This document shows, one piece after another, positions 1 to 64,000 of a stretch of DNA of 64,000 nt. A program made the position numbers and the translations under genes. Below the pieces are notes generated by a model, which saw nothing but the letters and a program-made list of their open reading frames with translations, did not search any database and was not told the origin of the DNA. The stretch comes from Sipunculus nudus. Lineage: Eukaryota > Annelida > Sipuncula > Golfingiida > Sipunculidae. Every line of letters begins with the position of its first letter. Within the stretch, counting starts at the first letter, position 1. The stretch spans positions 55,815,250 to 55,879,249 of the forward strand of contig CM049318.1 of the NCBI GenBank assembly GCA_026874595.1. The letters run 5' to 3'.

Positions 1-63
1 TAGGAAAATGACCATGTTCTCTCTGACGCTACCTGTGCCAGTTGTCTTTTAGCTGATTGTAAA

Positions 64-272
64 TCAATAGTCACTGCCATAGCGGTGGTGATTTCTCTGC
101 AAAGCCTCTTCGAGAACCGGCAGGAATTGCTCATCATCCCGGAGAAACAGAGCTGGTTGTAACGCTCCGTATCCATGACCGGAAGCAAATTCCTCTTCCT
201 CAGAAGCAGCATACAAAAGTCGCTTCATGACGCGTGTGGAACTGAGATAACGTCGCTCTTCATCTGTTACAT
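64..272 (-). CDS. S8-like unit A, C-terminal exon (last exon)
   Basis: The minus strand has an acceptor (TTTTTCAG) just before base 272, then an open frame to a TGA at 64-66. The exon enters in phase 1, which matches the phase-1 donor of the exon at 509-1277, so the two join in frame. It encodes about 69 residues, including TRVMKRLLYAASEEEEF and GYGALQPALFLRDDEQF. It is the positional counterpart of the exons at 3798-4008 and 5694-5910, which also follow the Ser-region exon of their S8-like units and share a (V)F/M-x-R-L pattern. I infer that it completes the S8-like fold after the catalytic-Ser helix. Bases 1-63 lie past the stop and may be 3' UTR. Confidence 0.7.
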
Positions 273-508
273 CTGAAAAAGTGTGTAAGGGTGTGAATAA
301 AGTAAATTAATGTAATATTTTTATGCCACTTGCTTCTTACATACTTGTGTGTTATTTACAAAGAGACAGACTTAACTAAGAGAATATTTTTCTATCTAGA
401 GGTTACCGGTTTGACTAGTGATCTTTTTGGCTTCCCACACACATCAATGAGGGCTACAGCATGATCATTTATTGGAATCGTTGCTTTCAATGGTTGCTAA
501 AAACTTAC

Positions 509-1277
509 GAAATATTGGCCGCCAAGAATTCAGCATAATCAAAGTAGACATCCCGGTGGCGATGGCAGTGGCATAGGAATTGCCACGCTGATCCGGCAAT
601 CTATAATTGTTGGAGCTACAGGGATCTGTAGTTGAAGATGGACCAGCTAATCCTTCACCCTGGGCAAGAAAGTGCAAGAACCTACTTTTGGGTGTAAATT
701 GGCTCGTATTCCCCGTGCCATCGCACGATCCAATGGCAATGGTTTCGGAAGCTGGAAAGGCGAACCTGCCATCTTCACTCTCAGCGGCGGATATGATTGT
801 CATTTTATCTGTTAATTTTTTCACCTCTGCTCCTAAATCCGATGTTTTTTCAGGATATCCGAAAAAGCCTGCTGAAATATTAGCAATCTGAATAGATCCA
901 TTGTTTGACAAATATTGAATACCTTGTCTGAATGAATCCACAGTAATCCTACCAATATCTGTGGCTATTTTGATGTTGTAAACCTTGATTTTGTCACTTA
1001 ATCCTGTGTTAGTGAAGAATGACCAAAACAGCCCGATAACAATGCTTCCATGTCCACACGAGTCTTGGTCTGCCGGAGAATTCGGCACAAAGGTTATGTT
1101 CTCAACATCTCTCATGTCATGAAAATGAATATGCGTTGTATTGCATCCAGAATCAAGGAAAGCTACGTGAATTTTTTCGTTTACTCCCCCCGTGTGTTCG
1201 ATAATATAGTCAATGCTGTCTTTCATTCCTTCAATAAATGTTCCCTGGATTAATTCGGAAAGGTCTTTTGTTCTTTC
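509..1277 (-). CDS. Subtilisin-like (peptidase S8) catalytic exon, unit A
   Basis: This exon encodes a subtilase core with all three triad residues. Numbered from the internal Met at 1226, Asp25 is in AFLDSG, His59 in SCGHGS and Ser217 in RGNSYATAIATG. The spacings (34 and 158) are close to subtilisin's (32 and 157). An S1-pocket-like NISAGF and a FAFPAS segment (equivalent of the YPA strand) are also present. At the oxyanion-hole position, usually Asn, the sequence reads SAAESEDG, so the Asn is missing. The exon starts after a T-rich CAG acceptor (phase 0) and ends at a perfect GTAAGT donor (phase 1, base 509/508). The open frame past the donor to a TGA at 465 is intronic. It is the only one of three tandem units with a complete triad. 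Activity is uncertain because of the oxyanion change. Confidence 0.8.
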
Positions 1278-1389
1278 CTGAAAAAAAAATCAGTGCACAT
1301 TCCTTAAGTGACTCTTAAATTCAGAAAAAATAAAGGGCTTTGTTTCATGAGAGTTTTCAACTTCGAGTCACTTTTATAGATCCAAGAGC

Positions 1390-2655
1390 AAGGGTTGGTT
1401 TCTGCCGGAAAAAGTTTTACCTTTCTACCCTGCCGAGGGCAGAAATAAGGCAGAAAACCATTCTGTCAGGCAGAAATGGCAGATTGAATTATCAAAAATT
1501 ATATTAAATTTTAACAAGAGATAGTAAACTTAATAAACCAAAGGCTGCCTTAAATACAAGCAGGTATTAATATATTAAGAAATGATAGTCATTTTATTCA
1601 ATACAGTCAATGATTATAATGCCAATTCACTTTCTGTAATAAGCAAGGTATGAAAGTTCGAGGCAGGTACAGAGGAGGCAGGATTATAAATTGCTTTAAT
1701 TTCCAGCTGAAAACAGCAAAAACCCAAATTTGCCCAAATTTATGACTAAGGGATTTATAATAACTGTAGTCTGTAGGAGGAACATTAACCTTACTGATAA
1801 ATGCATTATTTAAATAATATGGTAGTGTGTTAAGTATGTGAGGTACAAGTTATTTGTATTGTCAGTGTAGTCACAGGGATGTTCTTGACTCAAAATTTTC
1901 AGGTGCATGTGATCCATGATCTCCAGTTGACTTGGATTATGCAGTTTCAGTTCTAGAGCCTGTACTGTCCTGTAGGTTCCTGCTCAAGCAGGATACCATA
2001 TATGTATGTGTGGCACATGGGTTCTGAACTTTTTAGGCTCGAGTAATGTCATTATATCAGCCCTTTAGGTTTGCTGATATATATTATTTTGTTTACATAG
2101 TCATTCGTGTGTCACTGGTACCTGAAATGATGTAACAGAGCCTAGCTCCAGTAGCACTCTCCTAAGGTTGAGCATCTAAGGGGATAGGGTGGGCAAGCCT
2201 GAGTCCAGTGGATTTTATTGATGAGAGTGATGTGGAAAAATCATATGCTCTTTTATTCATGATATAATGCTGACTTTGATGCTGCTAACACAGCCTCTGA
2301 CCTTTGGCGCAGGAACCTTGCTTAAGTTTAGCTTATTCTGACTAAGTGATCAGTCAAGCCCCCCCCCCCACCTATAGTTTATATAAATTTGTCAGGCCTT
2401 TTTCAGGGAGTACCTTTACCCTCCAGTAATTATTAATATATTCTGTCACAAGTTTATATCTTGATCATTTTCATTACTGCTATATTACTGCTGTATTTTC
2501 TGGATCATATTTAAATTAGTTAGCAATTTTATCGTATTTTTTAGGGAATTTCTGCCCTTATGGCAGAAACAAGGGAGAAATTATTTCTGCCGCACGACAG
2601 TTGCTTTGCAGAAAACCACGGCAGAAATGACAATGACAGAAACTTGCCAACCCTG
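1390..2655. mobile_element. Non-autonomous hAT-like DNA transposon in the S8 locus
   Basis: The ends are imperfect inverted repeats. The left starts AAGGGTTGGTTTCTGCC and the right, read inward on the minus strand, starts CAGGGTTGGCAAGTTTCTG. Several further GGCAGAAA/TTTCTGCC motifs sit just inside both ends. Flanking 8-mers CCAAGAGC (1382-1389) and CCCAGAGC (2656-2663) match at 7 of 8 positions, the target-site length typical of hAT transposons. No transposase frame is visible in the 1.27 kb. It lies between the exon at 509-1277 and the candidate exon at 2779-2840, and its own copy of a 101-bp repeat (1764-1864) also occurs outside it. Confidence 0.65.
1764..1864. repeat. 101-bp direct repeat, copy 1 (inside hAT-like element)
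   Basis: The stretch starting CTGTAGTCTGTAGGAGGAAC recurs at 2841-2941 with only two or so mismatches visible. This copy lies within the hAT-like element. Confidence 0.9.
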
Positions 2656-2778
2656 CCCAGAGCTAAATATATGTCCGGACTGTTGTCAGCAGATTCACTA
2701 AAAACGTTTATGTAAATCCTCACACTTTTTTTCTTAAACTTTTAGGATTTCATTTGATGCTGTTGAATCAATGCTCAC

Positions 2779-2840
2779 CGTTCGATGTTGTTCATTAAAG
2801 GATGGTTCAGCTTCTACTTCCATGGGTTCATTTTCATGCT
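2779..2840 (-). CDS. Candidate acidic linker exon upstream of S8 unit A
   Basis: On the minus strand a CAG acceptor (2843-2841) is followed by 62 bases and a GTGAGC donor. In one frame it reads HENEPMEVEAEPSFNEQHRT, an acidic linker. That frame enters in phase 1 and leaves in phase 0, which is what the unit A exon at 1277 needs. No homologue is recognised. It could be a chance open stretch. Confidence 0.4.
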
Positions 2841-2941
2841 CTGTAGTCTGTAGGAGGAACATTAACCTTACTGATAAATGCATTATTTAAATAATATGGT
2901 AGTGTGTTAAGTATGTGTGGTACAAATTATTTGTATTGTCA
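2841..2941. repeat. 101-bp direct repeat, copy 2 (abuts a splice acceptor)
   Basis: Nearly identical to 1764-1864. Its left edge falls on the CAG acceptor of the candidate exon at 2779-2840, so the copied segment is the last 101 bases of the inferred intron on the minus strand. Confidence 0.9.
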
Positions 2942-3414
2942 AAGAAACGTAACGCATGACGTAAAAGAAACAAACCTCGCCATTTCTGGGCGCCTGCCTT
3001 CCCGATGCTTCTTTGCTCAGGGTGTGTTCCTTTGCGTCACCACATACTTTTGTCCTATTAAAATGTCACAGACACTCAGAGACAGATTGATTTTGACATT
3101 TAAAGATATGAAGAATTAATAAATTTTCCTATAGAAATATGTAAAGTATTACATTTTAACTCAACATATTATACACTCGAAAAAGAATGGAACGCAGCTT
3201 TTTGTCGCATATAATGTGGTATTTTATAGAGCAATCATGGTCAATAATGGTGCTAGAAGTCTAAATATTCTTAGAATACCTTTCTTACATGCTGTTTTTT
3301 TTAATGTCTAATTTTCTATTTGTTCTTCTTATCCTAAATTAAACTCAATATATACATATTTTGGGCAGCTTGTGGAACTGAGGAAGATTTAAATTGTGTG
3401 AAACCGATTCTTAC

Positions 3415-3486
3415 CATTCAGGCCTTCAGCATTAAACATAAGCATATAATCAAAACTGTTGGAATTGAGAAGTCCCACACTGGGAA
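3415..3486 (-). CDS. Candidate small exon between S8 units B and A
   Basis: A branch-point-like TGACTAAC lies a few bases before a CAG acceptor, and the segment ends at a GTAAGA donor. One frame is open across all 72 bases and includes VGLLNSNSFDYMLMFNAEGL. Entry and exit are both phase 1, so it would join the exon at 2779-2840 in frame. It does not match the phase-2 end of the exon at 3798-4008, so an exon is missed, the donor differs, or unit A is a separate gene. Confidence 0.35.
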
Positions 3487-3797
3487 CTGACGAGGGTTAG
3501 TCATAATCAACTGCAGCTGGATGGGTGGGAACCCGTAACAGTTACAGTAGAGACAGAAAAAGAGAGATTTCACTCTCAAAGGAAGGCTCAATTTGTGCTG
3601 CAAGTATTTCATATATGCTTGACATGTATGTGATGTATGTGTACCAGAGTGCCATTACTAATTTGGAATGATGATAACAAGCTAGGTGATTTGCAAATGG
3701 TCTGCATCTTCTCGAAGTTGCGATAATACACATTTAACCCAATTGTTATAGTATCTTAGGGGTTCTTTTCGGTCCGTAATGCATGACAATTATATAC

Positions 3798-4008
3798 CTT
3801 GATTCCACTCCTCTTCGTACTTTTGCAGCAGGAAGATTAAACAACTTTACTGGTATGAAGAACCTAGAATTCCTCAAATCAATTGGGTTGACCTTTTTTA
3901 ACTTCTTAAGAATCAAGGGGTTCTCGGTGAAAAACTTGAGATCGCCTTCTTCAAACATTAGCCGAGTAAACACATCTCTCATTGCTGCTGTTTGCCCTTT
4001 CGTTGTTC
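3798..4008 (-). CDS. S8-like unit B, C-terminal exon
   Basis: An AATCAG acceptor precedes base 4008 and a GTATAT donor follows 3798. Entry is phase 1, matching the donor at 4238, so the two exons join in frame. The peptide contains MRDVFTRLMFEEGD, ENPLILKKLKK and FFIPVKLFNL. It is clearly paralogous to the exon at 5694-5910 (shared F-x-x-L-x-F-x-x-GD...NPLI-x-K...LPMKL/IPVKL pattern). It is inferred to complete the S8-like unit B. Exit is phase 2. Confidence 0.7.
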
Positions 4009-4237
4009 CTGATTAAGTTTACATGTAAAGAGAATATTTCAGATAAGTGTAAATTCTTAGATATGCAATAGTTAATTTGATTGTTATCGTTTTTGCGCAT
4101 GTCTGAAGTCAGGTTGTAAATTATGTGTCATTTCGAATTAATATGCTTGTTTCATCAGATTGGCTGGTTTTTCAAAAAGGATTATCGCTTTTACGATTAC
4201 AGATTGGAATGTGAACTTTACAATATTACGAGTATAC

Positions 4238-4964
4238 CTGTTAGTTTTCCTGTCAGCATTGCAGCACCGGCAAGTGCAGCTGCAAGACCAACCGATATCT
4301 CCTTGCCCTTTGCTGCTTGAAAGAGGTTAGAATCATCTATCCCGTACCTGTGGTTAGCAACAAAACACCCCTTCTCCGGAGCTGTGAATTCAGCTTTCGT
4401 TTCCCTGTCTAAACGTTGTCCTGACAGGTCATGACGGCCAATCCTGATTGGGTTCCCTGCGTCATTGTCATCCTTAATATATGAGCAGCAGAAAGCAGGG
4501 CACAGAACCACATATTTTTCGGCCAAAAGTTTCAAAGTTTCTCTCAGGTCTGCAGTTATATCATCTTGTGCTATGTCTATAGGCAAGCAAACAATGTCAA
4601 ATATTCCTGTATTTTCAACCAGGTAGTGACAATGTTGTTCAAGCAATATGAGGCTTATCCTTCCAGACGATGTGCTGACATTTTTACTGCCGAGGTGAAA
4701 AAAATCTGGCAGATGTTTGAACGCCTGACATATAGTGCTTGCAATCTTTGTCCCAAGTCCTTGTTTGTCGCACCAATGTGCGTCTTCTTCTTGCGACGGG
4801 CTTTCAAAAGAGGCATACTTAAAATATGGATGATCCTTTTGCACACCCGTGCTAAAAATCAGGATACTTATTCTATTCTCCGCATCTACTTGTGCAGGTA
4901 AAGTCCTTGCAAACTTCTCATAAAGGAAAGCAGAAGTGACTTCTGGTATCTCTAATTCTCTTGT
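4238..4964 (-). CDS. S8-like domain exon, unit B (probable pseudoenzyme)
   Basis: The exon starts after a CAG acceptor at 4967-4965 (phase 0) and ends at an ACAG|GTATAC donor (phase 1). It starts with a spacer containing LEIPEVTSAFLYEKFA, followed by the S8-like domain. The Asp strand reads ILIFSTGVQKDHPYFK, with Ser where the catalytic Asp should be. The His region reads KQGLGTKIAS, with Leu in place of His in GHGT. The Ser region reads GKEISVGLAAALAG. Aligned without gaps on GTSxAxPxxAG, this puts a non-Ser residue at the nucleophile, and a nearby Ser fits only with a one-residue insertion. All three catalytic positions look lost or displaced. The sister exon at 6259-7227 shows the same pattern. 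Confidence 0.72.
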
Positions 4965-5124
4965 CTGGAAGTGACATTTACTGATTAAACAGGTGAATTG
5001 AGGTAGTGAAATTTAATTTAAAAAAAATCACGCTTGTTACAATGTCTCATATAAATATTAGATCAACTGAAAGGACTTTGTGTTAGTATTACCATAAAAC
5101 TTTAGGTTCTTCTAATATTTTTAC

Positions 5125-5203
5125 CTTCTGCGTTTTTTTGACACCTGAGTCGACTGCCCTGACAAAAGTGTTGTCTTTTGCTGTTGCAGTGCACTTTTCT
5201 TTG
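5125..5203 (-). CDS. Candidate Lys/Thr-rich linker exon between S8 units C and B
   Basis: A T-rich tract and CACCCAG acceptor precede base 5203, and an AAG|GTAAAA donor follows 5125. The 79 bases enter in phase 2, which matches the donor at 5694, and leave in phase 0, which matches the start of the unit B exon at 4964. Read that way it gives an open linker including TATAKDNTFVRAVDSGVKK. The double phase match is the best evidence that units C and B are one gene. Confidence 0.5.
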
Positions 5204-5693
5204 CTGGGTGAATCATAAAAAAAAAATTGCTCGATATGTGCGACAAACCTTGTGACAACGCCAAAACAAAGGAAAACGTTTACAAGCAAATGTCTTGAAT
5301 TATGACGTGAAACGCCACTTGTATTAAATACGTAAAGGGAGCATACATGGACGGCTCCATATCCAAACAAGAAGTAAAATCCAAGAAGTAAAATCCAGTC
5401 AGGATAATAAATAATGTTTCTTTCCTGATATTGGAAAATATGTTAATAGTGATGTTTTATAGTTTCGCCTCTTGATATAACAACAGATACCTGTCCTGGG
5501 TGTACACATTTTTTTACTTTTACATCCCAAAGTACAAGAAAGGAAATTGCATATATTTTTAACGTAACGTTTATAAATGAGTTTATCACGCGCTTTAGAG
5601 GTCCATTGATGACATTAAGGAGTTGATATTTGTTAAATATTCTAGAAAATACTTTATCGGGGCTACAAGTAAGTGTATTAGTAGGTCACTCAC

Positions 5694-5910
5694 CCATTAT
5701 TGACGTCATGATTTATCTGGTTATGCACGGTGCGATTTTCCCATTGATCGTAAAGTTTCATTGGTAAAATCAGATTATTGTAATCCTTTATGTTCTCCTC
5801 GGCCAACTTCATGGACTTCATGATCAAAGGATTATCGGAGAGTAACTCGTGGTCCCCCTTTTTGAACAAAAGTCCTCGAAAAACCTGTTTTATATTTTCA
5901 GTACGACTTC
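5694..5910 (-). CDS. S8-like unit C, C-terminal exon
   Basis: An AAATCAG acceptor precedes base 5910 (phase 1, matching the donor at 6259) and a strong GTGAGT donor follows 5694 (phase 2). The peptide has VFRGLLFKKGDHELL, DNPLIMKSMKL and LILPMKLYDQ, paralogous to the exon at 3798-4008. Same exon borders and phases as in unit B. Confidence 0.7.
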
Positions 5911-5940
5911 CTGATTTTGTGGCTGGACCAAAACATAAAA

Positions 5941-5947
<7 letters not shown>

Positions 5948-5991
<44 letters not shown>

Positions 5992-6032
5992 TTATATCTT
6001 ATATATATATATATATATATATCTTTATATAA
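5948..6032. repeat. (TA)n microsatellites
   Basis: Two runs of alternating TA separated by a short TCTTTATATCT break. Confidence 0.95.
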
Positions 6033-6258
6033 AGATATATTTCTTTAATTCGCTAAATCTGAATCATAGTCAAACATTATATATTGGGTTTACACTGAAA
6101 ACACTTTAAAATATTTCTGACAACTATTCTCTGTGTACAGAGGTAATCTCTCGTGAAAAGAGAAACAATAAGGTCAGGTGTTTTATCAAACAATAGATGA
6201 AATATATTTCCTGATATTTAAACACTTTTAAACACACTTATTCATATCGGCCTATTAC

Positions 6259-7227
6259 CTGTATGTCTCTTACAAAGAAGCGCCACTCCAGCCACAGCGG
6301 TCGCTAGTCCCAGTGATATGTCCAAGCCTCTGCCGACCTTGAAGAGAGTAGGATCGTCAACTACATAGTGGTGATTGGCCACGAAAAATCCTGTCTCCAC
6401 AGTTGTAAAATCAGGTCGTGTGGTTTGGTCAAGACACCTTCCGGACATGTCATGGCTCCCAATTCTGACTGGACCTTCAAGTTGGCATCCTCCTTGTGGC
6501 AACTTGAACTGGGCATGGCAAAAAGTCACAAATTTTTCAGCCACGTTCTGAATAATCTCAGTGTTGAGTTTCTGAAGGAGGTCCTCCTGGATTGTGTCTG
6601 TTGGAAGGATAATAATGTCAATTTCCGTCTTGTTATGCTTTAGGTGATTAATTATATTCTGGAGAGCGAGTAAATCAACTTCGCCTGCTGGCGTCAAGAT
6701 GTTTTTGCTGTACAAGACAATTCTGTCTTGAGCATACTTGAACACCTGACAAATAGTGCTGGCAATTTGCGTTCCGCTGCCACGTGTATCATGCCAGTCT
6801 TTTTTTATGTCATCACCTGGCAGGCGTCCGAAGGACACATTCTTAAAATACGGATGGTTTCGCTCGACCCCTGAATTGAGGATAAGAATGTGTACCTTTC
6901 TGGCGAACAATATATGTGACCGGATGCCCTCTGCGAATCGCAGGTACTGAAAAGCTGGTGTAACATCAGGCAAACCAACCTGGCTTTCTGTTTGCAAGGG
7001 TGTATTTGATTTGATGGATAAAAGCGATTCTGCCTTGGCTTCAGATTGTGTCGGCTCAGTATGATTACTCTCTGATAGTTTTCCAGCCACATTTGTAGTG
7101 ATCAACGGAGCGTAGTCGGTAGGGTCTGATTGTCTCTTTGTTTTATGTCTATCGCTCATGGATGGATACGAGAGTTTCCTTTCAATAGCCTGAGATTTAT
7201 CAACCTCTTCAGCTATGCCCGACATCT
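6259..7227 (-). CDS. S8-like domain exon, unit C (probable pseudoenzyme; N-terminal exon)
   Basis: An acceptor-like TATGCTTCAG ends at 7228, and ATG at 7225 starts MSGIAEEVDKSQ. Alternatively the frame is open to an ATG at 7348 with a hydrophobic stretch (IIILRFLVVLLC-like) that could be a signal peptide. A low-complexity Ser/Thr/Gln-rich spacer precedes the S8-like domain. The Asp strand reads ILILNSGVERNHPYFK (Asp to Asn). The His motif reads RGSGTQIAS (His to Ser). The Ser region reads GLDISLGLATAVAG, with the same shifted Ser as unit B. It ends at ACAG|GTAATA (phase 1). All three units share the intron position, so they arose by tandem duplication. I infer a non-catalytic binding or regulatory domain. 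Confidence 0.72.
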
Positions 7228-7348
7228 CTGAAGCATAATAACATAACGTTGTATATTTGGGAAACGTTAATTCTGTATAAGGATTTGTTTGGCACAGTAA
7301 GACGACTAAAAACCGAAGAATAATGTATATTTTTATTACTTTCACCAC

Positions 7349-10300
7349 TTCACCTCTTCCTTTCCAATATATATGACAAATTTAAAACTCCTAAAAATCA
7401 TAAATTAAGGCATAATTGTAAAACTGATTTAAACTTTCTTGTAATAACAGACCTTATAATAAATTGGTCAGCTTTTTTGCAACGGATGTTCGAGTGGCTG
7501 TTAGAGCTAGGCGAAACCAATCAAAACTGCTCGCTCGCAACACCGATGAGTGGCCAGAGTTGCGCAGAGTTGCATTAGGGATGATAGAACGAGGGAGTGG
7601 GTTCTACAGCAAAGGAAAATGTTGGTGAATATTGATAAACGAACATTTTAGGTACCGTTGATAAACGGACTTGAAACGGTTCAGGACACGACACTTACAT
7701 TCCCTGGACATTTGAACTGACAAAACTTCCATGGGTTGGATATACACAATATTTCGAACCTGCCTCAGAGATTTTAAAACATTCCAGTTACTAACATGAC
7801 ATACAAACCCAGGGGCGCCATTACGGGGGTGGGGGGGGGATTCTAATTAACTCACCCCCTGATATTCAGAGAATAATACTTATATATTTGGGAATGGAAT
7901 ATATTAATAATTAGAATTATAGGCTTGAGTTCCATTTCTGAGTTTATTATTAAAAATAATATATCTAAAACTGGTTTAGAAGTAACATTTTTTAAACATT
8001 ATACTTAATTGTCATATATTTGAAATGTGTCACCTGTATGTACATCAAGGTATCTTCTGTCGGTTCTTCTTTTGATAGGCGCATATATCTAGGCTTAGGC
8101 CACACATGGTGTGTGCGCAGTCCATTATCTACGCTTTTATTGGCTACTCTGCGAATTGTGGTAAATAGGGCCCATTAGCCAACAACAGATTTTTTTTTCA
8201 GGATGACTCAGTTTTTTTCAAACTAGACAAGTAATCATTAAAGCTGATTGCAAACTGAACAAAGCCCTGACATGGTTCACAATTTGAGCCTCTCCCTCCC
8301 CTCTCTCTCTCCTTATGTGTGTGTGTGATACATAACGTTTTAGACCGTATGATTTAGAAGTATAAACAGAAAAAGGTTAAGACAGCAAAACAGTCTGTTT
8401 TCCCAGACACACCTAAAGTTTATAACCGAGTTTGTGTGACATAAACAGTTTTAAGGTGTTACTACAATAAATATAGAACATTCTGTCTGAACTACCATTC
8501 CTCAATTGGTTCTAATCAAGTATAGAATCAAATCACCTATGTAAAACTGACGAGTCAGGACTGGGGTCTTGTTTGCTCCAGAAAGGACATCCAATATGCT
8601 CATTGATCCTTACAGCTTGCAAAAGTGCATGTATCGACAAATCTAACTAAATTTAAATTGGCTTAACGAGATTGTAACCAACATTTATAGTAGAAAAGTG
8701 GATATCAAGTGTAATAATGGACATTATCCGCATTTTCCATGCATTCGAAAATACACCAGGGAATGCTATTGCACTTCAGATATAATGTGGTTGAAATGCA
8801 TACAACGAAATGCGTTTACAAGGGCATCCCCGCTGCGCAATGTTAAATGGAAAAAGCTATATATATACCGAACACTGACAGTCGATCACAAGCTTAGACC
8901 GAAAACTGAGCATGTGGATATAGGCCAAGTGCAAAGGAGCACCTGGGCAAGCAACTAGGTTGGATGTTGAATTAATCTCACTTAGATGTACCATAAAGAA
9001 CGGCTTTCTGTATCAAATGAACAATGACCAACCAGTATGCAAACATAAAAAAAAAAAAAACATTTCGAGAAGAGCTATAAGTGCAAAAGGAACTAGGATG
9101 CATAGATCTGGTAACAAGGACACTCATTGTGCCATTTATATCCTCCTGGTTAAAACAAGGGCATTCAGGGTTACTAGTCCACCAATATGGAACTGACACG
9201 TATCTTAAGAAATTTTCCAAAAAATGCTACAATTATAAGTAAACTCTTAAGCTGCATATATAGTGTACTACCACCTGAATGTTATATAACTGTCACAGCG
9301 ATAATGAAATATTGTTTTTATTTTTAGTTTATAGTATGCACTTGTACAGTAGAGCGTTACATATTGATATTACGTTAAGAATTTACATGTATTATTATTA
9401 TTACATTACTGTTGATCAGTATTTTCAGTATTAGTACTGGATCGTGAAAGAGCTAAAGATGTAATTATCAAACTTCAAGCACATATCATGCCGCTTGTTA
9501 TATTTCAAGATTTCCACAGTAGAACATTAGAGAGATCAGAGACTTTTTGCAGAAATACGAGACGAAACCTGTAACAAATCCATTCAGACAAATACAATAC
9601 AAATTTTAGATAGGCCGTTGCGGAATATGACAGAAGGTCTGAACGGCAGAGAGGATCTTCAAACAAAAGGGCCAAACCATCACTACCAACAAGAGTTAAA
9701 AGAGATTAGTAAATATAAAGGAGATAAGGTTAGAATTACACAGACTGACAGAACCGGATATTGAGATGACATTAGTTGTTAGGTATAGATTGTGGTGCTC
9801 ATATTAGCTAAACCTGGGAATGAAAGTATGTACAGATGATACAGAAACATTTCAGAGGTTAAAAATAAGGACAGTTCTATCTGTAGATCAATTTCAGTAA
9901 AAAGATAACCTCTCTCTGGCTTTCAAGTTCCCTTATTTATTCCATTGCCATTTGCATTTAGGATAACTTCAGGCCAAGGTTTCAGTTTGGAAGGATTAGA
10001 CATGATTTTGATCGAGAATGAAAAAGCTACCATTGACATCTGTTTCTAAAAAAGAGCTGGGGTAGTAGACGGATTGGATATTTTGAGGGAGCTAAACTAG
10101 AGGTAATCGAGAAGGATGAGGGTGTAATTTGTAAAATTGTAGACAAAAAATCAAGGATACTGTATAGCAAATTTTACTTAAGAATTATGTACTTTACGAA
10201 CTTGTGTCATGTGACCTGACCACATGAGAGTAATCACATGAGGGAACAAGATTGGATCAATATCCAGTTGATCTGCACCGAGGGAATGTATATATATAAC

Positions 10301-11640
10301 CCCTTTTCACGTTTACAAATGTTTGTAGTACATGCCTCTGGTAATGTTGATATATTTATATTATAATTCTTGTCAGGGCGACCGATAATGATAACAATAA
10401 TCAATCGCATTGATTCTTGTCAGATTCTTATCACATCTGTCCTCTGGATCGATTGATATGTTTGCACTATATATCACACCAGCACTTATATCCACCCATG
10501 TGTGTGATCACATATGGATGTACAAAGTAATCATGTAAAACATATGACATTTAAATCATCTGCCAGGTTGCATTTTTAAATAATGAGACAATTAATGGCA
10601 TAAATATGTATTATATTATAAAAAACCAAAATGGAGATGTCACTTTGTTGGAAAATGTAAAAAAGGGAACACAGTTTAAAAAAAAATGTTGATTATATCT
10701 TCCTTTAAATTTGGGTTGGGGTCCTAAATCTGAGTTTTTCCTTACCTCATTTCAAATCCTTATTTAATGCCTTATATTGAATGTGCTAAAGAGTGTGAAT
10801 TTGTACATCCTAAGTTTATCTGCGGAAACTGAACTGTTTGTATAAATTGTCAAGTTCCTGTCCATTTTTCCAAGTTTGCAGTTTTCTTTTTGTCATGATG
10901 TATACATCTCTATTTTAAAGTTATATCAATAAATTAGTCTTCATCAGATGAATAATTTATTTTAAACACACTGGTACATCATGTGATCAATTTTGCAATT
11001 ACTTATACATTATGAGTATGAAAATGTACGTTTAAATCTAATTTTACAATAGAAAAGATCAAGTTCAATGTTAACCTGTATGTAAGAGGTCTTGGGTTAG
11101 AGAGAGAGAGAGGGTCGTTATTTAACTGCTTCCTTTGACCTTACCATATACGGATATAAATGATTGTAGTGAATATACTTTTAAAAGACGAAACAAAAAT
11201 AAAATATACGATATGTTATAATCAAAGTATGATCCGTAGGGTATATTTTATATGCATTTGTTACAATGTGTACAGCGCATTATAAACTGAGGGTTCATCT
11301 TTCTGTAATGTTTAATGTGTTATTGTGTCATTTTATGATATATTTTCTAATTTGTCAAAGGAATAGACATATGAGCATGTAGTAGTCTTTTACTTAAAGC
11401 ACGCGCCCCCTTATATTGACACATCAAGTGGCACTAGTTTGTTTTTTTTGTATTTCATACGCTAGAGGAGTGACTCACAATGACTGCATGGAGTGCTTTT
11501 ACAGTTCTTATTTAGATTTTTCACATTGACCATATTGGCGTTATTTTTATATGACATGACTAAGACAGGCCAAGCTGGTATGAACAAAAAAAGATATGGA
11601 ACGTTGTTAACATCATCCTAAAGAAAGCTTAGAATGGCAA
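7349..11640. other. Non-coding spacer, no gene supported
   Basis: No convincing coding exon. It holds a poly-G run at about 7831-7840, a short CT-rich tract at about 8292-8313, a TG run near 8318 and a 14-base A run near 9047. Frames such as 8698-8958 lack any family resemblance. A CAATCAAAA-type box lies near 7518, upstream of the S8 locus, but a promoter cannot be claimed. Bases 9430-10150 look slightly coding-like in short bursts but have many stops and no recognisable domain. Confidence 0.5.
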
Positions 11641-11839
11641 TGATCTCCGGCACATTAATACTGATAAGCGGCCAAACACTATGCTGATGTTTGCCTTCAA
11701 CTGTCTAACAAATTTCCTTCGTCCATGTAAAGTTTTGAAATCCAATCACAGCCAAGTAACATTGAATTTAATCTCATAACTTCCTCTCTAATACAGCAGT
11801 TACTACGAAACCTGCCTCTCGAAAGTAAAATATATGCCA

Positions 11840-12195
11840 ACGGCATATATTTCAAACTGGTTAGAAAAGCCTCATATATATTATGCGTCAGCTTAGCCAC
11901 TTTATTTGATCGGTGGACCAGGAAAGCTACAATCCCAACTGACTGGAAATCCGCAAGAATCACTCCAATACACAAAGGTAAAGAACCCAAAGAAGATATT
12001 TATAATTACGGGCCTATTTCTGTTTTTCCTCATTTAGCATGCATATTTGATAAGGTTCTACATGCTCAAATTTTATACCACTTAAATCGGCATGACATAA
12101 TAAATCATGATCGATCTTTTTCCTTGAATCAAAAACCTTCGACTCAAACAAGTTTACATGAATTTGTTGACAATTGGCTCCAATTAATCTATATA
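11840..12195 (+). mobile_element. Relic of a non-LTR (LINE) reverse transcriptase
   Basis: Read in frames broken by a few shifts, the plus strand gives LFDRWTRKATIPTDWKSARI, TPIHKGKEPKED, NYGPISVFPHLACIFDKVLH and, later, a QKPSTQTSLHEFVDNWL segment. These match the N-terminal reverse-transcriptase motifs of jockey/CR1-type LINEs (WK-x-A-x-IPI-K...NYRPISVLP...FEK). The catalytic YADD region and the endonuclease are absent, so this is a dead fragment. The flanks 11640-11840 may belong to it but are too decayed to assign. Confidence 0.75.
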
Positions 12196-13090
12196 TTAAT
12201 AAATAGCGTAGGGCGATATTATAATTTTCCATATCTCCTCTGATATCACCTTACAGATTACCGTGGTTTTCGCCATACATAATCTCCGGGTTTGTCCGAA
12301 CAGATTCCACCCAGTTGTATTTGCAATATTTGCGTATTGCTTGCATAATTGATAATTTTAATAATTGCTTCCCCGCAGGTGCTTCTTTTCTTTGTGTCTT
12401 CGGGACCGGTAACACAGTGATCATAGAGTTAGTGATGGCGGGACATTGTTTTACTCCCGGGGCCCTATCTGGGGTTTTCCTACATTTCGTGGTAACCGGC
12501 CCGAAATAAGCCCCATTGGCGATCCCTTCTCAAAAGGGGGATCTTCGGAAGAATTGTTTTGCAGGCCTTCCTGCGGATGTGGGGGGGGGGGGGGGAGTCG
12601 CACGAAGAGGGCTTCTTCCTGCCACTTCCATGACATATCCTAATATGCTTGCATGCACATTTTCCGGTCGCAGAAATTCGTTATGGTTATACAGTCGCAC
12701 GAAATCCAGGGCCTTGCATGGGATAGAGGTCCTTGACAAAAATTAAAAAACTCATGTTGGTCCACTATGTAACAGATATAAGGGAAATGTTAACCAAATT
12801 CACGTCGTGGTTGGCACAGTGTGATGTGTACACATGTGAAGTGCACCACCAAAGTGGTAAGCACCAAAGTGGCAAGCACATAATATTGACATATGTTTTG
12901 AAAATCGAGATTTTTTCTCATTACTGCAGTAACAAATGTAAAATTCCTGTAAAAATGTAAATTTAATACGATTGTACTGGTATTTGATTCTTTTACATGC
13001 ATGTGCCATCTCGTTTCAATAATATTGAAATATAATAGTTATAGTTTATATATTTATAGTTTTGTTATTAAAGACTTCGCCACCTAAGGG
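12196..13090. other. Spacer with homopolymer run
   Basis: No gene seen. A poly-G run lies near 12580-12596. A 12-base CACCAAAGTGG-type motif is tandemly doubled near 12844-12872. The overlapping short frames on both strands around 12446-12746 are chance. Confidence 0.5.
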
Positions 13091-13096
13091 TAGTTT

Positions 13097-13232
13097 GTTA
13101 CACTAACGCCGGTTGTCTGGCCTCCGGGTTAACCTTAGTATTTACGGTCGTTACCGCTGTGTGTGTTTGCTTGGCATTATAAAAGCTTTACATTGTTGTT
13201 GTCTGTCGTGGTGGCAGCGGGATTTAGCCCAC
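13097..13232 (+). other. Possible LTR end and primer-binding site of a retroelement
   Basis: Starts TGTTACACTAACG, has a TATA-like ATTATAAAAG near 13176, and is followed by TGGTGGCAGCGGGAT at about 13211, which looks like a tRNA-primed binding site. A gag relic starts about 150 bases downstream, as expected for a 5' LTR plus leader. No second LTR was found, so the boundaries are guesses. Confidence 0.35.
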
Positions 13233-13387
13233 GTCATCGGCACACAGAAGACTCTTTATACCAACAGTCCCCCCTTGTAGCCCACAAGAGCTCGGATCAG
13301 TGAACATTCAACCTGAAAAAACAACCTGCCAAAAGCAAGTAATATCGCCCACCTCACGTCACTCGAGTTCCCGCTTTAAGTTAAAGC

Positions 13388-14232
13388 ATGGCAACCCCAA
13401 GAGCGCCGAAGCAATGGCAATTGACTAAAATGAAAAAGTCAATACTTTTGAGAACTGGTAACAAAACCAAACCTACATACTGTCTTTAGATAAGAACTTT
13501 GCACCGTTCTAAGGAGATGTCACGTGGCAAAAGAAAACAGCATCTGACCAAAAAAGAGGTTTCAGTGATGACGGTAATGCACCTGCCGACATTAGACTAA
13601 CCGCAGCATAGAAAACAGCCCATTTAGAGCTTATGCTGGGACAAATTGCAAATTACTGCACTGTAATTTCACGAAACTCCACCATTAAAGGACCAACCTC
13701 TCTCAAAGGCATTTGGTACTTAATCAGACAACATAACGGGTTCCAGTCTACAGACTCTTATTTCCTTGATCTGGTCAAATGTAAGGTTATCACCTGACGA
13801 ACGCCCTGAGGACTAGTATCAACGTCTCATGGCATTCTTCGAGGAAAATCTCATGACAACTTATTGTTGCCTCACCCACCATGGAGCCAGTGTCTCCGAA
13901 GATAAGGATTTAACCCCAACACTGGAGAATACTGAAGCTGAATTATGGCAGCAACTCATCCGTGCTGGTTTGCCTCGCTTAGTTAGAACAGAAATATGCG
14001 TCTGAGCTCAGAAATAAGTCATTGGCATCTCTCGAACCCAATATATCTCAAGCATTGTCTTCCCTCCTAGACGGGTTACGCACTATTCAGGATACCAGAG
14101 TCATGGGCACGGCTACATCGAATGCCCACACACACAGATTCCTGCCAAACAACAGCTCACGCCCTGCATTCGTGAAGCGAAAGTCATGTGTACTGTGCAA
14201 AACTGCAAACCAACCTTTTACATCTCACGTGA
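13388..14232 (+). pseudogene. Decayed gag of an LTR retrotransposon
   Basis: Starts MATPRAPKQWQLTK and continues in shifted frames through FENWKQNQTYILSLDKNFAP, LELMLGQIANYC, ISRNSTIKGPTSLKGIW and QHNGFQSTDSYFLDL. These look to me like capsid-type gag segments of Ty3/Gypsy-like elements of marine invertebrates. The 3' part (frame from 14022) has NISQALSSLLDGLRT and a zinc-knuckle-like CVLCKTANQPFTSH. At least three frameshifts or stops make it a pseudogene. No protease, RT or integrase follows, because the satellite at 14233 begins immediately. Confidence 0.7.
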
Positions 14233-16125
14233 TACGGGTAACCCTAACCCTTCAGGCATGGAAAACTCCAGTAAGTGTTTCTCAATTTTAATATTAATAT
14301 TCGTATATCCATGATACGGGTAACCGTAAGCCTTCGGACATGAAATACTCCAATAATTGTTTGTCACTATTAATATGTGCTAAATCTGGGATACACGTTA
14401 CCCCAACCCTACCTACAGGAAATACTCCATTTAGTGTTTGTCACTGTTAAAATGCTCTATATCTGGTATACAGGTCACCCTAACCCTTTGGGCATGAAAT
14501 ACTCCAGTAAGTGTTTGTTACTTTGAATATTTGGTATATCTGGGATACAGGTTACCCTTCAGGTGTGAAAAACTCCAGTATGTATTTGTCACTATTAATA
14601 TGTGACCCTAACCCGATGGGCATGAAATTTGTCGTGTTCATCACTATTATATAAGGTATATCCAAAAACAGGTTACCCTAACCCTTCGGGCATGAAATAA
14701 TCCAGTAAGTGTTTGTCACTCTTAATATATGCTACATATGTGATACAGGTTACCCTAACCCTTCAGGCATGAATACTCCAGTAAGTGTTTGTCACTAATA
14801 TTAATATATGCTATAGTCAGGATATGGGTTACCTATCCATTCGGTCATAAAATATTCCAGTAAGTATTTGTCCCTTTTAATATTTGGTATATCTGGTATA
14901 CGGATTACCCTAACCCTTCGGGCATGAAATCCTCCCGTAAATTTTTGTCAGTATTAATGTTTGGTATATTGGAGGTACGGGTTACCCCCTGGGGCATGGA
15001 ATACTCCAGTAAGTGTTTGTCACTCTTAATATATACTATATCTGTGATACGGGTTACCCTAACCCTTCAGGAATGGAAAACTCCAGTAAGTGTTTCTCAC
15101 TATTAATATTAATATTCGTATATCCATGATACGGGTTACCGTAAGCCTTCGGACATGAAATACTCCAATAATTGTTTGTCTCTATTAATATGTGCTAAAT
15201 CTGGGATACGGGTTACCCTAACCCTACCTACAGGAAATAGTCAAGTTAGTGTTTGTCACTGTTAAAATCTGCTATATCTGGTATACAGGTTACCCTAACC
15301 CTTTGGGCATGAAATACTCCAGTAAGTGTTTGTAACTTTGAATATTTGGTATATCTGGGATACGGGTTACCCTTCAGGTGTGAAAAACTCCAGTATGTAT
15401 TTGTCACTATTAATATGTGCTATATCTGGTATACGAGTTACCCGAACCCTTCGGGCATGAAATAACCAGTAAGTGTTAGTCACTAATAAATATATCATAA
15501 ATGCATGATACGGGTTACCGTAAATCTTTGGACATGAAAACTCCAGATTTTGTTTGTCACTATATACATGTGCTAAATCTGGGATACGAGATACCCAAAC
15601 CCGATGGGCATGAAATCTGTCGTGTTTGTAACTATTAATATAAGGTATATCCAAAAAACTGGTTACCCTAACCCTTCGGGCATGAAAATCTCAAGTAAGT
15701 GTTAGTAACTATATAAACCTTTCAGTCATGAAATGCTCAAGTAAGCATTTGACACTAGTAATATGTATATATATATGGTATTTCCGTGATAGAGGTTACC
15801 CTATAAAATATGGTATTTCCTGGATAAGAATGACCCTAAGCCTTCGGACATGAAGTATAAATATTCATGTAAGTATTTGTCACTATTCAGTTAATATGTG
15901 CTATATCTGGGATACGAGATACCCTTACTGTAGGGGCATGAAAAACTATGGTAAGTCTTTGTCACTATTAATATTTGGTATATCAAAGATACAGGTTACC
16001 CTAACCCTTCAGGCATGAATCACTCCAGTAAGTGTTTTTCACTCTTAATATATGCTATATACGTGATACGGGTTACCCTAAACCTTCGGGCATGAAAACT
16101 CCAGTAAGTGTTTGTCACTATTAAT
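14233..16125. repeat. Satellite 1: about 75-bp tandem repeat with telomere-like core
   Basis: Roughly 25 diverged units follow one another. Each has a core GATACGGGTTACCCTAACCC, then CTTCGGGCATGAAATACTCC, AGTAAGTGTTTGTCAC and TATTAATATNTGGTATATCTGG-like parts. The unit length varies around 70-80 bp. The TTACCCTAACCC core resembles two degenerate copies of the animal telomere repeat (TTAGGG on the other strand). Short reading frames inside it are repeat artefacts. Confidence 0.9.
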
Positions 16126-16139
16126 ACGTCACCGCCATA

Positions 16140-17905
16140 GCACAGAATGTCCCAAGCAAATTATAAGGAGATCGTATTCAGGGTGTGTCACAAGATTGTC
16201 ACTGTCACAAACATGTCGCAAACATGGCACAGACTTTCCCAAGCAAATTTACAAGCAAGTATAAAGGGTGTGGGTCACAAGATTGTCACTGTCACAAGAT
16301 TGTCACAAACATAGCATAGACTTTCCCAAGCAAATTTACAAGCAAGTATAAAGGGTGTGTGTCACAAGTTTGTCACTGTCACAAGATTGTCACAAACATG
16401 GCATAGACTTTCCCAAGCAAATTTACAAGCAAGTATAAACGGTGTGTGTCACAAGATTGTCACTGTCACAAGATTGTCACAAACATGGCATAGACTTTCC
16501 CAAGCAAATTTACCAGCAAGCATAAAGGGAGTGTGTGACAAGATTGTCACAAGATTGTCACAAACATGGCATAGACTTTCCCAAGCAAATTTACAAGCAA
16601 GTATAAGGGGTGTGTCGAAAAAGGTTGTCACTGTCACAAACATGTCGCAAACATGGCACAGACTTTCCCAAGCAAATTTACAAGCAAGTATAAAGTGTGT
16701 GTGTCACAAGATTGTCACTGTCACAAGATTGTCACAAACGTGGCATAGACTTTCCCAAGCAAATTTACAAGCAAGTATAAACGGTGTGTGTCACAAGATT
16801 GTCAGTGTCACAAGATTGTCACAAACATGGCATAGACTTTCCCAAGCAAATTTACCAGCAAGCATAAAGGGAGTGTGTCACAAGATTGTCACAAGATTGT
16901 CACAAACATAGCATAGACTTTCCCAAGCAAATTTACAAGCAAGTATAAACGGTGTGTGTCACAAGATTGTCAGTGTCACAAGATTGTCACAAACATGGCA
17001 TAGACTTTCCCAAGCAAATTTACCAGCAAGCATAAAGGGAATGTGTCACAAGATTGTCACAAGATTGTCACTGTCACAAGATTGTCACAAACATGGCACA
17101 GAATTTCCTAAGCAAATTTACAAGCAAGTATAAAGGGTGTGTGTCACAAGATAGTCACTGTCACAAGATTGTCACAAACATGGCACAGACTTTCCCAAGC
17201 AATATACAAGCAAGTATAAAGGGAGTGTGTCACAAGATTGTCACAAACATGGCATATACCTTCCCAAGCAAATTTACAAGCAAGTACAAACGGTGTGTGT
17301 CACAAGATTGTCAGTGTCACAAGATTGTCACAAACATGGCATAGACTTTCCCAAGCAAATTTACCAGCAAGCATAAAGGGAGTGTGTCACAAGATTGTCA
17401 CAAGATTGTCACAAACATGGCATAGACTTTCCCAAGCAAATTTATAAGCAGGTATAAAGGGTGTGTGTCACAAGATTATCACTGTCACAAGATTGTCACA
17501 AACATTGCATAGACTTTCCCAATCAAATTTACAAGCAAGTATAAAGGGTGTGTGTCACAAGATTGTCACTGTCACAAGATTGTCGCAAACATGGCACAGA
17601 CTTTCCCGAGCAAATTTACAAGCAAGTTAAAAAAAGGTTGTGTGTCACAAGATTGTCACTGTCACAAGATTGTCACAAACATGGCATTGACTTTCCCAAG
17701 CAAATTTACAAGCAAGCATAAAGGGAGTGTGTCACAAGATTTTCACAAGATTTACACAAGCATGGCATAGACTTTCCGAAGCAAATTTACAAGCAAGTAT
17801 AAGGGGTGTGTGTCAGAAGATTGTCACTGTCACAAGATTGTCACAGACATGGCACATACTGTCTCAAGTAAATTTATAAGCAAGTATAAAGGGTGTGTGT
17901 CAGAC
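16140..17905. repeat. Satellite 2: about 87-bp tandem repeat with higher-order pattern
   Basis: About 20 units of the type CACAAGATTGTCACTGT + CACAAGATTGTCACAAA + CATGGCATAGACTTTCCCAA + GCAAATTTACAAGCAAGTAT + AAAGGGTGTGTGT. Some units differ by gain or loss of a GTCACTGTCACAAGATT block (about 17-18 bp). Specific unit variants (AAACGG start followed by an ACCAGCAAGCATAAAGGGAG unit) recur at about 16436, 16777, 16945 and 17286, a higher-order arrangement. Full units are 87 bp, a multiple of three, which makes spurious long frames. Confidence 0.92.
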
Positions 17906-18430
17906 TATGGCTAGCCGTTGTCCGGTGAACCATCCCTAACCCCTACCACCGCCCCTATATCTTTCGACAGGGAAAGGGGCCCTGTGTGAAGAGGGTTGGG
18001 GAAATGGAGGTAGTCCCGAGATCTCCGGGTTTTAGATAGTATAGATACATCCGCTTTTGGCATCTTCAAAATGTAGGATGTGCAAAACGGAGAAATATGA
18101 ATCATGGACGGGAGGGAGAGACATACAGACAGAGGGACAGACACTCCAAAACTAATCCCATCCATGGTAAGCATAAGAGCAAGCACTGACCCAAATATGT
18201 GTTAGTTTTCAGTGTCCCCTGAAGGTGTGATCATATGTCATTGTGGCTATTTTAATTTCATTCTCCCCTGAAGATGTCACTACATGTCATAGCACTTTTG
18301 ATGTGTTTTAGTTTTTATTACCCCTGAAGATGTCTCCACATGACATAATTTTTGTTGGGAAATTGGAACCAAAATATTTTTGTTTATTGTTTTGGAGCTG
18401 GTGACACTCCGAAACCAATCCTAAGGAAGG

Positions 18431-18500
<70 letters not shown>

Positions 18501-19080
18501 ATATGGTTACCCTGAGAGAGGGAGAAAGAAAAAAACACAATGAGAAATGGAGAGAGAGAGAAATGGGATAATGGTTTTCAAATAAGACTTATTATACACA
18601 TTATCTTTATTTTTTCTATAAACTTTTATGATTGTGGTTCAATTAACAAGTGAAGTAACAAGAAGCCGCACTAACAGGGCGTGTTTCCCCTGTAATAGAG
18701 GATGTATAGTTTCTCATTCCTGTTACTGCACATAGTTGCTGAACATAATTTAACATATGTTACAACTATATGTAAAGGAGGATATAATTTAATAACCAAG
18801 AAATATTTATGAAAGGAAAATATGAAACATTTGAAATAAACAAATCATGTTTTTGACTACTTTTGAATAAGGAGCCAAAGGAATTATAAAATGGTGTAAT
18901 GAACCATTCCGACAAACAAGCAACGCATATTTTAGTTCTGTACACAATAAACAGAAAATCATGGACTGTCATTTATGGCGTCTTAATTGTCGTATCAATA
19001 AGCAAATAGCCGGTGGGTCATACCGCTAAGCTGAAATTGACATACAGGTGATGCATGTATTAATTATTAATGTTATGATC
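17906..19080. other. Spacer with (TA)n microsatellite
   Basis: No gene recognised. A long TA run lies at about 18431-18497 and a GA-rich stretch at about 18546-18561. CCCTGAAGATGTC-type motifs near 18220, 18267 and 18321 look like a small decayed tandem repeat of about 50 bp. Confidence 0.6.
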
Positions 19081-20530
19081 ATGGGGAAAATATTGAAGGA
19101 ACCGTGACCTAATTTCATATTTCCAAGGATATTTGCCCAGGACCTCCCAGAATGTCATGTCAGAAAATTCTAGGCCTATTCGACAAACTGTGTGCCTGGT
19201 CTGTCTGGGTGCTCAAACTCATGTATTTGGCCATTATGTCGCAGAATATAGGTCACAATGACCTAAAATCAGTTTTCCGAGGAGATTTGCCTGGAACCTC
19301 CCTGGATGTTGCCTTAGCAGATTCTAGGAGAAACAGATACAAATTGTACCCATCTGACATTCAGGGTGCTGATAAGACACCATAACATATTTTCACAAGG
19401 AGATTTGCCTCGGACTTCCCTGGATGTACAGTTAGAAGTTTCTGGTTATAGCCAGCTGGGCTAAAAAAAGTTCAAAATATACTTCAGCACCGATGCCACA
19501 TAATGAACACAAAAATGACGTTGTAATGCTTGTGAGTCATATTTGAAGGAAAAAGATACTGTACTTCAAAAGTTACGGGGTTCACAAAAATCCTATACAT
19601 CAGTGTATTTGACCTTGAAGGGCAAGGTCAAGGTCACAATTTTTCAAACTCTTGCGACAATTTTTTAACTGACATTTGTCTTTTGGATGTTCAGAAGGAT
19701 ACATTTATCTACTTGAGAAACGTTTTTATAACCAAAATTGGAAATATTCAAGGTCAAGGCCACTCTCACAGTTCAGGTCCTGACCCAAATTCCAATCTTT
19801 TTACTCGATCATATCTATGCATATGCATAATATTAAATAAATGTGTCCATTGTTTACCTATATTGCTCACAGTTCTGTCAAGTGTAAATATTGGCTGTAT
19901 TAAAAAACAGGAAAACAGGAAAGTGATACTAGGTGACGCCAATAGCCTCACGTACAAGGCAAAGTTATCTAAGATCTTCGGCCATCTTTATTTATTGACC
20001 AATCTATGCATCCTTTCTTTAGATATTTAAGATTTTGAATGATTTTCACCAAATATTGAAATATTTAAGGTCAATGACACTCTCATAGTAAAGGTCATGA
20101 CCCGAATTTAAATGGATGTAATGCCATTACCCATAACTACGGCAAATCTGTATTTTGTGGCAATGGTTGGATATTAAAAGACGCTAAAACAAGAAAAAAG
20201 GAGAATAGATGGCGCCACCATTCTTACGTTCAAGACAACGCTGTCAAATATCTTTGATCAACCTGATTTTTTTACCAATCCATGCAATATTTCTTGAGAT
20301 ATTTATGATTCTGTGTTATTTTCACCCAAAATATACCTATCCAAGGTCAAGGTTTCTCTACTTATAGAGGTCATGACCCCATTTCAATAGACTTCGTCCT
20401 CTCACCCATAACTATGCACAAACAACGTTTGCTCAAGATTCGTGAAATATTTTTTTAAGTTTTAAGATTTATCTACGTCTGGGGCGGGACCGTGCTAAAA
20501 CCATATATACCCGCTTTCGTCTGGGATACA
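19080..20530. repeat. Dispersed repeat block of the GGTCAAGGTCA type
   Basis: Two sub-blocks. 19090-19450 carries repeated AGGAGATTTGCCT...CCTCCCTGGATGT motifs, also seen at 49530-49710. 19600-20460 carries repeated AAGGTCAAGG...AAAGGTCATGACCC motifs with CCATCTTTATT and GCCACCA-type spacers, also seen twice at 47650-48330. Each has about 300-bp internal repetition. No intact coding frame. Family unknown to me. Confidence 0.7.
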
Positions 20531-21504
20531 ATTATTATTATCACTCTATATGTATGAATTCTTTGTACTTTAAACAAAGCTTAATGATACAGGAATTTAT
20601 GACTTATGATATACTGAACAGCTGTGCTGTAGTCTCATCCACGTTTTACCTGTCCGTCCAAATCCGAGTTCAATTTTGTGCACTATAGATTCGAGTCCTT
20701 GAGGTACGTTTTACTAATACCATGGTACAATATAGCCAGGGAGTGGTACAACTGTTTAGTTCTCGCTTGCTTTAATATTCCTTTTGATCAATATAATTAG
20801 TTTTAAAATATATGTTTGCGAGCTTTTTTAAATCTTATTCAATACTATGTTTATAGGGCATTGCTCTTTTAAGCATTTCTGTATCATGAGTTCATAACCA
20901 GTGATTGTGGGATATCGCATGTTTTCCATCGCTCGGTCATTTTCCATCTCGCGAGCTGTAAGACGGACCAGTGTTGTTAGTTTAATCTGCTTGAATTTGT
21001 TTGTGCGGAGGCCCTTAAATTTAAACATTCAGTTGTGACACACGGATTGATCTGTTGGAGGTGAAGCATTCATTCATATACACATGTATACTGATTTGGC
21101 TTCAATGCGTGTTTACAAAAAGAAATAAGTGAGTTTGGGGATGGTCTCAAACACTAGTTCCTATTAAGGCATGAGACACGCAGGTGGCGGAATGTACTCA
21201 GTTGAACAAGTTTGGAGAAAATTGTACACTGGCTTATTCACACGTGCTAATAATATATAGAGCACAGACAGAGGGGTCTAATTTTGGAATGTCATTGAAG
21301 AAACATGATACATATTTATATTTATATTGAGGACACAAGTTTAATCTAAGATGTTATCGAAACCGTGAAATACATATTTATAGGCCGTCATTGTTAAAGT
21401 GTATGCTTCCATTGTGGTTAGATAAATGCAAAGGATCCGTTACATGAACAGAGGTTCATCATTTTGTTTTCCGATTACTTCGGGCAAGTGCAAACCACCC
21501 AGCT

Positions 21505-21543
<39 letters not shown>

Positions 21544-24500
21544 AAAACGTTTAAGCCTTTAAGGGTTTTTTCCTAAAGATCTTTTGTTGCATTTAGCCTT
21601 TTTTGGAAGTCGTACACTTCTTATGGAAACACATTCCACGGAAGCCATAAAGATTATCACTTTTCAATATATTCTGATATATTTAATTTATTGTTATTAT
21701 TTCTAAATGATAAATTACTCGAATGGATTTTGCCCACACCACAGAATATAAGAGGAAGTGGGACCCGGGAGCCTAGGTTACCCGCCCGCATGAATCGAAG
21801 TGAAGTGTCGACCCTAACGTTTAATGCATCTGTTTCATTAACAAATAGTTGCATAATAACTTGAGAGTTGTATTAGATAAACATGGGTTAATATCATCGT
21901 GGAAGGGGTGAATGCTTCATTTTAGAAATAATCTGAACTCCAGCGTATGGGACTTATAGAATGACTGCGGCGAGTTTTCTATCTTAAAAATAGGGTCAGG
22001 GACACTCTGCAATCACCAGTCACTAGCAATTTTGTAGCTTTGCCTAGAAAAAATGGAGGCGAGGATCCATGAATTGAAAACAACTTGCAAGATGGATCTG
22101 ATATCACTTGTACGACCAGCAAGAGAAGGGCAGGAATTTCATGCTCTCTCAAACTTGCCAACTGCTTACCTGCAACTTTGAAAGCAATTTGCTAGTCAAG
22201 GGGGGGGGGGGGGGGGGGGGTCAAACTAGCAGTTATTTGCAATCATAATTTTGCAACCCATGTAACCGTGCCACAAGGAGAGATTCCTTGGGTGTCAAAC
22301 TCACGATTGCTATAGTAAACTTGCTACTTTGAAAGCAGCTTTAGCAATTTAATACGCGGAGGTAATAAGGTGGCATTTTGTATTCTTACAAACCAATCAC
22401 TAAGATCAAATTACACAATGCTGCAGGAACAATTCTGCCATTTTCTGTAGATTATATTAATACCCCTAATTTTTTGTGCACTTGGTAAACATGCAGCATT
22501 AGACAAACCTATGCAGAAATTCAAATGGTAATGCACACACAGACATGAAAATATAAAAGTTATGAAACATATAGATTAAACGTCCCAAATAATTTATATA
22601 TATTTTCTTTCATAATTTAAAAAAGCTTTGTTTTCACTGGTTTTACAACGCTTTAAACAAACAGGTTAACAAATAATATTTACAGGACATATGCAAATGA
22701 ATTCCGGAAAAAAACTGACGTATAAGTGTTGAAAATGTTGATAAAGTCACAAAGTGCCGGGCGGCTTATCCAAACAAGTCAGCTTATCCTGGTAGATACA
22801 TGTCAAATACCTAGTATAAACCGGTACCTTGTCCAAGTGTTATTACACATTCTGGTATAACCCTAATATTTTGTCATAAATTGTTTACACCATGAACTTT
22901 TGAAATCCGTGCCCATTAAGGCATTGAGAGAGAAAGCGGCATATATACTGAGAGTGAGGGGACCTTTTCATTATCTCAGATACAGAAACTAAAACTGTTA
23001 AGATCGCTCAGAATAAAATTTAATGTTTCGTTTCGAAGGTTTTCTTCAGGGAGAAAAATCACTCAGTCTAGCAGAGTTTCCCTAAGATCAGAGCTATCAT
23101 GTAAGCATGCCAAGTAATTCCTGTTCTAATGAAACTGAATTAAACAAACACACTGCAATCTAATTCTGTATCATTATCTAAATTACATACAAAACTACAT
23201 TTGTTGAGAAGATGCAAAACTCTTTCAACCAAAAGTATGGTTAAGCTTTCAAAATAAACTTAATATATCACAAATGTACGTGTCAAGTAAAAAGAAATTT
23301 TAGTTGCTATGAGACCTATTAGTATTTGTCTAGTTCATCAGCATGCAGAGTGATAATATAGTGTTTACTTCGTATACATATGTATATAGGTTTACGATTT
23401 ATCATTGCTAGGTCTGTTTAAAAATACCTGAATCTGTCGAGGCAGCTGCTGTTCTTCTGTCGATGGTGCAGAGGGGACGCAATGTAGCGAACCTAGCTTC
23501 TGGTAAAGTGTTCTTCGAACTGGTCACGTCCACTGCATAGACCGAGTTGATAACGTAAAATATATTAAACAAATCTAAGTCCGCGTGACGATTAATCAAT
23601 AATTGGGAATCAATTTGGTCGTCAGTATGTGCGTGGCACCTTTTCATAGGCCAAAAAGTACTCCAATCAATGGTCACTGAAACCTGCCTAGGCCACTTCT
23701 ACATTGGTTGGTGAAACCGAATAAAGCACTGTTTATAATGGCCGGTGCCATAAACGTTTATCTGATGAGCCCATGGAAGGATATGCGCAGTCAAATTTAT
23801 GACAAAAAAAAAAAAAAAAAAAAAAACTCGGTATGGTCACCAGGAATTTTGTGAGGTTATTATTCCCTACAGGAGGATATGCGCAGTCAAATTTCAATCC
23901 CATCATAGGTTCAGTATGACCGCAAGGCAGTGAACCTTAATTTCCTTTTGCAAGCATAATCTTAAAAACCATTTGAATCATTGCTCTGAAATTGTATATG
24001 CTTGTTTAATTGGGCTCCACTGAACCATGTGCCTTCTGTGGTGGCAAGGCAGCCATCTTGGAACCTGGGCATAGCTGGGTTTTAAACCAATCCCATCACG
24101 TCATCTCTGGGGTTTTTATTTTTGGCTTGCTTCATGGCTATTCTGTAGTGTTCTATGGACAGATAAACATTTCTTTCTTGCAAAGGTAAACACAGTTGTC
24201 AATCGAGTTCTTAAAATTATGTTTATCAGTTGTGAAAGTCAGACCTTTATTGTCATGCTAATAAGGTGAGCGCCAATATCCATCGTCACTTGTTTGTACA
24301 ATTCATTAAAACCAATGGGATACATTTTCAATTGTAATGCTGTTGGCAGTTCTACGCCAGTAAATAATGAACACGCCTTTACACAGCACATAGAGCACTA
24401 CAGGTATTACAGAAATACATATCAAGTCACACCCAACACTTAAATGTCCAAAAAGATATCCTTTTACCACGCTCCTACGCTTTGAACACAGCGCGTGGTC

Positions 24501-24670
24501 TCCCGGTTAATGTACCGAACAGTTGAGCATATAGCGTAATTGCTCCTTTCCGCGATTATATAGTTTGTGTACTTACCTACTCTGTAAACATCCCAAAGAT
24601 AAACAATTCGAGCTTGGCATTTGTGGGAAAGCACTACCTAGGGCAAAAACCAATACTTTGACGAATATGA

Positions 24671-24748
<78 letters not shown>

Positions 24749-25014
24749 GGACAGAGAGGAGGAGAGATATAATAACCTGTGTAATAAGATCATCGTTTGG
24801 ACTATCCAAAGTGGTTTTAATTCACTGGCGCTCTTATTAAACAGTCCAGTAATTTAACCAAAGTGAATGCATTTAGTTCGTTCATGAGTGGTCCTACAGA
24901 TATGTTCAAATGTATATTTGTCAGTACAAGAGGGCCAATATTATTACTGTTGGGGCTGACAAGAATTAATAGGATTATTGACGTCTCTGATAAAAACTGC
25001 CTTAAAAATAGGAG

Positions 25015-25070
<56 letters not shown>

Positions 25071-25369
25071 TAAATCATATATAATGGAATAAATTCGAAT
25101 TCGGCCCTTTGAAAAATTTCCTGGGACTATAACATGTATACTCTGAAACGGGACAGGCACAGAATGTCCCCAGGCCTCCCCGGCAACATGTCGAGCATGT
25201 GTCTGTTATGTACAATTAATTTTATTCATGTATACATTTTAGATTTCGTCATATTTTCAGGAACGTACAGTTTTTATAACGGTATGGTGTCACTGACATG
25301 CAGGTGAGAGTCGTATTTGTTTGAGGGTTTTTATCCACAACCACAGAAAATATAACCCTCCATATAGGC

Positions 25370-25370
<1 letters not shown>
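20530..25370. other. Repeat-rich spacer with simple-sequence tracts, no gene
   Basis: Contains (GA)n at about 21508-21541, a 21-base G run at 22200-22220, a 25-base A run near 23803-23826, (TA)n then (GA)n at about 24678-24740, and (TA)n at about 25018-25068. A GGATATGCGCAGTCAAATTT motif is repeated about 100 bp apart (near 23777 and 23875) on either side of the poly-A run. No coding exon with family resemblance was found. Confidence 0.55.

Positions 25371-25371
<1 letters not shown>

Positions 25372-25413
<42 letters not shown>
25372..25413. repeat. (CT)n-(TA)n microsatellite abutting an LTR
   Basis: A CT run then a TA run end at the first base of the 5' LTR at 25414, so the retroelement inserted into, or beside, the microsatellite. 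Confidence 0.9.
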
Positions 25414-25577
25414 TGTTACAGGTGTCTGTTTTATTGTGCACAGGAGTGTTACATGTGTCTGTTGACATTTTGATTCGTGTAGCGCAGGCACAGTTCGTTG
25501 CTAGGGAACCTGGCTTGTTGGGCGCTGGCTCGCGTGTAGGATCTGAAGCGTAGAGACACAACGTTCTTTGTTCTAGA
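25414..25577 (+). repeat. Truncated 5' LTR
   Basis: Begins TGTTACAGGTGTC and matches the 3' LTR at 30090-30254 at roughly nine in ten bases. After GTTCTAGA it runs straight into gag (about 25585). The LTR's TATA/R/U5 part, the primer-binding site and the gag start have been deleted. Confidence 0.85.
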
Positions 25578-25584
25578 GGGACTA

Positions 25585-26230
25585 TTGGACTATGAAATTT
25601 ATACAGAGCTTTCAGTAGAAGCCGCTGCTGACTATTACCAGGTCAAGCGGTTAATCCTTAAAGGTTTTGAGTTAGTTCCGGAGGCTTACCGCCAAAAATT
25701 CAGAAATTGGGAAAAGTGTAAAGAACAGACCTATGTAGAATTTGCTAGAACGAAACAGCAGTTGTTTGATCGCTGGTGTAGTTCTAAAAATGCAATGAAA
25801 GATTATGACAATTCGCGCCGGTTGATTTTGCTTGTAAGCGCTGCATTAACGCAGATGTTAAAACTTTTCTCGATGAGAAAAGTCCTGAAACACTTGACAT
25901 TGCTGCTCAATTAGCTTATGATTATTCATTAACACACAAAATGTCCTCATCTAGCAAATCAAACCAGTCATTCACAAACAAGAATGTAAATCAGTATGTC
26001 AAAAGAATTTTAAAGTGCAGTCACCCAGTACTAGTAGTCTAGATAGTTCAGCAAAGTCCATTGCTACCCCCAGTCCACGTCCACTGTGTCTGAATCCAAC
26101 CAAGGCCAGTCATTTTCAAAGAAAATCTGTAATTACTGCCAAAAGGAAGGTCATCTAATATCTGACTGCTGGAAACCTTCTGGTTTTGTTTCAAAATCTA
26201 TGCATAGCATAGTACAAAGCCAGGCTCTTT
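25585..26230 (+). pseudogene. gag remnant (SCAN-like capsid and zinc knuckle)
   Basis: The frame opens without an ATG (TTG) because the 5' end is deleted. It reads LILKGFELVPEAYRQKFRNW, TYVEFARTKQQLFDRWC and, after a frameshift near 25830, KRCINADVKTFLDEKSPETL and AAQLAYDYSLTHK. A CCHC zinc knuckle, ICNYCQKEGHLISDCWK, follows at about 26125-26175. The helical LxxF/W pattern fits the capsid domain from which SCAN is thought to derive. Several breaks. Confidence 0.75.
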
Positions 26231-26780
26231 TCATGTAAATGAGGGGTACAACTCCTTTATTGACTTTAAAAAAAGAGTTTGCTGCTACGGAGGCAAACGT
26301 GCCGTCTGAATCCAAAGAAGAATCCGTAGCTTGCGGGGTAAAAACCTCATTTGATTCCTGCAAGGAATTTAATAAGGCTAGGTCCTTTCAAGTCTCCTGC
26401 GAGGAATATCCTCTAAATAAGGCTGAGTCCTTTTTTGGCTCTTGCGAGAGTATTTCAAATGAGGCCAGGTCCTCATATGACAAACAGAAGTTTGTTTCTG
26501 CTGAGGAAAATTGCTCTGTTGACTCTCATGAGGAGTTTGATTGTAAAAAGGATACAGACTCTGAAAAAATGACTCTGAAAAAGAGTTTACAACTGACACT
26601 GTCAGTTTCAGTTCTTTGTTTGAGGAAACTGAGATAGTAGATTCCTCTCCTGACTCCGAAATGGAGTTATTTGAGCCATTTATACATGATTGTTTTGTGT
26701 CACTTTCAAGTGATGTTTCAGATTCTACCCCTATTAAAATTATGAAGGACCTGGTTCAGGCAAAACATGTTAGCAAACAC
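26230..26780 (+). pseudogene. gag-protease spacer, acidic Ser-rich
   Basis: One 132-residue frame (26239-26637) rich in Glu, Ser and Lys with imperfect ARSF/SCEE repeats of roughly 16-18 residues (S-F-x-S-C-x-E...NEARSS). Probably the linker region of the polyprotein. No enzymatic motif. Confidence 0.5.
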
Positions 26781-27110
26781 TTTGCCATTTTCTAATAGGT
26801 CTTTTACTGGTGCACTTGTGTTGTTAATGGTGTGTTTTCAGACAAGCACACTTCAGTTCCGCTTCACAGTATACATTTAAAGTCAAATTAAATTTCTGGG
26901 AATATTACTGTGGGCATAAGAACTACTTTACCTTTTAAGGGAATTCAGTTGCTGCTAGGCAATGATGTTGCAGGTGACAAAGTACAGCTTGTACCAATAG
27001 TGACAGAAAAGCCGTCACTTGATCAGGACACTGATCCTGAAAGTCAGGAAATTCCTGGTTTGTATCCTCCATGTGCTGTAACTAGATTTATGCCCAAGAA
27101 AAACACATGA
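26780..27110 (+). pseudogene. Retropepsin-like protease remnant
   Basis: Segments NGVFSDKHTSVPLHSIHLKS and FKGIQLLLGNDVAGDKVQLV match the second half of retrotransposon proteases (ILLGND-type helix end). The catalytic D-S/T-G was not found in frame, and a stop interrupts the segment near 26889. Confidence 0.6.
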
Positions 27111-27119
27111 GGATAATGG

Positions 27120-28210
27120 TCCAGATAATAACACTCTGGGAGTCACTAGTGACTCGTCTAACGATTCGCCCGTACAGGATGCATTATTTTCAAGGTCAGA
27201 ACTTATCGCAGAACAGCATAAGGACCCTGATATTTCATGTTTGTTTCCCAGGGCAGTTTCTAAGGATGAACTGTCAAAGAACCCAGTTTGTTTCTATGTT
27301 AAAAATGGAGTGCTTATGCGTAAATGGCGACCACCTGATGTATGCGCTGATGATAAGTGGGCCATCAAACATCAAATAGTAGTCCCCAAAAGCTACCGCA
27401 ATGAAATTTTAAGCATGGCACATGAGGCTCCTTTGTCTGGCCATTTAGGTATAAATAAAACTTATCAGAAAGTTAGTAGACACTTTTATTGGCCGAACCT
27501 CATCACAGATGTTGTACAATATTGTAAATCAGGCCATACATGCCAGATGGTAGGCAAGCCCAATCAGAATCCTCCTAAAGCCCCACTTAGGCCTATACGT
27601 GCTTTCCACCAACCATTAAGTAGGTTTATTGTTGATTGTGTTGGACCACTGCCCAAAACAAAATCTGGTCATGAATACTTGCTGACAATTATGTGCGCAT
27701 CTACCAGGTTCCCTGAGGCAAAACCATCGCGCAAAATTATTGCCAAAGGTGTTGTCAAGGCTCTGACTAAGTTTTTTACAATTTTTGGATTACCAAAATC
27801 CGTCCAGTTTGACCAAGGGTATAATTTTATGTCTGGCTTATTCCAGCAAGTTATGCTTGAGCTTGGTATAAAACAGTACAGCTCTTCGCCATACCATCCT
27901 GAAAGTCAGGGCGCCCTCGAGCGTTTTCACCAGACATTAAAAAAAAACACAATTAGGACTTATTGTTATGACACACAGAAAGACTGGGATGCAGGAATCC
28001 ACCTATTGCTGTTTGCTGTCAGAGAATCATTTCAAGAGTTTCAGTCCCTTTGAACTAGTTTTCGAACATTCAGTTCGAGGTCCATTAAAACTGCTTAAAG
28101 GAAAACTCTTATGTGAAAATCCTGATTCTCTTAGTTTATTTCAGTATATATCAGCCTTTCGCACTAAATACACAATGCTTGTGAGATTGCAAAGTCTATT
28201 CTAAAATCTG
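27120..28210 (+). pseudogene. Integrase (zinc-binding and catalytic core) remnant
   Basis: The frame at 27241-28053 has an HHCC-type zinc finger (H-x-GHLGINKTYQKVSRHFYWP, C-x2-H-TC). The rve core has catalytic Asp in IVDCVGPLP and in VQFDQGYNF, and Glu in PESQGALERFHQTLK. A frameshift near 28050 moves on to the segment SPFELVFEHSVRGPLKLLKG. Typical Ty3/Gypsy integrase, here positioned before RT. Confidence 0.88.
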
Positions 28211-28221
28211 CACAAAATAAA

Positions 28222-28593
28222 ATGAAAAGAAAGTATGGCAAGCACACTGTTAGTAGGACGTTTGAGCCTGGTGAAAAGGTCCTTGCCTTACTACCCATCC
28301 CTGGCAGACCTCTGCAAGCTAGGTATTTTGGCCCTTACATTGTTGACAAGAAAGTCAGTGATTTAAATCACATACTGTTAACACCAGATAGGCGTAAGAA
28401 AAAAAAACTGTGCCATGTTAACATGTTGAAACCATATTATGACAGAAATAGCACATCAGAGAATGTACATAATGTGACTGTTGTTAATTGTGTAAAAAAT
28501 GACCCTGGCCCAGTTAAAGTAGATACTGATTGTAAGTGTGATTTAGACATTCAGTGTGGAACAGTACCACCTAAAAAAATCAGACGTGCTTAA
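28222..28593 (+). pseudogene. Integrase C-terminal GPY/F module
   Basis: Contains FEPGEKVLALLPIPG, LQARYFGPYIV, then HVNMLKPYYDR, the GPY/F module at the end of many Ty3/Gypsy and retroviral integrases. It directly precedes the RT remnant. Confidence 0.8.
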
Positions 28594-28689
28594 CAACATT
28601 GATGCCAAACTGTCACACCTTACCGCAAACAACAACAAGACCTCAAGAACCTGCTGCAGAATTATGAACATTTGTTTAGTGCCATTCCA

Positions 28690-29350
28690 AAGTGAACTAA
28701 CATATTGTGCCATGACGTCGATGTTGGCGAGGCAAGCGCAGTCAAGCAGCATCCTTATAGACTGAATCCAGAAAAACAAAAGTATCTGCAAGATGAGGTT
28801 CAATATTTGCTGGACAATGATTTTATTGAAACTAGTAACAGTAACTGGAGTTCACCATGTATTCTTGTGCCAAAACCTGATGAAAGTTACGGTATGTGCA
28901 CAGATTATCGAAAACTGAACTCTGTAATCAAGACCGACACATTCCCGATTCAGAGGATCGCTGATTGTATTGATAGAGCCGGTCGCCCCAGATATGTCTC
29001 CAAGTTTGACTTGCTAAAAGGATTCTGGCAAGTTCCTCTGACAGAACGAGCAAAAGAAGTGTCCGCATTTGTGACGCCGCAAGGACTGTACCATGAAGAT
29101 CTCGCCAGCCACGTTCCTCATCCATATGGTTGGCAAGGACATTCAGGGCTGCGACGCATATATTGATGATCTTATCGTGTACAGCGACACCTGGGAGAAA
29201 TATTTGCAAATTCTTCGCGACCTTTTCGAAAGACTCAGCGTAGCACGTCTGACCATCAACTTAGTGAAATCTGAGTTTTTTTTCATGCACAAGTAACATT
29301 TTTGAGTCATATTGTAGGATAGGGTCAAGTTAAACCCGTTGATGCTAAAA
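28690..29350 (+). pseudogene. Reverse transcriptase remnant
   Basis: Motifs in order: QHPYRLNPEKQ, LLDNDFIETSNSNWSSPCIL, MCTDYRKLNSVIKTDTFPI, KFDLLKGFWQVPLTERA, AFVTPQGLY, and the active-site box YIDDLIVYSDT. Frameshifts near 29090 and 29160 separate the palm segments. Gypsy-type RT. Confidence 0.9.
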
Positions 29351-29359
29351 TAAGTGCTA

Positions 29360-29957
29360 TCACTGCATTTTCTTGACCAGAAAACAAAAAGCAAATAATG
29401 CGTTTTCTTGGTATGGTTGGATACTACAGAAAGTTCTGTCCAAATTTTTCTACCGTGGCTGAACCTTTAACTAATTTGTTAAAGAAAAAACAAAATTTTG
29501 TATGGAACGTTCAGTGTGAAAATGCATTTCAGAATTTGAAGGCAATTCTAAAAAACTCACCAGTTTTAGCAGCTTCGGACTTTTCTGTACCCTTTCAGTC
29601 AGCTGTGGATGCTGCTGCTGATGCTGTGTTGTTACAGGAAGGCAATGATGGCATAGATCATCCAATTTGTTATTTTTTAGGAAAGTTTAATGCAAACCAG
29701 ATAAACTACTCCACTATTGAAAAAGAATGTTTGGCTTTAATTTTAGCATCGCAAGATTTTGAAGTTTATGTTACTTCATCAGTCAAGCCTATCATTGTCT
29801 TCAGTGATCACAATACCCTCACGCTCATGAACAAGTAAAAGTGAAAAAATCAAAGATTGTTGAGATGGAGTTAGTTTTAACAGGATCACCATCTTGAAAT
29901 TAGACACATTAAAGGGAAAGACAATGGACTTGCTGATTGCTTATCGAGATGTTTATG
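29360..29957 (+). pseudogene. RT connection and RNase H remnant
   Basis: Reads RFLGMVGYYRKFCPNFSTVA, then VDAAADAVLLQE (an RNase H D-A-S/A-type start), YSTIEKECLAL and FSDHNTLTLM. After a break, HIKGKDNGLADCLSR ends near 29956. The end of pol, about 130 bases before the 3' LTR. Confidence 0.88.
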
Positions 29958-30076
29958 AAATGTTGTAAATGAGATGTTTATGTAATGTTGTAAATAAGAT
30001 GTTTTTGAAGTATTGTAAAAATTTAGTGATTGTGATCGCAAACAGAAAGTTTTTACAGAAAACTTCCTTTTTTCTT

Positions 30077-30089
30077 ACAGGAGGGGGAG
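30077..30089 (+). other. Polypurine tract
   Basis: The purine run AGGAGGGGGAG lies immediately 5' of the 3' LTR start TGTTACAG, as expected for the plus-strand primer. Confidence 0.8.
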
Positions 30090-30590
30090 TGTTACAGGTG
30101 TCAGTTTTATTGTACGAAGGATTGTTACATGTGTCTGTTGACATTCTGATTCGTGTAGCGCAGGCATAGTTTGTTGCCATGGGAAACTCGCTTGATGGGC
30201 GCTGGCTCGCGTGTGGGGTCTGAAGCGTAATGACACAGCGTTCTTTGTTCTAGATGTTGTGGGTCTGATCGCATGTGTATTGTTCTTTGGGAATTTTCCA
30301 TTTCTAGAATTTTCGGATGAGAAGCTATAAATTAGGGGCCGTGTGGACAAACGGAGCAGCAAATTAAGTGTGATTTGTCGCCATGCATGATAAAGGCCTA
30401 TATATGCTGGGGCGGTCACAAGCAGACTGCATTTGTGCCTGACTGAACTCCACAAGTAGATTTACCCGCGGGCGTTTCCGCGTGCGTAGAAAAGGGACAC
30501 ATGATTTGCACTTGTACGATTTTTTTTCCAGCGCGCGAAAACTCGATTGGTGATCTCGACATTCTCGGTAATGTGATAGGCATCGATGTA
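30090..30590 (+). repeat. 3' LTR (right end approximate)
   Basis: Starts TGTTACAGGTGTCAG. The first 165 bases align with the 5' LTR. Beyond them come a TATA-like GCTATAAATTAG (about 30331) and a GC-richer stretch. The 3' boundary cannot be set because the partner copy is truncated. It lies before the dispersed repeat starting near 30590. Confidence 0.7.
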
Positions 30591-31450
30591 CTGGGCACAC
30601 ATGTTGTTATTAAACATAGTATGGATCTTTGTCGTGCGTTTGCTGACGTAAGATTGGCTTCACACCTGGATCAGTGTTTGACCCTTACACAAGTTAACCA
30701 TTTAACATTCAATGAAACTCAACCGACACTCAACAAAACTCTTTGACTACCGTATTTTCTTGATCAGACGCCCGGGCGGGCTTTAACCCGGCGTCTGTTC
30801 AAGGCGTTTATTAAAAATACATTATCAGGCCCAGCAGCAAAAGTAAAAACCAACACACAACAATTACCCGGTCACTAGTACTTGGGGAAGCAACTGAGAA
30901 CATCGCCAGTAAATGGTTGATTTTTCTCGGACGCGTGGTTTTGGTGACATTGAGGACGCACTACAAAACAAGGGGCGCGATTTGGCGTGACACTGACAGC
31001 GGTGATAGCACGTCTTAGTGCAGCTTTATTACCTTGACTTTGGTTTTTGCGTTACGTGTGCTCAGATCTGTGATCGGCTGTAATCATTGTGGACGAATCG
31101 GGAATATTTATTGCCCGGTTTTGAGAAAATAAGCGAAAATATAGAGGCATTATACATTTTAAACACAAACAATTAGATATTCATACAACATTCTCCTCCG
31201 GTTATTATGGCCCTTACATGTATACATTATAGTTACAGGAAAAGACATGGTAGTAAACATGGAAACTTCTCTGGTTCCCAACGTCTGAACAAGACCCTGC
31301 GTCAATTAAAGCTGGCGTTTATTTTTCACAGACATTGTTTTGACCCTGGCTACTAAATAAGGCATGCAACCATTTAAGGCCCGGCGTCTGATCAAGGAAA
31401 TACGGTATATACAACGGGGGTTAAGTTGACAAAGTATCCTTTTTAAATAT
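30590..31450. repeat. Dispersed repeat R1, copy 1 (split by a TA element)
   Basis: GCTGACGTAAGATTGGCTTC and the bases around it recur near 31800 and 34842. This copy is interrupted at 30750-31405 by an inverted-repeat element and resumes with TTGACAAAGTATCC. Confidence 0.75.
30750..31405. mobile_element. 656-bp terminal-inverted-repeat element with TA target site
   Basis: Left end CCGTATTTTCTTGATCAGAC and the right end, read on the minus strand, CCGTATTTCCTTGATCAGAC continue as matching GC-rich arms for about 35 bases. TA dinucleotides flank both ends (30748-30749 and 31406-31407). No transposase frame, so non-autonomous. The related repeat copy at 31745-32010 lacks it, which supports an insertion. 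Confidence 0.8.
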
Positions 31451-31505
31451 AATATAATTACATATAATTATATCAGAAACTGCACCTTTTTTTAACAGGT
31501 TTCAT

Positions 31506-31530
31506 TCACACACACACACACACACACATA
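31506..31530. repeat. (CA)n microsatellite
   Basis: Uninterrupted CA repeats. Confidence 0.95.
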
Positions 31531-31744
31531 CCACCAATGGTCATATTAGACAGGTGGTCTTTCAAAAGTTATATTTAATATATATTACCAAATTGGATAT
31601 ATTAACTAAAATAACATTTATTAAGGAAAAACTTTAAACGGGGCCTAATCACCTTTAGAGCATGTTGAATTAATACGGAAAATAGCTTCTTCCCTTTGAA
31701 ATAAATTGGTTTATGCCAAAATATTGCACTTAAACAGTTGGCCT

Positions 31745-32010
31745 ACTCCTGGCACGTGTTGTTATAAATATGGTATTGACAAAGATCCTTGCCATTAGTT
31801 TTGCTGACGTAAGATTAGCTTCACTTATCAATAATTATCAATAACACACCTGGTTAACTGTCTGACCCAGATAAAAGTCAATTAACATTCAAAGACAGTC
31901 ATTGAACCGACTATCAACAAGCTCTTGGAGTATTACATCTTGTCAACGGGGAGTTATTTTTACAAAATAGCCTTTGATGGTTGTTTCAACTTAGATGTTG
32001 CACCTTTTGG
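31745..32010. repeat. Dispersed repeat R1, copy 2 (uninterrupted)
   Basis: Shares GTTGTTATAAATATGGTAT, GCTGACGTAAGATTAGCTTC, ATTCAAAGACAGTCATTGAA and GCCTTTGATGGTTGTTTCAA with copies 1 and 3. No insertion at the site used by the TA element in copy 1. Confidence 0.75.
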
Positions 32011-32295
32011 TTTTACCAGCAGGGACAGCAACGGTGCTTTTTAGATCATTAATATTACATTAAAACTGTTACATTACTCCCCATCGCGGAATTCATGTTT
32101 AACTCATGAAGCTCACAATTTTATACACACAACACACACACACATGTACAATTCATGGTTATTGGTATAACCGTGATAGTCAAAGTCGAAATGTTGGTAA
32201 AGAGCAAGAATGACGCCTTGTCGAAAGATGAAATTATTACCATAATTATGACATAATAAAATCTATCTAAAAGGTGTCATTCGAATAAATATAAT

Positions 32296-32297
<2 letters not shown>

Positions 32298-32355
<58 letters not shown>
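32298..32355. repeat. (TA)n microsatellite
   Basis: A 58-base alternating TA run. Confidence 0.95.
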
Positions 32356-32357
<2 letters not shown>

Positions 32358-33344
32358 CAGGTGGTCTTACTGAACTACGCTCTCGTTGGTTTGATAACAC
32401 CGTTTCTTGTTGATTCTTGACTTTATGAACGGCTGTTATATGGTCTATAGAGCCCGTGTTGCATGTTAAAAATTTGGGCTGAATGCACAATGCGCTCTCA
32501 GTTGTTTGATTACAGTTCCTTGCTCCGTGCGCACCCTGGTGTTCCTACCCAAAGAACCATGCCATAGAAAGTAGCGGTTACACGAATGGATGTCTGAGAC
32601 GAATGCCGGGTACAAGTACTAAATGTGGAGCGTTGCTCACAATGTCTAAATCCATCTCCGTGGTGTCAGGCTAGGTGCGGTATTGCGTAAAAGATGGCCG
32701 TCTTCTAGTCACCGTTGCGGAACACGATCGTCTTCATGCGGTCAGAAATTCAACAAACTTGCAGGTGAATTACCAATATGCCGAGTTAAAATGGAATTTT
32801 TTTCGCAGATGCTACCGGTAGGTGTTGTTAGAAAGTGCATAAAAACTCTTGTAGGTCCAGGGGCGGCGTATAATATTTGCATCCTCATAGAGCCTTCTAG
32901 TACTGCCCTCCAAACAAGATGTAAAGGCACCTTGAATTTGGTTGGAGACTATTGCAAGAGGGCAGACCTGGCGCTAGGAGGTTAATACAACTTTCCTGAC
33001 GGTACTGCTGAAGTCACACATAAAATCACAGGTTACTGACAGTTTTTATCCAGTACATAAGGCATAGATTCGTCAATCGAGGAGTCGCAATGAGTGTCAG
33101 AACCTTTTGCTCCGCAAGTCTCAGTACCGAAGGACCCTTTTAAAAGAAAGCCAGTACTTTATAAACAATCACCTCGCCCGTTTCAAAATTGTCTGACAGG
33201 CCAACTACTGCATAAATGGAATATGTCACTTGCACGGGTATTGGTCTGTTTGATACTAATGCCATATCGGCCCTCTGACATCACGATCAGATTACTGGCC
33301 TGCCTGAATCCCTTTACATCTAGGTCTGAGGAACGCATTTATAA

Positions 33345-33775
33345 GGCCACATAAGGATGCAGATATATATATTCGTCATTTCTGACAACGCCTCATTGCC
33401 TATAGATACACTGTCATTTGGCATAAACCAGACTTATCGTTTGCATTTTAGTGTACTTTTAACAACACCAAACATGAACGAGAAAAGTTTTGTTCAACTA
33501 AGCAAATTGGTGAATCCCTCCTCATGTTTGTTTAATTTCTGACCGCATGAATACAAACATGGCTCGCATGGGTAACTGGGTGCAGCCAACCTGTATGCAT
33601 TACAGTAAATGACACACTACCATACAGAGGGTGTTATTTTTTGGTTGCGAGTTCACATTTATGCATCCATCGTAGCTGTTTACAACTATATGAATGCAAC
33701 ATGATGGAAGACCACTGCGATGCATTCCTCGATACTGCTTATATCACGACTCGAGTAGGCTTACCAGCCAAATCA
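33345..33775. repeat. Dispersed repeat R2, copy 1
   Basis: Collinear with 54090-54570. Shared landmarks are TCTGACAACGCCTCA/TCTGACAGCGCTTCA, CCAAACATGAACGAGAAAAG, CATGGCTCGCA and GACCACTGCGATGCATTCCT. No frame is conserved, so not a gene. Family unknown. Confidence 0.8.
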
Positions 33776-34780
33776 TCATTGCAGCTGGTAGAGATATTAT
33801 AGAGAAACTTTAGCATAACAGTGTGGAGACGTCCTTCCAACAGACTGATATGGACACATTCTTTTCTGCTTGACAGTCCAAGAAATGAACTGTGGAAATA
33901 AGCTGCACTTAGACCTATTCACTAAAGGAAAATGTTTAACAGTATGTCAGATCAATGTTATAATACCCTTTAGGCCAGTCTTCTCAGGAATCCGTTTCGC
34001 ACAACTGGAAAATTCAGATTCATAACAATAAAGACACAATTTTGAAAATAGGATTCACTTTGGATCTCCAAGGATTTTTTAGTTGTTGATACTTTTGTCG
34101 GAAACTAGGTTTTCGATTGCAACTGTTGAATGATTAGAGGGAAACACGCGGCTGACTTCTTAGGCTATGAGAATACTTCACTGCGGATAATAACTTACGA
34201 AAAGATCAATGGAGAAGTATTACTTCTGGTAGTACATGATACCATTTCATCATGAAAGACTTGCTGTTCAAACTTGAACAAACATACTGCATGAAGGCAT
34301 TTTATGAGTATATTTAGCACGACATTCCAAGTTCCTTCTCGTTCGTGAAAGATCTGGAAACAGACTCGGAGGCTAGGTTCGTTCACGAGTGCAAGGGAGG
34401 TTAATATTCCTCCATTATCCCATCAAATGGTTAGAAAGGGCACTCATTCAATCAGATTTTTTTAATACAGATGAAGGTCCAAATAAACGGTGCAGGTTGA
34501 TTATAGGTTGGAAATATCGGACCACAGACCATTTGTGTGTGTGTGTGAAGGGGGAAGTGACTAACCCCTTTGGTCCATCCCAAAACATAAGGGGTAAAAA
34601 TATGCACTATCTAAAAACAATCCTAGATTTCAGCAGATTTGTTCTTGCAGATTAAGACCCTTTAAGACACTTCCTAGGGCAAAAACATATATACTCCATA
34701 AAGGTAAAGGCTCAAAATGTTGGCCTTTGGCCATTATTCTGTGAAATGTGATAGGGCAATAGATAAACATTGATGCCCTG
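33776..34780. other. Spacer, nothing recognised
   Basis: No coding exon, tandem repeat or mobile-element end could be identified. A short TG run lies near 34535. Confidence 0.5.
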
Positions 34781-35050
34781 CAAGGGCATATCTGTTGTTA
34801 TATAAACATCATAATGATGAAGACCTTTGCCATTGGTTTTGCTGACGTAAGATTAGCTTCACGTATCAATAATTACAAATATACACCTGGTTCGGTTTGA
34901 CCCTGATAACGATCATTTAAAGTTCAATGACAGTAACTGAACCCACTTTCAAAATGGACTTTATTTTTTCATCTGTTATATTGACAAAATATCCTTTGAT
35001 GGTTGTTTCAGCTTGGATACGAGCTTCGTGATGACATTTGACAGCTGTTA
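34780..35050. repeat. Dispersed repeat R1, copy 3
   Basis: Has GCTGACGTAAGATTAGCTTC (about 34842), an AGTTCAATGACAGTAACTGA stretch and ATCCTTTGATGGTTGTTTCA, in the same order as copy 2. Confidence 0.75.
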
Positions 35051-35370
35051 AGGAATTTCTAAAGAACCAGACCAGGCCTGCCAAAGGTAAATGAGCGAAA
35101 AAAGTGCTCTGGTAAAAAAAAGTAGCTTGCTTTGATTTGGAGTTAAAAAAGAGCAGAAGGAGCGTCAATTTCCCATTTTTTAAACACAACTTGAAATAAA
35201 GATGTGCTTCGTATACTAAATGTGTGTATATATCGCTTCAGAAGACAGAAACATGCATTGCACATCCCCCTGCATGAAGATAGGGGCATTGTGACACTTG
35301 TTGGACATTCGTACACACAACAAGAACACCGCGGACGTGCATAATACGCCCGTCTTATCACAAGCGGAAT

Positions 35371-35570
35371 ATGGGGGGGGGGGGGGGGGGGTTCTCTGGA
35401 CCCCCCTTTTTCATCCGAAACAACTCTTTTTTAAGGGTTTCAGACAAAATTTTGTGGTCTGGCCCCCTCCCCCGCCCCCTTTCCAGACCTGGAGACCTTT
35501 TTTAGTTTTTCATGAGTCCCAGGTTGGAACCCCTCCCCATTTTCCGAAATCCTAGATCCGCCCCTGCTTG
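35371..35570. repeat. Poly-G tract and truncated repeat ending ...GATCCGCCCCTG
   Basis: A run of about 20 G is followed by C/T-rich sequence ending CTAGATCCGCCCCTG at about 35554-35568. Read on the minus strand, CAGGGGCGGATCTAG looks like a hAT-type terminus. The opposite end is missing, so only a fragment is called. Confidence 0.45.
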
Positions 35571-38500
35571 TAACCTCTCTGTCCTTATTAAGTATGCATG
35601 AAATCTGCTGAGGATTTGAGGTGAGAAACAGTTGGTAAATATATACGAGTTTCATGATAATCCAGAGGATTATCTTTGTCACGACGGTGCTTCCTCAGTG
35701 CAATGACCTCTGACCGCATTAAATATGCGTGGATTTTGAAGGAAAACTAACTTAGGCGAGATATTTTGATTAACATTTCTGACGAGTTTTATGAAAATCC
35801 TTCATGTTCTTCGTAAGTTATTGCGGTGACACCACAAAGTAGCCTAGTGACCCATTAAATATGCATGGATACTGCCCATAATCGAACTCGGATAATCTGT
35901 TGGTAAGCAGTTATGGCGAGTTTGGTGAAAACCCTTCAAAGCCCCGGTGGGTTATCGCGGCGACACCAATAGTTAACGGACAGACTGATGGTGGGTAAAC
36001 CATAATACTCCCGTTATATGATGGGCGTATATAAATTGCGACTTGTCCCATTCTTGTATTAACTGGACTGTAATAGCGAGGCAGAAATAGTATATATCGA
36101 CTTTTTTTCACTGGAAAAAGACTAAATATAGAGCTGCCAAAAAAAAGAGTGAGAAAAGAGTAATTAGCGTCCTCAAAAACTCTGGTGGCAAGCCTGCATA
36201 CATTTTTTTTTTCAAATGTTGCACGCGGACACAGTTAAATGTGTAAATCGGCTACAATTTCAAAAGATAGAATATACATGTATATTATATGATACTCCAC
36301 AGCTATAACTCGCAAAGCAGCAATCTGTCAGTCTCAGCATTATTAAAGCCTAAATGAAAAAGAAAACACAATATGATACTGAAAATGTTTTCCCAAGATA
36401 AACATGTACTGCAAATTTCACGTTTATCGATAAATTAATATCCCGCGTGTGTCAAATCATTTCTTTGTCCTGTAGCTCGTGGAACATAGGTCGCCGTGAC
36501 CTATTCCCGGATGCTCATGGAGATCCCCGCCTCCATTAGTTTCTAGGCAAATGATTGGCAGATAACGTTTAGTGAGAGGAGTTAATAACAGGCATAGGCG
36601 ATTGTGTCATTATTTTGAATGTTGATATGGATGGGAATGATGAATATGATTTCGTTTATTATGAGTTATATTGTGACAGCACTAATAGCTGTACGGCCAA
36701 AATGCTGAGAAAGAAGCATATATCCAAGTGCTAAAAACACACACACACGCACACACAAAATGCAATCACAGTGGCCACAGAATGATTTTGTGTTACAGCT
36801 CACTTGGTTCCAAATATACAAATTTCGTGAGAATCCGTCGTTTGATGAGTAAAAGTCTTAACAGACGGGCGACTGGAGTGGTCCATGCTACAGATGCTGA
36901 AAGATTCGATAAAAGAAACAGACTAACATCATTGTGATAAACAACGTCTCTGCCCGGAGATGGGAAACATTTTAGGCATTATTTTACCTCTACATAACAA
37001 AAGTCGGTCCCTTCATCTTGAAATAATGAAGAAACTCTCTGCTTTATTGCATTATAGTTCACTCTACAAAACAACAAGTCCTTAATAAAAAGCAGATTTA
37101 TATAGGTGTAAAACTATCACTCTAAGAATATAATATTCTTAACAAACATACCGTGGTCTGTGCCACATATAGCAGCGTACGACATGTAGTTTTACTTAAC
37201 AGATCTTCAATATGCTAATGCCCACACTACAGCATAAGTACCATAATGAAAATGCTTATATTCATGTGCTTGTATCTTAACCATCTTGTTTCTATTTTCA
37301 AATATAGAGCTGATAAGATGTATATAAGGGCATGTAAATCGCTTCTTTTTCACTCTGCTTTTCCTTATATACAAAAATCCACATAAAAAACCGGCTGGCC
37401 ATCACGGAAATGTTCACAACATTTCTTTGAGTCAGTAACAGCACTCGGCCAAGCACAAGCCTTGTAGCTATGTGCATGTAATTAATTCATTTCTAGTTAA
37501 ATAACAAAAACAAAGCAAGCGAATTCATGTACACTAGGTTTAAAATGCTACAGCACAAAATATTCTAGTTACATATCTGACAAAGAAACTAAGAATACGT
37601 AATTGAAAAAAATAATAAATAGGAATTATAGGTAAACATCCACACTAAAGCTCTTCAACTCTGGTACATATGGTATAAGTGTAAATAGTGCTCATACAGT
37701 GTTTTACAATGTAACTCGAGTCCTATAAGTAACCTGGGTTTAAATTTGCTACATTGTTCATCTGTTGACCTTATTTTGGTTACTTTCATAAATTAAAATC
37801 TACACATTCAACCAAATTCCTGTCATAGAATGATCTTTTTAAAGCACAAGTGATGCACGCCACACAGATAAAAGGGACTATTTTACAATAATGAAATGTA
37901 AGCTGCAAGACTGCAAGAACCAGGTATAGTTTATACAAGACCGATGAAATTACCGTAAATAAGCCGTTAAAATGTTTCAATAAAAGCGGCTTTACATTAT
38001 AAATAAAGAACACCAGGGGTTCACGGAAAGGTTTACTAGCCTGTTGTAAAACTGCATCCACATCTACGATGGTAAATATGGACGTTTCAGCTGCCTTAGT
38101 TAATTATAATTGGGTAATTAGAAATATTCTCCTTATTAATAATGGCAATACCCCTTCTGCATCTAAACACATATTGTGTAGAACTGCCAAACCTCCAGTA
38201 ATTGTTTTTAACTACATAATGTACAGACGTAAAGTTATGAGAGCAGAACTTCTGTGCTGGCTTGCAGACAAACGACCTGTTCTCTGAACTGGTACATTAC
38301 TGATACTTGCATATCAGTGCGACACAAGGGGCTTTTGGATATCTCATTTGTATATTAGCATATGACGACCAGGTCGTGCCTCAGCATATTTTCAATACTG
38401 ACTTTTTCAAAAAAGTGCAATCTGTTCCTTGGAAAAGAACACACAAATCTGACCAGAATTATTAACCTTTTTTCCACTGGAGCGAAGAAATATGGTTTAT

Positions 38501-39248
38501 CTGCAAGACAGACTCGGACGATGTGCTCAAGTATATCTCATTGTTACATTGTACCTATGCTCAGGTAGTTCTGCAGGTTACGCGTGACTGGTTGATAACG
38601 CTCGCGCTGTCAGAAAAAAAGCTTTGGTGGCCCTTAGGGCCCTGCCAACAAATAGCGAAGCAGAAGCTAAAGGCGAGGACTGCGACTCCTGCGGACATTA
38701 GACTGACATTCTGAGAGGAAACTCCTTAAGTGATGGCGTCAAGGTAAAAAACCTCAGGTTCAGTGCAGCGGTGGTGGGGGGCACTACTGTACAGATTGTC
38801 TAGACTTTCCCAGTCGGTAATCTGCGACGGTCCAACAACCCTACATTAGTTATATAACTGAGCGGCAGGTAGCAGTAAATATTCTAAGTGTAGCAATTCA
38901 GCCATATTAACACAGTTGGTCAACTAACGACTCTAATATGCATTACCGAAAGCCCAGTCTACATCTTGTGTAAATTCAAGAGAGACAATTTCATGATGTA
39001 TGTCCTTCATATATTCCCGTTAATTAGGACCGATTAAAGTAGTCACATTTATGTTGGTAAAACCAGAAAGCAATCATATAACATAAATTGCAAACCACAT
39101 ACAGTTAATATAACTAAACTCTTTCCAGCTTGTACACCAGATGGCACTGAGAAACAAATGCAGGACAATTGTAAACAACAGCTGCCATATTTTTAGTTTC
39201 CTATTCAGAGCTTTTTCATGAATCGATAATATCTCGATTGTGTGCACA
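35571..39248. other. Spacer and probable 3' flank of the PRDM-type gene
   Basis: 35580-36000 holds loosely repeated motifs (AAATATGCATGGAT, GAGTTT-ATGA-AATCC, GGCGACACCA) typical of a decayed dispersed repeat. Short (CA)n lies near 36737. On the minus strand an AATAAA lies near 37041-37046, which could serve the gene ending at 39249, but about 2.2 kb of 3' UTR is unproven. No other exon was recognised. Confidence 0.4.
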
Positions 39249-41986
39249 TCAACCCATCTCTCCTTCATCCTTGTCATTTTCCCTCAAGGGAAACAACCTC
39301 TTTATCTCAGGCATACTTTCCATTGTGTATCCATGTTTCTTTTTGTAATGGCTTTGAAGACTTTGTTTGGTTGTAAATCCGCAAGAACATTCCGTACATT
39401 TAAATGGTTTCCTCCCAGAATGTGTTAACATATGCACATCTAAATTTGTCTTATCAACAAAAGGTTTACCACAGCGGTCACAGGTAAACGAGTATGTTTT
39501 AGTGTGATAATTCAAATGCCTCCTTAATGCCGGTCCTGAACGGAAAACTTTGGGGCATTCAGGGCAATGAAACTTTGGACGGTCGTGAACTTTTCTCTTG
39601 TGGGCATTTACCCTAATTTTGGTTGGAAAGGGTTTCCCACACTGATCACAAAGATAGGTATCCAGGCATAGAGCCGCATGCTGAGCTCTTCTGTGTTGTC
39701 CAAGTGAAATGATAGTGGTCACCTTTTTCCCACATATATCACATTTGTAAACTTTACAACCAAATTCCTGTCGGTGTTCCCGTGCTTGTTTCCTGGTACA
39801 TATAAGTAATCCGCAGGTAGCACAATTTACAGTTTTGAAGCGGAAATTCTTGGTATGAAACACCAGAAGATGCCTACACAAATCTAACCTGCAATTGTAC
39901 TCGATTTTACATCGATCACAAGAAAGATGCAGGAGTGATTCATCATGGCTGACCTGAAAGGCCCTTTCATTGTGTCTGAAGATCTTGCTGTAGGGCATGA
40001 TAGTCAGTTCTTGGTCTGGTGCTATATCATTACATGCAACCAAATAAATGGTATCTTCTTTATAAACCTGAAACATATTGCCATTTGTATTACTACCTCT
40101 GACAAAGTGAAACCAGTTACTTCGTGTGAGATCGCTGGTGTCTACAACTGTGGCTGTCCTGCTCTCCAAATCAAAATAAGGCCAATAGTACTCCTCATTG
40201 CAGGCTGTACAATCAAGCTCCTCATATGGTAAAGTACATCCTACAACTGGCCCAAACTGAGTGCCTTTACGGATGAGTTTGTTTGTAACAACCAAGGTTT
40301 TTAAATTTCCATCTACATCTGATGACACATATTTAAGACCCTTTGGCAGATCAGGAAGGCTCTCTTCCTCAGAATGTCTTTTCAGTGGAGGGTCTGGATT
40401 GGCAATTACATGAGGTGGATTGCAAATGAAACATAAATTTTCATGCATTGGTTGTTCATGAACATAATAACATTTCGAACACCTTCCCCTTTCTGCTTTC
40501 ACTCTTTTCACTTTTTTTAGTTCAAAGTCTTCATCACTTTCACCAGATGAATAAGAAATAATGCTGGAGTCAGAATTTCCATATGGATTGTAGTCACGAT
40601 CTCCATGCCTTGCCTGCTTTGTCCTGATTTTAGCTGCATCAGTTGTTGTAACATCTTCCCCAAAAATAGTTTTAGATTTCTTACGGACACGTTTAGTAGC
40701 TACTCTGGCTGCCCTTCTTTGTGGTAAGCCCCCAGGTCTTTCTTTCAATAACACCTCTTCCTCCTCATCTGTGCTATCAGAGAAATCTGGCTCATATGGT
40801 GGGGAGTCAGACACCTGGTCTTCACTGACCAAATCGTGAATTTCCTTTTCCTCTGCTGCCATATAGTCATACATAAGGTTTTGCTTATCTTGTTGCATAA
40901 CCACTGTTTCTCCAACTTCACTTGCAGTATCAGTTGAAGAGATCACTTTCTCTTCATAACTCTCAACTTTGACATATGCACGTATATCAGCAAGATCTGT
41001 TTGTTCATTTTCTTCAGATAATTCTTGTGCTGCTTTCTTGTGATATCTAATGTATTCCTCATCCTGTGGCATAAAACCTATTTCTCCAACTTCACTTGCA
41101 GTATCAGTTTCAGTATCAGAGATCACATTCGCTTCGGTCCCAATAACTGGTCCCGATCCACTAATATCCTTCCTATTTGAAGTGATGCTGCTTGACACAC
41201 GACCAAAGTTACTTTCTAATCTTTCAAGAGAATCCATACCTTTCCCATGGCTTTTTTTACTGTTTCCAGAGGGAAGTTCCCCTTCTGTGGCAGTTCTCAT
41301 CTGGATAATAAAATGGTCATTTGAATGATAGCCAGTAATATTACTTCCCAGTGGTGGACTGAGTGGTAAGGATGTATCATATTTTCTCGATCTCTTATCA
41401 TATGTAGAAGTAACATTTGACGAAGTATAGTTGTGAACTGACGTGACTTTCTCACTTGCTAGCATTGGGTTAAATGGTCTGGGAATAATGGCTGGTTCAG
41501 GCACACATTGTGTTCTGTTTAAATTTGAATTATTTAGCTGTATGTCATCTTGATGACTCTCATCAAATGCAGTTGTAGATACTGCAAATGTCCTGATTAC
41601 ATGATTTTCACAGTCATACTGTACATCTGTTTGAGATTCTTGTATAAACAGTTGAAGACTAAATGCATAAAACACCTGAATGCCACACTTGCTTGTATGT
41701 AAGAGTTTCATAAATTTCAAACACCTGTGTATCGGAAGTGTCATATCACAGATATACACAGCAGTGATTGTTTTACAGTCAAAACAGTCCTTGCCATTGT
41801 TACTGCCAGGTAAAAGAGAACTCATGAGGTGCAATGAGACATTCTGTGCCAATGACTGATGAAGATGGAACTTTATATTTGTGAGACGAGAATACTTCTT
41901 TTCCTGTTGCACAGAAACGGGTTTAAACAGCTGGGCGGGGTAGAGAGCATCAGGCACCAGGTCCATCCCCAAAGCTGTCATGGCCC
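39249..41986 (-). CDS. PRDM-type PR/SET and C2H2 zinc-finger protein, main coding exon
   Basis: One exon of about 910 codons after its CTCTTTCAG acceptor (41989-41987), entered in phase 1. The N-terminal half is acidic and Ser/Thr-rich with a basic RRAARVATKRVRKKSK patch (possible nuclear localisation). A Cys-rich knuckle CSKC...CFIC lies at about 40440-40490. A PR/SET-like domain follows at about 39985-40345: KGTQFGPVVG, NWFHFVRGSN and ACNDIAPDQELTIMPYSKIF, the usual PR landmarks. Seven zinc fingers end the protein (about 39290-39940). The second ends in Cys (C2HC) and the rest are C2H2. PRDM proteins are nuclear, DNA-binding regulators. A knuckle-PR-zinc finger order is like PRDM4/10/15, but I cannot name the orthologue. 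Stop TGA at 39249-39251. Confidence 0.88.
40907..41109 (-). repeat. Internal 58-codon duplication in the PRDM-type gene
   Basis: The same 29 bases occur at 40907-40935 and 41081-41109, 174 bp apart (58 codons, in frame). The protein has TASEVGEIGFMPQDEEYIRY and TASEVGETVVMQQDKQNLMY, marking a duplicated acidic segment. Confidence 0.8.
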
Positions 41987-42965
41987 CTGAAAGAGCAAAG
42001 ATGTACAAGTAGATCTTCAACAATTTACATTTGACAAGAATAAAAAATTCCACAAGTACATCTGGGAAACCACAAGCCTGCATCTGTTTGAGTGTTTCAG
42101 AAAATGAAGACTATATAGTAAATACTGTGCTATTAAATATCAGTGGTAAATACAGAAATAAGAGGGACATGATAAATACTGTTCTGGTATAAAGAATAGT
42201 GGTAAATACAGGTATAAGAAAGATAAGGTAAATACTCTACCATTACATCCAATTGTAAATATAGGAAGATGATATAGTTAATACTGTACCAGTCAATATC
42301 AGTGAAACTTACACTGAGTGACAACTTCCCAAATTTGCAGATAAGTGGATAATACCAACAACAGTATTATAAACCAGTAATAGTGGTGTTCACAAAAATA
42401 CCATTATGATCATGTACAAGGTAAGAATAATTAAAGAAAGGACACCACTAAGCAAAACATCCCCTCATAACAGGTGCATAATGAGATAGGATGTATTAAA
42501 CTATACATCTGGGCAGTTTGAAAATCAGTAAGACAGCAGTGTGACATTGGTCTTGGACCTTAAAATCAATAGTAATCTTCTTCCTCCATTGAAAGGTGAC
42601 CCAAATGTGAAAGATGGTAGATTTTGGGAGAAAACTTCGATTAAAAATACATCCACAAATTTTAAAAGAAATTGGTTCTGTGAACTTCTGACCTCAAAAT
42701 CAATAGGGTTCTCCTCTTATAGATAAGTGAGTTATATGACGTGTTGAAAGGTTCTGCTTAAGATACATCCACAAACATTTAAAGAAATAAGTCTGGTGAT
42801 CCTGAACCTCTGACCTAAACATCAATAGGGCTCTTCCCGTTGGTTGTTGGAAGTTTTTTGGAAGATGGAGGGTTTATATCCTATTGTGTGGAAGTTGCAA
42901 GGGGAAAATAAAAGACAAACTGCACCAATATTAAATCAGACATTTTCATTTAATCTATTAAGGCC

Positions 42966-43350
42966 TAACAAGGGACCTATGGGTCACTGTGCTCACCTGA
43001 AGTTGACCTCGAATGTAAAACTCTAATATCAAATGGAGATAAAATGTGAGAAGAAGAGGTAATATAGGCCATGGTGGGTTTTATGATTGGTTTGTATTGA
43101 TGAGCAAGAAAGTGTTGCTAATAACCTGACCATGTGTTTCCTAATGTTGAAATTGAAGCATGTGAGCAGTTTGTGAACAAATGATCTGTACTATTACCAT
43201 TATCATTAGTTGGCTTTTTGATTAACTGTTTACAGTTCAGTAGTTAACACATTTGTTCAACGGAATCGATTTTTTTTATATATTTTATTAAAATACATGT
43301 ATTTTTTTTATTTTATGAAATGTATACAGCTGATATATAACTAATGTCCA
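42966..43350. repeat. Intronic duplication, copy 1
   Basis: Starts AACAAGGGACCTATGGGTCA and matches 43516-43815 along its length (GTTTGTATTGATGAGCAA, TTTTTGATTAACTGT, ATATAACTAAT). The start motif also occurs near 48403, so this is a dispersed repeat present twice. Confidence 0.8.
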
Positions 43351-43515
43351 CAGTACACAGATGAAAGGACTTGGTGGTGGTTGGGAGGGGGGGTGGTGTG
43401 GAATGATGCGAGTTACAACATATTTGTATTATTATAGTGTATATACACAGGATTTTCACTTAATTCAACAATGCTTACAGGATAAAAAAGTTCATTCACA
43501 ATTACTTAATTTTTT

Positions 43516-43815
43516 AAACAAGGGACCCATGGGTCACTGTGCTAAGCTGAAGTTGACCTTTAAGGTAAAAATCTAAAATAATACCAAGTGGAGATAAAGT
43601 GCAAGAGGAAGAGGTAATATATACCATGGTTGGTTTTTATGATTGGTTTGTATTAATGAGCAATGCATTAATGGCTTTTTGATTAACTGTTGACATTTCA
43701 GTAGTTTACACATTTGTTCAATTGAATCTATTTTTTGTATAATATATATTATTAAATATATATGTATTTTTTTTTATTTTGTGAAACGTATGGAGTTGAA
43801 ATATAACTAATAAAC
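43516..43815. repeat. Intronic duplication, copy 2
   Basis: Collinear with 42966-43350 with small deletions. No coding frame. Confidence 0.8.
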
Positions 43816-46650
43816 AACATACATACATGGCAAACAAAGCCTGATCTAAAATTCTGCTGAGGCAGGAAAATAATGAACAAATGATTGTATTAGATCCTCA
43901 TTTTTTTATCACATCAATTTTTTTTTTATTATAAGTTTATATTATTATACATTTCCAATATAACATATATAACTGAAATAAATGTTGATTCATAATTCTC
44001 AATTGTATTATCATAAATCTCAATCTTTTCAGATAACACCACAACATGCATACAAATGTTCATTTATTTTTTAACACAAAAATATATCTTTAAAATCTGC
44101 AAAACAATAAATATCTAAAAATAATTCTTGATTTAGATTTCACAATTTTAAATTGTCTTTATTTATCCCTAATGTGCTACATATTTGATAAATTTTAGCA
44201 TACTGATGGGTTTAACTGTATTTGTTAAAATCATTTAAAAGAAAATTAATTTCTTTAAAAATGCTACATTATTACAACATGGCATCTTCTGGATTACACC
44301 TTGAATTACTTTTTCAAAGAAAGTTTTTGTATATTAGAGTGAAACAGCATTACAATTAAGGAGATATAGTGAAAACAATAACAATTACTGCATAACACTT
44401 GGTGCATAACACTTGGTGGGTTGGGTTGGGGGGGGGGGGGGATGGTGGTGGTGATATGAGAATAACTGTATACCTGTCACACCAGGGGATCTCCCCCAGT
44501 GACTTTGACAAATCAGAAACCCTGGCATAGCTGACTTCCAGTGGCCAGAAGTAGGCTGCCTGCATCTTGACTAAGCAAATGACTGCAATAGAGCCTCAAG
44601 AAAAAAATCAATAACTAGCCTAATTTTCAAGCTTTTATTTTGAAATTTCATATTTAAAATTAAATACTTACATTTACATGCTGTGAAAATTAAATCAATA
44701 GTCACAAAGGAAATAAATGTGCCATGGTCAAAGTTGGGCAAAATTTAAGGTACTGATTTTATTTTTACGCTAGTAACTTAAATTTTTTTTTTATAAAATT
44801 CATAACTAGTTTTGGGGATACAATTGAATCTTATTTAAACAAAGTTATATCCTTGGGGGAAAAAGTCTCTAGTTTCAAAATTTTTCATGTTAGGCGAGTA
44901 AATATTTTTCCTGATTTCTAACAAAGTCCATTTTGTTCGGGCCCATAACTTTAAGAAATTACACTTAACAGACTTAATTTCTGGCATGTATATAGGAAAT
45001 ATATAGGAGATTACTTCTCGTAAATATTAAGAAAAACAGATAAGTGGTTTTGATATTAGGCAGTCCTGAAGAGTGATAATAGGTTTTTAATGGAAATTTG
45101 AGGTTTTTCCTATATATCTCGAAGGAATGAAGTCATATTGACCCTATTTTCGGTATAGTAGGACATGTAACTGTATGCCAAATTTCGGATTTGTGGGTCT
45201 TACGGTTTCAAAACATGCCAGTCTAACAGACAGACAGACGGATGACGGACAATGGACCACTACTATAGCTCAGATAACTTATAGTCAGCTGAGTTAACAA
45301 GAAACATATTGAAAAATTTAGTTAAAAGAAAAGACCTAAACAAGTAAATCATAAAGCCTGGGATGCTCCACTGACTAACACAACAGTATGGCATAACATC
45401 CATAAATGCTTGTCACATTTATTTAAAGAAATTCTTGCCAATTTTGCCTAGGCTTCAAGGGGGACAGGAATTTTTTTTCTCCAATTAGCACAGTACTTGA
45501 TAGGTGATGACCAAAATAGGAAATTGCTGAGATAAAATGGCAGATGTTTGAAAATCTGACAAAATAACCCCTAGGTCATGACATTCTGACTCACATGACA
45601 TTACTGACTGACATTCAAGACTGCCTTTCACAATATTTTAAAGCTTGTTGTTCACCTACATTTCCTATAGAATTTAATTGATTTCAGGCTCTGCATATGT
45701 CTGAATGAACACTAGGTTATTCCTTTTCAGAAAAGTTCTCCTAAGGCCTCTGTGATGGACCTATGACCTTGTTCATCTACATACTGTTAGTTAACACAGA
45801 AATGCTGACAGAAAAACCATGTAACCTAAGGTGGTTGGTTGCACATGTGGAAGTTGAAAGGTTGAAAGTTGCAAAACACCCTTGGAAAAACGGTTTTTCA
45901 TCTGACTTGCTGCCTTACGTTCTTACTGAATGTGTTTGGATTATTTTGGAGGGTGCCTCACATGCTATGAACATACGGTTATAAACAAAATGAACAACCC
46001 AATCAGCATTTTCTGACCTATTTTTATAAAAGATTTAGAGGATTATCTGTAGTTAACTGATGCCAGACATCAAAATAGGCCCCTTTAAGAAAATAGCCAT
46101 AAGCTAAGATCTGATAAAATATGGTTCTGGAAGCAACACTGGTGTCTTACAATACCTAAATATTTGAGCAAAATACATAGCAATTACCAAGAGAATCAGT
46201 GGGAGAATTATTAAGAAAACTGTGTTTTTGCATGAATGCTATTCATTATATAGAAGAATTAGTAGGTGGCATGACCAGTCCAGTTGAATCTTTAGAGATA
46301 TCCAAGATCAACATGAATAGAAAATCATCATAATTTTGCATAAATTACTGAGAACCTTTATGAAATTTTACTCGAAATGGACAAATTGTAGTACAATTTG
46401 ACATTTATTCATCACACTTTTTTAATGAACTGGTTTGCTTGATTATGTTCAAAATTTTTAATAATGACCTCAAAATAGGTCTAACATAAGTATTTTATTT
46501 CTATTTTATTATCCAAACTTTGAAAGTATGAAATATGATATTTGCATGGCTAAAATGGTCATATGGCTCACCACTGTAGGTCTCAAAATGAGCCTTAACT
46601 TGTGTAAAATTATTATCTGGTAAATACCACAGAATTAGTTCATTAAATAC

Positions 46651-46748
46651 CTGGTGAGCCAGCAGTCTGGGAAGTGCCTTCCCTCCCCATGTTCACCCAG
46701 AAGAACTTGCCTCCCTTCACCAATACAGGCTTGATTGCCATTGTGATC
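46651..46748 (-). CDS. PRDM-type gene, first coding exon
   Basis: The minus strand has CTTGACAG (acceptor) then GATCACA and an ATG at 46741, giving MAIKPVLVKGGKFFWVNMGR and on to a CACCAG|GTATTT donor at 46651. Thirty codons plus one base leave phase 1, which joins the phase-1 main exon so that the frame reads on into MTALGMDLVPDA. With this exon the protein is about 942 residues. The acceptor implies a further 5' UTR exon upstream, not located. Confidence 0.75.
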
Positions 46749-47640
46749 CTGTCAAGCAAATGAAAACATGGTATTGTATGGTATTCTTAGAAAAGGTATC
46801 TGTTCTATAGAACACAAACATGTCCTGACTATAGTTTGACAGGTCCTCCCTGTCTACTCTCAGATATTGACAACCCAAAACTGGTGACCTATCTCACCAA
46901 CTGTCAATTTTGATTGCAATCTTAGTTGATATATGAAATAATGAAAATATTCTGAATCTTAGACCTCATTTCTAACATGTATTCAATCTGAATTAAACCA
47001 AAATCTGAAAATATTAAAAAGTCCTGCCTTAATTCTCTGGGTAATGATTTCAGGCAATTACAGTATAAAAAGAAGAAACAATCTATTTATAACAAGGGCC
47101 ACAAGACCCAACATTCACCTCAGCCCTTTGAACAATTCCCATATGTCAATACTGAAAAAGCAAGAATTTTCTTTTTCATAATGGCAGCTTCTTGAAATTA
47201 AGGACCTATGTCAGTTGCAAAACCTGCACATGGTAAATTCTTGTAGAATATAGGGACTCCAAGCATATTTTTTGCTTAATTTTAAACAGTTTGCAAATTT
47301 GTTTGATAATAACAGTTAGATAACAAGGTATTTCTTTGCCATTGAATCCCGTACAATTAATCCCCACCCCCTATAAGAATAGCCCCCCCCCAATCTTCAG
47401 CAGCATATACTGACATTTGGCAAGTGTCTTTGGTTTCTTCCATCTATCAAAATGAGAAACAATATTTTTCTCCAAATATGGGGAATTTCAGACCAATACC
47501 TTGAACCACTCCGGAGATATGAGCAATTTTCACCGAAAACAAACGTACCGATGGATGCCACACAATTATGATTGCAGACAGCGCCACCAGTCTTGAAAAC
47601 AAGACAGAGGTATCCAAGATCATGGACATGCACATTTTTA
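46749..47640. other. Spacer upstream of the PRDM-type start exon
   Basis: No gene seen. An ACAAGGGCCACAAGACCCAA motif (about 47092) resembles repeat starts seen elsewhere, and a C run lies near 47385-47392. Confidence 0.5.
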
Positions 47641-49300
47641 GCCAAATCTGTCCATTAGTTTTAGACTTATAATGCCCACAGTACTGTCAAGTGGCAATGA
47701 TAGGGTATGAAAAGGCGTGAAAAAACAAGAAAAGGAAAGAAGGTGGTGCCACCTGTTTTCCGCAGAACGCAAAGCTATCCAAGATCTTTAGTCAATACGA
47801 TTTTTGGACCAATCCATGCATCCCTTATTAAAAAATTTATGATTTTGTGTGGTTTTCACCATATATGGCAATTTTCAAGGTCAAGGCCACTCTCATTAGA
47901 AAGGTCATGACCCCAATTTAAATATACATCATCCCATAACCCATGTCTATGAATATGCATAATATGAAAGAAATCTTTCCATTAGTTTTTGACTTATAAT
48001 GCTCACAGTAGTGTTAAGTGGCAATGATGTGGGTATAAAAAGGCACAAAACAAGAAAAGGATAACAGGTGGTGCCACCAGTTTTGGTACATGACAATACT
48101 ATCGAAGATCTTTGGTCAAGATTTTTGGATCATTCCATTCAAGATTTCTTCAGATTTTTAAGAATTTGTGTGATTTTCCCCCATAATGAACCTATTCAAG
48201 GTCAAGGTCATTCTCCTAGTAAAGGTCATGACCCCATTTTAAATAGGCTTTGTCCACTCACCCATATCTATGCATATGTCAAGTTTGGTAAAGATCTGTA
48301 AATTATTTTTCGAGTTATCACATCCAAACAAAAACTCTGTGGTGGTGACACAACAGTGCTTTAACCATAGTTTCCCTGACTTTGTCTTGGGATACAACTA
48401 GGGACCCATGGGTCTCGAGGCTCAGCTGAAATAGTCTATAAGGATATTTTTAAAGAAATTTTGTCAGAATGACAGTCTTGTGACCTCTAATTTTGACCTC
48501 TGGACCCTGAAAATCAAAATGAATTTACTTAAGAGGTTGGTCATTAATTAATCAAGTTTGAAGCCAATCTGTCTATCCAAAGAGGAATTAACATCCAAAA
48601 ACTAATTTGTGAATGGATGGGCCCAGTAAACTTGACTCTATGACCCCAAAATTGAATAGAGTCTTCCCCTATCGGCAGGTCAGCAATATCTTGAAGATAG
48701 AAGATTTGTGATGAAAAGTTTGGCTTGAAATGATTATGCATACACATTCTCCTTATAGAAATGGGTCCTGTGACCTTAACCTTTGATGGTTGGACCCAAA
48801 AATCTACACAGTTCTTACTATAGTGGTGAGCTATATATAAGTTAAGTTTGAAACCAATATGTCAAACTAAATGTGAGTTATCATCTGAAAACTAATTTGT
48901 GAACAGAAGGCCCATGTGACCTTGACCTTTGACCTTGTGACCCCAAATCATTTATGCTCTCTCCATACTTGCAAATCAGCTAAATGTGTAAGATGGAAAG
49001 TTTGAGATGAAAAGCTTGGCTTCAAATGCAGCCATAATCTGTTTAAATAATTGAGTCCTGTGACCTTGACCTTTGACCTTGTGACCTAAAAATCATACAG
49101 GTTCTTGCTTTGGTGGTGGGCCATATGTAAATCAAGTTTGTCAATCCCACCTGGAGTTATCATCTGGAAACAAATTTGTGTTGACGGACAGACGGACAGA
49201 TGGACAGACAGGGTGATTACTATAGGGCATCTACTTGTGATCAATAAACACACAAGGTTTTGGGACACTTTATGTAATCACAGCTGAGAAACTGACATGA
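47640..49300. repeat. Dispersed repeats: GGTCAAGGTCA type, then GTGACCTTGACCTTTGACC type
   Basis: 47640-48330 contains two successive copies of the roughly 320-bp unit also found at 19740-20460 (TTCAAGGTCAAGG, AAAGGTCATGACCCC, GGTGGTGCCACC). 48403-49250 is a second family with TGTGACCTTGACCTTTGACC occurring several times and a GACGGACAGACGGACAGATG end (about 49180). No intact frame. Confidence 0.75.
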
Positions 49301-49479
49301 TTGTTGTCATTTTATAGTAAAAAAAATAGAAAAAATATTCATTAAAATAGAAAAAAATAAAGGTTGCTCCAACACTCTTTGGGAACTGACAAAACTAGTC
49401 TTGGCCATTGTTTAAGGCAAGATTCATGACAATCCATGCATTAATTATCAAGATATTGGAGGTTTTGTATCATTTTAAT

Positions 49480-49712
49480 TTTTTAACATTCTTTGGGGTA
49501 CTTTCAAGCCCTATAGCTTCGGGGATATAGGTCACAGTGATTTAATTATGAGTTTCCAAGGTATTTTTTATTTACCTCCCTGGATTTTCAATTAGAAGAT
49601 TCTAAGACAAGCAGTTACGATTTGTGCCCTGCTAACAGATGACCGGACGGACGGACAGACAAACCCCATTCCTATACCTCAGCTGATTTACAACCAGCTG
49701 AGCTAAAAACAC
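49480..49712. repeat. Dispersed repeat, copy related to 19090-19450
   Basis: Shares GATATAGGTCACAGTGAT, CCTCCCTGGAT and AGAAGATTCTAAGACAAGCA-like motifs with the earlier block and ends GACCGGACGGACGGACAGAC then CAGCTGATTTACAACCAGCT. Confidence 0.65.
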
Positions 49713-52700
49713 AGCAATACTTAATAAACTATTTTATGTCTACCATATAACTGAAGTAAAAGGCACTCAATTTCCAGAAAATATAATTGTGTTGTATTAC
49801 AATGCCACTGAACTCAGTACTGTGGATGACTTTTAGTTCAAGAGGGTTTCACTTTCGCAATATACACGAATGAGAATAATTGAATAGGAAACACTCAGGA
49901 ATAAGATGCCCATTAATTGATATGAACAAGAGGGTATGATGCACACACAAAACAGATTAGTCAGGACACCTCTTAAAACATGGTTCGTTAATGTTAATCA
50001 ACAACCGAACCTGTGCACTGTATTTGAATGGGTCCATGCAAACACCCATTAATTACTGTCAAAACAAGAGGTCATCACCAGGGATATATCAATTGTGACA
50101 CTGGCAATAATAAAACTGAGTGTAACAGAAACTGTTGGGTGCCTGTCCTAGTGAGCCAGTGCAATTGCTTCAAGCCAGCAGTGTGCATGTGTTACATCAT
50201 CACAACTAACCTCCTGGCCCACCCACCTGAAATGTAATACATTCACCTCGCAGTCACAGGCTTAAACAATCATGTGTGTAACCAGTGGTCTGGTAACTAG
50301 GCCAGGCAACCAACACACAGGGTCACAAGTGTTTAGGCTGTGTAGACCATAGTGTGCGCACTGCATACTAGATATAAAATGAAGGCAGTGGCCTGTGGCT
50401 CTGTTTTAACTACACAGCCACAACTTCTGATACAGATTTAGCTTTGTCCCCAAATCAAAAAAGAGGGGAATTCATCCCCAACAGAGATGTTGACTGCCAT
50501 GGTGCCGACAAGCCACTATTGACTATCCTTGCAGTGATTTCAATCCTTTATATATGTAAAGCCCTAAAAGGCCACCACATGGTATTTTATTACATTTATT
50601 AATCCCTGACTTATGCGGAAAATTGCAAGACCAACATATATTTAATATCTACTCACTAACAGGAACTCAACAACTCACTGATAGTGGTACAAACTTATGA
50701 AATCATTGGTGATACTGATAGCCAAACCATGAAGCTAATCAATACTAACAATAACATCAATGAATCGTCAAAGGGGTTCAAAGGGGTCTAATGCAAAACA
50801 AACACACAAACAACAGTGTACTCACTGCAGTAATCATGTGACCTGGTCAGTCAATAAAATGCAAATACCTGCTTATGAAATACATGTAGTGTAGCTTTAT
50901 GTATTCCAGTGAATAAGAATTGTTTTTATCATACTATTTGAATTATATTACATGCAATGTGAAGCTGCAATTTGGTATTCATGTTCCAAGTTAATTCCAA
51001 CCCAGTTACCTGTTTTTTTTTAATTCAGCAAAATTTTACTAACTATTACTACTAGGTCTTTAATGTCACAAGCTAGGCAGTGGACACTTAGTGATATCAG
51101 TTAAAGCATTGTCGGCTATGCAATGGCTGGAGTGTGGACTGTCTAGCCAGCAGACATTGTCAAGCCTCATGGGGGCTGCCTAGACACTTCCACTAGATAC
51201 ATGTGAACTGAACATCATTGGCTGAAACAATCAGCCTGGCTCATCATCCTCTACCAGTTCATGCAGTCCCGTCCGCTAGATAAATGTAGGCAGCGACCTG
51301 TACGTGGCCGAGTTTACAACAGAGCCACAACTGGGTCTAGTTTAGTCCGCCACGTACGGACTCCATTTATCTGTGATATGGAGTCCGACCGTCTAGCGGT
51401 GAGAGTTCACCCTGCCGTACATGGAGGGACCTGTAACATGAATTATCACTGCTTGTTGTGCGATAGAGAAAAAATCTTGTATTTATAAATAGAAATAAAC
51501 TTTTTATGTATCAAATTAAATCGATATATCACCTTTATGTGCGCCGGTAAATGTTATTTATCATTTGAACTGCCAGGGATCAGTTGTTGCATGCCAACTG
51601 GACACCGCCGGGAAAGGAATCCCATGCAGATTAGGTGGGCAATCTATGCAAAAGATGAATTCAGGGGGGCTTTTCCCAGGAATGCCAGTGCCGTGCACTA
51701 GGATAGACCATATTTTCATAAGCATCCTTCCCATCATACATCGCGTGTTGTCAATGATGCTAATTTCCTATTGGTTGTTCAAACCGGAAAGCGCCATCAG
51801 CCAGACGGAGACAAAGCAATATCTGACTTCATCCAGAGTAAGTGCCCATACTTTATTAATGCTGATCATCCAGCAAAAGTTTTGGTCCCAACGGAGTCTT
51901 ACTATTTAGCATCTGTAACAATTATAATATGTGGGGTTTCTTTGGTGTCCTCACGCTTCACAAGATATATACGTGTCTGAGGGTCTGTACGGATCCGTAC
52001 AAACTTAAGATAGTATAGACTCTCCCCGCCAGAGGCTGCAGCACTTGTATTGTTTACTATATATATGTCAGCACTGCAAGACTGCAGCAAGGTCTAGTTG
52101 AGCCCAGCTGTATACTCAAATTTGATATTCGGTTTCATTTATATCTTTATTCCATAAAGTCCTTATTTTTGTGTATATATAAGCTTCCTATATAATACAG
52201 ACAAAAAACACTGTATTAAGATTTAGGTACATTCCTCGAGGATAGCAGTGGATAAAAAAACCTGAAGGCGAAGCAGCACTGTTACGTCACAAAAGATAAA
52301 AAAAAAATGGATGGGTGCCCCTCGGTGCAGCAGATCAAACCTTTCTACCACGGACTAAAGAATCTGTTTTGTGACACTCAGTTTATCATCAAATTAATAT
52401 GAATATGACTCACGTTCACATGAGTACGTAACAGTTCAGAAATGTATACACTCTTTGCCCAGTGCTCACTGTTTATCCAGTTTCTCGCTTTCATCCTCAC
52501 ATGGTGTAAAATCTGAACGTCGAAAGTCAGATGTCAAATCGGATGTCAGTTTGATGCCAGGCCTGGGTGTGCCAACCTAGGGAGACCTAGGTGGTTTGAA
52601 TCCCAGAAAACTCATGAGAAAACCTTATTTATAAGGTCCTCAGGTTCACAAGGTGGAGGTATGTGGAATCGTGGTAGTCTAGGCCATCCAAAAAGAATAA

Positions 52701-54089
52701 AAGGTTGCAGCGGGGGGGGGGGGGGGAGGAGTACACTACATCGCTTGACCCTTGTTGGCATTAGTGGTAGGAATCGGTGGTAAAATCATATTCCGTGACC
52801 GGGGGATAAAAAAAAGACATATGATTGATTATTAATCGATTTTATTACTTACTACATGTACATATATATTACCGTGAAATATATATACCTAAAATATTGA
52901 CCAAGTAAATTAAGTTTAGCATGTACACAACTCTGAAAGGGCAAGGTAATAACCGGGCTAGAGTCACGGCCAGGTCTTCCTTTGCATAAGGTTAGGTAAA
53001 AATGCTTTCGCTGTTTTGTGTCCCATCTTTCTTATATATTTGACATCTAGAATGATAATATATTATATTATATTATGATTTCTTCAAGTTGGATGTGAAT
53101 TTTCCATTCCGCCAACAGTTGTAAAACAATCCCGCGAAGTCGCTGACGGTTACACAAATGCCAGCCTTGGCCGGCGTCATGCAGGAAAACTACGTTAATT
53201 GTAACCGGAAATATTTATTCTTCATCCGAGACGCTTCCCGAAACGTTTACTCCGTTTACCTTAAAGGGACCCAATCACCTATCTGACCTTTATGAACTAA
53301 AGGTAATCCCTTTGAGCTTTTATAAAAATAGGCCAGAAAACATTTATTTCACCGCAACTGTGCAGCTTGTTTTGTTAACATCAACGTGTTTATAATATGG
53401 GGGGGGGGGCAAAAATAAAACAAAGTCAACAAGGACATCTGGCAACAAGTCAGATAAACCAGAGCTTTGCAAATGGCGTTTTGTCACAAGTGACCTTAAT
53501 TTCTACCTTCACATATATGCAACCCACCATCTTAGGTTACATGTTTTTCTCGTTTGTCAACATCACTGTGTTTACAAACATTTTGTTGAATAAAAAGTTC
53601 ATACATCCTTCACGAAGGCGTTATAAAATCATTTCACAAGCAAAATTAACCTCTGGTCATTAATATAAACACAGAGGAGGCCAGAAATCACATAGTTTAC
53701 TTTTTCAAAAGGTATAGGTGAATGGGCAGCATAAAATTTGTAAATTAATTGCGCATGAAACACTAAGTCAAGTTTTGAACCCATGATACACCGCTCAGAG
53801 CTTTTGAAAGCAACTTTGTCCCACAGTCTCAGGCTTTGTGGTGAAACCCTGAACACCCTACTAAACAAAGCAACAGTTAAACCCAAAAAAGGTATGGTTC
53901 TCAGGCACTCTTTTCAGAAACCAGTGCGGGCGAGCAATATTTTATTTTTACCCTTTTTATATATTTCGATAAAAATTTCATATGATCAGGGGAGAACATG
54001 AAAATAACAGAATTTATTTGCTAAACAGGTAAAAGCACTGCATAGCAAAGGAAAATCTCATCAAAATTGTTTTATGATATCATCTTCAT
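49713..54089. other. Spacer, no gene supported
   Basis: Several short frames, none with family resemblance. 51266-51400 holds nested imperfect inverted repeats. Poly-G runs lie near 52713-52727 and 53400-53409. A GC-richer stretch at about 53100-53260 could hold a promoter or first exon of the PRDM-type gene, but no specific signal supports this. Confidence 0.45.
53800..54040 (-). repeat. Dispersed repeat R3, copy 1
   Basis: Read on the minus strand (TTTTACCTGTTTAGCAAATA, CCCTGATCATATGA, AGTGCCTGAGAAC) it matches 61890-62060 on the plus strand, so the two copies are inverted. Confidence 0.7.
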
Positions 54090-54570
54090 TATAAGGCCTG
54101 ATAAAGATGCAAATATTTTCGTCGTTTCTGACAGCGCTTCAATGCCTATAGGTACACTGTCAATCAACATAAACCAGGTCAATCGTTAACATTTTTTATG
54201 TACTTTATAATAATACCAAACATGAGCGAGAAAAGTTCCGTTTTAACCCATCACATTTGTAAACCCCTCGGCATGTTTGTTGAATTTATGACCGCATAAA
54301 CACAAGCATGGCTCGCACGAGTTACAGGACGCAGGCAGCTTGCATGCGATACAGGAAATGACCAGTGTCCTTGGAGACGGTGTTTCAGTTTGGGTTGTGA
54401 GCTCACATGTATACTATTGAGTTAATTAATCATTCTTAGCATAATATTGAGAGTATGGACCGTTTACCACAATATGAATGCAACCTGAAGCAAGACCACT
54501 GCGATACATTCCTCGATATTACTTATACCACGACTCAAGTAGGCTAACCAGCCAAATTATCTGATTGCCT
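54090..54570. repeat. Dispersed repeat R2, copy 2
   Basis: Collinear with 33345-33775, including AACATGAGCGAGAAAAG, ACCGCATAAACACAAGCATG and GACCACTGCGATACATTCCT. It carries an extra stretch of about 70 bases in the middle. Confidence 0.8.
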
Positions 54571-55787
54571 ACCGAGTCGGATTGTAACGGCTACTAAGAA
54601 CCATACCTTTTATAATTTTTTTTTGCCTAGGGCGAAGAGATGTAGGACGACTGCAGTGTATAAAATCTGGGCAAAGCGTGTAGTGGACACCAGCATGTGT
54701 TTTAGTATTAGAAATAGTTGTGTGATGATATGTTTGTACATTATTTAATTTTATATTTAATGGAGTTATTTTAGCTTACGATAGACTTACGATATAAATT
54801 AATCTCATGGGCATAATATATTTAAGGTATAGAAAATTAAACATTTGAGTTCTCCTTCCACGAACCCTTTCATAAATTTGTTGCATGAAGGCCCAATTAT
54901 TCTTAGAAGGCTACATAGTAAAGCCATTTCTCCCGGCTTAATCCAGTACTGTACCCTGCAAAGATTTTGTTATTTAACTCTTCTGTTATAATTTAAGAAA
55001 ATAATAAAATATGAATTAAGATTAGGCCTATGTAAGGGTATAAATGTACTATATCATGAAAGGGTCTTCGAATTTCATATAAAATAATCGTTTTATACAA
55101 TTTTAAACTATTTATCGTATGTTATATGAATGCTACAGAAAGAAAATTGTCCATTCAAAGAGATCACTCAAACATGATTACAGCTGGTCATCCTACGTTC
55201 GATATCCAACTTTCGGGTTTAAGGTCCTCCCTTTGTACTTCCATTATCTGATTTCCGACATTCAAGTTTTAGTCCATACCTATAAGTGTAATAGAAAATA
55301 AAGGTTTTTCAAGTTTGATAAGGTTTATTGTTATGTGTAACCTTTGATTTTGATCTTTTAAATTAAATTTGAATAGCCTTTTGCTGCTCAGAAATTTATT
55401 AAACTGAATAAAGGTGTTCATTAAATTACATTCTATGTGATATGTTAATGAACAAAAATAAATAATGGATATTTTGGATGTTATTAAATGAAAAAATGAT
55501 AATGCATTTGTTGACGATTACACCATGTACGCATGCGCACTGTGCCTGGCAATAGGAACTGTTTACAAACGGCGATGGCAACTCACAGTTAAATGGTTAA
55601 ATGATATGGAATCGGTTGGGGATAACTGACTCATTAATAAGGTAAAAATGAAACAAAAATCAATGCCCTTATCACATTTATTATAGAGTGCGGGTGATAC
55701 GCTTGCCATTAGACCAGTTCTTTCCATGATCCCTCAGTTTTAGGTTTTAAAAAATATATATTAATTTAAATATTTTAATTATACTTT
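54571..55787. other. AT-rich spacer, nothing recognised
   Basis: No gene, array or element end identified. Confidence 0.5.
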
Positions 55788-55943
55788 TATAGTCCCCTGT
55801 CCACCTGATTTTTGGTGATTACCAAAGAAAAGGGTTGAAGCTTGTTAGGGGGCAGGGTTATATACCCCCGACCCTGCTCAGGAGTTGCTAGAATGCTAAT
55901 CCCTGATTGGTCAATGAAAAAGAAGGAGGAGGGAAGGTATAAT

Positions 55944-56006
55944 TCGCTGATCAGCGCGCTGATCTGCGATCTGCAGTATAAAACACTGATCAGCGCGCTG
56001 ATCAGT
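55944..56006. repeat. Palindrome cluster inside the element
   Basis: 55985-56006 is a perfect 22-base palindrome (ACTGATCAGCG and its complement). A near copy (CGCTGATCAGCG followed by CGCTGATCTG) lies at 55945-55966. Both sit in the left arm. Confidence 0.9.
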
Positions 56007-57114
56007 TACCTTTCACTTAAAGTATTAATTTCAGGCAAATTATCCTCCATATAGCAACCTCCGACTATTTTATGATTAAATATGATTAAAAACACCTTTT
56101 CTATCAGCATTACGTATTTTCAAATATATAAATATTTTTTATTGTTTTTATTGTGTATTATTTTTTATTATTCTATATGAACCACTACAAATGTACCTGC
56201 TAGTGACTATTTCGCTGATCAGCTGCAATCGCATGAGGCTAATAAGGTGCTCATCGGCAATGATTTACGTATGCCTTGACTATAAGATACCTGTCTAGCT
56301 GATATCAGAGAATTTCTATGATGGTAACATAGAGGACCATCAGTTGTTTTACATATATCCTGTGAAAATTGAAAAGCTATACACTATATTTCTTTTCCAA
56401 TGAGCCAGTGCATTTATTTATTTATTTTTTTTAAATGGATTTTTTTATTTAAATTGGATTAAAAAACTTAAAATAAAAATTATGGCCATACTTAACAGAA
56501 TGTAAATTATATTTAGACTGCTTTTAGACCAACGATAGTGATCAAGCACACTTTTGAACATTGTATATTATTATATTCGACAGAATAATCCACTAAAGAA
56601 AGTTTTTTTTTATCTTATTATAAATTTATTTGCTTTATAGTGATGGACAGTTTATTGAAGCCCATATGATGATATGTATGCACTCATTGTGTATTTCTGC
56701 ACAGTTGCATTTACCTAGAAACTTATCCATTTTAAATTCTTACTTATCGCTGGGAAATCCATTTGTAAACTAAATTACATATATGCTTTCAACTTATGTA
56801 ATTGAAAGTACGGGAATTCATAACAAAGAAAAATTCCACTTTTTGTAAAAGTATTTGATAGGTGGACACCCTTGAATACTTTATATATCCCCTATTGAAT
56901 ATTCTCCTTCAAAAGAGTTTATAAATGCCGTTATTTAAGTTATTTTTATTTATTATGAAAATGTTGGTTATTTATTGGTTTAGCATTTTACAAATGAAAA
57001 TAAAAATAATGTTGTTAAATCAGACTTCAAGAAAGTGTAACATTCTTTTAAATTGAATTGAAAATATTTGTAAAAAAGAAGAAAAAAAATAGAAAAAAAC
57101 TATTTTTTTTATAA

Positions 57115-57212
57115 AAGTTGATTTAAATCAGTTATTTTTTTAAATCAAGTGATTTAAATCGCGAAATAGTTGGCCATTTAAATCGAGGTGATTTAAATAA
57201 AAATAACCCTGT
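57115..57212. repeat. GATTTAAATC cluster ending AATAACCCTG
   Basis: Several GATTTAAATC-type palindromes precede AATAACCCTG. On the minus strand, CAGGGTTATTTTTATTTAAA resembles a hAT-type terminus. Only one end is found, so a nested fragment is possible. Confidence 0.4.
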
Positions 57213-59194
57213 TATCTATTTAACTTTTAACAGTGGTGAATGTCGATGAACGGTGTTAAAATAAAAAGGTGACAGGATGGATGTAACATCTAAATTCTAC
57301 AAACTGGCATTGTAATTTAAAATTTCATCGTTTTAATGAACTCAATGTGTTATGTATTTCTAAATATTAAACTTTCAAAATATTTATTATAAAAGAAGTC
57401 TGCATGATTTATGTAATAATTTTGTTAATGCTTACATTTATTTTAAATCAACACCGAACTCCTTCTTGAACACAATTATATATTGAAAATATGCATAATT
57501 TATAAAAAAAATGACTTAGACACTTAGAAAATGCTTTTATCACCAATATTTTTATTGACCAAGATAGATTGCTATATTTTCCCTCTATTCATTGCATTAT
57601 ACTTTCTGTGCATGGGTTGCATTTGTATTTTTTTTCAGGATATTAACGGAACACATTAAAATTAAAAATACGCAATTTACAGGGTTAAAATATATAGTTA
57701 TAATAAAATACATCGCAAGCTTAATATTTCATAAATAAAAATTCAAAACACTGCTTAAACTCTGTAACGGTGATAAATTGATAATATACTTAGGGCTTTA
57801 AATTAGCCAAAACTATAATTTTTCATTAAACAACCTGCTCTGCTGAAAGTAATTTTATATAGTTTACATTTTTATTGCCATGTTAGACTCTATAAAAATA
57901 TTAAGATGTTATTTTTCAGATGCTGTATATACCTGCTGAAATGGCAAATGTTTTTCGTAGAAAGACCCTTTCATTTAATTGTTAATTTTATTACGGATTC
58001 TTTTAGGAAATGGACTAAATATGCCTTCTTCTAAAAGGTTAAGTAAATGCCCACTCATTTTTGTCTGATCAACATACATGTTGTTCTACCAGTTCCTATA
58101 GGCCTACTTTCAAATTTATTAAAACAATATTCAACAATATTAGTGATTACAAAAAAATCCACAGTCGACAATATTTTGCTATGGATTCATAAGTTGCATT
58201 TCATTTAAATATATGTGCAAGATATTTTAAATTAATTCAAAATTTTAAATACATTCAAACTAAGTATATGTCTCAGCTATTTCTATCATCTTGCTGAGTA
58301 ACACCTACTAACAAATTACTGCAACGCCCCCTACTGTCAGCTAATATCTCCGAGTTGTCGATGGGGACCGGATATTTGCAAACTTTATGTGGTAGGATAT
58401 GTATTTGCCATCATTTGGTGTTCAGGAAATAAGTAAAACAACTGAGAGCCCTCTAAGTTACCATTATAGAGAATCAGTGATGACAGGTATCGATCATAAT
58501 CAAGAAATACGTTAATCATAGCCGATGAGCACCTTAACGGCGTCAAGGGATTGTGCAGTTCGCTGATCAGCGAAATATTTGTTGGTAGAAAGCTTTTCAT
58601 GTATAATAAGTAACACGTTAAAAACATTGTATGTTTGTAAATACGTAAAACTTATAGAACATGTGTCTTTAAATCACAATTGATCACATAATAATATCAC
58701 ACCGGTTAACCAAAACAACAAACAGTCGTGTCTATACACAAGGTAATGAGCTTGCATAAAACCCTTTACTGTGACAGGTAATGGAATTTTTTTTGTACCT
58801 TAATTACCTACTCACGATATAAATACTATTTACTTTACAGCCTTGTTGACATGTCTCAAATATATACTTGGTTGATGTCGTCCCTAATAAGCGGCCAATG
58901 TTTATCCTCCTTGGATATGGATATAAAGTAATGTGATGTAACAGTGAAGCGTGTGCACGCGGAAAATACAAGTCTCGCTGTAAACAGGGGTCGACAGCTA
59001 AAGAATAGACTAGTTACTCATAAAATGGTTTTAAATTGTTTACAAGAAAATTACATAAGGTAGGCTATTATTTCCATAATAGTTAATTACGCTTTTTCCT
59101 CTTTCTTCCCCAAGGTCAAACAGTTTTGGCGTTCTTTGGTTCACAAATAAATAATCACGAAAAAACAGGTGGACAGGGGGACTGGAACGGACTA

Positions 59195-61272
59195 TAAACA
59201 ATTTAAATTTTGATGATAATATTTATTTTATTATGTGATATACTTATTTAATATCAAATATCTGTTTTTCATTGTCAATAATTATATATACTGAATACAT
59301 GTAATAAATTACTGGGGGATCAATGATCACAGCTAGATACCTTATTCACAACACAACAGGTCATAAAGTAAATATTGATTAATATCAATTACTGTGACCA
59401 ATGATGTATAGATTTATTATATAGGGCTCTTAATAATAGAGGGCTAAAAGTAACAAGAAGTGAACCCACATGTTTATGCAGAAAAATGTGGATCAATGTG
59501 AAGTAGACCCTCAACTAGTGAACCAACATCGGATTTTTATTTTTATAAATTTACATATTTCTGCCTGTAAACCCACATTTGTTTTATGAAAAGTGAACAA
59601 AGTTTTGGTGTTTTTGTCGATGACATGACAAAATAAATTGTTTGGAAAAAATAAGTGAAGAATGACTCTTTCTTTTTTACTGCATATATCTAAATTGTAA
59701 TTATTGTTATATATATATTTATTATTTATATTGGTATATAGTACAAGCCTGTTAAGCATTAAACAAACATTTTTTTGTGAGAAAATGTGTCACTGTACAT
59801 TTCATGTCTTAGCTGATCTATGTATATGGTGAACCAAAATTTGGTATATTTGACATTATGTTTCAATGAAGTCACATACACATACCATGTCAAGAAATGA
59901 CACTTATTTGGTACAACTGTAGAAAGCCTCATGCACCTCATTCATTGTCTTCTACCCCCAGGTACAAACATCTGTCCCACAAATATGGTGTATTTCAAGG
60001 GTTAGGGTTAAAAAATAAACCAGCGATCAGCCCTGTCTGTGCGAAGTGTGAGATGGAGTACGCTATAGTGGCAGGCAGTTAACAAATGGCTGAGGGTTAA
60101 TCTTTTTTTTAAGATTTAGCAGTGTCCGGGCACTCCCTTATTTGACCTATGTAACTTATAAAAATGACTAAAATATTGATATATTATTTATAGTAAGGTA
60201 TAATAGAAGTCTATAAGGCATTGCAGCCACATTTTTTTAAAACAAAAATGTGGGCCAGTTGCTGTTTTAGCACCCTAATGGTCAGCCTTGTATACCTAAT
60301 GCACCCATACCATTACAAATATTGGGTATTGATTATCTTACCTCTCTATTCTCTTTTACTAAAAACTTTTAATGTTTGCAAAAAAAATATTAAAACTCCC
60401 CCAAGAGTTGATCCCTATATGATGAATCAGTACCAGTGAACTTGAATAAATATGGGATATTGCCATAGCAGTCTCTTGTGTAAAAGGAGGAGAAAAATCA
60501 CTGGCTGGTGCAGCCGGAAGCCGGGCCAGTTTAAGCAGGCAAGCGTGATTCAGCCAGATGGTCATTAGCACTGTCTTATCTGACCATCCCCACTTTATCA
60601 GCTTATATACGTTATAACTGTGTTTTTTTAAATGTGATCATTAAACAAATACGAGGCTGCAATTAATTGTTGGTACGCTCACTGCTGCAAGGAAGATTAT
60701 ATGAAACCTGTAAAACCTGACGTTTATCCATAAATGAGAGTCCATGTGTAGCTTTGCCCTGAATATTTAAAAGCGAGTCCTTTGTTACAAGATAAAGTTC
60801 TAATGCAATATATCATTTCTAAGCTTCTTCATGTTCATGCTACCATTTTATTTTCGACTAAACAACAGACAATGAATACAAGACCATATTAAATTTCAGG
60901 ATAATTTGTAATGAAAAGCGCTATATGCTAAGTGCACATGCAGCTTTATTGAAGGAATGGGCTGGACAGACTGTCTGCCTAGTTGTTTGCCTGCAATTTT
61001 TCAGGCAGGCATATTCTACCTCCATACACAAGAGTATCGGCATTAGGGAAATCCTGTATTTGTAATCTATCACTCAGTCAATTTTAGTTATATTTCACTT
61101 GTGCCATTTTGACCTGTACATTTACAAAAAATTATTATAAGCCTTATTATAGTTTAAATTTTATCACAATAGCAGATGTATAATATTCATTAACTTACAG
61201 GCCTTTTGTCATCTGGAGTTTATGAACAAACACAAGCAAAGTGCTCACACATATACATGTGTTTATTTACAG
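59195..61272. other. Spacer upstream of ZSWIM2
   Basis: AT-rich. Apart from the weak candidate exon at 59961-60082, nothing is recognised. The stretch next to 61273 is presumably an intron or promoter of ZSWIM2, but no core promoter element can be defined. Confidence 0.45.
59961..60082 (+). CDS. Weak candidate terminal exon of an unknown gene
   Basis: A TTCTACCCCCAG acceptor is followed by an open frame ending in TAA at 60080-60082. It contains FQGLGLKNKPAISPVCAKCE and a CxxC pair. The codon pattern is more coding-like than its surroundings. No upstream partner exon was found, and the family is not recognised. Confidence 0.25.
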
Positions 61273-61317
61273 ATCAGACCTGTATTCTTAGCTGATGGAC
61301 TAGTAAAGAGTGCGGCA

Positions 61318-61467
61318 ATGCCAAGAAATGTTGCATATCGCCGAACCTGCAGTGACGCAGTCAGCTGGCGACAGGACCAGAGCCAAGAAGCGACCATCTA
61401 TATCCTGCGTAATATGGGTCCTACAGGTTTCTTGCTAAAAGAAGAAGGTGAACAAAAATATCTAAAG
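61318..61467 (+). CDS. ZSWIM2: ZSWIM2 first coding exon
   Basis: The exon starts after TTTATTTACAG at 61273, and the probable start ATG is at 61318, giving 50 codons to an AAG|GTAAAA donor (phase 0). Landmarks SWRQDQSQEATIYILRNMGP and TGFLLKEEG match the conserved N-terminus of ZSWIM2 (W-x-QD-x-A...I-LLREMGPTGFLL-E), a SWIM- and RING-containing E3 ubiquitin ligase that in mammals is mainly testis-expressed. The frame is open upstream to the acceptor, but the N-terminus there does not resemble the family, so the ATG at 61318 is preferred. The next exon is 63499-63616; the rest lies beyond the window. Confidence 0.85.
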
Positions 61468-61889
61468 GTAAAATTAAGTCACTAACACAGTATACAGATA
61501 GTCAAGTCCACAGGATTCTGCCAATTCCTGCTACCAAAATTAGGCGCCTACTACCTGTGTATGATAACATAATGATATATATTATAACCTTGGGTAGTTA
61601 CAATACATTTAATGATAATACAATATGTGTTGTGATATATGTGCCACATGATAAAGTACATATTCAGATTCAAAAGATGTGTGTTACATAATAGTTGAAT
61701 TCCAAATACATTTTCATTTCCAAACCAGATATCTGTTTCAGGAACAAATGATAAGGCCAAAATAAAAAAAAAAGTATGGTTCTCAGGCACTGCCTGCATT
61801 AATTTAGACCCCTGGCATGAAGAATTTTGATTTTGATTTTCATCTTTAAAGAAGGTAAAATAATACAATTTTGATAAGATTTCCTTTGT

Positions 61890-62060
61890 TATGTTGCTGT
61901 TTTACCTGTTTAGCAAAAAAAAATTCTGTTATTATCATACTTTTCCCTGATCATATGACACTTTTATTGAAACATAAAAAAAATCGACCCCTTGCACCTA
62001 TTTTTCTGAAAAAAAGTGCCTCAGAACAATCCCTTTTTTTACTTAAACCCATAACTTTTG
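61890..62060 (+). repeat. Dispersed repeat R3, copy 2 (in ZSWIM2 intron)
   Basis: Matches the minus strand of 53800-54040. The frame running through it is not conserved as protein. Confidence 0.65.
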
Positions 62061-62311
62061 AAGTATTTCAAAAATTCCCTCATTTGGCTAGATTTTCTGA
62101 GTTTAAACACATTGCATATTTATTTTCAGATCTGAAGATCAATATATCATAGACTTAAAGTTAAAGCCCCTAGAGCTAAAGTAACTGATGAAAATTAGGT
62201 AGAGATGCAACAAAAGCTTGGCAATTAGATGCAGTTAATTCCTAGCAAGATCCAAAGGTAAACAATTAATCCATCTTTGAACAGACAGTTGAGATTTTTT
62301 TAAATTTTCAG

Positions 62312-63498
62312 GTGTACCTGGGTGACCCTCACACCTGTACATGTTGTAAAATGTTTCAGGTGTACCTGGTGACCCTTACACACATACATATTGTTAAATG
62401 TTTCAGATGTACCTGGGTGACCCTCACACATGTACATATTGTTAAATGTTTCAGGTATACCTGGGTGACCCTCACACCTGTACATGTTGTAAAATTTTTC
62501 AGGTGTACCTGGTGACCCTTACACACATACATATTGTTAAATGTTTCAGATGTACTTGGGTGACCCTCACACATGTACATATTGTTAAATGTTTCAGGTG
62601 TACCTGGGTGACCCTCACACTTGTACATGTTGTTAAATGTTTCAGGTGTACCTGGGTGACCCTCACACATGTACATGTTGTTTAATGTTTCAGGTGTACC
62701 TGGGTGACCCTCCCACATGTTCATGTTGTTAAATTTTCAGGTGTACCTGGGTGACCCTCACACCTGTACATGTTGTAAAATGTTTCAGGTGCACCTGGTG
62801 ACCCTTACAAACATACATATTGTTAAATGTTTCAGATGTACTTGGATGACCCTCACACATGTACATATTGTTAAATGTTTCAGGTGTAACTGGGTGACCC
62901 TCACACTTGTACATGTTGTTAAATGTTTCAGGTGTACCTGGGTGACCCTCACACATGTTCATGTTGTTTAATGTTTCAGGTGTACCTGGTGACCCTCCCA
63001 CATGTTCATGTTGTTAAATGTTTCAGGTGTACCTGGGTGACCCTCACACATGTTCATGTTGTTAAATGTTTCAGGTGTACCTGGGTGACCCTCACACTTG
63101 TACATGTTGTTAAATGTTTCAGGTGTACCTGGGTGACCCTCACACTTGTACATGTTGTTTAATGTTTCAGGTGTACCTGAGTGACCCTCACACGTTCATG
63201 TTGTTAAATGTTTCAGGTGTACCTGGGTGACCCTCACACATGTTCATGTTGTTAAATGTTTCAGGTGTACCTGGGTGACCCTCACACATGTTGTTAAATG
63301 TTTCAGGTGTACCTGGGTGACCCTCACACATGTACATGTTGTTTAATGTTTCAGGTGTACCTGGGTGACCCTCACACATGTTCATGTTGTTAAATGTTTC
63401 AGGTGTACCTGGGTGACCCTCACACATGTACATGTTGTTTAATGTTTCAGGTGTACCTGGGTGACCCTCACACATGTACATGTTGTTTAATGTTTCAG
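62312..63498 (+). repeat. 48-bp minisatellite made of ZSWIM2 intron end plus exon start
   Basis: Twenty-five tandem units start at 62312, 62360, 62407, 62455, 62503, 62550 and so on to 63403 and 63451. Most steps are 48 bases, some 46-47 and one 42. Each unit begins with the first 30 or so bases of the SWIM exon (GTGTACCTGGGTGACCCTCA, then CAC-TGTACATG) and ends with an intron-end sequence (TTGTTAAATGTTTCAG). Every junction is therefore a copy of the true 3' splice site at 63498/63499. Units with TTTAATG stay open, units with TTAAATG carry a stop, and units lacking a G (CTGGTGACC) shift frame. Confidence 0.92.
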
Positions 63499-63616
63499 GT
63501 GTACCTGGGTGACCCTCACACTTGTACATGTTCCGTGTACAGAAAGGAGAAGGACCTCTGTAAACACATCTGCTGGGTCATACTGAAAAAGTTCCGGGTG
63601 CCCCGGACAAATCCAG
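63499..63616 (+). CDS. ZSWIM2: ZSWIM2 second coding exon (SWIM zinc finger)
   Basis: After the last TGTTTCAG of the array the exon reads VYLGDPHTCTCSVYRKEKD, then LCKHICWVILKKFRVPRTNP, and ends at CCAG|GTCAGC (phase 1). C-x-C...C-x-H is the SWIM zinc-finger pattern, and LCKHICWVLLKKF is characteristic of ZSWIM2. It enters in phase 0, joining 61467 in frame. It is the only array copy that continues into the full exon. Confidence 0.93.
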
Positions 63617-64000
63617 GTCAGCTTAAATATGTTTAATATCATTTTTTTACATCAAATTGACTTTATTTTTTATTTATATAATATATATAAATTTATCTTT
63701 CATATTTGCATAATTAATTTTATTTACTGATTTTAAAAACTAAACAAATGCACTTCAGATTTATTTTGATTATATGTAACTTGTTTTTGTGCCGTTAATT
63801 AATAATTTACTCATTTAATTGATTTAGATACCAGTGGCCCTGCAATGCATCTTGTTTACATCTCAATATTTGATTATCAATTTTATTTACCTGCTAGTAA
63901 GACAAACTGAGGATCACGATTTGTAGATATACAGAATTAATTACATCCCCCCAGCAGTGTAAAATATTCAATAATAAAATAAAAATTAATCATGATTTAG
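63617..64000 (+). other. ZSWIM2: ZSWIM2 intron, runs off the window
   Basis: AT-rich sequence after a GTCAGC donor. No further exon before the end. Confidence 0.75.

Follow-up and report, generated by a model that had tools for sequence, protein, structure and literature searches.

Tandem copies of a 3′ splice site ahead of the SWIM exon in a ZSWIM2-type gene of Sipunculus nudus

How the spliceosome settles on one 3′ splice site when several similar ones are present has long been asked, mostly with built minigenes that carry few sites. The locus described here raises the question in a natural setting: 26 copies of an acceptor stand in tandem ahead of one exon of a Sipunculus nudus gene, and we asked what each of them would give and how the gene might live with them. 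Positions refer to the window, the 64,000-nucleotide stretch of DNA that was analysed, unless a contig or locus is named; a slash within a motif marks a splice junction. The coordinates of the features are collected in Table 1.

The gene model, which covers the window and 50 kb downstream, has 10 exons and is open over 654 aa; its 3′ end is incomplete, and the frame of exon 6 is kept by a second AG four bases on. The predicted protein gave matches to SWIM (residues 51-81), ZZ (230-272) and RING (310-352), and of its two zf-RING_2 stretches the other one was placed by eye at about residues 149-200. With the first RING so placed, the domains follow the order SWIM, RING, ZZ, RING, which we take to be the ZSWIM2 architecture and on which the name of the gene is based. 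The gene is single copy in the assembly, matches outside the locus having E values of 0.03 or worse. The 10 open exons and the single copy ruled out a pseudogene.

Table 1. Positions of the gene parts, the acceptor array and elements within the array
Feature	Positions	Strand	Basis
Coding exon 1 of the ZSWIM2-type gene, from ATG, 50 codons, ending in phase 0, donor AAG/GTAAAA	61318..61467	+	Open frame and donor
Intron 1 with the entire decoy array, if the last acceptor is used	61468..63498	+	Gene model
Intron sequence present once, ahead of decoy 1; T-rich tract longer than in the units, tail TTAAATTTTCAG	62272..62311	+	Comparison of unit sequences
25 decoy units, each an exon copy followed by an intron copy, TTTCAG at the end	62312..63498	+	TRF, anchors, shuffles
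Units 1-3, higher-order trimer, repeated as 4-6 and 10-12	62312..62454	+	Difference matrix
Units 24 and 25, the only decoys keeping the frame through the SWIM exon	63403..63498	+	Frame test
Branch-point-like CTCAC of unit 25, A at 63470, 29 nt before exon 2; from the exon-derived part of the preceding unit	63467..63471	+	Branch-point consensus
Exon 2, true SWIM exon (VYLGDPHTCTCSVYRKEKDLCKHICWVILKKFRVPRTNP), donor CAG/GTCAGC	63499..63616	+	Pfam SWIM PF04434, E 2.1e-7

TRF, run on the 64-kb window, placed the array at 62300-63532, with a period of 48, 26.0 copies and 90% matches. The array holds 26 exact TTTCAG acceptors, with junctions from 62311/62312 (first) to 63498/63499 (last), and its last copy is continuous with exon 2. 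The 25 intervals measure 48 nt in 18 cases, 47 nt in five (units 2, 5, 9, 11, and 15), 46 nt in one (unit 19) and 42 nt in one (unit 21). A 16-mer of the junction, TTTCAGGTGTACCTGG, searched with up to three mismatches, occurs 26 times in the window, each time inside the array (26/26). In 100 shuffles its mean count was 0.46 and its maximum 4, and 0/100 reached 26, which ruled out a chance repeat. Judged from the point where the last copy departs from the array, the repeated segment comprises 14 nt from the intron and 34 nt from the exon. The array DNA was found at one place only in the 1,426,538,692-base (1.43-Gb) assembly by a search that skips very common words, and a dispersed satellite was ruled out on that basis. 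A preliminary description of this DNA had recognised a minisatellite built from a single intron-exon border of a ZSWIM2-type gene, with 26 acceptors, 25 of them extra, and the real exon last. TRF, the anchors and the gene model bear this out, and copies at unrelated loci lacking the exon, which would have spoken against it, did not appear in the same assembly search. Its unit of about 18 intron and 30 exon bases was right in straddling the border and inexact in the two sizes.

The units are not a uniform series. A difference matrix revealed higher-order trimers, in which units 1-3 resemble units 4-6 and units 10-12: units 1 and 10 are identical, as are units 2 and 5, two differences separate 1 from 4 and 2 from 11, and units 3, 6, and 12 lie within two differences of one another. 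In addition, unit 9 ends in the same 12 bases as the single-copy flank before unit 1 (TTAAATTTTCAG). Repeated rounds of unequal exchange or slippage would be expected to leave such trimers and such an identity between unit 9 and the flank, and the trimers show past turnover.

The preliminary description knew of no published case of this kind, but such arrays have been described. Two papers report "mirage" minisatellites in the amphioxus genes Adh, BflGb6 and BflGb9 (globins), TnC and PGBD5, with RT-PCR suggesting that regular splicing is undisturbed and with concerted evolution of the units (PMC3087553, PMC3902484); the second deals with PGBD5 and mentions Adh and TnC. As reported there, amphioxus mirages consist of tandem units across an intron-exon boundary, many copies of which retain AG/GT, in expressed genes and on either the acceptor or the donor side. 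The ZSWIM2 array is alike in that its unit spans the intron-exon boundary, its copies carry splice signals and the host gene is intact. The dimensions differ: the two BflGb6 haplotypes are reported to have 6 and 3 units, each 150-160 bp long, and the Adh3 units to measure 10-72 bp, whereas there are 26 units of about 48 nt in ZSWIM2 and, as described below, 74 acceptors in MMS19. RNA and length differences were studied for the amphioxus mirages, whereas the ZSWIM2 array is known from the sequence of one assembly. Among the papers listed by a few searches of a limited library, judged by titles and abstract openings, none described an acceptor mirage outside cephalochordates.

Relatives are also found in human CBS (PMC2630376). 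There, c.844_845ins68 is a 68-bp duplication of the intron 7/exon 8 junction whose distal copy is strongly favoured (the paper says "splice donor," the title of the cited Romano paper 3′ splice site), and by its name the 31-bp VNTR c.1444_1467+7(16_21) lies over the end of an exon and the start of the following intron (PMC2630376). The 68-bp case resembles ours in its duplicated intron-exon junction and preferred distal copy; the CBS cases differ in that the junction has a single additional copy, or the VNTR is on the donor side, and neither is an acceptor array. Work on intron gain describes tandem duplication of AGGT segments (the Rogers model, Hellsten, potato RdRp and fission yeast, the latter with 24-bp AGGT repeats, several copies in one intron; PMC4974935). 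Tandem copies with AG and GT are common to both situations, whereas in ZSWIM2 an existing boundary has been multiplied within an existing intron: AG/GT copies are seen, and a new intron is not evident from the DNA. Human internal repeats can activate cryptic sites (PMC2812944).

Exon 1, which ends in phase 0, was joined in silico to each of the 26 acceptors. Only acceptors 24, 25, and 26 gave a frame open through the SWIM exon, and a stop was met in the 23/26 joins made with acceptors 1-23. Use of acceptors 24 and 25 would add 32 and 16 aa, respectively (VYLGDPHTCTCCLMFQ each), ahead of the SWIM finger, with the Pfam match retained. All array-borne acceptors (2-26) have a motif fitting the branch-point consensus yTnAy 15-45 nt upstream (25/25), and CTCAC or CTTAC, copied from the exon's own codons, lies 23-29 nt upstream in 23/25 of them. 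Each unit thus combines TTTCAG and a T-rich tract with a branch-point-like element and is by its sequence a complete 3′ splice site. The 20-mer at the true site is identical to those at acceptors 9, 15, 19, 23, and 25, and in a rough score built on splice-site base frequencies the true site (6.5) equals these same decoys, followed by decoy 1 (6.0) and, lower, the rest. A uniquely strong true acceptor was ruled out by these ties and by the low rank of the last acceptor in MMS19 (see below). By these predicted properties, the array is a set of similar acceptors that differ mainly in position.

We then searched the whole assembly for three TTTCAGG words spaced 30-60 nt. The pattern was matched 2355 + 2041 times and its reversed control 482 + 4451 times; across the assembly the raw counts, which are of matches and not of arrays, show no excess over the control. 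Ten neighbourhoods were examined from the first matches listed, a small, pattern-chosen sample that lies entirely in the initial part of contig C1. In 3/10 (L050, L051, and L052) there was an acceptor array with a final unit that enters an open exon followed by a donor, L051 also having a donor array. By eye, no mirage was seen in the other 7/10 neighbourhoods (L044-L049 and L053), nor in the third L051 array. When 29 arrays (one-strand count) were scanned mechanically on both strands, seven were flagged: those of ZSWIM2, MMS19 (L050), the AP5B1-like exon (L051) and L052, and three chance-like ones (L044, the other strand of L045, and a 41-nt array that lies beyond the window in intron 9). Two adjoining arrays at 14231-17902 of the window, with 77-nt and 87-nt units, follow a frame that resembles a retroelement by eye but gave no Pfam match. 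They were rejected as further mirages; the mechanical scan left them unflagged, and reading by eye covered 13900-16320.

The array at L050 consists of 44-nt units in 75.9 copies and ends in an MMS19 exon (PF14500, E 3.5e-13; PDB 6tc0, E 5.4e-10). Exon pieces flanking the array, selected and joined into 212 aa by eye, align with residues 62-283 of the MMS19 chain of PDB 6tc0 (E 3.4e-58), and the alignment is continuous through the junction. On these matches, the exon of this DNA-repair gene is a further acceptor mirage in the genome, which makes at least one beyond ZSWIM2. There are 74 TTTYAG acceptors, only the last of which, TTTTTTAG, is open in the exon's phase; by the score used for ZSWIM2 it ranks 71/74, 70 of the 73 others being higher. 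If protein is made from the gene, the last site must therefore win in spite of its low score, and MMS19 thus provides, by its predicted frames, the strongest support for use of the exon-proximal acceptor.

The exon evidence is weaker than that for MMS19 in the remaining cases, namely the AP5B1-like and L052 acceptor arrays and the L051 donor array. At L051, 58-nt units (8.8 copies) contain seven TTTYAG acceptors, only the last of which is open, and the next exon has a weak AP5B1_middle match (E 1.2e-4; 22.0 bits, below the cut-off of 24.5). The donor-side array, found by eye and without a control, occupies L051:5922-6397 with 33-nt units in 14.4 copies and starts from the presumed end of the AP5B1-like exon, CTACCATCACAG/GTAAGATCC (...CATCACAG/GTAAGATCC). 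At L052, 39-nt units (24.8 copies) precede a 71-aa exon defined by an open frame and the donor CAA/GTGAGT, with no family match above the cut-off and no structure match. Acceptors 31 and 33 of its 33 are open in one phase and acceptor 32 in another, so that openness is not confined to the last. A 59-nt array of 32.9 copies with an acceptor-like TTCACAG/GTGGGAG was also noted at L051:8432-10373; it enters another repeat, no exon was seen, and it is perhaps an orphaned mirage.

Taken together, the ZSWIM2 array is probably a mirage that arose by neutral minisatellite growth, is carried as intron, and is tolerated since the exon-proximal acceptor is used. A 48-nt segment across the 3′ splice site of intron 1 would have been duplicated in tandem, by slippage or unequal exchange, to create the array, which would be carried in the intron. 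Each decoy is predicted to be a complete 3′ splice site about as strong as the true one. Productive mRNA would come from the last acceptor, perhaps with slight use of 24 and 25, and use of the other 23 would lead to stops. The last site might be chosen through pairing of the acceptor with the downstream donor over a short exon (exon definition). We infer all four elements of this account: the origin by slippage or unequal exchange, neutrality, last-acceptor use, and exon definition. Three ideas had been offered in the preliminary description, and the one best supported is that the last acceptor wins, given the stops in 23/26 joins and the single in-frame acceptor out of 74 in MMS19; we infer the use itself from these frames. 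Against the account, the last ZSWIM2 acceptor is by score no stronger than decoys, the last L052 acceptor is not the sole open one, and the TTTCAGG triples are not above their reversed control. With acceptor 25, moreover, the exon would be extended by just 48 nt, and exon definition alone would thus be insufficient for a strict choice: donor-acceptor pairing would exclude far decoys, hardly the nearest ones (48 nt away in ZSWIM2, 44 nt in MMS19).

That gap would be filled, where the exon starts with GT, if a splice to a decoy at AG/GT regenerated a 5′ splice site and the transcript were spliced onward until the last acceptor, which could then win without greater strength. ZSWIM2 junctions read CAG/GT in 23/26 cases (CAG/AT in units 3, 6, and 12), 20 of which are CAG/GTGTAC and score 5.4 as donors, compared with 5.2-10.3 for the gene's own donors; those of MMS19 read AG/GT in 60/74, with a median donor-like score of 8.4 over all 74. 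Nevertheless, we consider such re-splicing distinctly unlikely. The donor-like scores are rough, GT is simply the first dinucleotide of the ZSWIM2 and MMS19 exons and varies like other columns (AT in 3/25 ZSWIM2 units), and AG/GT is found at 0/7 junctions of the AP5B1-like array in L051 and 0/33 in L052, which rules out re-splicing as a general rule. Recursive, or ratchet, splice sites of long introns have a T-rich tract and then AG/GT, as do most junctions of ZSWIM2 and MMS19 and none of L051 and L052. They differ from the present sites, which stand by the dozen in tandem, are made from the exon's own first bases, and are described here as sequence.

A regulatory function, the tuning by splice-site competition that had been suggested earlier, would have the 25 extra acceptors compete for U2AF/U2, with copy number setting ZSWIM2 levels via stop-containing mRNAs. 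Every array-borne acceptor does carry the branch-point-like element, T-rich tract and AG, and as 23/26 choices end in stops, any leakage would lower the amount of protein. TTTCAG is invariant among the units; however, so is TGACCCT, and 3/48 six-column windows lack a variable column in an alignment whose unit 9 gap was placed by hand. Selection on TTTCAG was therefore rejected, its conservation not being above that of other columns, and column variability and open-unit statistics from this one assembly gave no evidence of selection on the ZSWIM2 decoys. Arrays of the same kind occur in unrelated genes, as would sooner be expected of a mutational process than of a regulator specific to one gene, and published mirages are reported to splice normally (PMC3087553, PMC3902484). 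The suggestion is thus unsupported, and we regard tuning as very unlikely.

Variable columns make up 17/34 of the exon-derived part and 3/14 of the intron-derived part (Fisher p 0.11), and stops and frameshifts occur within the exon-derived part of the copies. Variation in the exon-derived part is thus no more restricted than in the intron part, with no sign of coding use. That acceptors 24-26, or 48-nt units spliced as cassettes, serve to place extra 16-aa segments before the SWIM finger is highly improbable: acceptors 24 and 25 are open, as are 9/25 units as single cassettes, and L052 likewise has more than one late open acceptor, but two open last units have a chance p of 0.12 given 9/25 open, and openness is confined to the last acceptor in both MMS19 and the AP5B1-like gene.

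The arrays suggest that junction minisatellites, known in lancelets, are also present in another animal with a larger genome, the assembly of 1.43 Gb being about three times the size of an amphioxus genome, about 0.5 Gb. The arrays form natural series of 26 (ZSWIM2) and 74 (MMS19) acceptors, those of ZSWIM2 of similar predicted strength, in which protein would be possible only from the last three or the last one, respectively, the last of MMS19 being among the weakest by a rough score. Position versus strength in 3′ splice-site choice could thus be addressed at both. A broader proposition, which we think unlikely, is that acceptor mirages recur in this animal, outside lancelets, and that its genes survive equal or stronger decoys by AG/GT re-splicing forward to the exon-proximal acceptor, which would make the arrays natural tests of a position-only rule for 3′ splice sites.

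Some further sequences were noted in the window and the assembly. The window contains, at 27082-28053, an integrase-type retrotransposon frame (Integrase_H2C2, rve), to which frames up to about 29838 appear related by eye, and at 39249-42110 on the minus strand a PRDM-type frame, open over 953 codons, in which a PR/SET domain and C2H2 fingers are encoded. Nine bacterial-type COX1 matches of near-equal score occur in contigs C60, C61, C62, C66, C72, C74, C75 and, at two places, C89. The three genes examined (L055-L057) encode 577-578 aa, are nearly identical and have 37-38% GC; they are 52-58% identical to the best 80 loci listed from prokaryote genomes, and the nine genes perhaps represent strains of an unfamiliar associated bacterium. 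A bacterial oxidase gene of 53.5% GC, cbb3 type by eye, at C123:9253-10542 (L058) on a 112-kb contig probably derives from a second bacterium. Finally, an animal-like COX1 fragment of 51 residues at C5:67852325-67852477 (L139), interrupted by a TGA and lying on a 93-Mb contig, is likely a mitochondrial insertion.
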